Positions 1 to 64,000 of a DNA stretch of 64,000 nt are shown piece by piece (positions within the stretch are counted from its first letter, which is position 1; every line of letters begins with the position of its first letter). Source of the stretch: Sphingobium phenoxybenzoativorans (GTDB taxonomy: Bacteria > Pseudomonadota > Alphaproteobacteria > Sphingomonadales > Sphingomonadaceae); the NCBI RefSeq assembly GCF_001757355.1, contig NZ_MINO01000014.1, forward strand, positions 1-64,000, given 5' to 3'. The position numbers were made by a program, and so were the translations under genes. The notes beneath the pieces were generated by a model. That model was not told the origin of the DNA, searched no databases, and saw only the letters and a list, made by a program, of their open reading frames with translations.

Positions 1-177
1 TCGCGCAAGATCCGCCTCCGGCGCGGATACCAAGTCAGACGGACGATAATGCGAAACCCATTTGTTCAGCGTCGACTTGCCGACCCCCAAATCCGACGCG
101 ACCCGTCCGCGCGGTAACCCGCTGGTCAGAGCAATACGCACCGCCTCCCGCTTGAACTCTTCACTATGCTTGATCAT
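1..177 (-). CDS. IS3-family transposase OrfA, N-terminal part
   Basis: The minus-strand frame starts at ATG 177 and stays open to the window edge (59 codons). It begins MIKHSEEFKREAVRIAL and continues with GLPRGRVASDLGVGKSTLNKW, the helix-turn-helix that opens IS3-type OrfA proteins (transposase_8 family). This part binds the element's ends; catalysis sits in OrfB, usually made by programmed -1 frameshifting. A GGAGACC ribosome site lies a few bases upstream of the ATG. The frame is cut by the window edge, so nothing suggests that the copy is broken. Family assignment is firm; the exact IS is unknown. Confidence 0.85.
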   Translation of the reverse strand, partial: MIKHSEEFKREAVRIALTSGLPRGRVASDLGVGKSTLNKWVSHYRPSDLVSAPEADLAR

Positions 178-242
178 TTCGTCGGTCTCCTTGAACAAGT
201 TCTAAACTCTCAAGTGACCGGTGCAAAACCGTTACAAGTCCA
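1..242 (-). mobile_element. IS3-family insertion sequence, one end (cut by window edge)
   Basis: The segment reads, on the minus strand, from a terminal sequence beginning TGGACTTGTAACGG near 242, through a ribosome site, into an IS3-type OrfA. IS3 elements typically start with TG and end with CA, and the plus strand ends ...GTCCA exactly where recognisable transporter coding begins at 243, so 242 is taken as the element's outer end. The other end, OrfB and any target duplication lie outside the window. The boundary is inferred from coding continuity and the terminal dinucleotide, not from a second copy. Confidence 0.75.
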
Positions 243-1263
243 GATGGCGCGGGATGAGGCTGAGCGGAACCGAGGGCTATCGCTCTTCATCGCGGTTTCC
301 TCGGTTGGTGCGTCCGCTGGTCTAATCCTCGGCGGGGCGCTGACGGATTTGCTTTCGTGGCGCTGGTCGCTGCTGATCAACGTTCCGATCGGTGCGGTCG
401 TATTGGTCGTCATCGGACGGTTGGTAGAGGAGACGGAGCCGAAACTGGCGCGGCTCGACATCTCGGGCGCGCTGACGGCAACGATTGGATCCGTCGCACT
501 TGTCTACGGCTTCATCAGCGCCGCCGAGCATGGATGGGTGTCGGTATTGACGATATCGGCTTTCGCCATTTCTGCTGTTCTTCTGGTGTCATTCTTCCAG
601 ATCGAAAGGCGGGCGGCGCAGCCCTTGCTTGACCTGTCGTTGCTGCGAAGCAGACCGCGCCTCGGCGGGCTAGCCGTCATGGCGATCATCGTCGGAATGC
701 ACTTCTCGGTGCTCTTTTTGATCGTGCAGTACCTGCAGCAGGTTCTCGGCTTTGCGCCGCTCGCTGCGGGGCTTGCCTACCTCCCCCTGTCCATGACCAT
801 GTTTGTCGTTTCTCCGACGATGCCGCGCTTTATCGCCCGGTTTGGGACACGCGCGCTGCTCGCGGCGGGCGGTGTGCTCGTTGCCGCGAGCTGCGCGGGT
901 TTTGCGATGCTTGACGGCCGCAGTACGTACTTCCCTGCCGTGTTTATTCCTTTGGTCTTGCATGCGATCGGCGTCGCTCTCGTTTTTACGCCGGGCACCG
1001 TGGCCATCTTGGAAGGCGTACCTGACGAACATGCTGGGGCAGCCTCGGGATTGCTCCAGATGGACCAGCAGGTTGGCGGGGCATTGGGCCTCGCAGTCGT
1101 TGCAGCCGTCTATGCGGCCAACGCTGTGCCAAAAGATTTTTCATCTGGGCTTGGGGCAGGCTTCACGGCCGCAGCGGCGATCTCGCTTCTTTCCGCCGTC
1201 ATCGCTGTGCGTACCGGCGGCCGAAGGGGGGCTTCGGCGCCGGCTGTTGCCACGAACTCGTAA
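243..1263 (+). pseudogene. DHA2-type MFS drug transporter, 5'-truncated by the IS insertion
   Basis: From 243 the frame encodes ARDEAERNRGLSLFIAVSS followed by GASAGLILGGALTDLLSWRW and NVPIG, which is antiporter motif C and its flank in 14-helix EmrB/QacA transporters. The remainder is strongly hydrophobic with about nine predicted membrane spans and ends at TAA 1261-1263. Full-length relatives run about 450-500 residues, so roughly the first 110-130 residues (including motif A) are missing here. An open frame continues backwards into the IS to a codon at 166, so a hybrid could be translated, but without its first spans it should not transport. The missing 5' part may lie beyond the IS. Confidence 0.75.
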
Positions 1264-1324
1264 TTCGCAAGCGGGTTCGCTGGGATGCTCAATCTGGTTG
1301 GCCAAGCGAAACCCGCCACCCGCT

Positions 1325-1353
1325 CCGGACCGTAACGAAACAGCACGGTCCGG
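1325..1353. terminator. hairpin between convergent genes
   Basis: CCGGACCGT (1325-1333) pairs with ACGGTCCGG (1345-1353), a nine-base-pair stem with an 11-base loop. It lies between the transporter remnant on the plus strand and the RidA-like gene on the minus strand. A weaker imperfect pair, GCGGGTTCGC / GCGAAACCCGC, lies just before it (about 1270-1316). Neither has a clear T-run, so terminator function is only inferred from position. Confidence 0.4.
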
Positions 1354-1396
1354 GCAGGGCGATACACGTCAGCGAGCGAGCGCAGAGCGTCCGTCG

Positions 1397-1803
1397 TCAA
1401 TTTGGGACGATAGCCATCGCCTCAACCTCGATCAGATATTCGGGCTGGGCGAGCGCCTGAACACCGATCCAGGACGACGCCGGTGGGTTCTCCGAACCGA
1501 AAACGTCGACCAACACCTTGGCGATGACATCCGCATCTGATGCGGACTGGAAGTTCGGAATGTATAATCGCAGCATCTGAATGTTGTCGGGTGTGCCGCC
1601 GGCGGCCTTACCGCAATGAAAACCTGCCTCAGCGTCTGACGGAATTGGCCCTCGAGACCCTCGGCGTTAGTGTTTCCTTCGGCGTCCCAGGCAACCTGAC
1701 CCGCGATACTTACAGTGCGACCGGCTTCTGAGAGCGCGACCTGAGAGAAGCCCCAGGATTTGCTAGCGAAAAGTTCGGGTGGTTGAAGGGTCTGGCGTGG
1801 CAA
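1397..1803 (-). pseudogene. RidA/YjgF-family protein gene with a frameshift
   Basis: The minus strand starts at TTG 1803, behind GGAAAGGA, with MPRQTLQPPELFASK and SIAGQVAWDAEG, then RQVFIAV. It then loses frame near 1608-1612. The rest of the family pattern resumes in another frame: GGTPDNIQMLRLYI, then PASSWIGVQALAQPEYLIEV and a TGA at 1397-1399. The span is 407 bases, one short of a multiple of three, which fits a single-base loss. RidA proteins hydrolyse reactive enamine/imine intermediates. The intact frame would give about 135 residues. A sequencing error at this spot would give the same picture. Confidence 0.75.
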
Positions 1804-1920
1804 TGTCGATCCTTTCCTGACGGATCCAGGGTGAAGCGGGCGAAAGCGCAGAGGTGCGGACCGCGGGGCGGTCTGTGCTGCCGGGCGGTCCTCGCTCGGG
1901 CCCGATGACGAGACGTCACA

Positions 1921-2910
1921 TCACAGATCGACGATACGCGTGTCGGCAATGGTCTCCGCGAAGTCATGGCCGAAGAGTGCCGCAGGCGTCTGAAAGCCAG
2001 GCCGCACCTCGCCTGCCAGCACACGCCGGGCCGCCTCTGCCGCCGCCATGGCCGTGAACGTGTATCCGTTCACGGTATCGAGGACCGAGTGCACGACGGT
2101 CCCATTCGCGGCGGTGACTTCGACAGCCGCATGATACCGGCTCGCTTCGCGCTCCTCTAGGCTCGGGCCATCGGGGAGATCCTTGGCGTCCCCGGTCGGG
2201 AATGCGCCTGCGGAGACGTGTACGTAGGTTTCTATGTCGGGAACGCCGGTCGCGTGATGGATCGTCACGAGATCAGGCAGCGTCACAGGGAAAGACGAGA
2301 GCGGCCCGTTACCGAAATCGAAATCGCGAAGCGCGTTTGATTCGGCCGTGATCAGTTCACCGTTGCGGAGGTGAAGTGTCTCCGGCGCGATATTCTGGCT
2401 CGCACTAATGGCCGATCCTCTCGACATCGTGCCTGCAACATCAAGCGCAATGCGGATCTTGCGTGCACCACTGACGCGAGCCGCGGCGTGTGCGGCAAGA
2501 CTTCCGAGCATCGCAACGCTTCCACCGCTGCCGGGCAGAAGCATGACACCGGCCGCCCGCGCTGGGGTATCTAGAGCCAGCGCTTCGCGGTAGGTGTCGA
2601 GCTCGGCGGAGAAGTCGAGATAGTGGACGCCGGCACGGATCGCGGCGGACATGAGAGGCTCGGCCGTGTTCGCAAAGGGGCCAGCGGCGTTCAAGAGAAC
2701 GGAGATGCCGGCAAGGCTGGCCTGAACGACATCGTTCTCGTCGAGCGAAAACAGCTTCACAGCCGCACCCAAGCGATTGGCCAGCGCTTCGAGCTTCGTC
2801 CGGTCTTTTTCTCGGCCCGCAAGTACGAGGTCCAGCCCCGCAGCCGCAGCATGCTCCACCACCATGCTAGCCGTGTAGCCGGCTGCTCCATAGATCATGA
2901 ATATGTTCAT
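1921..2910 (-). CDS. saccharopine dehydrogenase-like NAD(P)-binding oxidoreductase
   Basis: 329 residues opening with MNIFMIYGAAGYTASMVVEH, a Rossmann GxxGxTG-type nucleotide loop, followed by LVLAGREKDR and LLNAAGPFANT. These are the signatures of the saccharopine dehydrogenase-like / trans-acting enoyl reductase superfamily. GVHYLDFSAE and LLPGSGGSVAMLGSLAA are also typical. The substrate cannot be read from the sequence. It follows the SnoaL-like gene by 21 bases and so is probably the last intact gene of a minus-strand operon that starts at the antitoxin gene. ATG 2910 is used; an in-frame ATG at 2898 would still keep the Rossmann loop. Confidence 0.8.
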   Translation of the reverse strand: MNIFMIYGAAGYTASMVVEHAAAAGLDLVLAGREKDRTKLEALANRLGAAVKLFSLDENDVVQASLAGISVLLNAAGPFANTAEPLMSAAIRAGVHYLDFSAELDTYREALALDTPARAAGVMLLPGSGGSVAMLGSLAAHAAARVSGARKIRIALDVAGTMSRGSAISASQNIAPETLHLRNGELITAESNALRDFDFGNGPLSSFPVTLPDLVTIHHATGVPDIETYVHVSAGAFPTGDAKDLPDGPSLEEREASRYHAAVEVTAANGTVVHSVLDTVNGYTFTAMAAAEAARRVLAGEVRPGFQTPAALFGHDFAETIADTRIVDL

Positions 2911-2931
2911 AGATGTGGTTCTTCTTCTTGA

Positions 2932-3273
2932 TTATTCGAGGTCCGCGTCGATGCGGGTGATCAGCCCGTCGGCGCTGATCGAGATGTCGAGGAGGCCGAT
3001 TTCGTGACCGAAATCCCCCGTAAAATCGACGCGCACACGGGCTCGGGCTTCACCGAGGCTCTCGATGGAGAGGAAGCGTGTGACCGTGCGATAGCCCGCG
3101 AAATATCGGTCGATATAGTCGCGAATCCCGGCGTGACCGTCGAAGCGGTGACCCGTCGACGGATCGTCGATTATCGCATCCGGCGTGAACAAGGTCACTG
3201 CCGCGTCGGCGTCGAAGGCGTTGGTCGCGGCGATCAGCGCATCGGCTTTCGCGCGCAAGATGGTATTGCTCAT
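2932..3273 (-). CDS. SnoaL/NTF2-like protein, nuclear transport factor 2 fold
   Basis: 113 residues from ATG 3273: MSNTILRAKADALIAATNAF, then LFTPDAIIDDPSTGHRFDGHAGIRDYIDRYFAG. This layout is the usual small cone-shaped NTF2-like fold used by SnoaL cyclases, limonene epoxide hydrolases and many ketosteroid-isomerase-like enzymes. No decisive catalytic set is visible, so the activity is open. A longer reading back to 3579 in the same frame would overlap the VOC gene and has no protein-like sequence, so it was not used. The start lies 4 bases after the VOC stop, which indicates co-transcription. Confidence 0.75.
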   Translation of the reverse strand: MSNTILRAKADALIAATNAFDADAAVTLFTPDAIIDDPSTGHRFDGHAGIRDYIDRYFAGYRTVTRFLSIESLGEARARVRVDFTGDFGHEIGLLDISISADGLITRIDADLE

Positions 3274-3277
3274 CGCA

Positions 3278-3679
3278 TCAGCTCCCGTGCTGCCAGCTTT
3301 TGAAGACGAATTCGAGGCTGTAGCCGTCGAGGTCCCGGAGCTGGGCCGCGTAATAGCGGGGGTCATAATGCAGCTGCGGACCGGGTGGATGGATCTCGGA
3401 GGCGCCCGCCCCGAGGGCCTGGGCGTGGGCGGCATCCACCATGGCTTCGGAATCGGCGACGAAGCCGACATGCACCGCACCGGGCGCGGCCGTGCCGGCG
3501 CGCAGCCAGAAGAACATGCGCCCGTTGGCGCCGAAGCCCTTGAGGTCGGGATGGCCGGGCGGTCCGTCCCGGCCGTCATAGTCGAGGCGGGCGGTAATGC
3601 CGAGGATCGGGAGCACCCGCTCGTAGAAGGCGATCGAGCGCTCGATTTCGCTGACCGTAAGGAAAATATGGTCGAGCAT
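3278..3679 (-). CDS. VOC-family (glyoxalase/bleomycin-resistance-like) protein
   Basis: 133 residues from ATG 3679: MLDHIFLTVSEIERSIAFYERVL, the standard first beta-alpha unit of vicinal-oxygen-chelate proteins, then GRMFFWLRAG, VHVGFVADSE and a closing RDLDGYSLEFVFK. The motif H4...E in the last strand fits a metal-binding VOC module. GGAGG sits five bases before ATG 3679; an upstream in-frame GTG at 3691 overlaps the stop of the preceding gene and was not chosen. Substrate unknown. It lies between the chimeric SDR and the SnoaL-like gene in one tight operon. Confidence 0.8.
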   Translation of the reverse strand: MLDHIFLTVSEIERSIAFYERVLPILGITARLDYDGRDGPPGHPDLKGFGANGRMFFWLRAGTAAPGAVHVGFVADSEAMVDAAHAQALGAGASEIHPPGPQLHYDPRYYAAQLRDLDGYSLEFVFKSWQHGS

Positions 3680-3690
3680 GTGAGCCTCCA

Positions 3691-4419
3691 CTAGATGACG
3701 TACCCGCCGCCGATCTCGATGTTCTGGGCATTGACCCAGCGGTTGTCTTCCGAGAGCAGGCTGGCGACCATGCAGCCGACGTCGTCGGGCTCCCCGACGC
3801 GACCGAGCGCAGTCTGCTCGGCAAGCAGTGCTTCGAATTCATCCGTGAGGCCGCCACCAAGTTCGGTGCGGATCGGTCCCGGCGCGACGGAGTTGGCGCG
3901 GATGCGGCGATCGCCAAACTCCTTGGCCATATAGCGGGTCAGCACCTCAAGCCCGCCCTTGAAGGAGGCATAGGGCGCCACGCCAGCGGTGGCCACGCGG
4001 CTGGTCGCGCTCGTCACGTTCACGATATGGCCGCCATCGGCCATAAGGGGAAGAAGTACCTGAGTGAGGAAGAACGGCCCCTTGAGATGCACGCGGAACA
4101 AGCCGTCGAATTCGTCTTCAGTCACTGTTGCGATCGGGTTGTACAGGCCATAGCCCGCATTGTTAACGAGGAAATCGAAGATATTGGCGTTCCAGGTCGT
4201 CGCTAGCGCTTGCCGTACCGCGTCCCGAAACGCCGGGAATTCAGCGGTGTTGCTGACGTCCAGCTCCAGAGCGACGGCCTTGCCGCCGCCCTCTTCGATG
4301 TCGCCGACGACCTTCTCGGCCGCCGGCCTATTGATCGTGTCGGCGACGCCCCGGCCGGCGCCGGTCTCCCCGAAGAGAGCTGCGCGTTCGTTGGCGGGGA
4401 GACGTGCGACATCATCCAT
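3691..4419 (-). pseudogene. fusion: AbiEii-toxin N-terminus joined to an SDR lacking its cofactor loop
   Basis: The frame starts at ATG 4419, overlapping the antitoxin stop by eight bases, and begins MDDVARLPANERAALFGETG. This matches the opening helix of AbiEii nucleotidyltransferase toxins, where it is followed by an 'EKDFW' motif. Near 4332 it turns into NRPAAEKVVGDIEEGGGKAV, which is residue 40 or so of a short-chain dehydrogenase, and then runs normally: LDVSN, NNAGYG, a serine/YxxxK active site (PYASFKGG) and RANSVAPGPIRTE. The SDR's first strand and TGxxxGxG cofactor loop are missing. The call as a deletion fusion is inference; an SDR lacking that loop should not bind NAD(P). An alternative ATG at 4446 lies inside the antitoxin gene. 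Confidence 0.7.
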
Positions 4420-5041
4420 CGATATCGGCCACCGCTGCGTTGGCAATCGAAACGAGCGTGGGCCGCATCCAGGCAGGCGCTTGAAGGGCGGTTGAGGCTA
4501 GCGTCTTCTTGTCGTTGGCCGAGAGCTGGCGCGCTGCGATCTGCGCCACGTCAGCTGCCCGAACGGGGCCGACGTGGCGAAGAGCCTGAACCACCGTTCC
4601 GGCGGGGCTGCCCGGCGCGATTAGATGCTTGGGCGAAGCATGGCGAAGATCCACGACGCGCTTTCCCAGCACGACGCGCCGTGAGGGGCCATCGGTCAGA
4701 TAAGTGCTTTGGGCCGGCACCTGCGCCGAAAGGCCGAGCGCGTTCGCTGCCCGCGCGCCGGCGATCTGCACCTGGGAGCCGGTCTCCCGCGCAAGAGCAT
4801 GGGCGACATCGTCCGGCGCAGGCGACAGTGCCCCGAGCTTCGGGTGCAGCTTGGGGAAGTCGTAGAGCCCGCGCGCAAGCCGGCGGAGCTGTCCGCCCTT
4901 CACCAGGCGGGAAAGGGCCTGATCGACAGAGGGGCGAGCGGCAACGGTGAGAAAGTCGCTGGGCGTGAAGACGCTACCGCGGCCGCTGGCACGGACGCGC
5001 TTCATGACCCGGTCGGGAACAGAGGCGGCTATCGTCTTCAT
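4412..5041 (-). CDS. AbiEi-type antitoxin (DUF6088-like transcriptional repressor)
   Basis: 209 residues from ATG 5041. The N-terminal third (VFTPSDFL, RPSVDQALSRLVKGGQLRRLARGLYDFP) is a winged-helix module with the characteristic 'RLxRGLYxxP' stretch of AbiEi/DUF6088 antitoxins. The middle (AGARAANALGLSAQVP, YLTDGPSRRVVLG, LRHASPKHL) matches the antitoxin C-domain. Members repress their own operon and neutralise an AbiEii nucleotidyltransferase. The expected toxin begins at the overlapping ATG 4419 but is truncated after about 29 codons, so this is an orphan antitoxin. A palindrome directly upstream (5044-5071) is its probable operator. Confidence 0.8.
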   Translation of the reverse strand: MKTIAASVPDRVMKRVRASGRGSVFTPSDFLTVAARPSVDQALSRLVKGGQLRRLARGLYDFPKLHPKLGALSPAPDDVAHALARETGSQVQIAGARAANALGLSAQVPAQSTYLTDGPSRRVVLGKRVVDLRHASPKHLIAPGSPAGTVVQALRHVGPVRAADVAQIAARQLSANDKKTLASTALQAPAWMRPTLVSIANAAVADIDG

Positions 5042-5043
5042 GC

Positions 5044-5071
5044 GTCAGAAAATAAGGCATCTTTTTCTGAC
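5044..5071. promoter_or_regulatory. palindrome ahead of the antitoxin, probable autoregulatory operator
   Basis: GTCAGAAA (5044-5051) and TTTCTGAC (5064-5071) form a perfect eight-base inverted repeat with 12 bases between. The left arm is two bases upstream of the antitoxin ATG (5041), so a bound repressor would block the ribosome site or promoter. AbiEi antitoxins are known to bind inverted repeats in their own promoters. The assignment to this protein is inference. Confidence 0.5.
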
Positions 5072-5341
5072 ATTCAAGGGCATCCGATCGGTAGCGCGGC
5101 TGCTTGCAGCCACCGGCCTCGATTTCCGGCTTCCAATTTGCTAAAATAGTCGATGACGGTACTTTTCGGGGCTAGCGGCGAGATTGATGCTGACCGGAAA
5201 ATTCGGCTCTGAAAGGCGATCGATCTCGATAGATGCCGAGACCTCGCAAAAAAATTTCGGCGGGAATTTCCCTTTAAAATCAATACAGTATAATTTTGAC
5301 GGCCTATGGGTCGGCTTTTCGTGCTCGAAGCAAGAAAAAAT
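5072..5341. other. intergenic stretch without a convincing gene
   Basis: This stretch is clearly more AT-rich than its surroundings and carries a perfect TATAAT at about 5289-5294 with no convincing partner. The open frames of about 65 residues on both strands show no family pattern, no good ribosome site and no GC-biased third positions, so none is called. It may be remnant DNA from the same rearrangement that shortened the toxin gene. Confidence 0.4.
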
Positions 5342-5366
5342 CCAGCTAGATCAACGCTCTAGCTGG
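5342..5366. terminator. bidirectional intrinsic terminator
   Basis: CCAGCTAGA (5342-5350) and TCTAGCTGG (5358-5366) make a perfect nine-pair stem with a seven-base loop. A run of A precedes it (5335-5340) and GTTTTAAA follows, so it can terminate in both directions. It has no recognisable gene directly on its left, which suggests that the gene it served has been lost. Confidence 0.7.
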
Positions 5367-5401
5367 GTTTTAAACAATTGAGTGGGAGTGAGCCGGATCA
5401 A

Positions 5402-5452
5402 ATGAACGCGCGGGGCGCGTTCATCCGATTTACCCGGCGCTGCAAAGCGCCG
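5402..5452. repeat. two adjacent hairpins downstream of the PIN-toxin gene
   Basis: The first is ATGAACGCG (5402-5410) with CGCGTTCAT (5416-5424), nine pairs. The second is CGGCGCT (5435-5441) with AGCGCCG (5446-5452), seven pairs with a GCAA tetraloop. The second ends two bases from the toxin stop at 5455. They lack T-runs, so they may protect the 3' end of the vapBC message rather than terminate it. Confidence 0.45.
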
Positions 5453-5454
5453 CC

Positions 5455-5880
5455 TCATGCCAGCAATTGTGTCGGCACTCCAAGCGGCGGCCCCGCGTCG
5501 GCGAGGCGCTGATCAAGCGTATGCACGGTTGCGCCATGGTCCGACGCTACGGCCAGATGCAGTGCATCTCCCGCACGAAGTCCAAGCATATGCTGATCGG
5601 CAAATTTGCCGGCGGTTCGGAAGTGCGCGCCCGTCACGCCGAGCGTGGTAAAGCTTTCGGCGATCAGCAGGTTAAACATGGCCAGTGCCGCGGCGCGCTG
5701 CTCCAGATTTACCTGACCGGTTCGCAGTTTGATCGCCAGGGCGGAGGATATTTCGGTAATCGTCCATTCGCTGATCAGGAGCTGGGCGGGGTCCTGTTCC
5801 GCCAGCCATGCCTGTACGCGCGGTGTCATTGCTTCATTGGAGAGCGCCGCAACGATAAGCGACGTGTCGAGATAGAGCAT
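5455..5880 (-). CDS. vapC: PIN-domain ribonuclease toxin (VapC-like)
   Basis: 141 residues: [16 protein letters not shown] opens the PIN fold, and the acidic metal set is visible at D5, E43 (TITEISSAL), D105 ([10 protein letters not shown]) and D123 ([11 protein letters not shown]). VapC proteins are Mg-dependent endoribonucleases, often cutting initiator tRNA or rRNA. All catalytic residues are present and the length is normal, so the toxin should be active. The start ATG overlaps the antitoxin stop by one base (TGATG), the usual antitoxin-first arrangement. Confidence 0.88.
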
Positions 5881-6122
5881 CAGTAGCGATCGCCATCCCG
5901 CATCGCGCGCACCAGACTGGCGGCGTTTTCCGTTTGTGGCGGCATGGAGGCCGTCAATGCCGCAAGTCGCGCGGCCTCGATCGCCTTGCGCGGCTTGGCC
6001 ACAGCGGTGAGCCGCGCGACCGGCTTGCCGCGCCGGGTGATCTCGATGGATGCGCCCGCTTGCGCCTGATCGACCAATTCGCTCAGATGGGCCTTTGCTT
6101 CCGCCAAACTGATCGCGTCCAT
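5880..6122 (-). CDS. vapB: Phd/YefM-type antitoxin (VapB-like)
   Basis: 80 residues. [21 protein letters not shown] and [15 protein letters not shown] form the Phd/YefM DNA-binding and dimer domain. The tail, rich in Ala and Arg, would wrap into the PIN toxin. It neutralises the downstream toxin and represses the pair by binding its own promoter, where a palindrome is present (6133-6150). It lies next to a second, broken toxin-antitoxin locus but shares no operon with it. Confidence 0.85.
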
Positions 6123-6132
6123 ATTCTGCTCC

Positions 6133-6150
6133 TGACCATCTAGTTGGTCA
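6133..6150. promoter_or_regulatory. palindromic operator ahead of vapBC
   Basis: TGACCA (6133-6138) and TGGTCA (6145-6150) are a perfect inverted repeat with TCTAGT between, about 10 bases upstream of the antitoxin ATG. Phd/YefM antitoxins bind short palindromes at exactly this place. Function is inferred from position and symmetry. Confidence 0.55.
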
Positions 6151-6186
6151 TATAGCCTGCCGGAAGCGAAAATTCCAGAGTGGCCC

Positions 6187-7620
6187 TCAAGCCGCGCTTT
6201 CGATCCCCAGTTCCGCGAGCTTGCGGTAGAGGGTTGAGCGGCCGATGCCGAGGCGGCGGGCGACTTCTGTCATACGGCCGCGATAATGGCCGATGGCGAG
6301 GCGGATGACGTCCGCTTCGATATCCGCAAGCTGGCGGACATGGCCGTCGGCTTCGAACAGGGTGATGCCGGCGGCGTCGTCATGGGTGTGCGACGCGGTG
6401 CGCGATCCGGCCCCCTGGCGTGTGGTGATCTGCGCGGAAATCTGCGGGAAGTCCTGCGGCGTCAGGGCGTCGCCCTCGCACAGCACGGCTGCGCGGAACA
6501 GGGCGTTCTGCAACTGGCGGACATTGCCCGGCCAGTCATGCTGCATGAGAAGGGCGACGGCCTCCGCCGTGATGCCCAGGCTGCGCAGGCCCGGCTGGGT
6601 CGCGATGCGCGCCAGCAAATGGCGGGAAAGGGCGGGAATGTCGCCAATCCGTTCGCGCAGCGGCGGAATGGTGAGCTGGACGACATTGAGGCGGTAATAG
6701 AGATCCTCGCGGAAACGCCCGGCCTCCACTTCCTCGATCAGCTTGCGATTGGTCGCGGCGATGACGCGCACATCGACATGGGTCGGCATACGCGCGCCGA
6801 TCGGCTGGACTTCCCCGTCCTGCAGGACGCGCAGCAGCTTGACCTGGGCGTCGAGCGGCAGTTCGCTGACCTCGTCGAGGAAGATGGTGCCCATGTCGGC
6901 GCTGACGAAGCGGCCGACCTGCCGTTCGAACGCGCCGGTGAACGCGCCGCGCTCATGACCGAACAGTTCGGATTCCACCAGATTTGTGGGCATGGCGCCG
7001 CAGTTCACCGTGATCATTTCCTGGCGGAAACGGGGCGAGGCGGCGTGGATGGCGCGGGCGATGACGTCCTTGCCGACGCCGCTCTCGCCTTCGATCAGGA
7101 CGGGAATGCGGGCGCGGGCGGCCTTGGCCGCGATCGCCAGCGCGGCCCGGAATTGCGGAGCCGAGCCGACAATTTCCTCAAAGGCGAGCGGGGCGGAGAT
7201 TTTTTCCGTGAGGGGACGAAGCTCGCCATCCTCCTCGCTGTGATTGAGCGTGGCGTTCAGCGCGGCGAGCAGGCGATCCGGGGCGACCGGTTTGGACAGA
7301 TAGTCGGTTGCGCCCGCGCGCATGGCGTCCACCGCGACATTGACGCTGTTATGGGCGGTCAGGATCAGGACAGGCAGGTTCGGCCGTTGCACGCGGATGT
7401 CCCGGATCAGGTCGGCCGGTTCATAGTCCGGGCTCCAATGGTCCAGGATGATCGCGTCAAGGCGCATCCCGTCCTGCGTGCCCAGGGTCGCGAGCGCGGT
7501 TTCGCCGTCATTTGCAAAGATCGTGCGCCATCCGGCGCGGGACGCCAGAGCGCCCACCAGGCGGCGCTGTGCCGGTTCATCGTCGATCAGCATGACGATT
7601 GGCGTACCGTTATGTGCCAT
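6187..7620 (-). CDS. NtrC-family sigma-54-dependent response regulator
   Basis: 477 residues in three parts. The receiver (about 1-125) has D13/D14, phospho-acceptor D60, T88 and K110. The AAA+ activator domain (about 145-380) has Walker A GESGVGK (178-184), the sigma-54-contacting GAFTGA loop (225-230) and Walker B IFLDE (246-250). A Fis-type helix-turn-helix closes the protein ([20 protein letters not shown]). All parts look intact, so it should open promoters with RpoN after phosphorylation. No sensor kinase gene is beside it. It diverges from the COX4-like/pnt operon with a gap of about 170 bases; no good -24/-12 site was found there. Confidence 0.9.
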
Positions 7621-7792
7621 TTAACCCCCGTGAATCCCGAATGGGCACAGTTCTAACCGGGCAGGGTAAAGACCCGCTTAATTGCGGCGATTTTCGTGAA
7701 TCATAGTTTTCTCCTGTCGAATTAGTGGGGTTGAGGGGAGGTAATGTTGCTTATAAGAGGGCCGTGACAGCATTTTATTGAGGGGAAATGAC

Positions 7793-7918
7793 GTGGCGTC
7801 CGGCATGGATATGAAAAGCGCAAACCAGACCTATGAGGGCTTTATTGGTTTCATGAAGTGGGGAACGATTGCATCCCTGGTTGTCGGCGCGATCGTCGTT
7901 CTGCTGATCTCTTCCTGA
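7793..7918 (+). CDS. aa3-type cytochrome c oxidase subunit IV-like small membrane protein
   Basis: A 41-residue protein starting at GTG 7793, a few bases after GAGGGGAAA: MASGMDMKSANQTYEGF, then a single hydrophobic span (IASLVVGAIVVLLISS). This is the pattern of the bacterial aa3-oxidase subunit IV family (COX4_pro_2), in which MKxANxTYxGFxxxMKWGT precedes one helix. No other oxidase gene is near. It ends 26 bases before pntAA on the same strand, so it probably shares the transhydrogenase transcript. In-frame ATG codons at 7805 and 7811 are alternative starts. Confidence 0.75.
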   Translation: MASGMDMKSANQTYEGFIGFMKWGTIASLVVGAIVVLLISS

Positions 7919-7944
7919 ACCCGCCCGTCTAGGAGGGGACAATA

Positions 7945-9063
7945 ATGAAAATAGCCGTGTTGAAGGAGCTTGCCTCCGGCGAGCGCCGCGTCTCTGCATC
8001 TGCCGAGACCGTGAAGAAGTTTATTGCGCTTGGCGCAACGGTTGCGGTGGAGGCCGGGGCCGGCCTGCAGGCGTCGGTTGCCGATGCCGATTATGCGGCC
8101 GCCGGCGCAACCATTGGAGACCGCGCCGCAACGGTGAAAGGCGCGGGAATCATTCTGGGCGTGCAGGCCCCTGACGCCGCGACGCTGGCGGGCGCAGCGC
8201 CCGGCGCGATCGTCGCCGCTTCGTTCAACCCGTTCGGTGAGCGCGCGAAGGTTGACGGCTATGCGGCCGCGGGCCTTGAGGCGCTGGCGATGGAGTTCAT
8301 GCCGCGCATCACCCGCGCGCAGTCGATGGATATCCTGTCGTCCCAGTCGAACCTTGCCGGATACAAGGCGGTGCTCGACGCCGCTGCCGAATATGGCAGG
8401 GCTTTTCCGATGATGATGACGGCGGCGGGCACGGTTTCGGCCGCGCGCGCCTTCATCATGGGCGTGGGCGTCGCCGGACTTCAGGCGATTGCGACCGCAC
8501 GCCGCCTGGGCGCACAGGTCTCCGCGACCGACGTGCGCGCCGCGACCAAGGAGCAGATCGAATCGCTTGGCGCGAAGGCGATCTTCGTCGAGGCCGTGAA
8601 GGGCATTGAGGGCGAGGGTGCGGGTGGTTACGCGACCGAGATGTCGGACGAATATAAGGCGGCGCAGGCCGAGCTGGTCTCGTCCCATATCGCCAAGCAG
8701 GACATCGTCATCACCACCGCGCTGATCCCCGGCCGGCCCGCGCCGCGCCTGATCAGCGACGCGCAGATCGCGACGATGAAACCGGGTAGCGTCATCGTCG
8801 ACCTTGCGGTGGAGCAGGGTGGCAATGTCGAGGGCGCTGTCGCAGGCGAAGTCGTCGAGCGTCATGGCGTCAAGATCGTGGGGCACCGCAATGTTCCCAG
8901 CCGTCTTGCCGCCGATACCTCCGCCCTGTTCTCGCGCAATCTCTACAACTTCCTGTCCGCCTTCTGGGACAAGGAGAAGAATGCGCCGGTGCTCGACGAG
9001 GAGATCGGCAACGCCATCCGCCTGACGCAGGGCGGGAAGGTCGTCAACGAGCGGTTGCTCTGA
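7945..9063 (+). CDS. pntAA: NAD(P) transhydrogenase subunit alpha part 1 (NAD-binding dI)
   Basis: 372 residues: MKIAVLKELASGERRVSASAE, the typical opening of the alanine dehydrogenase/PntA family, then MEFMPRITRAQSMD and a nucleotide loop GVGVAGLQAIATARRLGA near residue 172. It binds NAD(H) on the cytoplasmic face of the proton-translocating transhydrogenase, which uses the proton gradient to make NADPH. The length fits the split-alpha form of alphaproteobacteria, in which membrane part dII is a separate protein. GGAGG lies before the ATG. It is followed by pntAB after 50 bases. Confidence 0.95.
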   Translation: MKIAVLKELASGERRVSASAETVKKFIALGATVAVEAGAGLQASVADADYAAAGATIGDRAATVKGAGIILGVQAPDAATLAGAAPGAIVAASFNPFGERAKVDGYAAAGLEALAMEFMPRITRAQSMDILSSQSNLAGYKAVLDAAAEYGRAFPMMMTAAGTVSAARAFIMGVGVAGLQAIATARRLGAQVSATDVRAATKEQIESLGAKAIFVEAVKGIEGEGAGGYATEMSDEYKAAQAELVSSHIAKQDIVITTALIPGRPAPRLISDAQIATMKPGSVIVDLAVEQGGNVEGAVAGEVVERHGVKIVGHRNVPSRLAADTSALFSRNLYNFLSAFWDKEKNAPVLDEEIGNAIRLTQGGKVVNERLL

Positions 9064-9113
9064 TTTTTCCAGTCGCTCCGGGCAGGGCCTTGGGCGACGA
9101 CTAGGGGGTCAAT

Positions 9114-9398
9114 ATGGACTTCGTATCCGTTCTATCCATCTTCGTGATGGCCTGCTTTGTGGGCTATTATGTCGTCTGGTCGGTGACGCCGGCCCTGCAC
9201 ACGCCGCTGATGGCGGTGACCAACGCCATTTCGTCCGTCATCATCGTCGGCGCGCTGGTGGCTTCGGCAGAGGCGATTGGCGCGACTGCCAAATATCTGG
9301 GCCTGCTGGCCGTGGTGCTGGCGTCGATCAATATCTTCGGTGGTTTTGCCGTCACCGAGCGCATGCTTGCCATGTATAAGAAGAAGGAGCGCAAGTGA
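9114..9398 (+). CDS. pntAB: NAD(P) transhydrogenase subunit alpha part 2 (membrane dIIa)
   Basis: 94 residues with three hydrophobic spans (SVLSIFVMACFVGYYVVW; ISSVIIVGALVASAEAIG; LGLLAVVLASINIFGGFAV) and the conserved HTPLMAVTNAIS segment. It is the small membrane piece of the split transhydrogenase alpha subunit and pairs with the membrane half of PntB to form the proton path. It sits between pntAA and pntB on the same strand; a dispersed palindrome (9421-9512) separates it from pntB. Confidence 0.93.
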   Translation: MDFVSVLSIFVMACFVGYYVVWSVTPALHTPLMAVTNAISSVIIVGALVASAEAIGATAKYLGLLAVVLASINIFGGFAVTERMLAMYKKKERK

Positions 9399-9420
9399 TG
9401 GTGCGGCCCTTCTCTTTGCT

Positions 9421-9512
9421 CGTCATCCCGGACTTGGTCCGGGATTCCGCTTTCTCTTCTCCCTCAACCGCAGTCAAAGTTAGCGGGACCCCTGCTTTCG
9501 CAGGGGTGACGG
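9421..9512. repeat. dispersed palindromic repeat between pntAB and pntB
   Basis: The element begins CGTCATCCCGGACTTGG and ends CTTTCGCAGGGGTGACGG, with inner pairs TCCCGGACT/GTCCGGGA and CCCCTGCTTTCGCAGGGG. Related copies lie at 10994-11081 and 32127-32216. All start with GTCAT and end with ATGAC or GTGAC. This resembles short repetitive extragenic palindromes common in sphingomonad genomes. Because it lies inside the pnt operon it may modulate mRNA stability between pntAB and pntB. Confidence 0.6.
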
Positions 9513-9542
9513 AACATATCATATTCGCCGGGGGGCACGTCC

Positions 9543-10976
9543 ATGCATGAAGTCGCCGCAGTTCCGCCCTTCGTGGCGCTTGCCTATCTGATCGCAGGCG
9601 TCCTGTTCATCCTCGCCCTGCGCGGACTGTCCAGCCCGGCGTCCAGCCGCACCGGCAACCGTTTCGGCATGGCCGGCATGGCCATCGCCGTCGGCACGAC
9701 GCTCTACACGCATGAGATTGCGAACCTGCCGGAAATCATCGGCGCGATCGCCATTGGCGGCGTGATCGGCTTCGTCACCGCACGCAAGATCGCGATGACC
9801 GACATGCCGCAGCTCGTCGCGGCTTTCCACAGCCTTGTGGGTCTTGCCGCAGTGCTGGTGGGCGCGGCGGCTTACCTGACGCCCGAAGCGTTCGGCATCG
9901 TCGACGCGACCGGCCAGATCCATAACGCCAGCCGTATCGAACTGGGCCTGGGCGTCGCCATTGGCGCGATCACCTTCTCCGGCTCGGTCATCGCGTTCCT
10001 GAAGCTTAACGGCAATATGTCCGGCAAGCCGATCCTGCTGCCGGGCCGCCATGTCATCAACTTGGGCACGCTGGTCGCGATCCTTGGCCTGATCGCCTGG
10101 TTCTACGCCATGGCCGCGCCGACGATCGATGCGCCCTGGCTGTTCTGGACGGTTATCGCGCTCAGCTTCGCCATTGGCTTCCTGCTGATCATCCCGATCG
10201 GCGGCGCGGACATGCCGGTCGTGGTGTCGATGCTGAACAGCTATTCCGGCTGGGCGGCGGCGGCGATGGGCTTCACGCTGGGCAACAGCGCGATGATCAT
10301 CACCGGCGCGCTGGTCGGCTCGTCGGGCGCGATCCTGTCCTATATCATGTGCAAGGCCATGAACCGCGGCTTCATCAGCGTCATCGCGGGCGGCTTCGGC
10401 GCGGACGCGGGGCCTGCGGGCGCTGGCGGTCCGGTCATCGACCGCGCCTACAAGCGCGGCAGCGCCGAGGATGCGGCGTTCCTGATGAAGCAGGCCGACA
10501 GTGTGATCATCGTGCCGGGTTACGGCATGGCGGTCAGCCAGGCGCAGCACGCGCTGCGCGAGATGGGCGACCTGCTGAAAAAGGAAGGTGTGAAGGTCAA
10601 ATATGCGATCCATCCGGTCGCGGGCCGCATGCCGGGGCATATGAACGTGCTGCTGGCCGAGGCCAACGTCCCCTATGACGAGGTGTTCGAGCTGGAGGAC
10701 ATTAACGGCGAGTTCGGTCAGGCCGACGTCGCCTTCGTCATCGGCGCGAATGACGTCACCAATCCGGCGGCCAAGACCGACAAGTCCTCGCCGATTTACG
10801 GCATGCCGATCCTGGACGTCGCCAACGCCAAGTCGGTGCTGTTCGTGAAGCGCTCCATGGGCGGCGCGGGCTATGCCGGCGTCGACAATGAGGTTTTCTA
10901 CATGGACAACACCATGATGCTCCTCGCCGACGCCAAGAAGATGGTCGAGGAAATCGTCAAGGGACTGGCGCACTAA
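9543..10976 (+). CDS. pntB: NAD(P) transhydrogenase subunit beta (membrane dIIb and NADP-binding dIII)
   Basis: 477 residues. About 300 residues of membrane helices contain GADMPVVVSMLNSYSGWAAA, a hallmark of PntB. They are followed by dIII with VIIVPGYGMAVSQAQHALREM and GRMPGHMNVLLAEA, the NADP(H)-binding loops, and FVIGANDVTNPAA. The protein completes the proton pump made with the two alpha parts. The start ATG has GGGGGGC seven bases upstream. The gene ends just before a second dispersed palindrome. The long open frame on the opposite strand is a coding shadow. Confidence 0.95.
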   Translation: MHEVAAVPPFVALAYLIAGVLFILALRGLSSPASSRTGNRFGMAGMAIAVGTTLYTHEIANLPEIIGAIAIGGVIGFVTARKIAMTDMPQLVAAFHSLVGLAAVLVGAAAYLTPEAFGIVDATGQIHNASRIELGLGVAIGAITFSGSVIAFLKLNGNMSGKPILLPGRHVINLGTLVAILGLIAWFYAMAAPTIDAPWLFWTVIALSFAIGFLLIIPIGGADMPVVVSMLNSYSGWAAAAMGFTLGNSAMIITGALVGSSGAILSYIMCKAMNRGFISVIAGGFGADAGPAGAGGPVIDRAYKRGSAEDAAFLMKQADSVIIVPGYGMAVSQAQHALREMGDLLKKEGVKVKYAIHPVAGRMPGHMNVLLAEANVPYDEVFELEDINGEFGQADVAFVIGANDVTNPAAKTDKSSPIYGMPILDVANAKSVLFVKRSMGGAGYAGVDNEVFYMDNTMMLLADAKKMVEEIVKGLAH

Positions 10977-10993
10977 GCGTAGCGGCTTTTTGA

Positions 10994-11081
10994 CCCGTCA
11001 TTCCAGCGAAGGCTGGAATCCCGCTTTCCTTTCGGTTTAAAGGAAGAAAGCGGGATCCCGGATCAGGTCCGGGATGACGAG
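10994..11081. repeat. dispersed palindromic repeat after pntB
   Basis: Begins CCGTCATTCCAGCGAAGG and ends CCGGATCAGGTCCGGGATGACG. It holds three nested hairpins, including CCCGCTTT...AAAGCGGG around 11031-11055. It is the second of three related elements in the window and probably folds into a strong structure at the end of the pnt message. Confidence 0.6.
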
Positions 11082-11093
11082 ATTGGGAGTTGC

Positions 11094-11786
11094 ATGAAAA
11101 AGATCGGTCTGATTGGTGGTCTGAGCTGGACGTCCACCGCCCGCTATTATGAGATCATCAACCAGGCGATCCACAAGGCGAAGGGCGGCTTTCACAGCGC
11201 GCCTCTGCTGATCGAGAGCCTGGATTTCGCCGAGGTCGCGCGCTGCGCCACGCAGGACGATTGGGACTGCGCCTCGTCACAACTGATCGGCGCGGCGATG
11301 CGGCTGGAGGCGGCGGGCGCCGAAGCGCTGCTGATCTGCGCCAATTCCATGCACAAGGTCTATGAGCGCGTGCAGGATTCGGTGACGATTCCCATCCTGC
11401 ATATCGCCGAAGTGGTTGGCGCGAAAATGAAGGCGGACGGGATCAGGACCGCCGCGCTGATCGGCACGCGCAACGTGATGACCGAGAAATTCTATCGCCA
11501 GCGCCTTGTCGCGCATGGCGTGTCCCTGCTGCCCGCCGACATGGAGCTGGCCGACCGGATCGACCGCATGGTCTATGACGAGCTGGTCGTCGGCAAGGTC
11601 AGCCGGGATTCGGAACGCTATATGAAGTCCGAACTGACCGACATTGCGAAAGAGGATGTGCAGGCGGTGGTGCTGGCGTGCACGGAGCTGGAGCTGATCG
11701 TCGATGTGAAGGCCAATGTGCTGCCCATCTATGATTGCACGTCCATCCACGCAAAGGCGGGCGCGGATTTCATTCTGTCGGCATAG
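11094..11786 (+). CDS. aspartate/glutamate racemase family protein
   Basis: 230 residues: MKKIGLIGGLSWTSTARYYE, then LLICANSMHKV with C82 and VVLACTELELI with C196. These are the paired cysteines that abstract and donate the alpha proton in PLP-independent Asp/Glu racemases. The GGxSWxST opening is typical of the RacX/YgeA branch, whose members can act on several amino acids; asparagine/serine in place of the usual CANT threonine makes substrate preference uncertain. It stands alone, with a dispersed repeat upstream and a convergent regulator downstream. Confidence 0.85.
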   Translation: MKKIGLIGGLSWTSTARYYEIINQAIHKAKGGFHSAPLLIESLDFAEVARCATQDDWDCASSQLIGAAMRLEAAGAEALLICANSMHKVYERVQDSVTIPILHIAEVVGAKMKADGIRTAALIGTRNVMTEKFYRQRLVAHGVSLLPADMELADRIDRMVYDELVVGKVSRDSERYMKSELTDIAKEDVQAVVLACTELELIVDVKANVLPIYDCTSIHAKAGADFILSA

Positions 11787-11825
11787 GGGCTGGCGGGGCG
11801 CTTCGCCGTCCGGCCCTCCAATCCC

Positions 11826-12821
11826 CTAGGCCGCGGTCCGCACGCCAAATCTCTTGCGATAATCCCCCGGCGTAAGCCCGACGATCTTGTGGAAGATCTT
11901 GCGGAACGCCGCAGCGTCCTCATAGCCGGAGGACCAGGCGACCTGATCAATGGGGCGGACGGTAAATTCCAGCAATTCGCGGGCCTTGCCCACGCGCAGA
12001 TGCTGGGAATATTCGAGGGGCTTCAATCCCGTCGCGGCGCGGAAGCGGCGCAGGAATGTCCGTTCCTCCATATGCGCCTCCGCCGCCATGTCCCGCACAT
12101 TGACATGCACCGCGCCCTTGGCCTGCAGCCAGTGCTGCACGCGCAATATGGCCTCGTCGCCATGGGTGAGGCGGGGGGAGAAGCTGCTATAATGCTGCTG
12201 CTCCCGGCCGGCGGGATCGACCAGCATGAACCGGGCGGTCTCCATCATCACGGATGGGCCAAGCAGCCGGTCGACGATCCGTAGTCCAAGCTCCATCCAC
12301 GCGGTGATGCCGCCCGCGGTAATGATGTCGCCATCGTCGATCACGAGACGGTTGATGTCCAGCTTCACATCCGGGAAGCGGGCGCGGAACGCCTCCTCAA
12401 AATACCAGTGCGTTGTCGCAGGCCGCCCGGCAAGCAGTCCGGTGGCCGCGACCAGAAAAGCCCCGGCGCATACAGACGCGAGAACCGACCCGGCCGCGTG
12501 GCGGTCAAGCAGCCAGCGGGCATAGGGCGCGGTCTGCTCCGCATCGGCCGGGTGATCGAGGCGGGGCGGGGCGATCAGCACGGCCGGTACGGCGTCGCCG
12601 CATTCGGGGTGACTGTCCCGCGTGCGCACGACCTGTCCATCGCTCTGCGCTTCCCAGAAACTGACCCGGACAGCCTCAGCGCCATGTCGCGCGGCATGTT
12701 CATTGGCGATCCAGAACAGGTCGCTCAGGCCAAAAACCGCGCCCTGCTGACAACCCGGATAGATGAGGATGCCGACCTCGGCCCTGCGGGTTTGCTCTCG
12801 TCCTGATCCCTTTCCCGTCAT
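11826..12821 (-). CDS. GlxA-type AraC-family regulator with DJ-1/PfpI domain
   Basis: 331 residues from ATG 12821. The N-terminal DJ-1/PfpI domain has AEVGILIYPGCQQGAVFGLSD and the nucleophile elbow SVCAGAFLVAATGLLAG. The C-terminal AraC DNA-binding domain ends IDQVAWSSGYEDAAAFRKIF and LTPGDYRKRFG. Such regulators often sense small metabolites and control a neighbouring gene. It diverges from the alpha/beta hydrolase at 12952 with 130 bases between, so that hydrolase is a likely target. A longer reading to 12980 would run through the shared promoter region and was rejected. Confidence 0.87.
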   Translation of the reverse strand: MTGKGSGREQTRRAEVGILIYPGCQQGAVFGLSDLFWIANEHAARHGAEAVRVSFWEAQSDGQVVRTRDSHPECGDAVPAVLIAPPRLDHPADAEQTAPYARWLLDRHAAGSVLASVCAGAFLVAATGLLAGRPATTHWYFEEAFRARFPDVKLDINRLVIDDGDIITAGGITAWMELGLRIVDRLLGPSVMMETARFMLVDPAGREQQHYSSFSPRLTHGDEAILRVQHWLQAKGAVHVNVRDMAAEAHMEERTFLRRFRAATGLKPLEYSQHLRVGKARELLEFTVRPIDQVAWSSGYEDAAAFRKIFHKIVGLTPGDYRKRFGVRTAA

Positions 12822-12951
12822 TGTCACTTTTGCCTCGTAAAATGTCAGAACCGCCAATCCCGATCCTGCGCATCCCCGCCTAAATATACAAGCACAGGCC
12901 GAGAGCCTCACGACATCGAATGATTGAACACTGGATATGAAGGATAAGATC

Positions 12952-13779
12952 ATGAGCACCATCACCACAAAGGACGGCACCGAAATCTTCTACAAGGACC
13001 AGGGTCCCAAGGATGCGCAGCCCATCGTATTTTCCCATGGCTGGCCGCTGTCATCGGACGCCTGGGAAGGCCAGTTGGTCTTTTTCGGCAAGCAGGGATA
13101 TCGCGTCATCGCCCATGACCGCCGCAGCCACGGCCGCTCGGCTCAGGTCTGGGACAACAACACTATGGACCAATATGCCGACGATCTGGCTGAGCTGATC
13201 GAGAAGCTGGACCTGAAGAATGTCATCCTGATCGGGCATTCCACCGGCGGCGGCGAAGTCACCCGCTATCTGGGCCGTCATGGCACCGCCCGCATCGCCA
13301 AGGCTGTGCTGGTTGGCGCTGTCCCGCCGCTGATGCTCAAGACCGAGGCCAATCCCGGCGGCCTGCCCATCGATGTCTTCGACGGCATCCGCAAGGGCAC
13401 CTATGACAATCGCAGCCAGTTCTTCAAGGACCTGACCATTCCCTTCTACGGCTATAACCGCGACGGCGCGGCAGTATCCGAAGGGGTGCGCGAGGAGTTT
13501 TGGAGGGAAGGCATGATGGGCGGCCTGAAAGGGCAACTGGACTCGATCCGCGCCTTCTCGGAAAGCGACTTCACCGAGGATCTGAAGAAGATCGATGTGC
13601 CGACGCTGGTCCTGCATGGCGATGATGACCAGATCGTGCCGATCGGCGCTTCCGCGCTGATGACGGCGAAGCTGGTCAAGGGATCGGTGCTGAAAATCTA
13701 TGAAGGCTCCAGCCATGGCCTTGCCCAGATCGAGGCCGACCGGTTCAATGCCGATGTGCTGGAATTCATCAAGGGCTGA
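12952..13779 (+). CDS. alpha/beta hydrolase of the cofactor-free haloperoxidase/arylesterase type
   Basis: 275 residues from ATG 12952 (an in-frame ATG lies at 12937; GAAGGATAAG fits the second better). [12 protein letters not shown], the nucleophile elbow [24 protein letters not shown] with the acid and SSHGLAQ with the histidine make a complete Ser-Asp-His triad. The GHSTGGGEV elbow is typical of non-heme chloroperoxidases and perhydrolases, which are really esterases. Probably controlled by the divergent GlxA-type regulator. It is followed by a clear terminator. Confidence 0.87.
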
Positions 13780-13799
13780 GACAGGCTCGATCGCAAGGA

Positions 13800-13828
13800 A
13801 AACGCCGGCGGTATCCGCCGGCGTTTTT
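13800..13828 (+). terminator. intrinsic terminator between hydrolase and tadC
   Basis: AACGCCGGCG (13801-13810) pairs with CGCCGGCGTT (13816-13825) around a GTATC loop, followed by TTTTTGTTT. The preceding AAAA lets it also act on the converging pilus operon, whose last stop is at 13832. Confidence 0.85.
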
Positions 13829-13831
13829 GTT

Positions 13832-14824
13832 TCAGAAAGCCTTGCTGATCGAGCAGGCCGCCGGGCCGAGAATGACCACGAAAAGCACCGGCAGAATGAA
13901 AAGGATCAACGGCACGGTCATGATCGCGGGCAGGCGCGCGGCCTTTTCTTCGGCCCGCATCATGCGTTCGTTACGGAACTCTGCCGAAAGGACGCGCAGG
14001 GCGGAGGCGAGGGGCGTGCCATATTTTTCCGTCTGGATCATGGTCGTCACCACGCCGCGCACCGCATCCAGCTTCACGCGGGTCGCGAGATTCTCGAACG
14101 CCATGCGCCGCTCAGTCAGGAAGCTGAGTTCGATGGCGGTGAGCTGAAACTCGTCACCCAGTTCAGGATAGGCGCGGCCCAGTTCACGCGCCACGCGGTT
14201 GAATGCGGCGTCGACGGTCAGACCGGCTTCGGCGCAGATCACCAGAAGGTCCAGCGCATCCGGCAGGCCCTTGCGGATCGCGGCGGAGCGCTTCGAAACC
14301 TTGTTGTCGATGAAAAGGTCGGGCGCCTTGTAGGAGAGGAGCAGCAGGACCGCGAAGCAGCCGAAGCGCTTGAGCGGACCCCATTCGGGCGCGCCGCCAA
14401 GCGCATAGAGATACAGCGCAGCGCCGCCGCCGATGACGATCGGCATGATCATGCGTCCGAAGATGACCGCGACAGCCCAGTCCTTTGACCGGATGCCGGC
14501 CTGGGAAAGCTTGATCTGCGCAGCCTTCAACTGGTCGTCCTGCAGCACCTTGAGGCTGCTGAGGAAAGACCGCATCTGATCTGTCGTCTGGTTCTTCTGA
14601 ACCAGTTTCGCGCGGCGCTTGGCCGTGGAGGCGGTGATGCCGGCCTTCAACTGTTCGCGCCGCTCGGTCAGCGCCTTGACGCGGCGCGCCATCGGGTTGC
14701 GGACCGTCGTGGCCGCATAGAGCGCGACGAGCACGGCGAACATCGCCGCCGCCGCCATCAGCGTGCCGATGTCGGACGAAGTGAGGCCGAAAAGCTTGGC
14801 TCCGGTTTGCGGGACGGCTTGCAT
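13832..14824 (-). CDS. tadC: Tad pilus inner-membrane protein TadC (type II secretion F domain)
   Basis: 330 residues with an N-terminal span and the GspF-type core: KGLPDALDLLVICAEAGLTVDAAFNRVARELG, then ERRMAFENLATR and GTPLASALRVLSAEFRNERM, with hydrophobic helices at the end (TVPLILFILPVLFVVIL). With TadB it forms the inner-membrane platform on which the motor ATPase drives pilin in and out. It is the last gene of the minus-strand operon and lies 18 bases after tadB. GGAGAG precedes the ATG. Confidence 0.9.
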   Translation of the reverse strand: MQAVPQTGAKLFGLTSSDIGTLMAAAAMFAVLVALYAATTVRNPMARRVKALTERREQLKAGITASTAKRRAKLVQKNQTTDQMRSFLSSLKVLQDDQLKAAQIKLSQAGIRSKDWAVAVIFGRMIMPIVIGGGAALYLYALGGAPEWGPLKRFGCFAVLLLLSYKAPDLFIDNKVSKRSAAIRKGLPDALDLLVICAEAGLTVDAAFNRVARELGRAYPELGDEFQLTAIELSFLTERRMAFENLATRVKLDAVRGVVTTMIQTEKYGTPLASALRVLSAEFRNERMMRAEEKAARLPAIMTVPLILFILPVLFVVILGPAACSISKAF

Positions 14825-14842
14825 GATTTCAGGCTCTCCCGC

Positions 14843-15841
14843 TCAAATCTCGAAGTTGATCATCTGGGCCATGATGAAGGCGCCGATGCTCATCCAGCAC
14901 AGTCCCCCCAGGCCGATCATCTGCATCAGGCCCAGGCCGAAGATGCGTTCCGGGTCCGGCGTGAAAAAGGGTTCCATATAGCCGTAGTTGATCCAGCAGA
15001 TCAGGCCGAACACGACGAAGGGAAGGACGCCGATGATATAGGCGGAAGCCTTGGATTCCGACGACATCGCCTTGATCTTCAGCTTCATCTGCGCACGCTG
15101 GCGCAGCACGGTGGCGAGGTTCGAGAGCGTTTCGGCGAGGTTGCCGCCAGTCTCCCGCTGAATGGCGAGGGTGATGACGAAGAACTGGATTTCGGCAGTG
15201 CCCAGCCGCTCGGCGGTTTCGATCAGGGCCTGATCCATGGTCTTGCCGATCTTGATCCGCTCCGTCACCAGACGAAATTCCTCGCCGACAGGGCCGGGGA
15301 CTTCCGTCGCGACGACGCCGAGCGTTTCCGTGATGGGAAGGCCGGACCGCAAGCCGCGCACGAGCAGTTCGAGCGCGTCGGGGAATTTGGCGGTGAATTG
15401 AGCGATCCGCTTGGCGATCATGCTGCTGATCACCTTGTGCGGGATGCCCAGGCCGCCCGCCACGCCAAGCAGAATGGCGGTCAGCGGAGAAAAGCCGCGA
15501 AGAACCAGCAGGGCTATGATGCCCAGGCACAGGAAGGCGCACACAGTCATATACTGCGCCAGCGTCCATTTCTTGCCGGTCATGCGGATGCGCTTGGCAA
15601 GATTTTCCGGGTTGGGGATCAGGGAAACGAGAAGCTTCATCTCATTCCCGGTCTGGCGGGTCGAGATGGCCTTGCGCATGCGCGCTTCCATCATCGCTTC
15701 GGCCGAATCCGTGTGGCGTCCGCGGATCAGGGCGAGACGCCGCGTGCTGGCCTTGTCCGCCGACGGACCGGCAAAGGCGAAAAAGACGAGCGCCACCATC
15801 GTCGTCAGCAAGCCAGCCAGCAGGATAAGGTTCATGTTCAT
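14843..15841 (-). CDS. tadB: Tad pilus inner-membrane protein TadB (type II secretion F domain)
   Basis: 332 residues: an N-terminal span (LILLAGLLTTMVALVFFAF), two central spans, then FPDALELLVRGLRSGLPITETL and RETGGNLAETLSNLATVLRQR, the GspF-family motif, and C-terminal helices. It partners TadC. In most tad loci the gene before tadB is the ATPase cpaF/tadA; here the gene before it is cpaE, with a strong hairpin (15864-15890) between. The protein itself is full length. Confidence 0.9.
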   Translation of the reverse strand: MNMNLILLAGLLTTMVALVFFAFAGPSADKASTRRLALIRGRHTDSAEAMMEARMRKAISTRQTGNEMKLLVSLIPNPENLAKRIRMTGKKWTLAQYMTVCAFLCLGIIALLVLRGFSPLTAILLGVAGGLGIPHKVISSMIAKRIAQFTAKFPDALELLVRGLRSGLPITETLGVVATEVPGPVGEEFRLVTERIKIGKTMDQALIETAERLGTAEIQFFVITLAIQRETGGNLAETLSNLATVLRQRAQMKLKIKAMSSESKASAYIIGVLPFVVFGLICWINYGYMEPFFTPDPERIFGLGLMQMIGLGGLCWMSIGAFIMAQMINFEI

Positions 15842-15863
15842 CTGACGGCTCGTCCCATTATCC

Positions 15864-15890
15864 GCAGCGCCCCGTCAGCCGGGGCGCTGC
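15864..15890. terminator. strong 11-pair hairpin between cpaE and tadB
   Basis: GCAGCGCCCCG (15864-15874) pairs perfectly with CGGGGCGCTGC (15880-15890) around TCAGC. There is no T-run on either side, so it may be an attenuator, an RNA-processing or mRNA-stabilising site rather than a full stop. It occupies the place where cpaF is normally found. Confidence 0.5.
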
Positions 15891-15898
15891 CTATTCAA

Positions 15899-17182
15899 TC
15901 ACTCTGCAGCGACCTTCTTGGCGCCTTTGCCCTTGGGCATCATGGCCTTCAGGTCGAACTTGCCCAGCAGAGAGCCGCCGCCCTTGCCGGGCTTGGCCGC
16001 TCCGTCGCTTTCCTCGACAGCGCCCTGCACCTCGGTCATCAGCGCGGTGCAGGCGATGCCAACCTTGCTGCCCTTGGCGACTTCCGCGAACGTCTTGCCC
16101 AGCTTCGCCGCCTGCGAGGCGATCCGCGTGTCGAACGGGATCAGGATATCGACCTTGCGTTCGATCGACTGTTCGAAATCCTTGCGGCTGATTTCCAGCG
16201 CATTGGCATGCACCCGGTTCGCCACCACCAGAACGCGGGTCTGGGGCGTGTTGCTTTTCAGCCAGGACAAGATGCGGATGGAATCGCGCGCCGCCGCAAG
16301 GGTAAGCTCCGTCACCACGATCGCGACATTCACCTCATTCATCAGGTGCGGATGCTGGATCAGCATGGCGCGGGGCAGGTCGAGGACGCTGCATTCAAAC
16401 GCGCTGCGGAATTCCTCCTGCAACTGATAGAAAGCGCCGCCGTCCGTCATCATCGGCTGGCTGATCGGCGCTTCCGCCGACAGGATGGCCAGCTTGTCGC
16501 TGGCGCGCACCATGGCGCGCTCGATGAACAGGCCGTCGATGCGGCTGGGATTGTCGATGGCGTCGGTCAGGCCGCGGCCCGGCTCCAGATCCATCGCCAG
16601 CGCGCCGGTGCCGAAATGGACGTCCAGGTCCAGCAGGGCGGTCAGTCGCTTGGCCTTGTCGCTGAGCATCCATGACAGCGAAGTCGCAATGGTGGATGCG
16701 CCTGCGCCGCCGCGCGTGCCGATGACCGCAACCGCCAGGTGGGCGCGCTCTGCGCCCGCGTCGGTGCGCGGGGCAAGGAACACGGCCTGCGCCTGCGCCA
16801 CGGCGTCGCGAAGCTGATCGGGGCCGAAGGGCTTCAGCAGATAGTCCTGAATGCCGCTGGCGACCAGATCGCGATACAGGCGGACATCATTCACCTGGCC
16901 CGCCGCAATGACGACGGTGCCGGGTTCGCAGACTTCCGCGAGGCCATTGATGTCGTTCAGCGGATCGCCGCTTTCCGACATGTCGACGAACAGGATCTGC
17001 GGGCTGGTGCTGACGGACAGGGACTGCACCGCATTGCGCAGGCCGCCCTTGTTCACTTTTTCCGGCGGCCAGCCCATTTCGATGGCGATGCTGCGCACCA
17101 CGTCAAAGCTGTGCTCGTCGCAGACGAAAGCCTGAAACGGATCACGCAGCGCGTTGCCGGCGGGTTTCCAGGGTGCGTTCAT
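15899..17182 (-). CDS. cpaE: Tad pilus assembly/localisation protein CpaE (TadZ), receiver-like plus MinD-like ATPase
   Basis: 427 residues. The first about 140 form an atypical receiver-like domain (ILFVDMSESGDPL, GIQDYLLKPFGPDQL). The rest is a MinD/ParA-type ATPase with a deviant Walker A, GTRGGAGASTIATSL, and LLDLDVHFGTGALAMDL. CpaE/TadZ proteins place the pilus machine at the cell pole. The C-terminus is rich in Lys and Gly (KAMMPKGKGAKK). It lies two bases after cpaD. Confidence 0.9.
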   Translation of the reverse strand: MNAPWKPAGNALRDPFQAFVCDEHSFDVVRSIAIEMGWPPEKVNKGGLRNAVQSLSVSTSPQILFVDMSESGDPLNDINGLAEVCEPGTVVIAAGQVNDVRLYRDLVASGIQDYLLKPFGPDQLRDAVAQAQAVFLAPRTDAGAERAHLAVAVIGTRGGAGASTIATSLSWMLSDKAKRLTALLDLDVHFGTGALAMDLEPGRGLTDAIDNPSRIDGLFIERAMVRASDKLAILSAEAPISQPMMTDGGAFYQLQEEFRSAFECSVLDLPRAMLIQHPHLMNEVNVAIVVTELTLAAARDSIRILSWLKSNTPQTRVLVVANRVHANALEISRKDFEQSIERKVDILIPFDTRIASQAAKLGKTFAEVAKGSKVGIACTALMTEVQGAVEESDGAAKPGKGGGSLLGKFDLKAMMPKGKGAKKVAAE

Positions 17183-17184
17183 GA

Positions 17185-17835
17185 TCAGTTACCCCCCTTG
17201 GCCGAGACTTCGATCAAGCCGCCAGAGCCGGTCGGGATCTTCTCGCGATAGACCTGGATCGCCTTGTTGGACGTGGCCGTTCTCAGGTCGCTCGAACCGC
17301 CCTGGCCAAGGACCAGATCATTGGGATTGGCGACCATGGCGGCGATGTTGGAATTCACAGCGCACCCGTAGTTGGACGACACTTCCGTCATGCCGGTGCT
17401 CTCATCCTTGATTGACCAGTCGGGGCAACCAGGCACTTCGGCTTTGGCGCGGCGCACGATCAGGCGGACGGAGCCTTCCAGAGCGCGGCCGGCCTGCGCC
17501 GTATTGTCTTCCTGAAGCAGCAGGCTGCGGCGCTCGACGATGGCGGCGATGCCGTTCCGGACGCCCTTGCTGAAATAGCCGCTTTCCGTGGCGATCGCGA
17601 CCGTGTCGCCATAGCTGGCGCCGATCGAGTCCAGCCAGCCTTCCAGCCGCTGACGCTCCGCGACGGTCAATTCACCGCCCGCGGCGTTGACGTCAAAGAC
17701 GTAGCTGGTGTGGCTGACAACGGGCTGATGAACCGAGGTCAGACCGCGGTTATAGGTCGCCATGTCCGTGGAGCAGGCCGAGAGAGCCAGCGCGAGAGCG
17801 GCGGGGCAGGCCAGGTGAACGATCTTGTGCATCAT
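17185..17835 (-). CDS. cpaD: Tad pilus outer-membrane lipoprotein CpaD
   Basis: 216 residues from ATG 17835 (a second ATG follows at once at 17832): MMHKIVHLACPAALALALSACS is a lipoprotein signal with the lipobox ending in Cys. The body has FDVNAAGGELTVAERQRLEGWLDS and PGCPDWSIKD...NYGCAVNSNIAAMVANP DLVLGQ, matching CpaD, which assists the CpaC secretin. The start overlaps the end of cpaC by using a different frame, so the two are probably translationally coupled. The frame extends upstream to 17931 but that part lies in cpaC. Confidence 0.88.
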   Translation of the reverse strand: MMHKIVHLACPAALALALSACSTDMATYNRGLTSVHQPVVSHTSYVFDVNAAGGELTVAERQRLEGWLDSIGASYGDTVAIATESGYFSKGVRNGIAAIVERRSLLLQEDNTAQAGRALEGSVRLIVRRAKAEVPGCPDWSIKDESTGMTEVSSNYGCAVNSNIAAMVANPNDLVLGQGGSSDLRTATSNKAIQVYREKIPTGSGGLIEVSAKGGN

Positions 17836-17848
17836 GTCCTTGATCCCA

Positions 17849-19366
17849 TCAGAAGCTGAAGCCGGGTGCGGCTGCATCGGCGGACTTGGTCGGTTTGCGG
17901 CGATCCTGAATGGCTGGCGCGGCGGGCGCATTGTTGCGCGCGACCGGACCCGGCGCGGAAGGAGCCAGCGTTGGTTCCGGCCGTTTGTCGCCGCTCACGC
18001 CGTCAGAGCTTTGCTGATTGAAAAAGCCCTGCGCTTCGGTCGCGGTGCGGAAACCATCGGTGGGCAGGCGAACATCGCCCGCGTTCATGGGTTTCACCAG
18101 ATATGGCGTGACCACGATCACCAGTTCGGTCTCGTTGCGCTGGAAGCTGCGCGATTTGAACAAGCTGCCCAGGACAGGGATGTTGCCCAGACCCGGCACC
18201 TTATCGATATTGTTGCCGGTATCGCTGGTGAGCAGGCCAGCAATCATGAACGCCTGACCAGATCCCAGCTCAACCGTCGTTTCCGCGCTGCGGGTCTTGA
18301 GCGCCGGAATGGACGAGTTGATGGAGAAATCCAGCGAGGACACGGTCGGGCGGACACGCATGGAGATGCGTCCATCCGAAAGCACGGTCGGCGTGAAGGA
18401 CAACTGCACACCGTACTGCTTGAACTCGATGCTGTTGCCCAGCGTGCCGTTCGTTACCTGATAGGGATATTCGCCGCCCGCAAGGAAACCCGCGGTTTCG
18501 CCGGAAAGCGAGGTCAGATTGGGCTGCGCGAGAAGCGTCGCGAGGCCGGACGTCTCGGCCAGATCAAGCGCGCCCGCCACGTCCATGCCAAACATGTCGG
18601 CGACAAAGCCCAACGTGGTCGAGCCATCTGCAGGCTGATTGAACGTATAGGTCGTGCCGTTAGGCCCCGTTCCGCGTGTGACGAAATCCCTGCTCCGGCG
18701 GCTGACGACACCGCTGAAACTTCCCTGGCCGCTGCCAAGGCCCGAAATATTCATGCCCACCTTATGCAGCAGATTGCGGTTCACTTCCGCGATCTTCACC
18801 TGCAGGTTGACCTGCAGCGGCGTCGCGGTGCGCATGCGGCTGACGACGGTGACTTCCTTGCCGACGAAGGCCTGGACCAGACGCTCCGCCTCTGCGGCGT
18901 CCTCAGGGGCCTTGATCGTGCCGGTCAGCAGGACCATGCCGTTCATCGTCGCGGTCTGAATGTCGGCTTCCGGCATCGCCATCTTCAGCATCTGGTCGAT
19001 GTTGGTCAGGTTGTTGCCGACCCGGATCTTGCCGGAATACAGGATCTTGCCGTTGGGCGCGGTGGCAAAGACGGTCGTCTCGCCGGGCGTCTTGGCAATG
19101 ATGTAGAGCTGCTTCTGCGACCGGACATGGACGTCCGCCACATTGGGGTTGCCAACGATGACGTCCGACATGCTCGTCGAAAGATTGATCACCCGGCTGT
19201 CGCCGACCGACAGTTCCAGCGCATTGTCCGTGCTGGCGGACCCAGGCGCCGCCTGCAGGGCGTTTGCCGGGACCATGCCAGCGCCGATGACCAGCGCAAG
19301 GGCGGCGGCAGAGGCGAGGCGGCGCCCAGCGGGCATCCGGCGCGCCATGATATTGGCCAGCGTCAT
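17849..19366 (-). CDS. cpaC: Tad pilus secretin CpaC (RcpA), outer-membrane channel
   Basis: 505 residues from ATG 19366, one base after the cpaB stop and behind GGGGGGAAA. A signal peptide (LASAAALALVIGAG...) is followed by the BON/N0-like region SVGDSRVINLSTSMSDVIVG, VHVRSQKQLYIIAKTPG ETTVFA, and the secretin core: NLTSLSGETAGFLAGGEYPY, GVQLSFTPTVLSDGRISM and VPGLGNIPVLGSLFKSRSF. It forms the multimeric gate for the pilus. The tail from about 440 is Pro/Ala-rich. An upstream ATG at 19399 lies inside cpaB and was not used. Confidence 0.92.
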   Translation of the reverse strand: MTLANIMARRMPAGRRLASAAALALVIGAGMVPANALQAAPGSASTDNALELSVGDSRVINLSTSMSDVIVGNPNVADVHVRSQKQLYIIAKTPGETTVFATAPNGKILYSGKIRVGNNLTNIDQMLKMAMPEADIQTATMNGMVLLTGTIKAPEDAAEAERLVQAFVGKEVTVVSRMRTATPLQVNLQVKIAEVNRNLLHKVGMNISGLGSGQGSFSGVVSRRSRDFVTRGTGPNGTTYTFNQPADGSTTLGFVADMFGMDVAGALDLAETSGLATLLAQPNLTSLSGETAGFLAGGEYPYQVTNGTLGNSIEFKQYGVQLSFTPTVLSDGRISMRVRPTVSSLDFSINSSIPALKTRSAETTVELGSGQAFMIAGLLTSDTGNNIDKVPGLGNIPVLGSLFKSRSFQRNETELVIVVTPYLVKPMNAGDVRLPTDGFRTATEAQGFFNQQSSDGVSGDKRPEPTLAPSAPGPVARNNAPAAPAIQDRRKPTKSADAAAPGFSF

Positions 19367-19367
19367 G

Positions 19368-20342
19368 TTATTTCCCCCCCAGAGGAACTTCGGTAACATT
19401 GGTGCCGCGAGCGACGCGGACCATCGGTCCCACGATTACGGGCGCACCTTCAACCTTCGTGGCGGGGACGGTGCTGCGCTGATAGCGCGACACGTCGGCA
19501 CCCGTGACATAGGTCGATTTCTTGTCCAGCGGCCGCGCGGAGAGCGAAGCCAGCGCCTTCTTTTCGGCGGCCGGGTCGCTGCCATCGGGCAGATCGCCGC
19601 CCTCGCTGGCGATCGCCGCGTCCAGCTCTGACGCATTGTCGGCGAGCGAGCGGAGCGACAGCGAAAGCGCGCCCACGGTCTGCGCAACGGCAACCTTCTC
19701 GGCAATCTTCGGCGTCACTTCCAGCGTGACGTTGGTGAACGCCTGGACCTGCGGCTTGCCGTCAGGGCCAAGGACGTCGGTGCGCTGGTCCGTCGCCAGG
19801 ACGCGGACATTGCGCACGATCGTTTCGGAAACCTTCAGCGGTTCGCCGTCGCCGCCGCCGACCACGGACTGGGTCAGCACCATGTCGACGCGATCGCCCG
19901 GAAAGATGAAGCCGGAGACGGAGCTTTGCGCGTTCACCGGGACGGTGATGGCGCGCATGCCGGCGCCAAGCGCGGCGGCAAGGAAGCCGCGATCGCCCGG
20001 ATTGATCAGCGCGCCCTGCGTCAGCGGCTGTCCCGTGGTGATCGGGTTGCGGATCACGCTGCCGGCGAGCGACTGCGGGTTGACCTTGCCCTGAAGATAA
20101 TAGGCTTCCTCGACCAGATCCTTCGGCCAAGGCTGGAAGCGGAAGCTTTCGGCATCGACGATGGTGCCCACCGGCAGCGCCTTTACGGCGACAAGCACAT
20201 GGGGCGTGTCTGGGCCATCCGGCATGGCCGCGGCGTTGACCAGCGGCGAACCCGATGCGCTGAACATGTTGCGGGCGATAAGGGCCGTCGCGATTGCGAT
20301 GACCAGGGCTCCTACCAGCAGCGCTACTCTCTTAGCATCCAT
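19368..20342 (-). CDS. cpaB: Tad pilus assembly protein CpaB (RcpC)
   Basis: 324 residues with an N-terminal span (VALLVGALVIAIATALIARN), then an SAF domain (VLVAVKALPVGTIVDAESFRF) and GMRAITVPVNAQSSVSGFIFPGDRVDMVLTQ, the signature of Flp pilus CpaB/RcpC proteins, which help the secretin in the periplasm. It ends one base before the cpaC start. Gene order cpaA-B-C-D-E matches Caulobacter-type loci. Confidence 0.92.
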   Translation of the reverse strand: MDAKRVALLVGALVIAIATALIARNMFSASGSPLVNAAAMPDGPDTPHVLVAVKALPVGTIVDAESFRFQPWPKDLVEEAYYLQGKVNPQSLAGSVIRNPITTGQPLTQGALINPGDRGFLAAALGAGMRAITVPVNAQSSVSGFIFPGDRVDMVLTQSVVGGGDGEPLKVSETIVRNVRVLATDQRTDVLGPDGKPQVQAFTNVTLEVTPKIAEKVAVAQTVGALSLSLRSLADNASELDAAIASEGGDLPDGSDPAAEKKALASLSARPLDKKSTYVTGADVSRYQRSTVPATKVEGAPVIVGPMVRVARGTNVTEVPLGGK

Positions 20343-20393
20343 GACGAAATTCGCCTCCTTGACGCGGGTTCGACTTTCCCGATCCCGCCCTCA

Positions 20394-20867
20394 TCATACA
20401 AAATGGTTAATATATCGTTCGCCAACCAGCCAAAGGGCGGCCAGCGATATGGCCACGCCATAGGGAACTTCGGGTTGGCCCAGCCGGTGGCTGACGCGAT
20501 GGTGGATGACCGTGACCACTGTCACGACGCCGCCGATCAGCGCCATCAGCACCAAAAGGGTCAGCAGCGCCTGCCACGGGAACCAGAGGGCGAGCGCGGC
20601 GAGCATCTTCACGTCGCCGCCGCCCATCATGCCCAGGGCGAAAAGGCTGGCGAACAGCGCAAAGACGCCAAGGCCAAGCGCCAGTTGGATGCCCGCATCA
20701 GGCCAGAAGTTGATGCCGCACGCCCACCAATAGGCAGGGGCCAGCAGGGCGATGGCCAGGTTCAGGCGGTTGGAGATGATCCGGCAGCGCAGGTCAGTGA
20801 CTGCGGCGGCGACCAGCATGCATGCCAGCGCCCCAAGCAGGACCATTCGCAAATATTCCCCCGTCAT
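20394..20867 (-). CDS. cpaA: Tad prepilin peptidase CpaA (TadV), GxGD membrane protease
   Basis: 157 residues from ATG 20867. Several hydrophobic helices surround the two catalytic aspartates: AAVTDLRCRIISN and MMGGGDVKMLAAL (the GxGD motif). CpaA cleaves the leader of Flp prepilin and pseudopilins. A later ATG at 20846 has GGGGG 11 bases upstream and is an equal candidate. No pilin gene is found between it and the divergent hydrolase 40 bases away, which is unusual because flp normally sits here. Confidence 0.88.
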   Translation of the reverse strand: MTGEYLRMVLLGALACMLVAAAVTDLRCRIISNRLNLAIALLAPAYWWACGINFWPDAGIQLALGLGVFALFASLFALGMMGGGDVKMLAALALWFPWQALLTLLVLMALIGGVVTVVTVIHHRVSHRLGQPEVPYGVAISLAALWLVGERYINHFV

Positions 20868-20908
20868 GGATAAAGGGTGTAGACCCCATGCCTTACTAAA
20901 ACGTAACC

Positions 20909-21847
20909 ATGCCCCTGATGGACCTTTCTGCTTTCGATCGCCGCGCCTGGCCTGCCGGCGGCACACTGGACACCTGGCTCGCCCCCGATGGTTGGCCGCT
21001 GCGGCGTTTCCGCATGGGGAGCGGCGCGCGCGGGCGCATGCTTGTCGTCGGCGGGCGGGGCGACATGATAGAGAAGTATCTGGAGCCTGTGGCGCACTGG
21101 GCGGAGCGGGGCTGGCGGGTCACGACGTTCGACTGGCGCGGGCAGGGCGGCTCCGGCCGGATGACCGGCGATCCTCTGCTCGGCCATATGACCGACTTCG
21201 GCGCGCTGGTCGGCGATCTGGAGGCGATATATCGCGCATCATGCGACAGCCGGGGACCCAATGTCATCGTCGCGCACAGCATGGGCGGGCACCTCGCCCT
21301 GCGCGCCATGGTGGAAGGCGCGATCAAGCCGGATGCCGCCGTGCTGACCGCGCCGATGCTGGGCCTGAAAAGCGCGCCGATCCCGGAAAGCGTGGCGCCC
21401 TGGATTGCGCAGGCGATTGGCGGGGCGGGCCTGTCGGGCCGGGCGGCCTGGAAGGACAATCCCTATTCGCCCTTCCGCGCGGCGCGGCTGACGCACAGTG
21501 CAGAACGGTTCGCCGATGATCTGTGGTGGCGCGAAAACACGCCCGACATAGCATTGGGCGCACCAAGCTGGGGGTGGATCGGCGAAGCCTACCGGTCGAC
21601 GCGGGCGCTGGAGCGGTCTCCGGCGGTTGAAAAGATGCGCGTGCCGACATTGATTCTCGCCGCCAGTGCGGACCGCCTGGTGTCGCCCGCCGCCATCAAC
21701 AGGGTGGCGGCGCGCTTGCCGGATGTGCGGCTTCATACCTATGGCCCGGAAGCGGCGCATGAGATATTGCGCGAGGCCGATGGCGTACGGCTTGACGCCT
21801 TTGAGCGGATCGACAGCTTTCTGGATGAGCGGGCGCCCGCGGCATGA
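20909..21847 (+). CDS. alpha/beta hydrolase, lysophospholipase (monoacylglycerol lipase) type
   Basis: 312 residues. GRMLVVGGRGDMIEKYLEPVAHWAERGW and TTFDWRGQGGSGR precede the nucleophile elbow IVAHSMGGHLALR, and VPTLILAASADRLVSP carries the acid. These fit PldB-like serine hydrolases. A histidine late in the protein (EAAHEIL) completes the triad. The stop overlaps the next ATG by four bases (ATGA), so it is coupled with the FAD oxidoreductase. It diverges from cpaA with a 40-base gap. Confidence 0.85.
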   Translation: MPLMDLSAFDRRAWPAGGTLDTWLAPDGWPLRRFRMGSGARGRMLVVGGRGDMIEKYLEPVAHWAERGWRVTTFDWRGQGGSGRMTGDPLLGHMTDFGALVGDLEAIYRASCDSRGPNVIVAHSMGGHLALRAMVEGAIKPDAAVLTAPMLGLKSAPIPESVAPWIAQAIGGAGLSGRAAWKDNPYSPFRAARLTHSAERFADDLWWRENTPDIALGAPSWGWIGEAYRSTRALERSPAVEKMRVPTLILAASADRLVSPAAINRVAARLPDVRLHTYGPEAAHEILREADGVRLDAFERIDSFLDERAPAA

Positions 21848-22956
21848 CATCTTTTGACATTGTGATTGTTGGCGCAGGCATGGCGGGCGCAAGCCTTGGC
21901 GCGGAGCTGGCGGGTTCGGCGTCCGTCCTCCTTCTGGAGATGGAGGAGCAGCCGGGCTATCACGCCACTGGCCGGTCCGTCGCTTTCTGGGAGGAAAGCT
22001 ATGGCGGGCCTGCGGTGCAGCCGCTGACGACCGCATCCGGCCCGCTGATGCTGAGGCCCGACGCGGACCTGTCCGATCGCCCTTTCCTTGGTCCGCGCGG
22101 AGCCATCCATATCGGAAGGGCGGAGAGCGTTCCGGCGCGCGACGCATTGCTCGACACGTTCGGGCGCAGCGTGGGGTTGAAGCCGCTCGATGCCGATGCG
22201 CTGAGAGACCGGATAAAGGGCCTGCGGCATGACTGGATCATCGGGGTCGAGGAGCCAAGCTGTGCCGACATCGACGCCGCGGGGCTGCATCAGGCCTATC
22301 TTGGGAAATTGCGCCGGTCCGGCGGGAAAATCCTGACCAATGCCGCCTTGCTGTCCGCGCAGCGGTCGGGCGATGGCTGGCTTCTGGAAACCGGCAACGG
22401 CGCAATCCATTGCGGCATCCTGATCAATGCGGCCGGAGCGTGGGCGGACGTGGTGGCGCGCAGTTGCGGCGTGGCCCCGGTCGGCATAACGCCCTTTCGC
22501 CGGACCGTCGTGCAATTGCGCGTCGATCCTGCGCCGTCCGCCGATTTGCCGGTGATCATGGACCTGGAAGGGCAATTCTACTTCAAGCCGGATGGCGCTG
22601 GCAGGATCTGGCTCAGCCCGCATGACGAAGCCCCCTCCGATCCATGCGACGCCGCGCCGGAGGAACTGGCGGTGGCCGAGGCGATCGAACGCTTACAGAG
22701 CGCTGTCGACTGGCGCATCGCGGCGGTCGAACGGAAATGGGCGGGCCTGCGCAGCTTCGCGCCCGACCGGTTGCCGGTCTATGGCTTTGATCCGCTGGCG
22801 CGGGGCTTCTTCTGGTTTGCGGGGCAGGGGGGCTTCGGCATTCAGACGGCCCCCGCCGCCGCCAAGCTTGCCGCCGCGCTCATCATGGGCGCCGCGCCCG
22901 ATCCCGCCGTGGCGGGGATTGACGCCGCGCTTTTTGACCCCGGCAGGTTCGAATGA
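21844..22956 (+). CDS. FAD-dependent oxidoreductase, glycine/D-amino-acid oxidase (DAO) family
   Basis: 370 residues: FDIVIVGAGMAGASLGAELAG is the FAD Rossmann loop. ATGRSVAFWEESYGGPAV and GILINAAGAWADVVARSCG are typical of the DAO family, and GFFWFAGQGGFGIQTAPA closes the FAD site. Relatives include D-amino acid dehydrogenases and deaminating oxidases of N-methyl amino acids; the substrate cannot be fixed. It overlaps the hydrolase gene, so the two probably act together. Confidence 0.87.
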   Translation: MTSFDIVIVGAGMAGASLGAELAGSASVLLLEMEEQPGYHATGRSVAFWEESYGGPAVQPLTTASGPLMLRPDADLSDRPFLGPRGAIHIGRAESVPARDALLDTFGRSVGLKPLDADALRDRIKGLRHDWIIGVEEPSCADIDAAGLHQAYLGKLRRSGGKILTNAALLSAQRSGDGWLLETGNGAIHCGILINAAGAWADVVARSCGVAPVGITPFRRTVVQLRVDPAPSADLPVIMDLEGQFYFKPDGAGRIWLSPHDEAPSDPCDAAPEELAVAEAIERLQSAVDWRIAAVERKWAGLRSFAPDRLPVYGFDPLARGFFWFAGQGGFGIQTAPAAAKLAAALIMGAAPDPAVAGIDAALFDPGRFE

Positions 22957-23015
22957 GGCTGGCCTTAATCAAAATCGCGGGTTAACCTATGTTTACCACG
23001 TTCGGAGGGTAGACC

Positions 23016-23189
23016 ATGGCGCACAAGTTCGTGATCGAAAAGAACAAGGCGGGAGAGTTCGTCGCCAAGTTCAAATATAATAGCGAAGTGATCTTCTGGA
23101 CCGAAGGGTACAGCAGCAAAGCCTCCGCCAAGAACGCCATCGAATCGATCCTGAAAAACGGGCCGGGCGCGCCCGTCGAAGAAGACTGA
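23016..23189 (+). CDS. YegP-family small protein (DUF1508)
   Basis: 57 residues behind GGAGGGT: MAHKFVIEKNKAGEFVAKFKY, then ILWTEGY-like text (VIFWTEGYSSKASAKNAIES). This is one copy of the DUF1508/YegP repeat, in which two strands and a helix end in 'KxxAxxxIxxVKxN'. E. coli YegP carries two copies; single-copy forms such as this are common. Function is unknown. It is free-standing, 59 bases after the oxidoreductase. Confidence 0.82.
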   Translation: MAHKFVIEKNKAGEFVAKFKYNSEVIFWTEGYSSKASAKNAIESILKNGPGAPVEED

Positions 23190-23539
23190 AGGCCCCGCCA
23201 GGGGGATATGCTTCCGCCAGCATTGCAAAATATTCGGGCGTCATCTGCACGCTCGGAGAATCCGTACGCCTGTCGTCCGGCCTGATAGGCCGCGGCTGGG
23301 TCTGACTGACTGGTGGGAAATGCCCTATAGTCTCCTGCGCGGGACCAAGCCCCGGCCGAGCAGGGCAAGCGCCCCATCCAACGGCATGATGTTTCCGTAA
23401 CGATTGTTCCGGGACTGTTACAGGCATTGCCAGACAATGCTCACATTCTTTTGAAATGTAACAATTTATTGCGCTTGCCTTAACGAGCGCGCTTTTGATT
23501 GACGCCGCATACCACCCCGCGCAACTCGCGCTCAGAGTT
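23190..23539. other. intergenic region upstream of the TonB receptor
   Basis: No gene is supported on either strand. A CCCCGCCAGGGG pair just after the YegP gene could be a weak terminator. GCATTG (23424-23429) and CAATGC (23435-23440) form a six-pair hairpin inside a wider GTTACA...TGTAAC repeat. The last part leads into the Fur-like box before the receptor. Confidence 0.4.
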
Positions 23540-23557
23540 TGATAAGCATTATCATTA
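23540..23557. promoter_or_regulatory. Fur-type iron box
   Basis: TGATAA-GCA-TTATCA (23540-23554) is a perfect 6-3-6 palindrome inside GATAAGCATTATCATTA, close to the classical GATAATGATAATCATTATC Fur box. It ends 13 bases before the receptor's start, where a repressor would block initiation. This predicts iron-repressed expression. Confidence 0.65.
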
Positions 23558-23569
23558 GCGGGGAAATTC

Positions 23570-25726
23570 ATGACCTACGGAACTTCTTCCGTGCGCCTTT
23601 TCCGGCGCACGGCGACGCTTGCCCTTTGTCTCGCGATGAGCGGTGGCGTGTTCGCCCAAACGGCGATCCAGCCTGATGCGGCAGCGGACGCGGGCGCTTC
23701 CGGAGACGAGATCGTGGTGACCGCCGCAGGGTTCGAGCAGAAGATCGTCGACGCGCCCGCCAGCATCAGCGTCATCAGCCGCGAGGAATTGCAGGAGCGG
23801 CGCTTTGGCAGCCTCGCCGAAGCATTGAGCAATGTGGAGGGCATTGATGTCGGCCAGACGGCGGGCAAGACCGGCGGCCTCAACATCTCGATCCGCGGCA
23901 TGCCGAGCGACTATACGCTGATCCTGGTCGACGGCAGGCGGCAGAATGCGCCGGGCAATGTCACGCCCAACGGCTTTGGCGAAACATCGACCAGCTTCCT
24001 CCCGCCATTTTCCGCGATCGAGCGGATAGAGGTGGTGCGCGGGCCGATGTCGACGCTCTACGGGTCGGACGCGATGGGCGGCGTCATTAACCTGATCACC
24101 CGCAAGGTCGGCAAGCGCTGGGCCGGAACGGTGACTGCCGAAGGCACGTTGCAGGAAGATGGCGATTTCGGGAACATGTATTCCACCAACGCCTATCTGC
24201 ACGGGCCTGTCATTCCCGACCTGCTGGGCCTTGCGGTACGGGGCAGCTATTTCAAGCGCGAGGCGTCGGGCCTGTCCTACACCGACGCCAATGGAAATCC
24301 GGTTGAGGTCAGCACGCGCGGCCCAAGCCCGGTGGAATCGGAAATCTACACGCTGGGCGGCCGCCTCACCCTGACGCCGCATCCCGACCATGACATCTGG
24401 TTCGAGGCGGACGTCAACCGCCAGTGGTACGACAATTCGGAATCCCAGCTCGGCACCGGGACGGTGGCGGGTGGATACGGCCCGGAGATGAAGTTCAATC
24501 GCGACAATTATGTGCTGGCCCATAGCTGGCGCGCCGGCTTCGCGCAGATCGACACCACATTGACCCGCAACATCACCGAGACGTTCGGCCGGACCATTCC
24601 GCCGGGCACGCCGGGGAAGGTCGCGGGCGATCCGCGCACCCTGAAGGCGACGAACAGCATCGCGGATACGCGCGCCGTGATCCCGCTCGGCCCCGTGAAC
24701 GCAACGGTCGGGGGCCAATATTGGAAGGCGGAGATGATCGACGCGGTCGCCGTCGACAAATATGAATTTGTCCAGTGGGCGCTGTTCGCCGAAGCCGCCT
24801 GGAGCATCGTGGACCGCTTCACCCTGACGCTTGGCGGCCGCTATGACGATCATGAGACCTTTGGCGGCAAATTCTCGCCCCGCGCCTATGCGGTATGGAA
24901 CGTCACTGACGCAGTGACGGTGAAGGGCGGCGTCAGCCGCGGTTTCAAGACGCCAAGGCTTGACCAGATCGCGCCCGGCATCGTCGGTTTCGGCGGGCAG
25001 GGCACTATTCCCCAGATCGGCACGCCCGGCCTGAAGCCGGAAACCAGCACGTCGATGGAGCTGGGCCTTTATTATGACGATGGCGGCATCGTGTCGGGCA
25101 ACGTCACCATCTTCAACAACAAGTTTAAGGACAAGATCGCGGCGGGTACGCCGATACCCAACTGCACCTGGTCCGTGGCCCCCAACCTGCCGGGCTGCCT
25201 CAACCTGGGCAATTTCCCGCGCGCGGAGAATTTCGGCCAGACCGTCAATGTCGACAATGCGGTAACGCGGGGCGGCGAGGCGGCAGTGAAGTTCCAGTTC
25301 ACGGAGGCCCTGTCGCTGGGACTGAACTATACCTACACGGAAAGTGAGCAAAAGAGCGGGGCGGAAGCGGGCGAGCCGCTGGTCAACACGCCCAAGCATA
25401 TGTTGAACGGCAATCTGCGCTGGAAACTGAACGATCGGCTCGCGACCTGGGTGCGCGCGGAGATACGGTCGAAGCGTTATCGCGGCGCGGGCGCTGCGCA
25501 AAACGCGCTGGGCAGTTTCAAAGGGTATGAACTGTTCCACCTGGGCGCCAATTATCAGCTAACCGACAATTTCCGGCTGGGCGCGGCGGTCTATAATATC
25601 TTCGACACCGATTTCGTGGGTTATCTGCCTTATGCGAGCAGCCCCACGGCGACGGCCTATGCCTCCGAATATGCCAATCTTCAGGAGCCGCGCCGCCTCT
25701 GGATATCGGCGACGGTGGATTTCTAA
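23570..25726 (+). CDS. TonB-dependent outer-membrane receptor, siderophore (FepA/CirA-like) type
   Basis: 718 residues with a signal peptide (TLALCLAMSGGVFAQ), the plug domain (DEIVVTAAGFEQKIVDAPASI, SIRGMPSDYTLILVDGRRQN, IERIEVVRGPMSTLYGSDAMGG) and a 22-strand barrel ending LQEPRRLWISATVDF with the terminal Phe required for barrel assembly. The plug layout resembles colicin I/enterobactin receptors. Upstream lies a Fur-like palindrome, so ferric-siderophore uptake is the likely role; the ligand is unknown. No TonB, ABC importer or siderophore biosynthesis gene is next to it. Confidence 0.9.
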   Translation: MTYGTSSVRLFRRTATLALCLAMSGGVFAQTAIQPDAAADAGASGDEIVVTAAGFEQKIVDAPASISVISREELQERRFGSLAEALSNVEGIDVGQTAGKTGGLNISIRGMPSDYTLILVDGRRQNAPGNVTPNGFGETSTSFLPPFSAIERIEVVRGPMSTLYGSDAMGGVINLITRKVGKRWAGTVTAEGTLQEDGDFGNMYSTNAYLHGPVIPDLLGLAVRGSYFKREASGLSYTDANGNPVEVSTRGPSPVESEIYTLGGRLTLTPHPDHDIWFEADVNRQWYDNSESQLGTGTVAGGYGPEMKFNRDNYVLAHSWRAGFAQIDTTLTRNITETFGRTIPPGTPGKVAGDPRTLKATNSIADTRAVIPLGPVNATVGGQYWKAEMIDAVAVDKYEFVQWALFAEAAWSIVDRFTLTLGGRYDDHETFGGKFSPRAYAVWNVTDAVTVKGGVSRGFKTPRLDQIAPGIVGFGGQGTIPQIGTPGLKPETSTSMELGLYYDDGGIVSGNVTIFNNKFKDKIAAGTPIPNCTWSVAPNLPGCLNLGNFPRAENFGQTVNVDNAVTRGGEAAVKFQFTEALSLGLNYTYTESEQKSGAEAGEPLVNTPKHMLNGNLRWKLNDRLATWVRAEIRSKRYRGAGAAQNALGSFKGYELFHLGANYQLTDNFRLGAAVYNIFDTDFVGYLPYASSPTATAYASEYANLQEPRRLWISATVDF

Positions 25727-25825
25727 GGGGTCCTTATCCCTGCCGCCGTTTCAGCAACTTCATCCCCGCCCCGAATCGCGATAGGGTGGGAATGAAGCGA
25801 ACATCCGGCGGCAGGGGCGAAGGGT

Positions 25826-26245
25826 ATGAAGGCGCAAGGCATCTCGATGTTGGCGGCGTTCTCCCTTGGCGCAGCCTCCCTTGCCGCACCCTCCCATGCC
25901 CAGCCCCGTCTGCCGCCGATGGACAAGGGGACGGGCTATATCTGCACCAGTGTCGCGGGCGAGGTGCGGCGTCTCAACATAGATGTGGCGGGCATGCGAT
26001 ATCAGCGCGAGGGCGAAGCGCCCTACAGCCTCGCCAGGGTCAGCGAAACCAGCCTGGTCCTGACCGAAAAGACCGAAGTGGATCTGCAGGACCCGACGAC
26101 CGGGCCTGTATCAATGGGCGAGGAGATGGACAGGCGCACGCTGATCCTCTCCTCCGAGGTCAGTGTTCCGGCGCATAATATGTACCGGAAAACCGACTAT
26201 AAATGCGTGTCCGTTCCGATGATCGATCTGTCCTCAGGCCGCTGA
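25826..26245 (+). CDS. exported protein of unknown function
   Basis: 139 residues: MKAQGISMLAAFSLGAASLAA is a signal peptide with likely cleavage after SHA. The mature part is about 115 residues with only two cysteines (GYICTSVAGE and DYKCVSVPM), probably one disulphide, and predicted mostly strand. No family is recognised. It stands alone after the receptor and is followed by a terminator-like hairpin. GGGGCGAAGGG precedes the ATG. Confidence 0.65.
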   Translation: MKAQGISMLAAFSLGAASLAAPSHAQPRLPPMDKGTGYICTSVAGEVRRLNIDVAGMRYQREGEAPYSLARVSETSLVLTEKTEVDLQDPTTGPVSMGEEMDRRTLILSSEVSVPAHNMYRKTDYKCVSVPMIDLSSGR

Positions 26246-26273
26246 GGACAGTGATCAGCCTGAAACGCCGGCG

Positions 26274-26296
26274 TGCTCCTGCTTTTCGCAGGAGCA
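26274..26296. terminator. hairpin between convergent genes
   Basis: TGCTCCTGC (26274-26282) pairs with GCAGGAGCA (26288-26296) around a TTTTC loop. It lies between the exported protein (plus) and rnhA (minus). TGCGTTTC follows, a weak T-run. Confidence 0.6.
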
Positions 26297-26320
26297 TGCG
26301 TTTCTACATGCGGCGGAAAC

Positions 26321-26767
26321 CTAACCCCGGAAACTTTCCGCCGCGGCGCAGGCCAACTGGTCCGCGCGCTCATTTTCCGGGTGGCCGGAATGGCCCTTCA
26401 CCCATTTCCACTCGATGCGGTGGCGGCGCGTGGCTTCGACCAGCGCCTGCCACAGTTCGGCGTTCTTGACCGGCTTCTTGTCCGCCGTTTTCCAGCCATT
26501 TTTCTGCCAGCCGAACACCCATTTGGTGATGCCGTCCATCACATATTTGCTGTCGGTGGACAGGATGACATGACAGGGACGTTTCAGGGCGTTCAGCGCC
26601 TCCAGCGCCGCCATCATCTCCATGCGGTTGTTGGTGGTCAGCGCTTCGCCGCCGGAGATTTCCTTCTCATTCCTGCCCGCCCGGATCACCGCGCCCCAGC
26701 CGCCGGGGCCGGGATTGCCCTTGCACGCTCCATCGGTGAAGATTTCGACCGTGGTGAGTTCGCTCAT
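26321..26767 (-). CDS. rnhA: ribonuclease HI
   Basis: 148 residues. The catalytic acids are visible: D12 ([16 protein letters not shown]), E50 ([13 protein letters not shown]), D72 ([11 protein letters not shown]) and D136 (NERADQLA), with H126 in the loop WVKGHSGHP. The enzyme cuts RNA in RNA-DNA hybrids, for example at R-loops and Okazaki primers. ATG 26767 overlaps the thrB stop by four bases (ATGA), making it the third gene of ispH-thrB-rnhA. Confidence 0.95.
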
Positions 26768-27726
26768 GCGCCAAGCAGTTCGGCAGGGCTGGCGCTTGCG
26801 TAGAAATCGAGGCGGCGGAGGAAGGCGAGGGGGTCCTTGCGCGTCACCAGCGCATCGGCGGGCGTGTTGATCCAGTCATAGGCGCGGGTCAGCAGGAAGC
26901 GCAGCGCGGCGCCACGGCACAGCGCCTGGAATCCGCGCCGTTCCGCGTCGGACAGGCCAAAGCTCTCCACATAGCCCTGGACAAGCGCGGCCGCCCGGTC
27001 CGCATGCCATGCCGACCCGTCATTCGAGAAGCACCAGGCGCTCTGCGTGACGGCGAGGTCATAAGCGCGGATGTCGGTGCAACTGAAATAAAAGTCTATC
27101 AGGCCCGTGACCTGATCGCCCAGCATCAGCACATTGTCGGGGAAAAGATCGGCATGGATGACGGCGCGGGGCAGATCGGAAGGCCAGTGCGCATCCAGCC
27201 ATGCAAGTTCCTGCGCCACACGGTCGCCAAGGCCCGGCGCAATCTCGTCGAAATGATCGCCGCATTTCCCGGCAAGGTCATGCCAGCCGGGCAGGTCGAG
27301 CGCGTTGCGGCGCTGGCCGGAGAAGCCTTCCGCCGCGCGGTGCATCTGGCCGAGCGCCGCGCCGGCCGCCTTTGCCTGCGCGGGCGTCGGCTCCGTCACC
27401 GAAATGCCGGTCAGGAACTCGATAAGGCAGGCGGGGCGGCCGGAAAGCTGCTGCAGCCTTTTGCCCGTCCGGTCGGGAATGAAGCGCGGTACAAGGCATC
27501 CGCGCTCGCCCAGATGGTCGAGCAGATCGATGAAGAAGGGCAGGTCCGCCTCATCCACCCGCTTCTCGTACAGGGTCAATATGTAGCGGCCGTTGGTCGT
27601 TTCCAGCAGGTAATTGCTGTTCTCCACGCCCTCTGCGATGCCCTTGGCGGACACAAGCCGGCCAGCGTCATAGCGGGTGAGGAAGGCGTCGATCTCCTCC
27701 GCGGGAACATGCGTATAGACCGCCAT
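26764..27726 (-). CDS. thrB: homoserine kinase, aminoglycoside-phosphotransferase-fold type
   Basis: 320 residues: [20 protein letters not shown] opens the ThrB branch common in alphaproteobacteria and pseudomonads. [18 protein letters not shown] forms the ATP lid, and [28 protein letters not shown] is the catalytic loop and metal site. It phosphorylates homoserine for threonine synthesis. It follows ispH after six bases and overlaps rnhA. Confidence 0.92.
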
Positions 27727-27732
27727 TGAGGT

Positions 27733-28704
27733 TCAGGCCGCTTCGAGGCCGCGGGGCAGTTTGAACGCCATGCGCTCCTGCGCGGTTTCCACCTGCCGTT
27801 CCTCTATCTCGAAACGCTCTGCCAGGCGGTCGACGACCTCGCGCACCAATATTTCCGGCGCGGATGCGCCTGCGGTGATGCCCAGCGTCGCCACGCCCTT
27901 CAGCCAGTCGAAATCAATATCGTCCGCCCGTTCGATCAGGCGGGCGGGCGTGCCCTCGCGCTCGGCCACCTCGACCAGCCGGAGCGAGTTGGAGCTGTTC
28001 GGCGCGCCGATCACATAGACCGCGTCGCAGGACGAGGCGATCGCCTTCACGGAATTTTGCCGGTTCGACGTCGCGTAGCAGATATCCTCGCCCTTGGGCG
28101 CCGTGATGGCCGGAAAGCGGCGCTTCAGCGTCGCGACGACGGCGGCGGTGTCGTCCACCGAAAGGGTCGTCTGCGTCAGGAAGGACAGATTTTCCGGGTC
28201 GGCGGGCGTGAACGCTTCGGCATCCGCGACGGTCTCGATCAGCGTCATCGTGCCTTCCGGCACCTGGCCGAACGTGCCGATGACTTCCGGGTGGCCCTTA
28301 TGCCCAATGAAGATGATGTGCCGCCCGGCCTCGACCTGCCGCTCGGCCTGACGGTGGACCTTCGACACCAGCGGACAGGTGGCGTCCAGATAGGAAAGGC
28401 CGCGCTCCTCGGCCTTGGCCGGGACGGCCTTGGGCACGCCATGCGCGGAAAAGACCACATGCACGCCGTCCGGCACCTGATCCAGTTCCTCGACGAAGAT
28501 CGCGCCCTTCGCCTTCAACTGGTCGACGACATATTTGTTATGGACGATTTCATGCCGGACATAGACCGGCGCGCCATATTTCTCGATCGCCCGCTCGACG
28601 ATGATGATGGCGCGGTCCACCCCGGCGCAAAAACCGCGCGGCGCGGCGATCAGCAGCAGCAAAGGCAGCTTGCGCCCGTCTTGTGTCATGTCGGCGTCTG
28701 TCAT
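27733..28704 (-). CDS. ispH: 4-hydroxy-3-methylbut-2-enyl diphosphate reductase
   Basis: 323 residues. The three iron-sulphur cysteines are present: C26 ([12 protein letters not shown]), C110 ([12 protein letters not shown]) and C209 ([14 protein letters not shown]). AHG ([11 protein letters not shown]) and [12 protein letters not shown] are further signatures. It performs the last step of the MEP isoprenoid pathway, giving IPP and DMAPP. First gene of ispH-thrB-rnhA. Confidence 0.95.
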
Positions 28705-28825
28705 GCTTTGGGCTTTAGGCGAAGGGCGCGCCCGATGAAAGCGGCTTCCTTTCGGTTGCGCGCTTCATGGGGGATGGATAAGAAGCCCGGATGTCCGATC
28801 CAGGGACCATATCGAGGGATTGCCC

Positions 28826-29467
28826 GTGAACCTTGCCAAGTCGTTGACCTTCGCCGGTCTTTCCCTTCTCGCCCTGTCCGCATGCTCGCGCCGTGGCGAG
28901 ATTGACGCGACCGGCGGCATCGTGGCGGTGCGCTCCGCATGCCCGGTGGCGGCGATCCCGGCCTATACGGGCGACGTCACCCTGTTCGATCCGGCGTCAA
29001 GCCGCGACGCTTCCGCCATCGATGTGGTGGCCACCGTCACCAACCTGAAATCGACCTGCGCCGACGGCGCGCAGCTTTACACGGAAGCGACCTTCGATGT
29101 GCAGGCGCGCCGCCGCGACGCGACCGCCGCGCGGCAGGTTACCCTGCCTTATTTCTCGACGATCGTGCGCGGCGGCAACGCGGTGGTGTCGAAGCGGGTC
29201 GGGCAGGTCACGCTGAACTTCGCGCCCGGCGAATATCGCGCCTCCGCGAGCGCCAAGGCCGGTTCCTATGTCGACAAGGATGTGGCGACCCTTCCCGCCG
29301 ACATTCAGAAGCGAATCACGAGCAAGCGCAAGGCGGGCGACGCAGACGCTGCGCTGGACCCGCTGTCGCAGCCTGACGTCAAGGCGGCGCTGGCGCGCAC
29401 GACCTTCGAACTGCTGATCGGCTTCAATCTTACCCAGGATCAGTTCAAATATAACGTCACCCGATGA
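28826..29467 (+). CDS. lipoprotein of unknown function
   Basis: 213 residues from GTG 28826, behind GAGGGA (an upstream in-frame TTG lies at 28820). MNLAKSLTFAGLSLLALSAC gives a lipobox (LSAC) with Cys at about residue 20. The mature part has C-rich N-terminal text (SACPVAAIPAY, STCADGAQ) and a beta-rich core (TLPYFSTIVRGGNAVVSKRVGQVTL). It diverges from ispH. No family name is recognised; the Asp/Ala-containing C-terminal helix ends TQDQFKYNVTR. Confidence 0.7.
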   Translation: MNLAKSLTFAGLSLLALSACSRRGEIDATGGIVAVRSACPVAAIPAYTGDVTLFDPASSRDASAIDVVATVTNLKSTCADGAQLYTEATFDVQARRRDATAARQVTLPYFSTIVRGGNAVVSKRVGQVTLNFAPGEYRASASAKAGSYVDKDVATLPADIQKRITSKRKAGDADAALDPLSQPDVKAALARTTFELLIGFNLTQDQFKYNVTR

Positions 29468-29499
29468 CGCGCTGAGCCTTGAGCATCCGTACCGCCGAG

Positions 29500-29580
29500 C
29501 CTATCGAAAAGCTGCGCTTTCGCTAAAGAGCGCGTAAGGGGCATCGACTTGGTCGGCTCCGCATAGCTGAATTTCGATAG
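29500..29580. repeat. short inverted-repeat element ahead of argS
   Basis: CTATCGAAA (29501-29509) and TTTCGATAG (29572-29580) bound an 80-base segment with an inner hairpin GCGCTTT...AAAGAGCGC. Its first arm, GAGCCTATCGAAA, resembles the widespread GAGCCTGTCGAA palindrome of sphingomonad genomes. It ends 14 bases before the argS start codon and may affect argS initiation. Confidence 0.45.
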
Positions 29581-29594
29581 ACTTAGGATTTGCC

Positions 29595-31322
29595 GTGACC
29601 CTTTACGCGCGTTTCGCGACCTATCTCGATACCGTCCTCGACGCGCTGGTCGAGGCAGGGGATCTGCCCGCCGGACTTGACCGCAAGGCCGTGACGGTGG
29701 AGCCGCCGCGCGATCCCAGCCATGGCGATCTCGCGACGAACGCCGCAATGGTGCTGGCAAAGCCTGCAGGAACCAATCCCCGCGCCCTGGCGGAGAAGAT
29801 CGTCGCCGGACTTGGCGCGCTGGCGGAAGTCTCGGAGGCGGGCATTGCCGGTCCCGGTTTCATCAACCTGCGGCTGACGGATGATACCTGGCGGGCGGAA
29901 CTGGCGGCGATCCATGCCGATGGCGCGGATTATGGCCGGTCCGACATGGGCAAGGGCCTGTGCGTCAATGTCGAATATGTCTCCGCCAACCCCACCGGCC
30001 CCATGCATATGGGCCATTGCCGGGGGGCCGTAGTGGGCGATGCGCTGGCGACGCTGTTGGAATATGCCGGGCACCGGGTCACGCGGGAATATTATATCAA
30101 CGATGCGGGCGGGCAGGTGGATGTCCTCGCCCGGTCCGCGCATCTGCGCTATCGCGAGGCGTTGGGCGAGGATGTCGGCGAGATCCCGGAGGGTCTGTAT
30201 CCCGGCGATTATCTGGTTCCGGTTGGGCAGGCGCTGGCGAAAGAATACGGCAACCGTTTCGTCGGTGCGCCGGAAAGCGAGTGGCTCGCGACCTTCCGCG
30301 CCTTCGCCGTCGATGCGATGATGGAGATGATCCGCGCGGACCTCGCGCTGCTCGGCATCCACCACGACCTGTTCTCGTCAGAGGCGGAATTGCAGGCGGC
30401 GGGTAAGCCGGAGGCGGCCGAGGCATGGCTGCGCGAACGGGACCTGATCTATGACGGCGTGCTCGAAGCGCCCAAGGGTGAGACGCCGGAGGACTGGGAG
30501 CCTGTCGAGTTGCCGCTGTTCCGGTCGACGAAATTCGGCGACGATCAGGACCGGCCGATTCGCAAATCGAACGGCGCCTGGACCTATTTCGGCGCGGACC
30601 TCGCCTATCATTTCCAGAAGGCGCAGCTTGCCGACCAGTTGATCGACATATGGGGCGCGGACCATGCTGGCACCGTGAAGCGCATCCAGGCGGCGGTGGC
30701 TGCGCTGACGGAGGGCAAGACGCGCTTCGACGTGAAGCTGATCCAGATGGTCCGCCTGCTGCGGGACGGCGAGCCGGTGAAGATGTCGAAGCGGGCGGGC
30801 AATTTCGTCACGCTGGCCGACGTCGTGCGGGAAGTCGGCAAGGATGTCGTTCGCTTCACCATGCTGACCCGCAAGGCCGACGCGCAGATGGATTTCGACT
30901 TCGCCAAGGTGGTCGAGGCGTCGAAGGATAATCCGGTTTTCTACGTCCAATACGCCCATGCGCGCATCGCCTCGCTGCAGCGGCGGGCGGAGGAGGCCGG
31001 GATTGTCCTGCCTGACCCCGATATGTCCCAACTTGGGACAGAGGAGCTGGAGCTGGTCAAGCGCGCAGCCCAGTTCCCACGGGTGGTGGAGGGGGCCGCG
31101 CAGGCCCGCGAGCCACATAGAATTGCATTCTATCTCAATGATTTGGCAGCGGATTTTCACGCATGGTGGAATCTCGGCAATGACCGGCCCGAACGCCGTG
31201 TGATCGTCACCGGCGATCCTGCCGCCACATCCGCGAGACTGTTCTTGAGCAGGGGAATCGGGCAGATTATCCGCAACGGGCTGGCGCTGATGGGCGTGGC
31301 GGCGCTTACGGAGATGCAATGA
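29595..31322 (+). CDS. argS: arginyl-tRNA synthetase
   Basis: 575 residues from GTG 29595. The HIGH motif appears as [31 protein letters not shown] follows, and the KMSKS-type loop is [13 protein letters not shown]. The N-terminal Add-1 domain and C-terminal anticodon-binding DALR domain are both present. It charges tRNA-Arg. The stop overlaps the start of the SPOR gene, so the two are coupled. Confidence 0.95.
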
Positions 31323-32050
31323 TGGGTGACTATGTGCGGGACGGTCTCGATCTGGATGACGATGACCGCCTGCCGTGGCTTGAACCCGCCGACGACGATG
31401 GCGCCGATGACGGCATTTCGACGCTAAAATTGCTGACCTTCATCATTGCCGGCCTCGCCTTTGTCGGGGCCGTGGTGTTCGGCATCTGGTATGTGAAGAA
31501 CAGGGAGGCGTCTTCCGGCGGCGAAGGCGCGCTGATCGCCGCGCCCAAGGGCGATTACAAGGTCGCCGCCAAGGAAGCCGACGCCAAGGCGTTCCAGGGA
31601 GAGGGCGACGCCAGCTTCCCGGTCAGCGAAGGCGAAGATCGCGGTAGCCGCATCGATCCGTCGCGTATTCCGGAAGTGCCCGTCAGCGGCGGCGCTGCGC
31701 CCGTGGACACGACAAAGCCGGGATCGAAGCCTGCGGCCAAGTTCAGCGCCCCGGTGGTCAACGCCACGAATGCGCAGGGGAAGCCCGCTACGCCCTCCGC
31801 CGCGACGCCATCGGGCGCGGCGATGATCCAGCTTGGCGCTTATGGCAGCGAAGCGGTGGCGAAGGATGCGTGGAGCCGGCTGTCCAAGCGGTTCGCCTAT
31901 CTGGCCCCGCTGGGCACCTCGATCGAGAAGGCGACGGTGGGAAGCGGCACATTCTACCGTCTGCGCGCCAGCGCGCCGAGCGTCGCGGAGGCCAATACCC
32001 TGTGCGGCAAGCTGAAGGTGGCGGGCGAAAGCTGCATCGTCGTGCGCTGA
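31319..32050 (+). CDS. SPOR-domain membrane protein
   Basis: 243 residues: an acidic N-terminus ([22 protein letters not shown]), one span near residues 37-60 ([20 protein letters not shown]), a low-complexity linker rich in Ala/Pro and a C-terminal SPOR domain ([29 protein letters not shown]... [10 protein letters not shown]-like text). SPOR domains bind denuded peptidoglycan at the septum. It overlaps argS and lies upstream of nagZ, an order seen in many alphaproteobacteria. ATG 31319 and ATG 31322 are both possible starts. Confidence 0.85.
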
Positions 32051-32126
32051 TCGTGGCGTAGTCGATACCGAATGGACGATTGGGATGGGGAGCGGTGGAT
32101 ACATCCATTGCCTCGCTTCCTCTGCT

Positions 32127-32216
32127 CGTCATTCTCGCGAAAGCGGGAACCCATCTCTCCCCATGCGCTTGCCGTGCCTAAGGCATGGTGGGTCCCCGCT
32201 TTCGCGGGGATGACGG
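32127..32216. repeat. dispersed palindromic repeat upstream of nagZ
   Basis: Begins CGTCATTCTCGCGAAAGCGG and ends CCCCGCTTTCGCGGGGATGACG. An inner hairpin GCCTAAGGC lies near 32176-32184. It is the third copy of the family seen at 9421 and 10994, here between the SPOR gene and nagZ. Confidence 0.6.
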
Positions 32217-32340
32217 ATTAATGGATGACGGGAATTGGCGCTTCGGTCATCTACACCCCCGCATTCCTGTCCTACACCCGCCATGTCATGCTCTATTCCC
32301 GCGCATGAAATGGCCTTCTCGATCCACTGACCAGTGTGGC

Positions 32341-32417
32341 CCAGCCGCGACCCGCATGAGACTCATCTGCGACCTGGATGAGACCAACATGCGACTTTTG
32401 TGCGACCTACATGCGAC
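32341..32417. repeat. seven 11-bp phased direct repeats ahead of nagZ
   Basis: Seven consecutive 11-base units end in GAC: CCAGCCGCGAC, CCGCATGAGAC, TCATCTGCGAC, CTGGATGAGAC, CAACATGCGAC, TTTTGTGCGAC and CTACATGCGAC. The consensus is nnnnATGCGAC (minus strand GTCGCATnnnn). The GAC is invariant in all seven and the phase is one helical turn. They lie 128 bases before the nagZ ATG. This has the form of an operator array bound by a multimeric regulator on one DNA face. The regulator is not known. Confidence 0.65.
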
Positions 32418-32545
32418 GTTCCGGCCAAAACCGCTCACAACCCGCAACTTCCGCAACTTCGGTGGGACAGCTTTTGCTGGGATGATGCCGGGAATCGCGA
32501 TAACAGGGGGCTATTGCAGATGACATCAGCCAGGCGACCCCATCC
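32418..32545. other. remaining nagZ leader region
   Basis: No gene is supported. The stretch holds a tandem nine-base repeat, CGCAACTTC CGCAACTTC (about 32442-32460). A further pair of CTACACCC sequences 24 bases apart lies just upstream of the 11-bp array (about 32250-32280). A frame through this region (32185-32523) is an artefact of the repeats and has no ribosome site. Confidence 0.4.
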
Positions 32546-33553
32546 ATGAAACCCGTCATTTTCGGCCTTGCGGGCGAAACCCTGACAAGCGACGAGCGCG
32601 CTTTCTTCCGGGAGGCGGAGCCTGCGGGCTATATCCTGTTCCGCCGCAACGTCGCGGACAAGGCGCAGTTGCGGGCGCTGACCGATGACCTGCGGGCGCT
32701 GCACGGCCGGGACGATTTGCTGATCATGATCGATCAGGAAGGCGGCCGGGTGGCGCGGATGCCGCCGCCGGTCTGGCCGGCCTTTCCTCCGGGGGCGGTG
32801 TTCGACGCGCTCTATGATGTCGCCCCCGCCAGCGCCATTGTGGCCGCCCGGACCAATGCGCAGGCGATCGCCGTCACCCTGCGTGAATGCGGCATCAATG
32901 TGGATGCCTTGCCCCTGCTGGACGTGCGTCAGCCGGGCTCAAGCGACATTATGGGCGACCGGACCCTGGGCGCGGAGCCGCTGCGCGTGGCGGCGCTGGG
33001 CCGGGCGGTGCTGGACGGGCTTAAGCAGGGCGGCGTGGTCGGCATCGTCAAGCATATGCCGGGGCATGGCCGGGCGATGGTCGACAGCCATCATGAACTG
33101 CCGCGTGTCGATGCCAGCGAGGCGGAGCTGGAAACCGATATCGCGCCGTTCAGGGCGCTTAACCGGGCGCCGATGGGGATGACCGCGCATATCGTCTACA
33201 CCGCATGGGACGCCGAGCGCCCGGCGAGCCTGTCGCCGGTGGTGATCGCGAACATCATCCGCGGCCGTATCGGCTTTGACGGCCTGCTGATGTCCGACGA
33301 TCTCGATATGAAGGCGCTGAAAGGCGACATCCCGTCGCTGGCGGCTGGCGTGGTCGCCGCGGGATGCGACATCGCGCTCAATTGCTGGGGCCGGATGGAG
33401 GAGATGGTGGGCATCGCCGACGCCCTGCCGGACATCACGGCCGAGGCCCGGCGGCGCCTTGACCGGGCGATGGCTACGGTTGGCGATGGCGGGGAGGCGG
33501 AACCTCTGGGCGATCTGCTGGCCCGGCGCGACGAATTGCTGGCCTTGGCGTGA
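32546..33553 (+). CDS. nagZ: beta-N-acetylhexosaminidase (glycoside hydrolase family 3)
   Basis: 335 residues. IMIDQEGGRVARM, the family motif KHMPGHGRAMVDSHHELP with the histidine/aspartate dyad, and LLMSDDLDMKAL with the catalytic Asp are all present. NagZ removes GlcNAc from recycled anhydromuropeptides in the cytoplasm and can thereby feed the AmpR beta-lactamase signal. It starts the nagZ-scpA-scpB-tatABC block. The leader carries the 11-bp repeat array. Confidence 0.93.
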   Translation: MKPVIFGLAGETLTSDERAFFREAEPAGYILFRRNVADKAQLRALTDDLRALHGRDDLLIMIDQEGGRVARMPPPVWPAFPPGAVFDALYDVAPASAIVAARTNAQAIAVTLRECGINVDALPLLDVRQPGSSDIMGDRTLGAEPLRVAALGRAVLDGLKQGGVVGIVKHMPGHGRAMVDSHHELPRVDASEAELETDIAPFRALNRAPMGMTAHIVYTAWDAERPASLSPVVIANIIRGRIGFDGLLMSDDLDMKALKGDIPSLAAGVVAAGCDIALNCWGRMEEMVGIADALPDITAEARRRLDRAMATVGDGGEAEPLGDLLARRDELLALA

Positions 33554-33573
33554 AGGTTCAGGGGCGCTGAGCC

Positions 33574-34338
33574 ATGGAGGAGGATCTCTTCTTCTCTCCG
33601 CCCTCGGTTGGCCCGGAAACCCTGACGCTGACATTTGATGCGTGGGAAGGGCCGCTGGACCTGCTGCTCGCCCTGGCCCGTACGCAGAAGGTTGATCTGC
33701 GGGAGATATCGATCCTTGAGCTGGTCGAACAATATCTGGCCTTCATTGAGGATGCGCAGGACCTGAAGCTGGAGCTGGCCGCCGACTATCTGGTGATGGC
33801 GGCATGGCTCGCTTATCTCAAATCCGGCCTGTTGCTGCCGCGAGACGAGCAGCAGGACCCGTCGCCGGAGGAATTGGCGCTGCGTTTGCAGTTGCGGCTG
33901 CAGCGCCTCAGCGCGATGCGCGACGCGGGCGCGCGGCTGATGGCGCGGGACCGCATCGGCCGCGATGTGTTCGTCCGGCCCGCGCCGGAGGGGCTGCGCA
34001 CCGTCCGCAGCATCCAGTGGAGGGCGTCCCTGTTCGATCTGATCCAGGCCTATGGGCAGGTCCGCGCCCGGACCCAGCCGATGGTGCATGTCGTGTCGCG
34101 CCGCCCGGTGATGACGCTGGACGCGGCGATTGAGCGCGTGGGCATGCTGGTCGGCGGCCGGATAGACTGGACGGTGCTGGAGGCGTTTCTGCCGGAGCAG
34201 GCGAGCGGGGAGATGCGGCGGTCTGCGCTTGCCAGCAGCTTCGTCGCGGCGCTGGAACTGGCGCGGCAGGGGAAGGTCGATATCCGGCAGGACGAGATTT
34301 TCTCCCCCATCTATTTGCGTGCGGCGGGCAATGCATGA
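33574..34338 (+). CDS. scpA: segregation and condensation protein A
   Basis: 254 residues: FDAWEGPLDLLLALARTQKVDLREISI is the ScpA N-terminal signature that binds the SMC head. LELAADYLVMAAWLAYLKSGLLLP follows, then a variable linker and the C-terminal winged helix (LASSFVAALELARQGKVDIRQDEIFSPI). With ScpB and SMC it compacts and orients the chromosome. It overlaps scpB by four bases (ATGA) and follows nagZ by 20 bases. Confidence 0.93.
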   Translation: MEEDLFFSPPSVGPETLTLTFDAWEGPLDLLLALARTQKVDLREISILELVEQYLAFIEDAQDLKLELAADYLVMAAWLAYLKSGLLLPRDEQQDPSPEELALRLQLRLQRLSAMRDAGARLMARDRIGRDVFVRPAPEGLRTVRSIQWRASLFDLIQAYGQVRARTQPMVHVVSRRPVMTLDAAIERVGMLVGGRIDWTVLEAFLPEQASGEMRRSALASSFVAALELARQGKVDIRQDEIFSPIYLRAAGNA

Positions 34339-34988
34339 GCGATGAGATGGAAGAACCGGGCGCCGGTGACGAACCGGATATGGTGAACGGAATGGCGGCG
34401 AACCGGGAGCCGGACGATTTCCGGCGCGCTGTGGAGGCTGCGCTGTTCGCATCTGACCAGCCGCTCACCCTTGCGGAGTTGCGTCAGCATGTCGGCAATG
34501 GCGATATCGGCGGGGCGCTCGCGGCGCTCGCCGATGATTATGCCGGGCGCGGCGTCAATCTGGTGGAGCGGGGAGGGCGGTGGCATTTCCAGACCGCGCC
34601 GGACCTGGCCCATATCCTGCGCCGGGAGCGGGACGAACCGCGCAAGCTGTCCCGCGCGGGCATGGAGACTCTGGCGATCATCGCCTATCATGAGCCGGTC
34701 AGCCGCGCGGAAATAGAGGCGATCCGGGGCGTGCAAGTCGCCAAGGGGACGATCGACGTGCTGATGGAAGCGGGCTGGATTCGTCCGGCGGGACGGCGCG
34801 AAGTTCCGGGACGTCCGCTAATTTATGCGACCACACCCGACTTTCTGTCACATTTCGGTCTTACCAGCCGCCGCGACCTGCCGGGAATCGACGATCTGAA
34901 GGCGGCGGGGCTGCTTGACCCCGTCGATATGGCGATGGCGGGCCTGGACGGGCAATCCGTTCTGGAAAATGACCCCGATGGCGACTAG
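34335..34988 (+). CDS. scpB: segregation and condensation protein B
   Basis: 217 residues with two winged helices: AVEAALFASDQPLTLAELRQHVG and SRAGMETLAIIAYHEPVSRAEIE, then IRGVQVAKGTIDVLMEAGWIRP AGRREVPGRPL. ScpB dimerises on ScpA. An acidic, probably disordered extension (MEEPGAGDEPDMVNG) precedes the first domain. Start ATG overlaps the scpA stop. Confidence 0.92.
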   Translation: MSDEMEEPGAGDEPDMVNGMAANREPDDFRRAVEAALFASDQPLTLAELRQHVGNGDIGGALAALADDYAGRGVNLVERGGRWHFQTAPDLAHILRRERDEPRKLSRAGMETLAIIAYHEPVSRAEIEAIRGVQVAKGTIDVLMEAGWIRPAGRREVPGRPLIYATTPDFLSHFGLTSRRDLPGIDDLKAAGLLDPVDMAMAGLDGQSVLENDPDGD

Positions 34989-35016
34989 ATAGAGCCTTCG
35001 GATTGGGAGAATATCA

Positions 35017-35265
35017 ATGGGTTCCTTTTCAATGATGCACTGGGTCCTCGTGATCCTCGTGGTCGTCCTGCTGTTTGGCGGCGGGCGGATCTCGGGTCTC
35101 ATGGGTGACGTTGCCAAGGGCATCAAGAGTTTCAAGAAGGGCATGGAGGACGACGAGGACGACCTGCCCAAGGCGCGGCCCGCAGCCCCCGCCGCCAAGA
35201 TCGAGTCTCAGCGCGCGCCGGAGCAGAGCGCTGCGGGCGTGACCGAAGACAGCAAGCAGGTCTGA
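35017..35265 (+). CDS. tatA: Sec-independent translocase subunit TatA
   Basis: 82 residues: [25 protein letters not shown] is the membrane helix with the FGxGRI hinge, followed by an amphipathic helix ([19 protein letters not shown]). TatA multimerises to pass folded twin-arginine substrates. It is the first of tatA-tatB-tatC, 28 bases after scpB. The tail is short and charged. Confidence 0.93.
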
Positions 35266-35290
35266 TCCAAAAACCGGCAGAGCCAGTTGC

Positions 35291-35665
35291 ATGTTCGACA
35301 TCGGATCGTCCGAATTTCTGCTGATCGTCATTGTGGCCGTGATCGTGATCGGCCCCAAGGACCTGCCGCGCGCGCTCTATAAGGTGGGGCAGGTCGTCGG
35401 CAAGGCGCGCGGCATGGCCCGCCATTTCCGCACCGGCATCGACGCTATGGTCCGCGAGGTGGAGCTGGAGGAGCTGGAAAAGAAATGGGCGGCCCAGAAC
35501 CAGCGCATATTGGACGAGCATCCGGCTGAAGCGGAAGCGGAACCGGCGTCGCTTCCTGCACCCGCCGCAGGGTCTGCCGCAGTCGCTGAGCCGGCCAGCG
35601 CCGTGCCGGGCTTTGGCGGGGAGGCGGAGGCCGATGCCGCGCCAAAGGGCGGCGCGCAGGCATGA
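35291..35665 (+). CDS. tatB: Sec-independent translocase subunit TatB
   Basis: 124 residues: [29 protein letters not shown] is the TatB membrane segment with its conserved Glu8 and hinge. The amphipathic helix ([20 protein letters not shown]) and an Ala/Pro/Glu tail follow. TatB with TatC recognises twin-arginine signal peptides. The stop overlaps the tatC start by four bases. Confidence 0.93.
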
Positions 35666-36444
35666 GCGAGATCGACGACAGCAAGGCGCCGCTCCTCGAC
35701 CATCTGATCGAACTGCGCGGCCGTCTGCTCAAATGCGTTTATGGTCTCGCGGTCTGTTTCGCGATCTGTTTCTATTTTTCGGACCAGCTTTTCGCCATTC
35801 TCGTGCATCCGCTGAAGGAGGCGTTTGGCGACGCCGGAGGGCGGCTGGTCTACACCAAGCTTTATGAAGCCTTTTTCGTGCAGCTCAAGGTCGCCATTTT
35901 CGGGGCCTTCTGCCTGTCCTTCCCGATTATCGCGAACCAGCTCTGGGCCTTCGTCGCGCCGGGACTATACGCCAAGGAAAAGCGGGCGCTGCTGCCCTTC
36001 ATATTCGCCACGCCCATCCTGTTCGCCATGGGCGCGTCGCTGGCCTATTTCGTGGTGATGCCGACGGCATTCCATTTTTTCTTGGGATTCCAGGGAGACA
36101 GTGGTGGTTTGAAGGTTGAGGCGCTGCCAAGCACTGACGCTTATCTGACCCTGGTGATGCAGTTCATCCTGGCGTTCGGCATCAGCTTCCTGATGCCCGT
36201 GCTGCTGATGCTGCTCAATCGCGCCGGGATCGTCAGCCGGGCGCAGCTTATCGGGCTTCGGCGTTACATGATCGTCGCCGCGTTCATCGTGGCGGCCGTA
36301 TTGACCCCGCCCGACGTCGTGTCGCAGCTCATGCTCGCGATACCGCTGATCCTGCTGTACGAGATCACGATCATCGCAATCTGGTTCACCGACCGGCGCG
36401 CGGCCAAGGCCGACGCCACGGAAAAGCGGGCGGAAGCGGCCTGA
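35662..36444 (+). CDS. tatC: Sec-independent translocase subunit TatC
   Basis: 260 residues with six predicted helices. [20 protein letters not shown] is the conserved N-terminal HLxELRxR motif, and [18 protein letters not shown] and [30 protein letters not shown] are further signatures. TatC forms the receptor for twin-arginine substrates. It overlaps tatB and is followed by a hairpin at 36452-36478. Confidence 0.94.
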
Positions 36445-36451
36445 ACGGAAA

Positions 36452-36478
36452 CGGCCCGCTCCACTGGGGAACGGGCCG
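36452..36478. terminator. hairpin between convergent tatC and entericidin-like genes
   Basis: CGGCCCG (36452-36458) pairs with CGGGCCG (36472-36478). On the minus strand the stem is followed by TTTCCGTT, so it can end the entericidin-like transcript; on the plus strand the tail is ATTCC and weaker. Confidence 0.55.
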
Positions 36479-36495
36479 CATTCCTGGGGAAAGCT

Positions 36496-36624
36496 CTAGT
36501 CCGCTGCGTTTTCCACGGCCTTGCCGGCGCTCTGAACATCCTTGCCCGCACCTTCGACCGTATTGCAGGCGCTGAGAACCAGGGCGCTGGAAAGCAGAAG
36601 TGCTGCGACAATTTTCTTTGACAT
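36496..36624 (-). CDS. entericidin-type small lipoprotein
   Basis: 42 residues from ATG 36624 behind GAGGAG: MSKKIVAALLLSSALVLSAC gives a lipobox with Cys20. The mature part, NTVEGAGKDVQSAGKAVENA, is the repeating amphipathic pattern of the EcnA/EcnB entericidin family. These lipoproteins are stress-inducible in enterobacteria. A GGAAC-N16-GGTT sequence upstream (36686-36710) fits an EcfG stress promoter. Confidence 0.85.
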   Translation of the reverse strand: MSKKIVAALLLSSALVLSACNTVEGAGKDVQSAGKAVENAAD

Positions 36625-36685
36625 GTTGGACTCCTCTTGAAAGGTTCGCCCGCCGCGCCCCTGACGGACGAGCGACGTGATAAAT

Positions 36686-36710
36686 AACCCGGAGCTTTGG
36701 AAAGCGTTCC
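36686..36710 (-). promoter_or_regulatory. candidate EcfG (general stress) promoter
   Basis: On the minus strand GGAAC (36710-36706), 16 bases, then GGTT (36689-36686), close to the alphaproteobacterial EcfG consensus GGAAC-N16/17-CGTT. It lies about 62 bases upstream of the entericidin-like start and points at it. The first base of the -10 box differs from consensus. Confidence 0.5.
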
Positions 36711-36775
36711 GGTCGCGAAACCTTCATTGTGGAAATGCCGGGGAGGCCAAACAGTTTGCGCCAGATGCAATTTGA

Positions 36776-36813
36776 GCCCGGAACGCTGTCGGGGGGGGAG
36801 AAGCGTTCCGGGC
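36776..36813. repeat. 12-pair inverted repeat with G-rich loop
   Basis: GCCCGGAACGCT (36776-36787) is perfectly complementary to AGCGTTCCGGGC (36802-36813); the 14-base loop contains eight consecutive Gs. The arm AGCGTTCCGG occurs a third time at 36703-36712, inside the candidate EcfG promoter. This could be an operator or an RNA structure; no gene is nearby on its right. Confidence 0.5.
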
Positions 36814-36830
36814 CCATGAGTGGATAGCAA

Positions 36831-36979
36831 GAGCGGGGGGCAAAAGATTTACTATCCGAATGCTATAACCCAGAAGGCCGATAGAGGTTCCCGCTGTTCC
36901 AAAAAAACTTTAAGTTTTTTTCTGTTTAAAAACAGATATTTAAATAGTTAATCACCAGCTAACTTTAACTTTTTTAGCT
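36831..36979. terminator. AT-rich cluster of palindromes after the wall-hydrolase gene
   Basis: AAAAAAACTT (36901-36910) with AAGTTTTTTT (36912-36921), CTGTTT (36922-36927) with AAACAG (36930-36935) and AGCTAA...TTAGCT (about 36957-36976) lie in tandem. They immediately follow the hydrolase stop (36981) on the minus strand and end in T-runs, so they look like an intrinsic terminator with backups. No coding frame is supported in 36625-36980. Confidence 0.55.
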
Positions 36980-36980
36980 T

Positions 36981-37913
36981 TCAAGGAACGAGCGGACGGC
37001 CGCTGGACCGATATTCGGGGCGAATATTGCTGTTCCAGATATCCGGCGGCGGCTGGACAGCGCTTTGTTCCGGGGCAGGCGCAGGATCGACCGGCGGCGT
37101 TATCGCGAGCGCTGGGGCGGAAAGCAGCACCGCACGCGGGGCGGGGCCGGACTGAAATTCGAAACGGGCGTAACGGTCGCTGAAGGCGGCGGGCTGGCCA
37201 GTCGTCCCTTTCCACCGGTAGAAGATATGCGCGCCGATCACCGCCACAGGCTGCAGGTCGGCCGACCAGGGAGGGCTGACAGCCAGCGTGTGATAATAGG
37301 TGGCAAGGCCGACGGGCGCAAACGCCTTGCCCGCCAACGCTTCCACAGCGATCCTCCTGGCCCGGCCCCAAGCCGTGGCGTTGGGCGTGCGGGCCATTGC
37401 GCCGTCGCAACTGAAGCTGAACTGGCATTTGAGGTCGCTGCGTTCCGAGCCTTGGTAGACGACGGCGCACACGCTGTTCGGCCATGCGGGATGACGAACC
37501 CGGTTGAGCACCACCTGCGCCACGGCGCGCTGGCCATCCTCAGTTTCATTCCCCGCCTCATAATAGATTGCAGCGGCAAGGCAGTTGGCGGCGCGGTACC
37601 GGTCCACCGGCGTCATCCCGCGAAAGGTGACGGAGGGCGCGGTGGGACCGTCATCGAGCCTGTAGATATATGGATTGCTCTGCCCGATCGTCAGGTTCCG
37701 GATAGGCGTGAACGCTCCTTCCGCCAGGAAATAGGCCGATCCCGGAAAATTGTCGGCCGCCGCGCCAGCCAGGATGATGGGCGGTTTGGCTTCTGGCTTG
37801 TCCAGTGGCTGCGTCCAGCCGGAAGGCAAAAGCCGGGGGAGCAGGACAATGGCGACGGCGAACAGCAGCGCGCGCAGCAGCGTTGCAAGCTTCCCCGTTT
37901 CTGTTCTGGCCAT
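36981..37913 (-). CDS. cell-wall hydrolase, SleB/CwlJ family (Hydrolase_2)
   Basis: 310 residues with an N-terminal span (TLLRALLFAVAIVLLPRLLP). The catalytic domain has CLAAAIYYEAGNETEDGQRAVAQVVLNRV, the conserved E of AIYYEA, WPNSVCAVVYQG and CQFSFSCDG; GLATYYHTLAVSPPW closes it. Members cut spore or vegetative-cell peptidoglycan. Its gene diverges from cysteine synthase. The Pro-rich tail (TPPVDPAPAPEQ) may be a linker. Confidence 0.85.
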   Translation of the reverse strand: MARTETGKLATLLRALLFAVAIVLLPRLLPSGWTQPLDKPEAKPPIILAGAAADNFPGSAYFLAEGAFTPIRNLTIGQSNPYIYRLDDGPTAPSVTFRGMTPVDRYRAANCLAAAIYYEAGNETEDGQRAVAQVVLNRVRHPAWPNSVCAVVYQGSERSDLKCQFSFSCDGAMARTPNATAWGRARRIAVEALAGKAFAPVGLATYYHTLAVSPPWSADLQPVAVIGAHIFYRWKGTTGQPAAFSDRYARFEFQSGPAPRAVLLSAPALAITPPVDPAPAPEQSAVQPPPDIWNSNIRPEYRSSGRPLVP

Positions 37914-38093
37914 GCCCGTGCCGCTCCCGTTGCCGGCCCATAGCGTAGAGGCCCTTTATATTCTCCTTCGATTTCGGCGCTGTACCCGGATGGGACGGCG
38001 GGAAAATTGGCGGTCCGGCGCGCAATACGCTCTTTCAGGGATAGTGAAATCGCTTGCTTGGCAAAGGCGTGCGCACTCCGCTATCGAAGCGGC

Positions 38094-39089
38094 ATGCTTC
38101 TACAACAGGATACGCTCGCACTGATCGGCAACACCCCTATGGTGCGGCTGAAAGGGCCATCAGAGGCCACAGGTTGCGACATTTTCGCTAAATGCGAGTT
38201 CGCCAATCCCGGCGCATCGGTAAAGGACCGCGCCGCGCTTTTCATCGTCAATGATGCGGAGGAAAAGGGGCTGCTCAAGCCCGGCGGGATCATCGTTGAG
38301 GGGACGGCGGGCAATACCGGCATCGGTCTGGCCCTGGTCGCCAACGCCAAGGGCTATCGCGCAGTCATCGTCATGCCGGAAACGCAGAGCCGGGAGAAGA
38401 TGGACACGTTGCGCGCGCTGGGCGCGGAACTGGTGACGGTGCCTGCCGCGCCCTATTCGAACCCCGGTCATTTCGTCCATACATCCCGCCGGATCGCCGA
38501 GGAGACGGAAGGTGCGATCTGGGCTAACCAGTTTGACAATATCGCCAACCGCAAGGCGCACATCGTCGGCACGGCCGAGGAAATCTGGGCGCAGATGGAC
38601 GGGCGGATCGATGGCTTCACCTGTTCCGCAGGCACTGGCGGCACAATCGCCGGGGTCGGCATGGGTTTGAAGGCGAAGGATGAGAATATCACCATTGCCC
38701 TGACCGACCCGCATGGCGCGGCGCTGTACGCTTATTACGCGCATGGCGAACTCAAGTCGGAAGGCGAATCCGTGGCGGAGGGCATCGGCCAGGGCCGGAT
38801 TACCGCCAATCTTGAAGGCGCGCCCATCGACACCCAGTTCCGCATTTCCGACGCCGAGGGGCTGGAATGGGTCCGCCGCCTGCTGTCGGAGGAGGGGCTT
38901 TGCCTGGGCCTGTCATCCGGCATAAATGTTGCTGGCGCGGTGGCGCTGGCGCGGCAAGTCGGGCCGGGCAAGCGCATTGTGACGATCCTGTGCGATACGG
39001 GCTTCCGCTATCTGTCGACTCTCTACAATCGCGAATGGCTGAAATCCAAGGGGTTGACGGTGTTCCCCTGGCTGGCGCAGAATGGTTGA
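38094..39089 (+). CDS. cysK: cysteine synthase (PLP-dependent, CysK/CysM family)
   Basis: 331 residues from ATG 38094: LALIGNTPMVRL and NPGASVKDRAALFI with the PLP lysine, TAGNTGIGLALVA, and the phosphate loop AGTGGTIAGVG. The sulphhydrylase makes cysteine from O-acetylserine and sulphide. The last third has EGIGQGRI and SSGINVAGAVALA, normal for the family. The upstream part of the frame back to 38007 has no protein character. No cysE is nearby, so CysK and CysM cannot be told apart fully. Confidence 0.9.
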   Translation: MLLQQDTLALIGNTPMVRLKGPSEATGCDIFAKCEFANPGASVKDRAALFIVNDAEEKGLLKPGGIIVEGTAGNTGIGLALVANAKGYRAVIVMPETQSREKMDTLRALGAELVTVPAAPYSNPGHFVHTSRRIAEETEGAIWANQFDNIANRKAHIVGTAEEIWAQMDGRIDGFTCSAGTGGTIAGVGMGLKAKDENITIALTDPHGAALYAYYAHGELKSEGESVAEGIGQGRITANLEGAPIDTQFRISDAEGLEWVRRLLSEEGLCLGLSSGINVAGAVALARQVGPGKRIVTILCDTGFRYLSTLYNREWLKSKGLTVFPWLAQNG

Positions 39090-39129
39090 CCTCTAACGGG
39101 TCGTAGAGCGCAGAAAAAAGGGACCAGCT

Positions 39130-39450
39130 ATGGTCGACAGTCCTCGCAAGCAGGAGGGTCTGCAACGTGTGCAGATCGGCCTGACCGGGCTGGCCGGTGT
39201 TGTGCTCCTTGTGGGGCTGGCCAATATCGTCATTGAAAAGGCGCGCATCGACGAGCGCGCAGCGCCGCCGCCGGTCGTTCCAACGCTCAATAATGGCGCG
39301 GATGTCAATGCGGTGCAGCCGGAAGACCCGCTGGCCAGGCTGGGGGTGGCGCCATCGGCGGATCCTGGCGCGGCGCAGGTTGTGCCGGACCTGCAGCCTG
39401 ACCCCAATCTGCGCAAACCGATGGATCGCGACCCCCAGCAGCAGCCCTGA
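39130..39450 (+). CDS. single-span membrane protein of unknown function
   Basis: 106 residues: a short charged N-terminus (MVDSPRKQEGLQRVQ), one span (IGLTGLAGVVLLVGLANIVI), then a Pro-rich, probably extracytoplasmic tail (ERAAPPPVVPTLNN, PEDPLARLGVAPSAD). It lies 12 bases before the next gene, with which it is likely co-transcribed. No known family is recognised. Confidence 0.65.
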   Translation: MVDSPRKQEGLQRVQIGLTGLAGVVLLVGLANIVIEKARIDERAAPPPVVPTLNNGADVNAVQPEDPLARLGVAPSADPGAAQVVPDLQPDPNLRKPMDRDPQQQP

Positions 39451-39462
39451 GGCGCGAACGCA

Positions 39463-40692
39463 ATGCGCTCTGCGGCATGGTCCGGCGCGACCATATTCCT
39501 TGCGATTCTTGCGAGCCTGATCGGCGGACTCGCCTTGGGCGGGCCGCTATCGACTGGGCAGGCTGACCCGTTTTTCTGGGTCAAGGCGCAGGCGATATGC
39601 ATGATGGCCTTGGCCGCCCTTGTCCGCTGGAGGCGAAAACAGGGATCGGGAGCACCGGTATTCCCGTGGCAGATGTGCGCTGGAGCCGGTTCCTTATCCG
39701 CAATCGCCCTGTTTTGCGGCGTATCGGCGTCGACCCTGTTGCTGTCAGCCATGCTTGGCCTGCTGGCGATCACCGTCCTGGCGCTTTCCGCCATTTGGTT
39801 TCTTCCCCGGCTGAAGGGCTTTGCCTGCCTGTTGCTGCTCATTGGCGGTGTGGCCGGCGCAGATATGTGGGTGAACAGACCCGCTCCCAAATCGCCATCC
39901 AGGCCGGAGCTTGCGATTCTTTCGGCCCTGCCGATCTTCGGACCTGCAGGCGCGTTGATGGGAAAGCATGCGCCACTCATTGATCGTCTGGCGCTTGATT
40001 TCACGATAAGGCCGGTTGATTCCTTGACGGCCGCGCCTTTGCGGCAGGGCGAACGGTTGCTTGTCGCGCAGCCCAGGGCTTTGCCGCCAGCCGATCTGGC
40101 CTTCATTGATGCATGGGTGCGCGGGGGAGGGACGGCGGTCATTCTTGCCGACCCCCTGCTTCTTTGGCCAATGGCATTGCCGCCCGGCGATCGCCGCCGT
40201 CCTCCGGTGACCAGCCTGCTCGACCCCCTCCTGTCGCATTGGGGCCTGGAACTTTTGCCATCGGAAGGGCGGGAGGTCGAAAGGCGGTTCCTTTCCGGGG
40301 GTGCGCTGTTGCCGATCGCCGGTGCGTCGTCGTTCAAGACCACGGGTAGCTGCCGTCTTGCAGAGCAGGGCCTTTTTGCTTTGTGCCGTATCGGCAAGGG
40401 GAAGGTGCGCCTGATCGCTGACGCCGATATGGCGGACGACCGGCTGTGGCTTGCCGATCCTGACCATCCCTTGTCCCCAGCGTCGCTTTCCGGCGATACG
40501 CCTGGTTTGTTGAGCGATTGGCTGCGCGATCCCATGTCTTCCCGGCCGATCCCGCCGTCGAGACCCTGGATCGGCAATGATGCGGCGATGATTGCGGCAA
40601 TGCGCTGGGCTTTGCTGGCTGGGATGGCCTGGGCAATTCTGGGTGCGGGAGTCGTTTTCGTCCGGGAAAAGCCGGGACGGCATGGAAAATGA
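39463..40692 (+). CDS. multispan membrane protein with GldG-like extracytoplasmic domain
   Basis: 409 residues. About five hydrophobic spans fill residues 1-140 (AILASLIGGLALGGPL; LLLSAMLGLLAITVLALSAIWF; LLLLIGGVAGADMW). The rest is a soluble domain (LAILSALPIFGPAGALMG, DLAFIDAWVRGGGTAVILADPLLLWP) with the 'VDAWVRxGGxxLLLxDP' line seen in the GldG/DUF4350 glutamine-amidotransferase-like domain of ABC-associated proteins. A final span lies at the C-terminus. It sits directly before the dcw cluster. No ABC ATPase is next to it. Function unknown. Confidence 0.65.
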   Translation: MRSAAWSGATIFLAILASLIGGLALGGPLSTGQADPFFWVKAQAICMMALAALVRWRRKQGSGAPVFPWQMCAGAGSLSAIALFCGVSASTLLLSAMLGLLAITVLALSAIWFLPRLKGFACLLLLIGGVAGADMWVNRPAPKSPSRPELAILSALPIFGPAGALMGKHAPLIDRLALDFTIRPVDSLTAAPLRQGERLLVAQPRALPPADLAFIDAWVRGGGTAVILADPLLLWPMALPPGDRRRPPVTSLLDPLLSHWGLELLPSEGREVERRFLSGGALLPIAGASSFKTTGSCRLAEQGLFALCRIGKGKVRLIADADMADDRLWLADPDHPLSPASLSGDTPGLLSDWLRDPMSSRPIPPSRPWIGNDAAMIAAMRWALLAGMAWAILGAGVVFVREKPGRHGK

Positions 40693-40760
40693 CGAAAAAT
40701 CTACGACAAAAGTCTGGGAGTGCCGGAACGAATTAAGAACAATTACTTCAAGCCATCTAT

Positions 40761-40850
40761 GGAAACCCATCAAAACCAAGGAAAACCCGATCTGAACAAA
40801 GATTCCCAGCTCCACCCAAGATTTCCCCTTCCATCCCGATGCTTCCCTTG
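40761..40850. promoter_or_regulatory. 10-bp-phased MraZ-box array upstream of mraZ
   Basis: From 40761 successive 10-base blocks carry CCC or CC at the same place: GGAAACCCAT, CAAAACCAAG, GAAAACCCGA, (TCTGAACAAA), GATTCCCAGC, TCCACCCAAG, ATTTCCCCTT, CCATCCCGAT and GCTTCCCTTG. Read on the minus strand these are GGG-containing units at 10-bp spacing, the form of MraZ binding sites (TGGGN repeats). MraZ is the repressor of dcw clusters in other bacteria. One block lacks the CCC, and the phase shifts by one base after it. Confidence 0.7.
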
Positions 40851-40938
40851 GTATTCATGCTGTTACTGGGGCAGTTCAAGCCGATGCGATTCCTGTGAAC
40901 GGAGCGACGTAGCGCATGCGTTTCTCCGGGCGGGAAGG

Positions 40939-40957
40939 CTTTGCCCCGAAGGCAAAG
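40939..40957 (+). promoter_or_regulatory. hairpin in the mraZ leader
   Basis: CTTTGCC (40939-40945) and GGCAAAG (40951-40957) make a seven-pair stem with a CCGAA loop, 16 bases before the GTG chosen for mraZ. A TTG start at 40941 would lie in the stem, which argues for the later start. The region 40860-40930 between the array and this hairpin holds no further gene. Confidence 0.4.
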
Positions 40958-40973
40958 GGCGGACTGTCGAAGG

Positions 40974-41468
40974 GTGTCGGGCGTTAATCTCTTTTCGGGC
41001 AATGCCTTCAGCGTCGCGGACAGCAAAGGCCGCTTCGTATTGCCTCTCGACATGCGCAAGATGGTCAAGGCCGCCAGCGGCGGCGACAATCGCCTTTGCA
41101 TCGATCTCCTCGAAAAACATCGCTGCGCCAAGGGTTTCGGCACATCTCACAAGGCGGAGATGGAGGACGAGATCGTCAAGAATGCGGAGGCCGCCCGCAA
41201 TCGCGGTGATGCCTATGACGCAGACACTGCCCGCGAACTGGCCTTCTCGTCGCTGGAGGAGCTGAACTTCGATGATGGCGGCCGTTTCTTTCCGCCTGCC
41301 GACATCAAAGAGTTTTGCGGGATCGACGACGCCATCATGTTCCTGGGCGTTGGCCGCTTCATCCAGATGTGGAAGCCCGAAGCCTATCTGGAATATCCCG
41401 CCGCCCGCGAAGTCATAAAAGCGCGCGTCGTCAAATTCCTTGCCGAGCGGGAGGCCGTCGGAAAATGA
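40974..41468 (+). CDS. mraZ: division/cell-wall cluster transcriptional regulator MraZ
   Basis: 164 residues from GTG 40974 ([29 protein letters not shown]): the double SpoVT/AbrB fold, first copy with the SKGRFVLP motif. The second copy is [31 protein letters not shown]. MraZ binds the GGG repeats before its own gene and represses the dcw cluster. The upstream frame to 40941 has no family pattern. It overlaps rsmH by four bases (ATGA). Confidence 0.9.
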
Positions 41469-42412
41469 CCGCGCCCGCTCCCCATATTCCTGTCCTGCTC
41501 GATGAAGTGCTCGACGCCCTCGCCATTGCCCCCGGCGAAGTCCATGTTGACGGCACTTTTGGCGCTGGCGGCTACAGCAAGGCGATGGCCGCCAAGGGCG
41601 CGCGCGTCTTTGCTTTTGACCGCGATCCTGATGCGATTGCCGCCGGTCAAACGGTCGTTGCGGTGAGTGATGGTGCCATCACCCTGATCGAAGGCGAATT
41701 TTCCCGTATGGAAACTTTGCTGGCTGATGCGGGGGTGCGGAAGGCGTCGGGCGTGACGCTGGATATCGGCGTGTCCTCCATGCAGCTTGATCAGGCCGAT
41801 CGCGGTTTCTCCTTTCAGGCGGATGGACCGTTGGACATGCGGATGAGCCGCGCGGGGACCAGCGCCGCAGATTTCCTGAACACCGCGCCGGAGGAGGAGA
41901 TTGCCGATGTCCTCTACCTTTATGGCGAGGAGCCGCGGTCGCGGCGGGTGGCGCGCGCGATCGTCGCGGCGCGCCCGCTGGAACGGACCGGCCAGCTTGC
42001 TACCGTGGTGCGCAAGGCGTTGGGCCACAAGCCCCATGACAAGAAGGACCCGGCCACCCGCAGTTTTCAGGCGATCCGTATCCATCTGAACCGGGAGCTG
42101 GAGGAGCTGGAGCGCGGGCTGGAGGCGGCGGAAGCGCTGCTGGAGGCTGGCGGACGGCTGGCGGTGGTCACATTCCACAGTCTTGAGGATCGGATAGTGA
42201 AGCAGTTTCTGCGTCGCCGCAGTGGCGCGGAATCCGGCGGTTCGCGCCATCGTCCCCAGCAGGAGGCGGCAGTCGCGCCGACTTTCGAGCGCCCGTCAAA
42301 GGCGATCCGGCCGGGTGATCGGGAACTGGCGGCCAATCCGCGCGCGCGGTCCGCGACTTTGCGCAGTGCGGTGCGGACGCAGGCCCCTGCCTGGGAAGGG
42401 GTGCGGTCATGA
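41465..42412 (+). CDS. rsmH: 16S rRNA (cytosine-1402-N4) methyltransferase RsmH (MraW)
   Basis: 315 residues from ATG 41465: [27 protein letters not shown] (SAM loop), [20 protein letters not shown] and [19 protein letters not shown], all signatures of RsmH. It methylates C1402 of 16S rRNA, at the P site. A longer frame from 41315 overlaps mraZ and was not used. It overlaps ftsL by four bases. Confidence 0.94.
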
Positions 42413-43104
42413 TTGCGGTCAAGCGCCTTCAAAGCGTGTTGTGGGTGATGCTGGTGACGCTTGGCGCTTTGTGCGCCTATCTGGTGTCCCTGCGGGTTGG
42501 GGCAGAGCAGAATGAACTCGCCCGCGTGCGCGCGCAGATCGCATCGACCAAGGGGGAAATCCGCTATCTGGAAACGGAATTCGGCGCGCGATCCAGCCTC
42601 CGGCAGCTTGAGCGCTGGAACCAGGAGGATTTCCGTTATTCCGCGCCGACAGCGCAGCAATATCTGAATGGTGAGCGCGCGCTGGCCAATCTGGATGGGG
42701 TGGAGCCTAATGGGCCGGTCTATGTCGCGCCGCCGGTAATGGTTGCGATGGCCGATGCGCAGGAGGAACTGCAGGCGGCTAAGCCGACCGCGCCGGCCAG
42801 TCCCGCGCCGGCGCAGATCCGCACCGATGCCGCGACTCGCGCTCCTGCGCAAACTCGCGCTCCGGCAACCGCGCGCGCGCCAGAAATCAGCGTGATCAAG
42901 GTGGCCCAGGCGGCCGACCGGGTGGAAAAGCTGCCCACGCCCAAGAAGAAACTGAAGCTTGATCTGGGCGACAAGCCGGAAACGACGCCTACGGCTCGTA
43001 ATGCCGCGCGCGTGGCCATGCTCGATGCGAAGCTGCTCGATGACAGCACACTCGGCGATCTTACGGCCAAGGCGGCCCGCGAACGCAAGAAGGGAGCGCG
43101 CTGA
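42409..43104 (+). CDS. ftsL: cell-division protein FtsL
   Basis: 231 residues: a short cytoplasmic end, one span ([18 protein letters not shown]), then a coiled-coil ([20 protein letters not shown]) and the 'LRQLERWN' stretch typical of alphaproteobacterial FtsL. From about 105 onward a long Ala/Pro-rich tail follows with repeats of 'APAQ/APAT' and a basic end. Usual FtsL proteins are about 90-130 residues, so the tail is an extension. It bridges FtsQ to FtsI/FtsW. Stop and next start share one base. Confidence 0.82.
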
Positions 43105-44801
43105 TGGCCACGATCGTCGTCAGGTCGGATAGGCCAGCGCCCAGTAGCGGGCGGGTCAATGTCACGGCGCTTGCCCATCAGCGGTTGATGCTCCTGCTCG
43201 TGCTGTTCATTGCGATTACGGGGCTGATTGGATTGCGGCTCTGCTGGATGGGCGTGGTTTCCGGCGGCCGCGACGGCAATATCGGTTCCGCCTCGCTGCC
43301 GCCCCGCGCGGACATCGTCGACCGCAACGGTTTCCCGCTGGCGCGCACGATGGATGCTTATTCCATCGCGATTCAGCCCAAAAAGCTGATTGGCGACCGC
43401 GACGAGCTTGCCCGGAAGCTGGCGGAGATATTCCCCGACGAGCATTATGATGTCCTGTTGGCGAAGCTTTCCGGCAAGCGCTGGACCTATCTGCGCCGCC
43501 GCGCCTTGCCAGAGCAGGTGGCGGCGGTGAACGCGCTGGGCGAACCGGGCATCGAGTTCCCGCGCGAGAAGGAGCGCATCTATCCCCAGCGCACATTGGC
43601 CGCCCATGTGCTGGGCTTCGCGCCGGTCGATGGCGTAGGCGGCATGGGTGCTGAGGCCGCTTTCAATGACCGCCTTATCGACCCAGCGCGCCGGGGTGAG
43701 CCGTTTATGCTGTCCATCGACGGCCGCGTCCAGGCGGCGCTGGAAAGCGAGCTTTACGCGCAGATGATGCAGCAGCAGGCGCGCGGCGCGGCGGGCATAA
43801 TTCTGGACGCGAATACCGGCGAGGTCATTGCAATGGCGTCCCTGCCGGTGTTCGACCCGAACAAGCTTGGCAAGGACGATCGCGGCCGGGGCAATGACGT
43901 GGTGCAGTCGCGCTATGAGCTTGGTTCCACCTTCAAGCCTATTTCCATCGCCGCAGCAATGGATGCGGGCGTCGTGACGTCCATGAGCAAGCGCTATGAC
44001 GCAACCGCGCCGCTGCAGGTCGGCGGCTTCAAGATCAAGGATGACCATCCGCTCAAGCGCTGGCTGAACGTGCCGGAAACGCTGGTGCACAGCTCCAACA
44101 TCGCCACGGCGCGGATTGCCGACGAAATGGGGCCGGGGCCGATCCAGAAAATCTATCGTGAGCTGGAGTTTGACCGCCGCCCGACCATCGAACTGCATGA
44201 ACGCGCCCGCACCCTGTGGCCGGTCAATTGGGGACGGATCACGACGATGACCGTTTCCTATGGCCATGGCATCGCTGTGACCCCGCTGCATCTCGCCAGC
44301 GCCTATGCAGCGCTGGTCAATGGCGGCATGTGGCGTCCGGCGACCCTGCAGAAAATCAAGCCTGGCCAAGCGCCCGAAGGTCGCCGCGTATTCTCCGCCG
44401 CGACCAGCGCGCGCATGCGGCAACTGTTGCGCATGATCGTCTCGGCCGGTACAGGCAGGAGCGCCGATGCCAAAGGTTATCGTGTGGGCGGGAAAACCGG
44501 CTCGGCGGAAAAGCCCTTCGAGGGCGGATATGCTCATACCTCACTTGTGACGACCTTTGCCGCAGCCTTTCCCATGGACAATCCGAAATATGTCGTGCTC
44601 GCGATGATGGACGAGCCAAAGGGAAGCCCGGAAACCTTCGGCCTGCGCACGGCCGCGTGGACCGCCGCGCCGGTCGTCAAGCGCGTGATTGAGCGTACGG
44701 GACCGATGCTGGGCGTGATTCCCGATGAGCGGCGCGACGTGGATATTTCCGAGCTGATGCCGCTGCTGTGGAAGGCTCCGGGGGAAAGCGACAAGGAATG
44801 A
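43104..44801 (+). CDS. ftsI: septal peptidoglycan transpeptidase FtsI (PBP3)
   Basis: 565 residues. One N-terminal span (LMLLLVLFIAITGLIGLRL) is followed by the PBP dimerisation region (RADIVDRNGFPLARTM). The transpeptidase domain has the active serine in GSTFKPISIA, the SxN motif VHSSNIATA and the KTG motif GGKTGSAEKP. It cross-links septal wall with FtsW. Stop overlaps murE by four bases. Confidence 0.94.
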   Translation: MATIVVRSDRPAPSSGRVNVTALAHQRLMLLLVLFIAITGLIGLRLCWMGVVSGGRDGNIGSASLPPRADIVDRNGFPLARTMDAYSIAIQPKKLIGDRDELARKLAEIFPDEHYDVLLAKLSGKRWTYLRRRALPEQVAAVNALGEPGIEFPREKERIYPQRTLAAHVLGFAPVDGVGGMGAEAAFNDRLIDPARRGEPFMLSIDGRVQAALESELYAQMMQQQARGAAGIILDANTGEVIAMASLPVFDPNKLGKDDRGRGNDVVQSRYELGSTFKPISIAAAMDAGVVTSMSKRYDATAPLQVGGFKIKDDHPLKRWLNVPETLVHSSNIATARIADEMGPGPIQKIYRELEFDRRPTIELHERARTLWPVNWGRITTMTVSYGHGIAVTPLHLASAYAALVNGGMWRPATLQKIKPGQAPEGRRVFSAATSARMRQLLRMIVSAGTGRSADAKGYRVGGKTGSAEKPFEGGYAHTSLVTTFAAAFPMDNPKYVVLAMMDEPKGSPETFGLRTAAWTAAPVVKRVIERTGPMLGVIPDERRDVDISELMPLLWKAPGESDKE

Positions 44802-46213
44802 AGCTGTCCGATCTTGCCTCCGTTGACTCCGATGCCCAGGTCACTGGCTTTGCGATTGACAATCGCAAGGTTGCGCCCGGAACGATTTTCGGCGCGTTTC
44901 AGGGCCTTAGGGTCAATGGCGAAGATTTTATCGCTGACGCCGTGGCAGCCGGAGCGGTTGCTGTCGTTGCCCGCCCGGAGGCAAAGGTCGAGGGTGCGGT
45001 GCACATTGCCGACGCCAATCCCCGCCGCCTGTTCGCGCAGATAGCCGCGCGTTTCTTTTCGCCTTTTCCCGATGTGACGGTCGCGGTCACGGGCACCAAC
45101 GGCAAGACTTCCACTGTGGAACTGACGCGCCAGTTGTGGCGGATGATGGGCGAGAAGTCGGCGTCGATCGGGACGCTTGGCGTCACCACATCGGTCGATC
45201 AGGTATCCACGGGGCTTACCACGCCCGATATCGTTACATTTTTGTCGAACATGTCCGGGTTGCGCCGCGAGGGCATTACCCATGCGGCGTTCGAGGCGTC
45301 GAGCCACGGTCTTGCGCAGTACCGGACCGAGGGTCTTCCTGTGCTGGCGGGCGCCTTCACCAATCTCAGCCGTGACCATCTCGACTATCATGGCGACATG
45401 GACAGCTATTTCGACGCCAAGATGCGCCTGTTCGATGAAGTGGTCGCCAGTGATGGCGCGGCCGTCGTCTGGGCGGATGACGAATGGTCGGACAAGGTCA
45501 AGGAACGCGTTGCGAGGCGGGGGCTTCGCCTGCTGAGTGTCGGCGTGCGGGGAGAGGCTTTGCGCCTCACAAACCGGACGCCGACCCAGCTTGGACAGAC
45601 GCTGATCGTTGAAGGCGATGGCGGAACCCATAAGATCAATCTGCCGCTGATCGGCGCTTATCAGGCGGCGAATGCGCTGACTGCGGCTGGCCTGGTCATT
45701 GCAACGGGCGGCGAGACGAAGAAGGTTCTGGAACTGCTTGGCCGGGTCCAGCCGGTGCGCGGGCGGCTGGAGCGGGCGGTCATCACCAAGACGGGCGCGC
45801 CGGTCTATGTCGATTATGCCCATACGCCGGACGGTCTGCGCGCCGCGATAGAGGCTTTGCGCCCGCACACCAAGGGTCGGCTGATCACCTTGTTCGGCGC
45901 TGGTGGAGACAGGGACGCAGGCAAGCGCCCGCAAATGGGCAAAGTCGCTGTAGACCTGTCCGATCATGTCATCGTGACGGACGATAATCCGCGGTCGGAG
46001 GAACCGTCATCCATCCGCTCCGCCATCATGGCTGGTGCACAGGGCGCGCATGAGATTGGCGGCCGCCGCCCGGCCATCGCGGCGGCGATCGCCATGGCGG
46101 GCGCGGACGACATCGTTCTGCTGGCGGGCAAGGGGCATGAGCAGGGGCAGATCATCGGCGACCGCGTGTTACCGTTCGACGATGTGACCGTAGCGCGGGA
46201 ATGTGCGACATGA
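44798..46213 (+). CDS. murE: UDP-MurNAc-Ala-Glu:meso-diaminopimelate ligase MurE
   Basis: 471 residues from ATG 44798. VTGTNGKTSTVELT is the P-loop, and FEASSHGLAQYR and NLSRDHLDYHG are Mur-ligase motifs. VDYAHTPDGL and the DNPRSEEP sequence, the meso-diaminopimelate recognition motif, tell that this is the mDAP type. It adds the third peptide residue. A longer frame from 44768 lies inside ftsI. It overlaps murF by four bases. Confidence 0.94.
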   Translation: MKLSDLASVDSDAQVTGFAIDNRKVAPGTIFGAFQGLRVNGEDFIADAVAAGAVAVVARPEAKVEGAVHIADANPRRLFAQIAARFFSPFPDVTVAVTGTNGKTSTVELTRQLWRMMGEKSASIGTLGVTTSVDQVSTGLTTPDIVTFLSNMSGLRREGITHAAFEASSHGLAQYRTEGLPVLAGAFTNLSRDHLDYHGDMDSYFDAKMRLFDEVVASDGAAVVWADDEWSDKVKERVARRGLRLLSVGVRGEALRLTNRTPTQLGQTLIVEGDGGTHKINLPLIGAYQAANALTAAGLVIATGGETKKVLELLGRVQPVRGRLERAVITKTGAPVYVDYAHTPDGLRAAIEALRPHTKGRLITLFGAGGDRDAGKRPQMGKVAVDLSDHVIVTDDNPRSEEPSSIRSAIMAGAQGAHEIGGRRPAIAAAIAMAGADDIVLLAGKGHEQGQIIGDRVLPFDDVTVARECAT

Positions 46214-47586
46214 TGCCGCTATGGACCTCCGAAGAAATTGCGAAGGCGACGGGCGGTGAAGCGTCCGCCGCCTTTGACGTTGCAGGCGTCGCGTTCGACA
46301 GCCGCGAGATCGGACCCGGCGACCTGTTCGTCGCGCTTAAGGGCGAACATGCCGACGGGCATGATTTTGTCGGGAAGGCCTTTGCTGCGGGTGCGGCTGG
46401 CGCGATTGTCAGCACGCCCATCGACCAGCCGCATGTGCTGGTCGCCGACACGATGATTGCGCTGGAGGATCTGGCGAGGGCGTCGCGGCAGCGGTCTTCG
46501 GCCAAGATCGTGGGCGTGACGGGGTCGGTCGGTAAAACCGGCACCAAGGAAGCGCTTTTCGCCGCGCTGGACCGGGCCAATCCGGGCAAGGTGCACCGAT
46601 CGGTCAAGAGCTATAATAATCATGTCGGGGTTCCGCTGAGCCTTGCGCGAATGCCGCGCGATGCGACGTTCGGCGTGTTCGAGATGGGCATGAACCATTC
46701 GGGCGAGCTGTCTGTCCTCACCCGCCTGGTGCGGCCGCATATTGCGGTGATCACCGCAATCGCGCCCGCCCATATCGAATTTTTCGGCAGCGAAGCGGCA
46801 ATAGCTGAGGCCAAGGCCGAGATTTTCGAAGGGCTGGAGCCTAAGGGCGTCGCCATCATTCCTTTTGACAGCCCGCATCTCTCGGCGTTGCGCATGCGGG
46901 CTGCGCGCTACACGGGGCGCATCATGACGTTCGGCATCGGCAAGGGCGCGGATGTCAGGGCCGTGGAGATGGTTCCCGCCAGCAATGGCGGAACCTTGAT
47001 CACCGCACGCTTCCCCGAAGCGGAACTGTGCTGCACCATCGCGCCGCCAGGTGAGCATTGGGTGTCCAATGCGCTTGCCGTGTTGGGAGTCGTTGAGGCG
47101 CTGGGCGGCGATCTGGCGGCGGCCGGACTTGCATTGGCCGAAATGGCGGGCCTTCCCGGTCGCGGCGCGCGGGCGATTGTGCCGGTCGAGGGCGGCGAGG
47201 CGCTGCTGATCGACGAGAGCTACAACGCCAACCCGCTGTCGATGACGGCGACGCTCAACCAGTTGGGCAAGGAACGCGCCGCGCGCCGCATCGCTGTTCT
47301 GGGCGCGATGAAGGAACTGGGCACGCGCAGCGCGGAACTGCACGCGCGCCTTGCCGAGCCAATTGCGGCGGGCAAGATCGACTATGCCATCCTGGTGGGC
47401 GCCGAAATGGCGCCGCTCGCCGATGCGCTGGACGACATATCCCACGCGCATGTCGCCGATGCGAAGGCCGCTACCGATCTTCTCGAAGCGGAAATGCGGG
47501 CGGGCGACGCCATTCTGGTCAAGGGTTCCAATAGTGTCGGCCTGTCACGGCTGGTGGCTGCGGTGACGGGTGGAGATAAGGACTGA
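46210..47586 (+). CDS. murF: UDP-MurNAc-tripeptide:D-Ala-D-Ala ligase MurF
   Basis: 458 residues from ATG 46210 (ATG 46213 and 46201 are in frame). [15 protein letters not shown] is the ATP P-loop, [16 protein letters not shown] and [11 protein letters not shown] are MurF hallmarks and [16 protein letters not shown] closes the site. It adds D-Ala-D-Ala to complete the pentapeptide. The overlap with murE is four bases and with mraY one. Confidence 0.94.
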
Positions 47587-48656
47587 TGCTGTATTGGCTG
47601 GCGCAGACGCTGGATTTCCATGGGATATTCAATCTTGTCCGCTATCTGAGTTTCCGGGCTGGCGCGGCGATCGCCACGGCGCTCATCATCGGGCTGATCA
47701 TCGGCCCGCGCTTCATCGGCTGGCTCCGCGTCCGGCAGGGTAAGGGCCAGCCGATTCGCGACGACGGTCCCCAGAGTCACCTCACCAAGCGCGGCACCCC
47801 GACCATGGGCGGCCTGATGATCCTGACATCAGTGATTGTGTCGGTTCTGCTCTGGATGAATCTGGCGTCGATCTACGTCTGGGCGTGCATCTTTGTGACG
47901 CTTGGTTTCGGCGCGATCGGCTTCCTGGACGACTATGACAAGGTGACGAAAGCGAGCCATAAGGGCTTGTCGGGAAAGCTGCGCCTGCTGTGTGAATTCG
48001 TCATCGCCGGGGTCGCTGCATGGCTGATCGTCGGGCAGAATGGCACGGCGCTCTATGTCCCATTCTGGAACGGTCCTGCGATCGACCTTGGACCCTTCTA
48101 TTTCCTGTTCGCCGCCTTCGTTATCGTTTCCTTCGGCAATGCGGTGAACCTGACGGACGGTCTCGACGGCCTCGCGACCATGCCTGTCATCATCGCCTGC
48201 ATGGCCTTCATGGCGATCGTTTATCTGGTGGGACGCGCGGACTACGCCAATTATCTGGGCATTCCGCATGTGCCGGGCGCGGGGGATCTGACGATATTGT
48301 GCGGGGCGATCATAGGCGCGGGCCTGGCCTTCCTCTGGTTCAACGCGCCGCCTGCCGCCGTGTTCATGGGAGATACCGGGAGCCTGGCCCTGGGCGGTGC
48401 GATCGGCGTCATCGCGGTGTCGGCGCATCATGAAATCGTCCTGGGGGTGATTGGCGGGCTGTTCGTGGTTGAGGCGCTTTCCGTCATCATCCAGGTGTTC
48501 TTCTACAAGCGGACGGGCAAACGCGTGTTCCGCATGGCGCCCATCCATCATCATTTCGAGCAGCTTGGCTGGTCCGAGCCGACCGTCGTCATCCGCTTCT
48601 GGATCGTGGCGTTCGTTCTGGCGCTTGCCGGTCTTGCGACGCTCAAGCTGCGGTGA
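47586..48656 (+). CDS. mraY: phospho-MurNAc-pentapeptide translocase MraY (lipid I synthase)
   Basis: 356 residues with about ten membrane helices. [43 protein letters not shown] and [12 protein letters not shown] hold the conserved Asp and His residues. It moves phospho-MurNAc-pentapeptide to undecaprenyl phosphate, giving lipid I. Its TGA overlaps the GTG of murD by four bases. Confidence 0.95.
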
Positions 48657-49966
48657 TCGTCTCCGAAGCCTTTGCGGGAAAGACCTATGCCGTGCTTGGG
48701 CTCGCCCGGTCCGGACTGGCGACGGTGGAGACGCTGGCCGCCAGCGGCGCGCGGGTGGTCGCCTGGGATGCGCGGGAGGAAGCGCGGGAGGCTGTTCGTG
48801 ACAAGGCCGAGCTGGCCGATCCGCTGGAGATCGACCTAACCGGGTTCGACGGCATCGTGGTTTCGCCGGGCGTACCGCTTAACCGGCATCCTATCGCCCA
48901 GAAGGCTCGGGCGGCCGGCGTGCCAATCATCGGCGATATCGAACTGTTCGCGCTGGCCCGGCCGACCCTGCCGCCGCACAAGGTGGTCGGCATTACCGGC
49001 ACCAACGGCAAGTCGACGACCACCGCATTGATCCACCATATCGTCGAGCAGGCGGGTTTCCCGGCCCGGATGGGCGGCAATATCGGCCTGCCGATCCTGG
49101 GGCAAGAGCCGCTGGAGCCGAACCTGAAGGGCGTCGGCATCTATGTGCTGGAGCTTTCCAGCTATCAGATCGACCTGACCCACAGCCTCGATTGCGATGT
49201 CGCGGTGCTGCTCAACATCACGCCCGACCATCTCGACCGTTATGATGGTTTCCCCGGATATGTCGCGTCGAAGGCGCGCCTTTTCGCTATGCAGACGCCG
49301 GGGCACGCCGCCGTGATCGCTACGGACGATGAGCCGAGCCTGGGCATCGCCGCGAAGGCGGTGGCGCAGCTTCGCACCGTGTCGGCCGCCAACATCCTGC
49401 CCATGGAGCAGGCCACCTGGCCCGCCCTGCAAGGTCCGCATAATGCGCAGAATGTCGCAGTCGCCATTGCCGTGGCCGATGCGCTGGATATTTCCCGCGA
49501 CGATACGCTTCCTGCGCTCGCAACCTATGCCAGCCTGCCCCACCGGATGCAGCGCGTCGGCGAGGTTGGCGGCGTTCTCTATGTCAATGACAGCAAGGCG
49601 ACCAATCCGGCATCGACGGCGCCTGCGCTTGCCGCCTATCCGGCGGTTGGAGGGCGTCCGCGCATCCACTGGATCGTCGGCGGCCTGGCCAAGACCGACA
49701 ATCTGGACGAGTGCGCCCCCCAGTTCGGCAATATCAAACATGCCTATACGATCGGGGAGGCGGGGCACATGTTTGCGGACATCCTGCGCCCGCATATGCC
49801 CGTGGACGATTCGGAAATGCTGCTGACCGCGGTGAGACGGGCTGCGCGCGTGGCCGAGCCGGGCGATATCGTGCTGCTGTCGCCCGCCTGTGCGTCATTC
49901 GACCAATTTCGCGACTTTGAGGCGCGCGGTGACGCCTTTGCGGCCGCTGTCGCGGCGTTGGGCTGA
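48653..49966 (+). CDS. murD: UDP-MurNAc-alanine:D-glutamate ligase MurD
   Basis: 437 residues from GTG 48653: [38 protein letters not shown] (P-loop), [11 protein letters not shown] and [13 protein letters not shown], with [18 protein letters not shown]. It adds D-Glu. The end MAD...[15 protein letters not shown] is typical. The next start follows 13 bases on. Confidence 0.94.
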
Positions 49967-49979
49967 AAGGGGGCGGGCC

Positions 49980-51209
49980 GTGCAGGGGGATCGATTGGGC
50001 ATCGACCGGTTCAGGCCGGCGAAGATCGCCAAGGGTTTTGGCGGCAGGACCGTGCCGCGTGAACGGACGGCGCTCGCCATCTGGTTCTGGGAGATTGATC
50101 GCGTCCTGCTATCGCTGATCGTCGCGCTGATCGCGATCGGTCTTGTCGCCGTCGCCGCTGCGTCGCCTGTGGCGGCCATCGACCGGTCGACTGACGCCGT
50201 TTCCGTAACGCCGCTCATCTATTTCTATCGCCAGCTCATGTGGGTGGCGATCGGCCTGCCAGTCATGCTGGTCGTATCGATGCTGCCACGCACGCAGGCG
50301 CGCAGGCTTGCCCTGATTGCGGCGGTGATATTCTTCGTGGCGCTGATGCTCGTCCCGGTGCTGGGTGAGGTCAAGAATGGCGCAAAACGGTGGATTCACC
50401 TGCCGGGCATGCGGTTCCAGCCTTCGGAATTTCTGAAGCCCGCCTATGTCGTATCGATTGCGTGGCTCCTGTCACTGCGGGCAAAAGACAAGACGCTTCC
50501 GGTTATTCCGCTAAGTTTCGGGGTGACGGCGATGATCGCATTGCTGCTCATGCGGCAACCGGATTTCGGGCAGACTGTGGTGTTCTGCGCCTGCTGGGCG
50601 GCGTTGCTGCTGCTGTCGGGCGTAGCGATGCGTTATATCGGGCTGCTGTGCGGCGCTGCGCTGGGCCTGTTTGTGCTGACCTATATGTTTTATGAAAATG
50701 GGCGGCAGCGTATCAATGACTTTCTGGGCATCGGTCACGATCCGATGACCGGACCGGATCAGGCGGATCTGGCGCACCGGACGATCACCAATGGCGGATT
50801 CACCGGCGTTGGGCCTGGCGGCGGCCAGGCGAAATTCCATCTGCCCGAAGCGCATACCGACTATATCTTCTCCGTGATCGGCGAGGAATTCGGGCTGTTG
50901 GCCTGTATCGCGATCGCCTGTGTCTATCTCGCGATTGTTGTCCGCGTGCTGCTGCGGCTGCTCGATGAGGAGGATAGCTTCACCATTCTCGCCGCTGCGG
51001 GCCTGACGACCGAATTCGGATTGCAGGCGATTATCAATATGGGCGTCAACGCGCAGATATTTCCGTCGAAAGGCATGACGCTGCCCTTTATCAGCTATGG
51101 TGGCTCCTCTATGCTGGCGCTCTGTTTCGGGGTCGGCCTGCTTCTCGCCTTCACGCGGCGAAATCCATTCATGGACCGCACCCCAGTCGTCAAATGGAGC
51201 GGTCGATGA
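49980..51209 (+). CDS. ftsW: septal SEDS glycosyltransferase FtsW
   Basis: 409 residues from GTG 49980 behind AAAGGGGG. About ten spans. GAKRWIHLPGMRFQPSEFLKP, MRQPDFGQTV and LPEAHTDYIFSVIGEEFGL are SEDS signatures, and the end has FISYGGSSMLAL CFGVGLLL. FtsW polymerises septal glycan with FtsI. The frame is open back to 49890 inside murD but the upstream part is not conserved. It overlaps murG by four bases. Confidence 0.94.
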   Translation: MQGDRLGIDRFRPAKIAKGFGGRTVPRERTALAIWFWEIDRVLLSLIVALIAIGLVAVAAASPVAAIDRSTDAVSVTPLIYFYRQLMWVAIGLPVMLVVSMLPRTQARRLALIAAVIFFVALMLVPVLGEVKNGAKRWIHLPGMRFQPSEFLKPAYVVSIAWLLSLRAKDKTLPVIPLSFGVTAMIALLLMRQPDFGQTVVFCACWAALLLLSGVAMRYIGLLCGAALGLFVLTYMFYENGRQRINDFLGIGHDPMTGPDQADLAHRTITNGGFTGVGPGGGQAKFHLPEAHTDYIFSVIGEEFGLLACIAIACVYLAIVVRVLLRLLDEEDSFTILAAAGLTTEFGLQAIINMGVNAQIFPSKGMTLPFISYGGSSMLALCFGVGLLLAFTRRNPFMDRTPVVKWSGR

Positions 51210-52375
51210 GTATTTCCCGTCATTTTGTTCTCGCTGCTGGCGGTACCGGGGGACATATGGTCCCGGCGCATGCCGTGGCGGAGGAACTGATCGCGCGGGG
51301 GCACAGGGTAGCGCTGGTCACTGACGAGCGCGGCGCGAAGATTCCCAACCTGTTCAAGAATGCGCAGGTGCATGTGTTGCCGGCCGGCCGCCTGACGGGC
51401 AATCCGCGTGGCTGGGTCAAGGGGATCAAGGCGATCCTGGAGGGCAGGGCGATGGCCCGACGTCTCTATGAGACGTTCGAACCCACGGCAGTTGTCGGCT
51501 TTGGCGGCTATCCGGCGCTGCCCGCGCTTCTGGCGGCATTGAAGGACGGCATTCCGACGGCGGTGCATGAGCAGAACGCCGTGCTTGGCCGCGTCAATCG
51601 TCTGCTGGCGCGCAAGGTTAGCGCCATCGCGACTGCCTATCCCGTGGTGGAAAGACTGCCGGATCGCTTTGCCGAGAAGGTGCATCTGGTCGGTAACCCG
51701 GTCCGCGAGGAAGTGCTGGCCCTGCGTGACGAGGAATTTCCGGCGCTGACCGATGAAAGCGTGTTCCGGGTTCTCGTGACCGGCGGCAGCCAGGGTGCAA
51801 CCGTTCTGTCCAGCGTGGTGCCAAGCGGTCTTGCGTTGCTCCCGCTAAGCCTGCGCCGCCGCTTGCAGGTCACCCAGCAGTGCCGGGAGGAGGATATCGA
51901 GAAGGTCCGCGCCACCTATGCCGAGATGGAGATTCCGGCGGATCTGTCGACCTATATCAGCGACATGCCGGAAAAGCTGAGCTGGGCGCATCTCGTCATC
52001 GGGCGCGCGGGCGCATCGACGCTGGCGGAGCTGACCACGGCTGGCCGCCCCGCAATCCTGGTGCCGCTGCCGAGTGCGATGGATGATCATCAAACTGCCA
52101 ATGTCCGGGAAATGGTTGCTTGCGGCGGCGCACGGTCAATCCCGCAATCGCAGTTCACGCCCGTCGAACTGGCCAAGCAAATGCAGAAAATGGCGATGGA
52201 GCCGGGCGCCATGCAGAACGCCGCGCGGCGCGCGCGCTCCTGCGGGCGGCCCAACGCTGCGCGCGACATGGCCGATCTCCTCGAAAGCATTGGATATGCG
52301 CCCATAATGAACGACCCGCTTCCCGTTTCCTCGCCCATGCCCACCAGCCTGAACCTGCAGGGTGTTCCGGCATGA
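51206..52375 (+). CDS. murG: UDP-GlcNAc:lipid I N-acetylglucosaminyltransferase MurG
   Basis: 389 residues from ATG 51206: [22 protein letters not shown] is the glycine-rich loop (Met where Phe is more usual), [16 protein letters not shown] and [15 protein letters not shown] are lipid I/acceptor motifs, and [27 protein letters not shown] is the UDP-GlcNAc site. It makes lipid II. An upstream ATG at 51194 lies in ftsW. Overlap with murC is four bases. Confidence 0.94.
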
Positions 52376-53799
52376 AGGGTGTTGCGACCGACATCGGCAC
52401 GATTCACTTTATTGGCATTGGCGGCATCGGCATGTCCGGCATCGCCGAGGTGATGCATAATCTGGGCTACAAGGTGCAAGGCTCCGACGTGGCTGAGGGC
52501 TATGTCGTTGAGGGGCTGCGCAAGAAGGGCATCACGGTGATGATCGGCCACAAGGCCGAGAATCTGGGCGACGCCGCGGTGGTCGTCACGTCGACCGCAA
52601 TCAAGCGCGGCAACCCGGAGGTGGAGCTGGCGCTGGAAAAACGGGTGCCGGTGGTTCGCCGGGCAGAGATGCTGGCCGAACTGATGCGCCTGAAATCCAC
52701 GGTCGCCGTGGCGGGAACGCATGGAAAGACCACTACGACGTCGATGGTTGCCGCGCTGCTGGACGCGGGGGGCATTGACCCGACGGTCATCAATGGCGGT
52801 ATCATCAACAGCTATGGCTCCAACGCTCGCCTGGGCGCGAGCGACTGGATGGTGGTGGAAGCTGACGAGAGCGATGGCAGCTTCCTGCGGCTCGATGGCA
52901 CGATTGCAGTCGTCACCAATATCGATCCCGAACATCTCGACCATTATGGCGACTTTGACGCGGTGAAGGACGCCTTCGTCGAGTTTGTCGAGAATGTGCC
53001 CTTCTACGGCGCGGCGATCCTCTGCCTTGATCATCCTGAGGTGCAGGCGATCCTGCCGCGTGTTCAGGACCGGCGGATTGTCACCTACGGCTTTTCGGCG
53101 CAGGCCGACATCAGGGGCGAGAATGTTCAGCCTGTGCCGGGCGGCAACCGCTTCGATGTGCAGATCAGGGAGCGGGACGGGTCGATCCGCAGGATTGAAG
53201 GCATAGAGATGCCGATGCCGGGCCGCCATAATGTGCTGAACGCCATGGCGGCGATCGGCGTGGCGTTGCAGATGGGGATTGACGATCGCACCATCCAGAC
53301 GGGCTTCGCCAAGTTTGGCGGCGTGAAGCGGCGTTTCACAAAGGTCGGCGAAATCCCGGTGAGCGGCGGCGTGGCGACCGTCATCGACGATTATGGGCAT
53401 CATCCCGTGGAAATCCGGGCTGTGCTGGCCGCGGCGCGCGAGGGCGCGAAGGGCAGGGTGATCGCAGTTGTCCAGCCGCATCGCTACACGCGGCTGCGCG
53501 ACCTGATGGATGAGTTCCAGCAAGCCTTCAATGACGCTGATATCGTCTATGCCGCGCCGGTCTATCCGGCTGGCGAACAGCCGATAGAGGGCGTGGACAG
53601 CGCTGCGCTGGTGGCTGGCCTCAAAGGGCGCGGTCATCGGGCTGCATCGACCATTGAGGGAGCGGATGCGCTGGCGGGCGCGTTGGCGGCGGATTTGCAG
53701 CCGGACGACATGATCATCTGCCTTGGCGCGGGCGACATTACCAAATGGGCGGCCGCCCTGGCGGGAGAAGTTGCCGGAAAGGCGAAGGTCGCGGCCTGA
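52372..53799 (+). CDS. murC: UDP-MurNAc:L-alanine ligase MurC
   Basis: 475 residues from ATG 52372: [44 protein letters not shown] (P-loop), [14 protein letters not shown] and [20 protein letters not shown]. MurC adds L-Ala, the first peptide residue. The stop overlaps the next small gene by one base. An open frame to 52120 is just murG read in another phase. Confidence 0.95.
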
Positions 53800-53996
53800 T
53801 GATCGAGTTCATCGACCTTGGCCTGGAAATGCAGAAGCGCGTGATCGAGGCGCATGAAAAGAGCCTCGACGCGGCCAAGAAATCTATGGATGGCGCGAAG
53901 GCGGCGGTGGCCATGCAACAGGCCATGGCCGACGCGACCAAGGCGAATATGGATATGTGGAGCAAGTGGCTGTCGCTGTGGGGGCTGCGCAAATGA
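53799..53996 (+). CDS. 65-residue protein of unknown function between murC and murB
   Basis: From ATG 53799, overlapping the murC stop by one base, and ending in a TGA that overlaps murB by four: [22 protein letters not shown], then a helical stretch of Ala/Lys/Met (DAAKKSMDGAKAAVAMQQAM) and an end with WSKWLSLWGLRK. It looks like one or two amphipathic helices with three Trp close to the C-terminus; there is no signal peptide. The tight overlap on both sides shows that it is translated with the murein genes. No named family is recognised. A coiled-coil or membrane-surface helix is likely. Confidence 0.75.
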   Translation: MIEFIDLGLEMQKRVIEAHEKSLDAAKKSMDGAKAAVAMQQAMADATKANMDMWSKWLSLWGLRK

Positions 53997-54895
53997 CGGT
54001 GCTGGAGGCTGCTCTCCCGTCGGTTCGCGGGCGCCTGACCGCGCAGGCGCCTTTGGCTCCGCTCGTCTGGTTCAAGGCGGGCGGTGCGGCGCAATGGCTG
54101 TTCGAGCCGAAGGATGTGGACGATCTTGCCGGGTTTCTGCGCGATCTTGATCCGGCAATACCGGTGATGGCGCTTGGTCTCGGATCGAACCTGATTGTCC
54201 GCGACGGCGGCGTTCCGGGCGTCATCGTGCGTCTTGGCAAGGCATTCGCCAAGGTGGAGGCTGTTGATGAGACGGCGCTCTATTGCGGCGGCGGCGCTTC
54301 GGGCATTCTCGTATCGTCCACTGCCCGCGATGCGGGGATAGGCGGACTGGAGTTTCTCCGCTCGATTCCGGGCACTGTCGGCGGTTTCGTGCGGATGAAC
54401 GGTGGCGCCTATGGCCGCGAAACATGCGATATATTGGTGGATTGCGAGGCCGTGCTGCGATCGGGTGAACGGGTGAGCCTGACGCGCGACCAACTCGGCT
54501 ATACCTACCGGCACAGCGCATTGCCGGAGGGCGCGGTGGTCGTGGGCGCGACTTTTCGTGGGCATAGGGCTGATCCGGCCGCCATTCAGGCGGAGATGGA
54601 CCGGATCGCCAGCGCGCGCGAGGAAAGCCAGCCGCTGCGCAGCAAGACCGGCGGATCGACATTCAAGAATCCCGAAGGACATAAGGCCTGGCAACTGGTT
54701 GACGAGGCGGGGTGCCGGGGATTGAAGATCGGCGACGCGCAGGTTTCGGAAAAGCACACCAACTTCCTGCTCAATCTGGGCAGTGCGAGCAGCGCTGACA
54801 TCGAGGCGCTGGGCGAGGAAGTACGGCGGCGGGTGAAAGAGAAAAGCGGCGTGACGCTTGAATGGGAAATACAGCGCATAGGGGTGGACAAGTGA
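53993..54895 (+). CDS. murB: UDP-N-acetylenolpyruvoylglucosamine reductase MurB
   Basis: 300 residues from ATG 53993: WFKAGGAAQWLFEP, LGLGSNLIVRDGGVPG VIVRL, FLRSIPGTVGGFVRMNGGAYG and GGSTFKNPEGHKAWQLVDEAGCRG, the FAD and substrate motifs. MurB reduces enolpyruvyl-UDP-GlcNAc to UDP-MurNAc with NADPH. It overlaps its two neighbours. The frame upstream to 53957 overlaps the small gene and was not used. Confidence 0.94.
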   Translation: MTVLEAALPSVRGRLTAQAPLAPLVWFKAGGAAQWLFEPKDVDDLAGFLRDLDPAIPVMALGLGSNLIVRDGGVPGVIVRLGKAFAKVEAVDETALYCGGGASGILVSSTARDAGIGGLEFLRSIPGTVGGFVRMNGGAYGRETCDILVDCEAVLRSGERVSLTRDQLGYTYRHSALPEGAVVVGATFRGHRADPAAIQAEMDRIASAREESQPLRSKTGGSTFKNPEGHKAWQLVDEAGCRGLKIGDAQVSEKHTNFLLNLGSASSADIEALGEEVRRRVKEKSGVTLEWEIQRIGVDK

Positions 54896-55812
54896 GGGGG
54901 CCTTGGCATGTCGCCGTCCTGATGGGCGGCTGGTCGGCGGAGCGGCCGGTTTCGCTGATGAGCGGCGAAGGCGTCGCCAAGGCGCTGGAAGGGCGCGGGC
55001 ACAAGGTCACGCGCATCGACATGGACCGTGACATCCCCATGAAGATTGCCGAAGCCCGGCCGGACATCGTATTTAATGCGCTTCATGGCGTTCCGGGCGA
55101 AGACGGCACCGTGCAGGGGCTTATGGACCTGATGGGCGTCAAATATACCCATTCCGGCCTTGCGACCTCCGTTATCGCGATCGACAAGCAGTTGACCAAG
55201 CAGGCGCTGGTTCCTCACGGTATACCGATGCCCGGCGGCCAGGTGGTAGAGAGCGCTGCGCTGTTCGAACGCGACCCGCTGCCGCGCCCTTATGTGGTGA
55301 AGCCGGTCAATGAGGGCAGCTCGGTCGGCGTGGCCATCGTCACGGAACAGGGCAATTACGGATCGCCGATCGGCCGGGATGTCGAGGGGCCGTGGCAGCA
55401 TTTCACCGAACTGCTGGCGGAACCGTATATCAGGGGCCGGGAACTGACCACGGCCGTTCTGGGCGAAGAAGCCCTGCTGGTCACGGAATTGCGCCCGAAA
55501 AGCGGCTTTTACGATTTCGATTCCAAATATACCGATGGGCTTACGGAGCATATCTGCCCCGCCGACATTCCTGATGACATTGCAGAACAGTGCAAGGCGA
55601 TCGCCCTGCGCGCGCACCAGTTGCTTGGTTGCAAGGGCACCTCGCGGTCCGATTTCCGGTGGGATGACACGCAGGGGGTCGAGGGCCTGTTCCTGCTGGA
55701 AGTCAACACCCAGCCGGGCATGACGCCGCTCAGCCTTGTGCCGGAACAAGCGGCGAAATTGGGCATCGATTATGCCGAACTGGTCGAACGTATCGTCGAG
55801 GAGGCGCTATGA
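54892..55812 (+). CDS. ddl: D-alanine-D-alanine ligase
   Basis: 306 residues from GTG 54892: VAVLMGGWSAERPVSLMSGEG, FNALHGVPGEDGTVQGLMD and YVVKPVNEGSSVGVAIVTEQ are ATP-grasp signatures, and LLEVNTQPGMTPLSLVPEQA binds metal and substrate. It makes the D-Ala-D-Ala used by MurF. The overlap with murB (GTGA) and ftsQ (ATGA) is four bases each. Confidence 0.94.
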   Translation: MRGPWHVAVLMGGWSAERPVSLMSGEGVAKALEGRGHKVTRIDMDRDIPMKIAEARPDIVFNALHGVPGEDGTVQGLMDLMGVKYTHSGLATSVIAIDKQLTKQALVPHGIPMPGGQVVESAALFERDPLPRPYVVKPVNEGSSVGVAIVTEQGNYGSPIGRDVEGPWQHFTELLAEPYIRGRELTTAVLGEEALLVTELRPKSGFYDFDSKYTDGLTEHICPADIPDDIAEQCKAIALRAHQLLGCKGTSRSDFRWDDTQGVEGLFLLEVNTQPGMTPLSLVPEQAAKLGIDYAELVERIVEEAL

Positions 55813-56765
55813 GTGACGCACGGATAAGACGTGGCAGCACCAGCCGGCTTTCGCCGCCCCGGCGCAAGAGCGGGACGAAGGTTACGTCGCGGCGCGGCGG
55901 CCGGACCCTGAAGCGGCAGAGTTTCGCGGATCGCATCATTTCGGCCATCCCGGTCAGCGAGGCGACGATGCAGCGCATGGCGACATGGGGCATTGTCGGC
56001 GCAGTGATAGTCGCGGCTGTCGGCGGCGCGGGCTATTTCGGGTTGCCCGGCATGATGCGGATGGAATTTGCGCAGGCCGCCGCTCATGCTGGGTTCGAGG
56101 TCGACAAGGTTGAGGTGCGCGGCGTTGAGCGCATGGACGAACTGCAAGTCTATAATATCGCGCTGGGCCAGGTCGACCGGTCCATGGTCAATGTCGACCT
56201 GCCGAAGCTGCGCGGCGATCTGATGAAGCTGGGCTGGGTCAAGGATGCGCGCGTGTCTCGCCGCCTGCCCGATACGCTGGTGGTCGATATTGTCGAGCGT
56301 CAGCCGGTGGCGGTGTGGCAGCATGGCGGCAATCTGGCCCTGATCGATGTCACTGGCGCGGTGTTGCAGCCAGTGTCGCAGCAGACCATGCCTGATCTTC
56401 CGCTGGTGGTGGGGCCAAGCGCCAATCTGCAGACGGCGAACCTTGGCAAGTTGATGGATGCGGCGCCCGCGCTCAAGCCCATGCTGGCCGGCGCGACCTG
56501 GGTTGGCGATCGCCGCTGGGACCTGCGGTTCCAGTCGGGCGAAACCCTCTCTCTGCCAGAGGGAGAAAAACCGGCATCCGCTGCGTTGTTGAACTTCGCG
56601 CGGCTGGATGGCGTCAACCATCTGCTGGGTCGCGGGATTGTGCGTTTCGATATGCGCGATCCCTCGAAATTTGTGCTGAGATTGCCCAAGGATCGCGGAC
56701 CCAAGCCGGAAGAAAAGACGGAGACGAAGGCGGCTGAGGCCGCCTCCAAAGACGGGGAGGTCTGA
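55809..56765 (+). CDS. ftsQ: cell-division protein FtsQ
   Basis: 318 residues with a basic, Arg-rich cytoplasmic tail of about 55 residues (RIRRGSTSRLSPPRRKSG), one span (WGIVGAVIVAAVGGAGYFG), a POTRA domain (EVDKVEVRGVERMDELQVY) and the beta domain (AVWQHGGNLALIDVTGAVL). It recruits FtsL/FtsB to the septum. The last 25 residues are charged. ftsA follows five bases after the stop. Confidence 0.9.
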   Translation: MSDARIRRGSTSRLSPPRRKSGTKVTSRRGGRTLKRQSFADRIISAIPVSEATMQRMATWGIVGAVIVAAVGGAGYFGLPGMMRMEFAQAAAHAGFEVDKVEVRGVERMDELQVYNIALGQVDRSMVNVDLPKLRGDLMKLGWVKDARVSRRLPDTLVVDIVERQPVAVWQHGGNLALIDVTGAVLQPVSQQTMPDLPLVVGPSANLQTANLGKLMDAAPALKPMLAGATWVGDRRWDLRFQSGETLSLPEGEKPASAALLNFARLDGVNHLLGRGIVRFDMRDPSKFVLRLPKDRGPKPEEKTETKAAEAASKDGEV

Positions 56766-56770
56766 AGGCC

Positions 56771-58033
56771 ATGCCGCCGCCCAAGGTCGAGAAAGTCATC
56801 ACTGCGGTCGATATCGGATCGTGGAAGGTCTCAGCGCTTATCGCTGGCAAGACCGATACGGGCGAACTCGTCATCCTGGGTACGGGGCAACGAGAGAGCC
56901 GGGGGGTGAGGCGCGGCTTCATCGTCGACATGGAACGCACGGAGATGGCCGTGCGGGAAACCGTCGAGCAGGCCGAGCGGGTCGCCGGCATGAACATCGA
57001 GGATGTCTGGGTCAGCTTCTCCGGCGGAAGCCTGGTGAGCGATGTGGTGACGGTGGAGCGGGAGCTTGGCGGCATCCGTGTCGAGCAGGGCGACATTGAC
57101 GATTTGCTGCATACCGGACGGCAGAGCATCGATCCTGACGGCCGCGTCGTCCTGCACGCGCAGCCGACCTGTTTCAGCGTGAACGGATCGGATGGGGTCA
57201 AGCGGCCCCTGGGCATGCACGCCGACCGGCTGGGCGTAGACATCCATGTGGTGCTGGCCGATGGCGCGCCGCTCGCCAATCTGGAGATGTGCGTGCGTGG
57301 CGCCTATCTGGACGTCAACGCTATTGTCGCAGCGCCCATCGCCACCGGCTTTGCCTGCCTTTCGGAGGAGGAGCGGGATCTGGGCGTGGCGCTGGTCGAG
57401 ATTGGCGCAGGTGTGACAAATATCTCGCTTTATGCGGGAGGGATGCTCGTCGGCCTGCACAGCATTCCCATTGGCGCGGCCGACATCACCGACGACATCG
57501 CCTCCGCTTTCGGCATCCGGCGGAGCCAGGCCGAACGTATGAAGTGCTTCTATGGCTCGGCGATGCAGTCGCGCCGCGACTTTCGCGACATGATCGAGAT
57601 CGCCCCGGTGGCCAGTGACGGGGAAAGTTCCGATAGCGGCCGCATTACCCGCGCGGCGCTGGTCGGTGTGATTTGTGAGCGGCTCAATCAACTGATGGCG
57701 GAAGTGAACGCATCGCTGAAGGGCATGGGTTTCCACAGTCCCGTCGGGCGGCAGGTCGTCCTGACCGGCGGCGGGGCCGAGATGAAGGGTATTGCCGACT
57801 ATGCCCAGACGGCGCTCGGCCGTGCGGTGCGCATCGGCCGTCCGCGCGGTCTTGCAGCCTTGCCGGAGGCGCATAGCGGACCGGCATTCACGACCCTTGT
57901 GGGTCTGGCGCTTTATGGCGCCAGCAATCCGGTTGACTTGCGCAGCATGGCGCCTGCCGCGCAAACCGTGCATCGGCTGGGCGTTCCGCTATGGTGGCAG
58001 CGCATGTTGCGCGCGCTGAAGGCGAATTATTAG
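56771..58033 (+). CDS. ftsA: cell-division protein FtsA, actin-like FtsZ membrane tether
   Basis: 420 residues: VITAVDIGSWKVSALIAGK (phosphate 1), GVRRGFIVDMERTEMAVRE, VSFSGGSLVSD, VALVEIGAGVTNISLYAGG (phosphate 2) and QVVLTGGGAEMKGIADYAQ (adenosine motif). The C-terminal amphipathic end (WWQRMLRALKANY) tethers to the membrane. FtsA holds the FtsZ ring. A 122-base gap separates it from ftsZ, the longest in the cluster. Confidence 0.94.
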   Translation: MPPPKVEKVITAVDIGSWKVSALIAGKTDTGELVILGTGQRESRGVRRGFIVDMERTEMAVRETVEQAERVAGMNIEDVWVSFSGGSLVSDVVTVERELGGIRVEQGDIDDLLHTGRQSIDPDGRVVLHAQPTCFSVNGSDGVKRPLGMHADRLGVDIHVVLADGAPLANLEMCVRGAYLDVNAIVAAPIATGFACLSEEERDLGVALVEIGAGVTNISLYAGGMLVGLHSIPIGAADITDDIASAFGIRRSQAERMKCFYGSAMQSRRDFRDMIEIAPVASDGESSDSGRITRAALVGVICERLNQLMAEVNASLKGMGFHSPVGRQVVLTGGGAEMKGIADYAQTALGRAVRIGRPRGLAALPEAHSGPAFTTLVGLALYGASNPVDLRSMAPAAQTVHRLGVPLWWQRMLRALKANY

Positions 58034-58155
58034 ATGTTGCCAAGTCGAGAGGGCGCCAAAGGTTAAAAAAGGTGATGAATTGCCTTAACAACTGGTGCAT
58101 GAAGTCCTTTGTGACGGTTCCGCTTCGCCGCAAAGAAGCTTAGGGAGCGAAAAGT
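58034..58155 (+). promoter_or_regulatory. ftsA-ftsZ gap, probable separate ftsZ promoter region
   Basis: The 122 bases hold no frame. Unlike the rest of the cluster it is AT-richer at the start (GGTTAAAAAAGGTGATG) and gives space for a promoter; a clear -35/-10 pair could not be named. GGGAGCGAAAAGT leads into the ftsZ start. FtsZ usually has additional transcription, which fits this gap. Confidence 0.35.
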
Positions 58156-59598
58156 ATGAGCATCGATATCGGCCCGCCCCATGTGGATGAGCTAAAGCCG
58201 CGCATCGCGGTCATCGGCGTTGGGGGCGCCGGTGGAAACGCCATCGCCAACATGATCGCCGCGGCCGTGGAGGGCGTCGATTTCATTGTCGCCAACACCG
58301 ATGCGCAGGCGCTGAACGCTTCGCCTGCCGAACGGCGCATTCAGCTTGGCCCGCACATTACCGAGGGTCTGGGCGCGGGATCGCGGCCGGAAATCGGCCG
58401 CGCTGCGGCGGAGGAGACCATCTCTACCGTCGATGAGGCGCTGCAGGGCGCGCATATGTGCTTCATTGCCGCGGGCATGGGCGGCGGCACCGGCACAGGC
58501 GCTGCTCCTGTCATCGCGAAGGCGGCGCGGGAGAAGGGCATCCTGACCGTTGGCGTCGTGACCAAGCCGTTCACCTTCGAAGGCTCCCGCCGCGCCCGCT
58601 CCGCAGAAGCGGGCATTGAAGAGCTGCAGAAGCATGTCGATACGCTGATCGTCATCCCGAACCAGAACCTGTTCCTGATCGCGAACCCGAACACCACCTT
58701 CAAAGAAGCCTTCCAGATGGCCGACGAGGTGCTGCAGCAGGGCGTTCGCGGCATCACCGACCTGATGGTCATGCCGGGCCTCATCAACCTGGACTTTGCC
58801 GACGTCCGCTCCGTGATGAGCGAGATGGGCAAGGCAATGATGGGCACGGGCGAGGCGGAAGGCGACGGCCGCGCTCTGCAGGCCGCCGAAAAGGCGATCG
58901 CCAATCCGCTGCTCGACGGCGTGTCGATGCGCGGGGCCAAGGGCGTCATCGTGTCGATTACCGGCGGCGAGGACATGCGCCTGATGGAGGTCGACGAGGC
59001 CGCCAACCATATCCGTGAGCTGGTGGACCCCGATGCGAACATCATCTGGGGTTCGGCGTTCAATGACGATCTGAATGGCAAGATCCGCGTTTCCGTGGTC
59101 GCCACCGGCATCGACAATGAAGCCTCGGCGAAGGCTGCACCGGCCAGCCAGCCGTTCACCTTCGCCAATCGTCCGACGGTGGTGACGCCAGCCGCTCCGG
59201 CGCCAGCGCCCGCCGCCGAGCCGGTAACGCTGGAGCCGCCGGTTGCGGAAACCGCAGAGGAGCCGGAAGCGAAAGCCGAACCCGAAACCGCACAGGCCGC
59301 GCCCGAACCGCCCGCGCCGCCGGCGCCCTTTGCGCCGCCGCGTCCTGTTCCAGTGATTTCGGACTTCGATGACCAGGAGGATGAGTTGATCCTGGGCGCG
59401 GAAAGCGCGGAACCCGCTCCGGCGGAACCGGAGCGTCCGGCTCCCGCCGCGCCGCGTGTCGCAGTTGCTGGCGGAACGCTGTTCGAGCGTATGTCCGGCC
59501 TGTCACGCGGCATTGGCAAGACGGCCGATGATGAGGCGGATGAGAATAAGGGCGGACTGGATATTCCTCGCTTCTTGAACCGCCAGAACAACCAGTAG
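58156..59598 (+). CDS. ftsZ: cell-division GTPase FtsZ
   Basis: 480 residues. [12 protein letters not shown] starts the tubulin fold, the signature GGGTGTG lies at residues 109-115 and NTDAQAL and [10 protein letters not shown] follow. ARRPRFE-like T7 text is replaced by the usual bacterial GEGDG...[12 protein letters not shown]. Residues about 320-455 form a Pro/Ala/Glu-rich linker, and the conserved C-terminal peptide is DIPRFLNRQ. It polymerises into the Z-ring. A 12-pair hairpin follows. Confidence 0.95.
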
Positions 59599-59637
59599 GG
59601 CGTTTCGTCGCATCGACGATCGCGATACATTTCCCAT

Positions 59638-59669
59638 TCACGCAGCCGCTTGCTAGAGCGGCTGCGTGA
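59638..59669. terminator. 12-pair hairpin after ftsZ overlapping the next start codon
   Basis: TCACGCAGCCGC (59638-59649) pairs perfectly with GCGGCTGCGTGA (59658-59669) around TTGCTAGA. It lies 40 bases after the ftsZ stop, in terminator position, but has only a short TTGCTTTC tail. Its right arm contains the GTG start (59666) of the next gene, so it may also control that gene's translation. Confidence 0.6.
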
Positions 59670-61471
59670 TTGCTTTCAGACACGCGACTCTCGCCGCCGC
59701 TTTCCTCTTCGCCAGCCTTGGGGCAGGCCAGCCTCACCGCGCCGCCGCGCAGGACCAGACGGTGTCGCAACTCGACCTGCAGCGCCCGCAGGACGTCAAT
59801 ACATTGAACGGCCATCTTGCGCGGCTCGCGGAAAATCCGCGCGATGTCACGGCGCTGATCGGTGCTGGCGAAGCGGCGCTGGCGCTGGATGACGCGCGCG
59901 CGGCGACGGGCTTCCTTGCTCGCGCCAATGAGATCAGCCCGAATAACGGGCGGATCAAGGCAGGGCTTGGCCATGCCATGCTCGACATGCAGAATCCTGG
60001 CGAAGCGCTCAAACTCTTTGGCGAAGCGTCCCGTCTGGGCTTTCCCGACACGGGGTTTCTTTCGGATCGCGGCCTTGCGCGCGACCTGACGGGGGATACG
60101 GCGGGCGCGCAGAAGGACTATCAGGCGGCCTTGCGGGCCGCGCCGGAGGATGCGGAACTGATCCGCCGCTATGCCGTGTCGCTCGGCATATCCGGTCAAC
60201 TCGATGCATCGGAGAAGGTCTTGAAGCCCTTGCTCTATAAGGGCGACCGTGGTGCATGGCGGGACCGGGCCTTCATATTGGCGATGAACGGCAAACGGGA
60301 CGAGGCGCGGGATATTGCGGGCAGGACAATGCCCGCCAGGCTTGCCGTGGCAATTCAGCCCTATCTGGACAGGATGCAGGCATTGACCCCGGCGCAGCGC
60401 GCGGCGGCCGTGCAGTTTGGCAATTTCCCCTCGGAAGTCAGGATGGCGGCGGTGCAGCCGCAGCAGCCGGTCGTCCAGCCTGTTGCGCCGCAGACGCCGG
60501 TGGCGGAGACTGCCGCGGATCAGCGTGCCGCGCGAAAGGCGGAAAAGCGCAAGCAACAGGAGGCGAGGAAGGCCGCCGAAGCCGCAGCGCGGACTGCTGC
60601 GGCAGCGCCAAGGCAGCCGCAAAAGACAGCGATCGCCGCTGCAACGCCTGCCGCGTCCCCATCCGCCCGGATCGAGCCGCAACCGGTTCCGCCTGCGCCG
60701 CCGCCAATGGCTCCGAATCCCGCGCCGCCGCTGGTCGCAAAAGCGCCAGACCCCGCCCCGCAAGCGCAGCCCACTCCGCAAGCGCAGCCCACCCCGCAAG
60801 CGCAGCCCGCGCAGCAACTGGCGGCCGCCGATACACCCCGGCCTATCCAGGGACCGCCCGCGCCCGAACCTGCACTGGTGTCCGCCACGCCGACAGTAGC
60901 GTCGGAGAGTCGCACGCCTGCGCCGCCACCGCCCGCATCATCGCCGCCGCCCGCACCGCCGACGCAGATTACGGCGCGGACGCTGGCCGACATCATGCGT
61001 GAATTGCAGGTTCCCGATACGGAAAAGCAGGCGAATGCGGAGGCGGTTAACCTTGCCGAGCTGGAAATGATCCAGCAGCAGCGCAAGACCGCCAAAGCTG
61101 TGGCGGCCGAAAAGGCGCGCGCTGACGCAACCGCCAAGGCGAAAGCGGCCGCCGACGCAAAGGCCAAGGCGGAGGCCGCGGAAAAAGCCAGACTGGCCAA
61201 AAACCCTTCCCGCAACTGGGTGCAGGTCGGCACGGGGCGCAATCTGTCCGCACTCGCCTTTACGATGAAGGGGCTGCGCAAGAAATATGAGTCGCTTGCC
61301 GCGAAGGACGCCTGGACGGCATCATGGGGACAGACCAACCGGCTGATCGTCGGGCCGTTCGGCAGTTTCGACAAGGCGAAGGAATATGAGGAGCGGCTGA
61401 AAAAAGCGGGCGCGGATGCGTTCGCCTGGCGCAGCGACGCGGGCGAGGCCGTGGACAAGCTGGCCAACTGA
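59666..61471 (+). CDS. exported TPR and SPOR-domain protein
   Basis: 601 residues from GTG 59666: MIAFRHATLAAAFLFASLGAG is a signal peptide. TPR-like repeats follow at about 30-210 (ALIGAGEAALALDDARAATGFLARANEIS). Then comes a very Pro/Ala/Gln-rich linker (about 250-430) with tandem 'PTPQAQ' units and a coiled stretch (EKARADATAKAKAAADAKAKA). The C-terminal SPOR domain (SRNWVQVGTGRNLSALAF, VGPFGSFDKAKEYEERLK) binds septal peptidoglycan. Its position after ftsZ suggests a late division role. The start codon lies in a strong hairpin. Confidence 0.8.
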   Translation: MIAFRHATLAAAFLFASLGAGQPHRAAAQDQTVSQLDLQRPQDVNTLNGHLARLAENPRDVTALIGAGEAALALDDARAATGFLARANEISPNNGRIKAGLGHAMLDMQNPGEALKLFGEASRLGFPDTGFLSDRGLARDLTGDTAGAQKDYQAALRAAPEDAELIRRYAVSLGISGQLDASEKVLKPLLYKGDRGAWRDRAFILAMNGKRDEARDIAGRTMPARLAVAIQPYLDRMQALTPAQRAAAVQFGNFPSEVRMAAVQPQQPVVQPVAPQTPVAETAADQRAARKAEKRKQQEARKAAEAAARTAAAAPRQPQKTAIAAATPAASPSARIEPQPVPPAPPPMAPNPAPPLVAKAPDPAPQAQPTPQAQPTPQAQPAQQLAAADTPRPIQGPPAPEPALVSATPTVASESRTPAPPPPASSPPPAPPTQITARTLADIMRELQVPDTEKQANAEAVNLAELEMIQQQRKTAKAVAAEKARADATAKAKAAADAKAKAEAAEKARLAKNPSRNWVQVGTGRNLSALAFTMKGLRKKYESLAAKDAWTASWGQTNRLIVGPFGSFDKAKEYEERLKKAGADAFAWRSDAGEAVDKLAN

Positions 61472-61529
61472 CAGGCGCGCAATGGCCGGCCCGCTCGACG
61501 CATCCGGTCAACTCGGCTAGGGCGCGGGC

Positions 61530-62699
61530 ATGAGTCAGACCCTTGCGCCCTATGCCTGTCAGCCGGAACGGACGCGTGGGCGTCTGCATGCCGAACCGGG
61601 CGGCGAAACGCGGGGGCCGCGGGATGCCTTCCAGCGTGACAGGGACCGGATCATCCATTCGATCGCCTTCCGAAGGTTGCGGCACAAGACCCAGGTCTTT
61701 GTCGCGCCGGATGGCGACCATTATCGCGTCCGCCTGACCCATAGCCTGGAGGTGGCGCAGATCGGGCGCACCATCGCGCGGGCGCTTGGGCTTAACGAGG
61801 ATCTGACCGAGGCGCTGTGCCTGGCCCATGACATCGGTCATCCGCCGTTCGGGCATGCCGGAGAAGATGCGCTGGAAGCGGCGATGGAGGGGCAGGGCGG
61901 GTTCGACCATAATGCCCATACGCTGCGCGTGCTGATGCTGCTGGAATCGCCCTATCCGCGTTGGCCGGGGCTGAACCTGACGTGGGATATGCTGGAGGGG
62001 CTGGCCAAGCATAATGGACCTGTCGCCAATCCGGGATGGGCGATGCGGGAACTGGATGCTCTGTTCCCGCTGGAACTCGGCCACTGGCCCAGCCTGGAGG
62101 CGCAGGTGGCAGCGATCTCCGACGATATCGCCTATGACAATCATGATATCGATGACGGGTTGCGGGCGGGATTGCTGACGCTCGACCAGATATTGGAAGT
62201 CCCGATGGTTGCGGCGTGCTGGGACAGGGTCCGGGCGCGTCATCCCGGCGTCGCGCCCGAACGGCTGCTCCGGGAACTGGTGCGGGACCAGATTGGCGGG
62301 ATGGTCAATGACGTCATAGAAACCACGCGCCAGGCGATAATGGACGCGGGCGTGCGGGACGTGGCCGATGTGCGCAGCGCGGGGATGGCATTGTCGGGAT
62401 TCTCGCCCGGCCTCGCCGAGGATGAGCGCGTGCTGAAGCGCTTCATGTACGCGACGCTCTATCATCATCCCGAACAGCTTGCCGCGGCGGAAAAGGCCCG
62501 GCGCATAGTCAGCGATCTGTTTGCCGCCTACCGCTCCGACCCCGGCCTGATGACCGAAAACTGGTCCGGTCAGTGCAGCGTGGCGGAACCGGCGCGCAGC
62601 CGCCATATCGCCGATTACATCGCCGGGATGACCGACCGTTTCGCGCAGAAGCGGCATGAGGAGATTTTCGGCAGGGCGATCGCCGACACGGTGGATTGA
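61530..62699 (+). CDS. dgt: deoxyguanosinetriphosphate triphosphohydrolase-like HD protein
   Basis: 389 residues: RDRDRIIHSIAFRRLRHKTQVFV and VRLTHSLEVAQIGRTIARALG carry the first His, ALCLAHDIGHPPFGHAGEDAL holds the HD pair, and DNHDIDDGL the last Asp. This is the type-2 dGTPase branch common in alphaproteobacteria. It removes triphosphate from dNTPs. Free-standing, 58 bases after the SPOR protein. Confidence 0.9.
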   Translation: MSQTLAPYACQPERTRGRLHAEPGGETRGPRDAFQRDRDRIIHSIAFRRLRHKTQVFVAPDGDHYRVRLTHSLEVAQIGRTIARALGLNEDLTEALCLAHDIGHPPFGHAGEDALEAAMEGQGGFDHNAHTLRVLMLLESPYPRWPGLNLTWDMLEGLAKHNGPVANPGWAMRELDALFPLELGHWPSLEAQVAAISDDIAYDNHDIDDGLRAGLLTLDQILEVPMVAACWDRVRARHPGVAPERLLRELVRDQIGGMVNDVIETTRQAIMDAGVRDVADVRSAGMALSGFSPGLAEDERVLKRFMYATLYHHPEQLAAAEKARRIVSDLFAAYRSDPGLMTENWSGQCSVAEPARSRHIADYIAGMTDRFAQKRHEEIFGRAIADTVD

Positions 62700-62757
62700 C
62701 GCCGCGAAGTCTTTGCGCGATGCAGCAAGAGTCTCCGGTTCGAGGATTCGATCCGGT

Positions 62758-62957
62758 CATGACGCGGGAGAGCGTAGCGGGGCCTCGGCCTTGCTGCCGC
62801 CGAAGGAGCAACCGCCCCGGAATCTCTCAGGCCCGAAGGACCGCGTCATGGGCAGGCACTCTGGAAAGCGGGCGGCCGCAAGACCGCCCCACCGAAGGGG
62901 TAAGCTGTGTGGAATGTTCCACCGGTCAAAGCTCTCAGGTTTCCGTGACAGAGGGGG
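62758..62957 (+). ncRNA. tandem glycine riboswitch upstream of gcvT
   Basis: Aptamer 1 has P1 CATGACGCGG (62758-62767) paired with CCGCGTCATG (62841-62850), with GAGAG, the CCGAAGGAGCAA core and AATCTCTCAGG. Aptamer 2 lies about 62855-62957, with CACTCTGGAAAG, CCACCGAAGGGG and GCTCTCAGG ... GACAGAGGG. The two are joined by a short linker. Glycine riboswitches of this type turn on the glycine cleavage system, and gcvT follows. The 332-base gap 62700-63031 is explained by it. Confidence 0.92.
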
Positions 62958-63031
62958 TGATGGCGCGAAAGGGGCGGTGAGTGTCCACGTGCCGTCGCTT
63001 GACGTCCCCTTGTTACCGGAAGGCCAGATCC

Positions 63032-64000
63032 TTGAGCATATCCACAGACGATGTAGCAGAGTTTGAAGCGGAGATTCCGTTGGGCAAGCTGCCGCTCGAT
63101 GCCTGGCATCGCGCGCAGGGCGGGCGGATGGTCGGCTTCGCAGGCTATGAAATGCCCATCCAATATGAAGGCATCATGGCCGAACATGCATGGACCCGCG
63201 AACATGCGGGGCTGTTCGACGTCAGCCATATGGGCCAGCTCAGCTTCACCGGAGAGGGCGCGGATGCGGCTCTCGAAGCCCTGCTCCCCGGAGACATCAC
63301 CGGCCTGAAAACCTTCCGCCAGCGTTATTCGCTGCTGCTGGATGAGGATGGCGGGATTCTGGACGACCTGATGGTCAGCAGGCGGCCGGACGACATCTAT
63401 ATGGTCGTCAACGGTGCCACAAAATATGACGATATCGGCTGGATCATCGAGCATCTGCCCGATGAAATCACCATGAACCATATGGACGATCAGGCGCTGC
63501 TGGCGCTGCAGGGACCGGAATCCGGCGCTGCATTGGCGAGCCTGATCCCCGGCACAGCCGATCTGTTTTTCATGCAGTGCGGCCCCTTTAGCTGGGATGG
63601 CGTCGACCTGTGGGTCAGCCGGTCGGGCTATACGGGCGAGGACGGGTTCGAGATCAGCCTGCCGGGCGATGCCGCGGTGCGGTTCGCGGACGCGCTTTGC
63701 GCGCTGGACGCGGTGAAGCCGATCGGCCTTGGCGCGCGGGATTCGCTGCGGCTGGAGGCCGGTCTGCCGCTTTATGGCCATGACATCGATACGCAGGCCG
63801 GGCCGATTGGCGCTGACCTGGGTTTCGCCGTTCCCAAGAAGCGCCGGGAGGCCGGCGGCTTCTTCGGGCATGCGCGCATCGTGCGGGAGCTTGCCGAGGG
63901 CGCGCCTTCGCGTCGGGTCGGCCTGGCGATAGAGGGACGGTTGCCTGCGCGCGAGGGCGCCGTGATCCTGGCGGGCGGCAAGCCGGCCGGCAAGGTGACA
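63032..64000 (+). CDS. gcvT: aminomethyltransferase, glycine cleavage T protein (runs off the window)
   Basis: Open frame from TTG 63032, with GGAAGG eight bases upstream, to the window end (323 codons). LPLDAWHRAQGGRMVGFAGYEMPIQYEG is the T-protein opening, with AWTREHAGLFDVSHMGQ, LDDLMVSRRPDD, LLALQGPES, VSRSGYTGEDGFEIS and GARDSLRLEAGLPLYGHD. It transfers the methylene carbon of glycine to tetrahydrofolate. The next in-frame ATG (63128) would drop the conserved LPLDAWH, so the TTG is preferred. The C-terminal part is outside the window. Confidence 0.93.
   Translation, partial: MSISTDDVAEFEAEIPLGKLPLDAWHRAQGGRMVGFAGYEMPIQYEGIMAEHAWTREHAGLFDVSHMGQLSFTGEGADAALEALLPGDITGLKTFRQRYSLLLDEDGGILDDLMVSRRPDDIYMVVNGATKYDDIGWIIEHLPDEITMNHMDDQALLALQGPESGAALASLIPGTADLFFMQCGPFSWDGVDLWVSRSGYTGEDGFEISLPGDAAVRFADALCALDAVKPIGLGARDSLRLEAGLPLYGHDIDTQAGPIGADLGFAVPKKRREAGGFFGHARIVRELAEGAPSRRVGLAIEGRLPAREGAVILAGGKPAGKVT

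What the first reader, a model, noticed from the sequence alone, without database searches (positions are those of the whole stretch)
32341..32417. Seven 11-bp helically phased repeats ahead of nagZ-scpAB-tatABC
Seven back-to-back units all end in GAC, with consensus nnnnATGCGAC. One-turn spacing puts all sites on one DNA face, as in iterons or oligomer operators. I know of no described regulator with this site. A neighbouring CGCAACTTC tandem and CTACACCC pair make this a densely structured control region for a block that includes chromosome condensation and protein export.
Basis: seen in the sequence. Interest (0 to 1): 0.7.

Follow-up and report, generated by a model that had tools for sequence, protein, structure and literature searches.

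The report
Scattered 11-bp DNA-site arrays with HTH gene
The repeat near nagZ is not that gene's private switch: it is one of about sixteen scattered copies of a multi-site DNA array whose parent copy sits right after the gene for a small helix-turn-helix protein, an arrangement seen in many species of this bacterium's genus and probably the protein's binding platform.

Summary
The array is real: seven exact 11-bp steps at 32341-32417. Its unit is best written TGVGAC+N5 (V = A/C/G). It is not a nagZ operator. The own genome holds at least 16 such arrays with one shared 3' tail (CCCGCAACTTCCGCAACTT); 15 of the 16 also have a promoter-like box (CTGTCCTAC[A/G]) upstream. Of 94 genus genomes only this one and a Sphingobium MAG have exact 4-unit TGMGAC arrays. 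In both, one "parent" copy reads box, small HTH gene, array, tail; the other own copies, including the window's, lack the HTH gene. HTH loci of the genus show the wider pattern: in 29 analysed (best match per genome) the stretch from HTH stop to tail is 11-bp periodic (lag 11 best in 28; mean z 4.7, against 0.3-1.0 in control stretches). Relatives use a sister core (TGTCGC/TGTGAC). The hexamer core is conserved even at synonymous sites, and adjacent units are no more alike than units of different arrays, which argues against fresh slippage and against a conserved peptide. Best reading: a helically phased multi-site array for the adjacent terminase-small-subunit-like HTH protein, dispersed in this lineage. 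Binding is inferred, not shown; function (pac-, centromere- or regulator-like) is open.

The parts
32267..32276 (+). CTGTCCTACA box, promoter-like (-35-type) element shared with the HTH parent gene; in the family a start codon follows 37/38 nt on (42 in one copy)
   Evidence: promoter role inferred from spacing and position
32292..32297 (+). putative -10 (TCTATT), 15 nt after the box
   Evidence: sequence only; inferred
32305..32523 (+). 72-codon ORF from the ATG at box+38, stop-free through the array; no amino-acid constraint seen in the family
32341..32417 (+).
32440..32461 (+). conserved tail ACCCGCAACTTCCGCAACTTCG; 27 copies in the own genome at <=2 mismatches, 16 of them with an array upstream
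32126..32217 (.). REP-type inverted repeat (CCCGCGAAAGCGGG type), a separate common dispersed repeat, not part of the array module
32546..33553 (+). nagZ-type GH3 gene downstream; neighbour, not shown to be a target

Best explanation
The window array is an HTH-less copy of a composite module: promoter-like box, start codon, [HTH gene], 11-bp phased array, tail. The array most likely is a multi-site DNA platform bound cooperatively, one HTH domain per helical turn, by the small helix-turn-helix protein encoded beside the parent array (own genome C89:4153-4467, 104 aa). In this lineage copies without the HTH body stand at about 15 other places, so one HTH protein could occupy some 16 arrays around the genome. 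Shown: dispersal, shared anatomy, parent loci in two species, genus-level HTH-array linkage, nucleotide-level constraint, strict spacing. Inferred: binding by that HTH protein, dsDNA as the target, the deletion-and-copying history, and every downstream function.
For: Dispersal: 15 arrays of 4-23 units plus a short 16th at C14:71.2 kb, all with the same tail in the same orientation. Parent loci: box, HTH gene, array, tail in own C89 and in G103 C36 (HTH 82-84% identical). Genus-level linkage: an HTH-family match in 81 of 94 genomes at E<=1e-8 (this includes larger, more distant HTH proteins); loci were given for the best match of 30 genomes, 29 analysed (one HTH frame broken): lag 11 best of lags 4-19 in 28 of 29, z>3 in 22 of 29, mean z 4.7, every other lag below 0.7. 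Controls from the same loci (upstream, after the tail, HTH coding): mean z at lag 11 0.31, 0.28, 1.02; z>3 in 0 of 29 each; lag 11 best of lags 6-16 in 2, 4 and 8 of 29. Larger or distant HTH relatives: z11>3 in 0 of 21, lag 11 best in 2 of 21. Relatives' units: 229 units in 27 loci, 196 of 202 steps exactly 11, core YGKSRC (TGTCGC, TGTGAC, TGGCGC), same orientation (the chain-finder favours 11). Own/G103, 21 copies: 257 of 262 hexamer distances are multiples of 11, and the last hexamer lies 29/30 or 40/41 nt from the tail match in all 21. Constraint: 307 units, 1.5-1.9 bits at positions 1, 2, 4, 5, 6, 0.1-0.8 elsewhere; adjacent units 0.379 alike vs 0.389 between arrays. In the phase where the third hexamer base ends a codon it is C 51, G 10, T 1, A 1, though C to T would be synonymous. 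HTH: 12 of 12 members match PHROG 4044 terminase small subunit, best 1e-8; two distant relatives of the HTH search lie next to a terminase large subunit (L322, L337).
Against: No binding data. The HTH assignment is weak: for member 1 Pfam gives only a sub-cut-off HTH_1 hit, Terminase_2 appears in 6 of 12 at best 0.0016, no credible PDB relative. At the parent loci the array lies 3' of the gene, not at its promoter, so simple autoregulation does not explain it. Units two and three apart are somewhat more alike (0.460, 0.448) than units of different arrays (0.389), so some block duplication has occurred. Twelve of 17 copies keep a stop-free frame from a start codon (2.5 expected), which a pure DNA-site model does not predict. 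z at lag 11 is below 3 in 7 of 29 loci. The 29 loci are the best match per genome, not all HTH copies. Units were collected with a core filter (at least 4 of 6 matches), which favours the core. At 11.0 bp per unit, sites on relaxed 10.5-bp DNA drift about 17 degrees per unit, so a 20-unit array is not strictly on one face.
Confidence: 0.6

Rival explanations
1. Neutral minisatellite: an 11-bp tandem repeat that grew by slippage inside a dispersed, decaying repeat and has no function.
Against: Variation is concentrated in position 3 and N5 while positions 1, 2, 4, 5, 6 are nearly fixed; adjacent units are no more alike than units of different arrays; 11-bp periodicity after HTH genes in 28 of 29 loci with a shifting core; an apparently orthologous pair of arrays keeps its unit order between two species (L197/L212, compared by eye).
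Confidence: 0.2
2. Operator of nagZ-scpAB-tatABC for an unknown regulator.
For: Position upstream of nagZ; helical phasing; transcription from the box would run towards nagZ.
Against: No exact 4-unit array in the 29 other same-genus genomes whose nagZ locus was fetched; at least 15 other copies elsewhere in the genome with the same tail.
Confidence: 0.05
3. Protein-coding 11-residue repeat (3 units = 33 bp = 11 codons, C-D-x-x-E-T-x-[VM]-R-x-x) made by each copy.
For: A stop-free frame in 16 of 18 arrays of 7 or more units (expected 5.1), and from a start codon in 12 of 17 (expected 2.5; the box-proximal ATG in 15 copies, the ATG overlapping the HTH stop in the two parents); at both parent loci that overlap is ATGA.
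Against: Position variability is much the same in all three codon phases; at the third hexamer base G (Trp if TGG) is commoner than the synonymous T; the frame of the tail relative to the array differs between copies; over the 29 HTH loci a second frame reaches the tail in 14, with no constant phase. The shuffle tests treat related arrays as independent and ignore block duplication, so significance is overstated.
Confidence: 0.07
4. RNA element: the copies are small transcripts from the box whose repeated UGVGAC motifs bind an RNA-binding protein, the tail being an end structure.
For: Promoter-like box with fixed spacing to the start codon; several array-less copies have an AAGTTGCGGG/CCCGCAACTT inverted repeat before the tail; the stop-free frame suggests transcription and translation.
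Against: Exact 11-nt spacing (257 of 262 distances are multiples of 11) is expected for dsDNA rather than for single-stranded motifs; no Rfam family in 14 loci scanned; the inverted repeat was not seen in the array copies except a remnant in L200 (by eye).
Confidence: 0.08

Closest known systems
Phage small terminase (TerS) and pac/packaging initiation sites
   Same: HTH protein of terminase-small-subunit type (PHROG 4044) encoded next to direct repeats; PMC4737164 (passages read) says the SPP1 pac site holds three sets of direct repeats, spans the promoters and start of the TerS gene, and that pac-targeting TerS proteins display HTH motifs in a ring.
   Different: No terminase large subunit among the neighbouring ORFs scanned at the parent loci; arrays of up to 23 units dispersed in a genome; oligomerisation and TerL-binding parts not identified in these roughly 95-115 aa proteins; SF6 TerS was reported to have little specificity for the repeats.
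ParR-parC centromeres of type II plasmid partition
   Same: Direct repeats of about one helical turn (R1: 11 bp) bound by ParR, with DNA wrapped around the protein (PMC9426499, passages read).
   Different: ParR is typically ribbon-helix-helix and parC lies upstream of parM; here an HTH protein, array downstream of its gene; no search for a parM-type gene was made.
OmpR/PhoB-type direct-repeat operators, e.g. CenR TGA-N8-TGA
   Same: Direct repeats about one turn apart bound by a regulator (PMC9275681, passages read).
   Different: A two-unit site near promoters, not up to 23 units; that paper reports no CenKR homologues found in Sphingomonadales.
RcGTA small terminase
   Same: Packaging protein of an alphaproteobacterial gene transfer agent; two distant relatives of the HTH family lie next to a terminase large subunit (L322, L337; Pfam Terminase_6N/6C).
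   Different: RcGTA gp1 was reported to lack the HTH domain, and no discrete GTA packaging sites were known (PMC6854486, passages read).
REP/MITE-like dispersed repeats
   Same: Copies without the gene of a parent locus, spread over the genome.
   Different: Transposase, terminal repeats and target duplications were not sought systematically; cargo is a phased array.

Membership tests
Phage TerS-pac system | HTH related to phage small terminases | tested here: met
   12 of 12 members match PHROG 4044, best E 1e-8; Pfam Terminase_2 only 6 of 12, best 0.0016
Phage TerS-pac system | Partner terminase large subunit encoded next to it | tested here: not met
   own parent locus: none of 5 neighbouring ORFs scanned (of 6 found by a crude ORF finder in 9.7 kb) is a terminase; G103: the one ORF scanned is a porin. 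Larger relatives L322 and L337 do have it.
Phage TerS-pac system | Ring oligomer and TerL-binding C-terminus | not testable with these tools
ParR-parC | Helically phased direct repeats of 10-11 bp | tested here: met
ParR-parC | Actin-like ATPase gene and RHH adaptor beside the repeats | tested here: inconclusive
   the adjacent protein matches HTH, not RHH, models; none of the few parent-locus neighbours scanned is ParM-like; no genome search for parM
nagZ-operon operator | Conserved ahead of nagZ in relatives | tested here: not met
Simple slippage minisatellite | Adjacent units most alike; variation even over the unit | tested here: not met
   (lags 2 and 3 are slightly raised)
Known Rfam RNA | Match to a covariance model | tested here: not met
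   14 loci with the tail scanned at E<=1: a tRNA and two sub-threshold hits of unrelated families

The most novel reading that the evidence does not exclude
A chromosomal, phage-derived site-recognition system: in Sphingobium an orphan family of small terminase-like HTH proteins keeps beside its own gene a helically phased array, with a core that evolves with the protein; in this lineage one such protein addresses about 16 dispersed arrays as pac-like or centromere-like wrapping sites, for example to steer gene-transfer-agent packaging or to organise the chromosome.
Probability: 0.15. Interest if true: 0.88.

Novelty: new variant of a known kind. Interest (0 to 1): 0.6.

Why it matters
It turns an apparent promoter curiosity into a testable protein-array pair: a small HTH gene and a strictly phased array behind it, in many species of one genus, with a natural change of core motif (TGTCGC to TGVGAC) between lineages. 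If the protein binds the array, it is a compact model for cooperative one-site-per-turn DNA recognition and for how terminase-like domains are reused in chromosomes. If GTA packaging were involved, it would bear on whether GTA packaging is truly random.

Tried and rejected
CenR/OmpR-type operator: considered at first because of the one-turn direct repeats; dropped when the copies turned out to be dispersed. Universal TGMGAC system: the genome-contig scan found 11-bp TGMGAC arrays in many phyla, but many are identical-unit minisatellites, none of 10,980 ORFs of 115 such loci matches the HTH model at E<=1 (repeated with a positive control, 6 of 6 known HTH loci found), and the Pseudomonadota sample shows only background; not pursued. 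Coding repeat: tested and mostly rejected; the form chose the open frame afterwards and is weaker. sRNA/Rfam: no family. HTH relatives in viral contigs and plasmids: none found. Mechanism of copying (target duplications, terminal repeats): not analysed. Gene neighbours of the copies came from a crude codon-score ORF finder that called some antisense frames, so no count of convergent sites is claimed. Paper searches were for background on terminases, GTAs and ParR. Recalled, from no call: general knowledge of iterons and of 10.5 bp per turn for relaxed DNA.

Full report
Observation. The seven 11-bp units are in the sequence exactly as described. The better unit definition is TGVGAC plus five variable bases; in that frame the window array runs from 32335 to 32422 with six perfect hexamers.

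It is a dispersed element. In the own genome (5.04 Mb, 202 contigs) the 3-unit pattern at <=3 mismatches hits 259 times against 11 reversed-pattern hits (only the first places are listed) and the 4-unit exact pattern 99 times against 0. I resolved 15 arrays plus a short 16th at C14:71.2 kb; further short or degenerate ones may exist. The 22-base tail at <=2 mismatches occurs 27 times in the own genome, 11 times in G103, twice in G062 and in 0 of the other 91 genus genomes. In an order sample it was found in 3 of 296 genomes: own, G364 of another genus (6 copies) and G356 (1 copy, apparently inside a gene); the six G364 copies show no array. Of the own 27 tails 16 have an array and 11 do not; all 27 were read.

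Shared left end. Of the 16 own array copies 13 have CTGTCCTACA upstream, two have CTGTCCTACG (L199, L200) and one (L203) has none within 420 nt. Over own and G103 copies with a box (17), an ATG lies 37 or 38 nt after it in 16 and 42 nt in one; L211 could not be judged because its contig ends about 115 nt upstream of the array. The spacing suggests a promoter with a leaderless start codon (inference). The box alone is not rare: 38 in the own genome against 22 for the reversed pattern, 24 against 11 in G103, 22 against 15 in G006, but 11 against 11 in G364 and fewer than the reversed pattern in G021 and G017; several lie in what looks like coding sequence (by eye).

Parent locus. At own C89 and at G103 C36 (G103 is the Sphingobium sp. 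nzgw534 MAG, inferred because three contigs agree in length and array) the box is followed by a 104/110-aa HTH gene, then an 18/13-unit array, then the tail. The other own copies with a box start with the same kind of promoter and often with ATGGAACA, as the HTH gene does, but go into the array within about 65-170 nt of the box. They look like HTH-deleted derivatives. Neighbours of the own parent locus are ordinary genes (FtsK, an Exo_endo_phos protein, GTP cyclohydrolase II, YkuD, HD/ACT).

Genus-level linkage. A model of four HTH proteins matches 81 of 94 genus genomes (larger, more distant HTH proteins included). I examined the 30 loci given, the best match of 30 genomes, own and G103 among them. 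One (L352) has a broken HTH frame and was dropped. In the other 29 the stretch from HTH stop to tail has its best lag at 11 in 28 (exception L370), with z above 3 in 22; no other lag averages above 0.7. Same-locus controls are nearly flat: mean z 0.31, 0.28 and 1.02, none above 3, though lag 11 is the best of lags 6-16 in 2, 4 and 8 of 29 (the 8 in HTH coding sequence). Of 22 larger or distant HTH loci given to the same test one was too short; 0 of 21 has z above 3. The tail of the 27 relatives is GTGTGAACTT or one of three variants (the motif list was made after seeing them). Their unit core is TGTCGC, TGTGAC, TGGCGC and the like, in the same orientation as TGVGAC.

What is constrained. Information is concentrated in positions 1, 2, 4, 5, 6 (units were accepted with at least 4 of 6 core matches, which favours the core somewhat). 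Adjacent units are not more alike than units of different arrays (0.379, 0.389); units two and three apart are (0.460, 0.448), so block duplication has played some part. The codon-phase test separates nucleotides from peptide: entropies are much the same in all three phases, and where the third hexamer base ends a codon it is C 51, G 10, T 1, A 1. Yet a stop-free frame from a start codon is kept in 12 of 17 copies against 2.5 expected by shuffling units (the box-proximal ATG in 15, the ATG overlapping the HTH stop in the two parents). That is unexplained; the copies are related, so its significance is overstated.

The HTH protein. 12 of 12 aligned members hit PHROG 4044 (terminase small subunit); Pfam gives weak generic HTH hits and Terminase_2 in 6 of 12; NCBIfam and PDB give nothing credible. 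Two distant relatives found by the HTH search, L322 in another genus and L337 in G006, lie next to a terminase large subunit. Own and G103 differ from the other ten aligned members in the recognition-helix region (GMT[SA]RSAH against GMS[RP][SAT]SAH), and these are the two genomes with TGVGAC arrays. This is one change, a hint and not a test.

Mechanism. HTH protein binding one site per turn along the array, with cooperative or ring-like oligomers, best fits strict 11-bp spacing, core conservation and adjacency. PMC4737164 describes TerS rings of HTH motifs and a pac site with direct repeats at the TerS gene, but also little specificity for the repeats (passages); PMC9426499 cites 11-bp repeats for R1 ParR (passages). 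These are analogies; membership in neither system is claimed.

Effect on nagZ. The element sits in a 495-bp gap that is 49-196 bp in the 20 relatives measured. It may alter nagZ expression by position, but nothing suggests it evolved for that.

Literature. Papers seen: passages of PMC9275681, PMC4737164, PMC6854486 and PMC9426499; of all others only search listings with abstract starts. Searches showed no description of such arrays in their listings; the library is partial.

Changes made on checking: counts for the box and start codon, the lag-2/3 similarity, best-lag counts of the controls, the contig end at L211, the two tails not read before, a positive control for the HTH scan and a family scan of parent-locus neighbours.

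Noticed in passing
L282, L294 (own), L308, L312, L315 (G103): A second element class behind the same CTGTCCTACA box, with a 3' block like CAATAAAATGTCGAGTTTGCGGGAAAAGAGGGAAG.
   Followed up: no
own L217, L230, L232, L280, L292; G103 L306, L309, L313: Array-less copies with an inverted repeat AAGTTGCGG(G)/CCCGCAACTT just before the tail; L292/L309 and L293/L313 look orthologous by eye.
   Followed up: partly
OY282365.1 (for example L107, L116, L181): A Dehalococcoidia chromosome with about 20 or more dispersed arrays of TGCGACACYTA and similar flanks.
   Followed up: partly
L093, L115 (Achromobacter): 11-bp TGAGAC arrays with variable N5; no similar HTH ORF in the 8-kb loci.
   Followed up: partly
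L304 (G006), L276 (own): A DUF6456 gene (Pfam) and a lysozyme-like gene (by eye) also start behind the CTGTCCTACA box.
   Followed up: no
window 32126-32217: REP-type inverted repeat, abundant in relatives.
   Followed up: no
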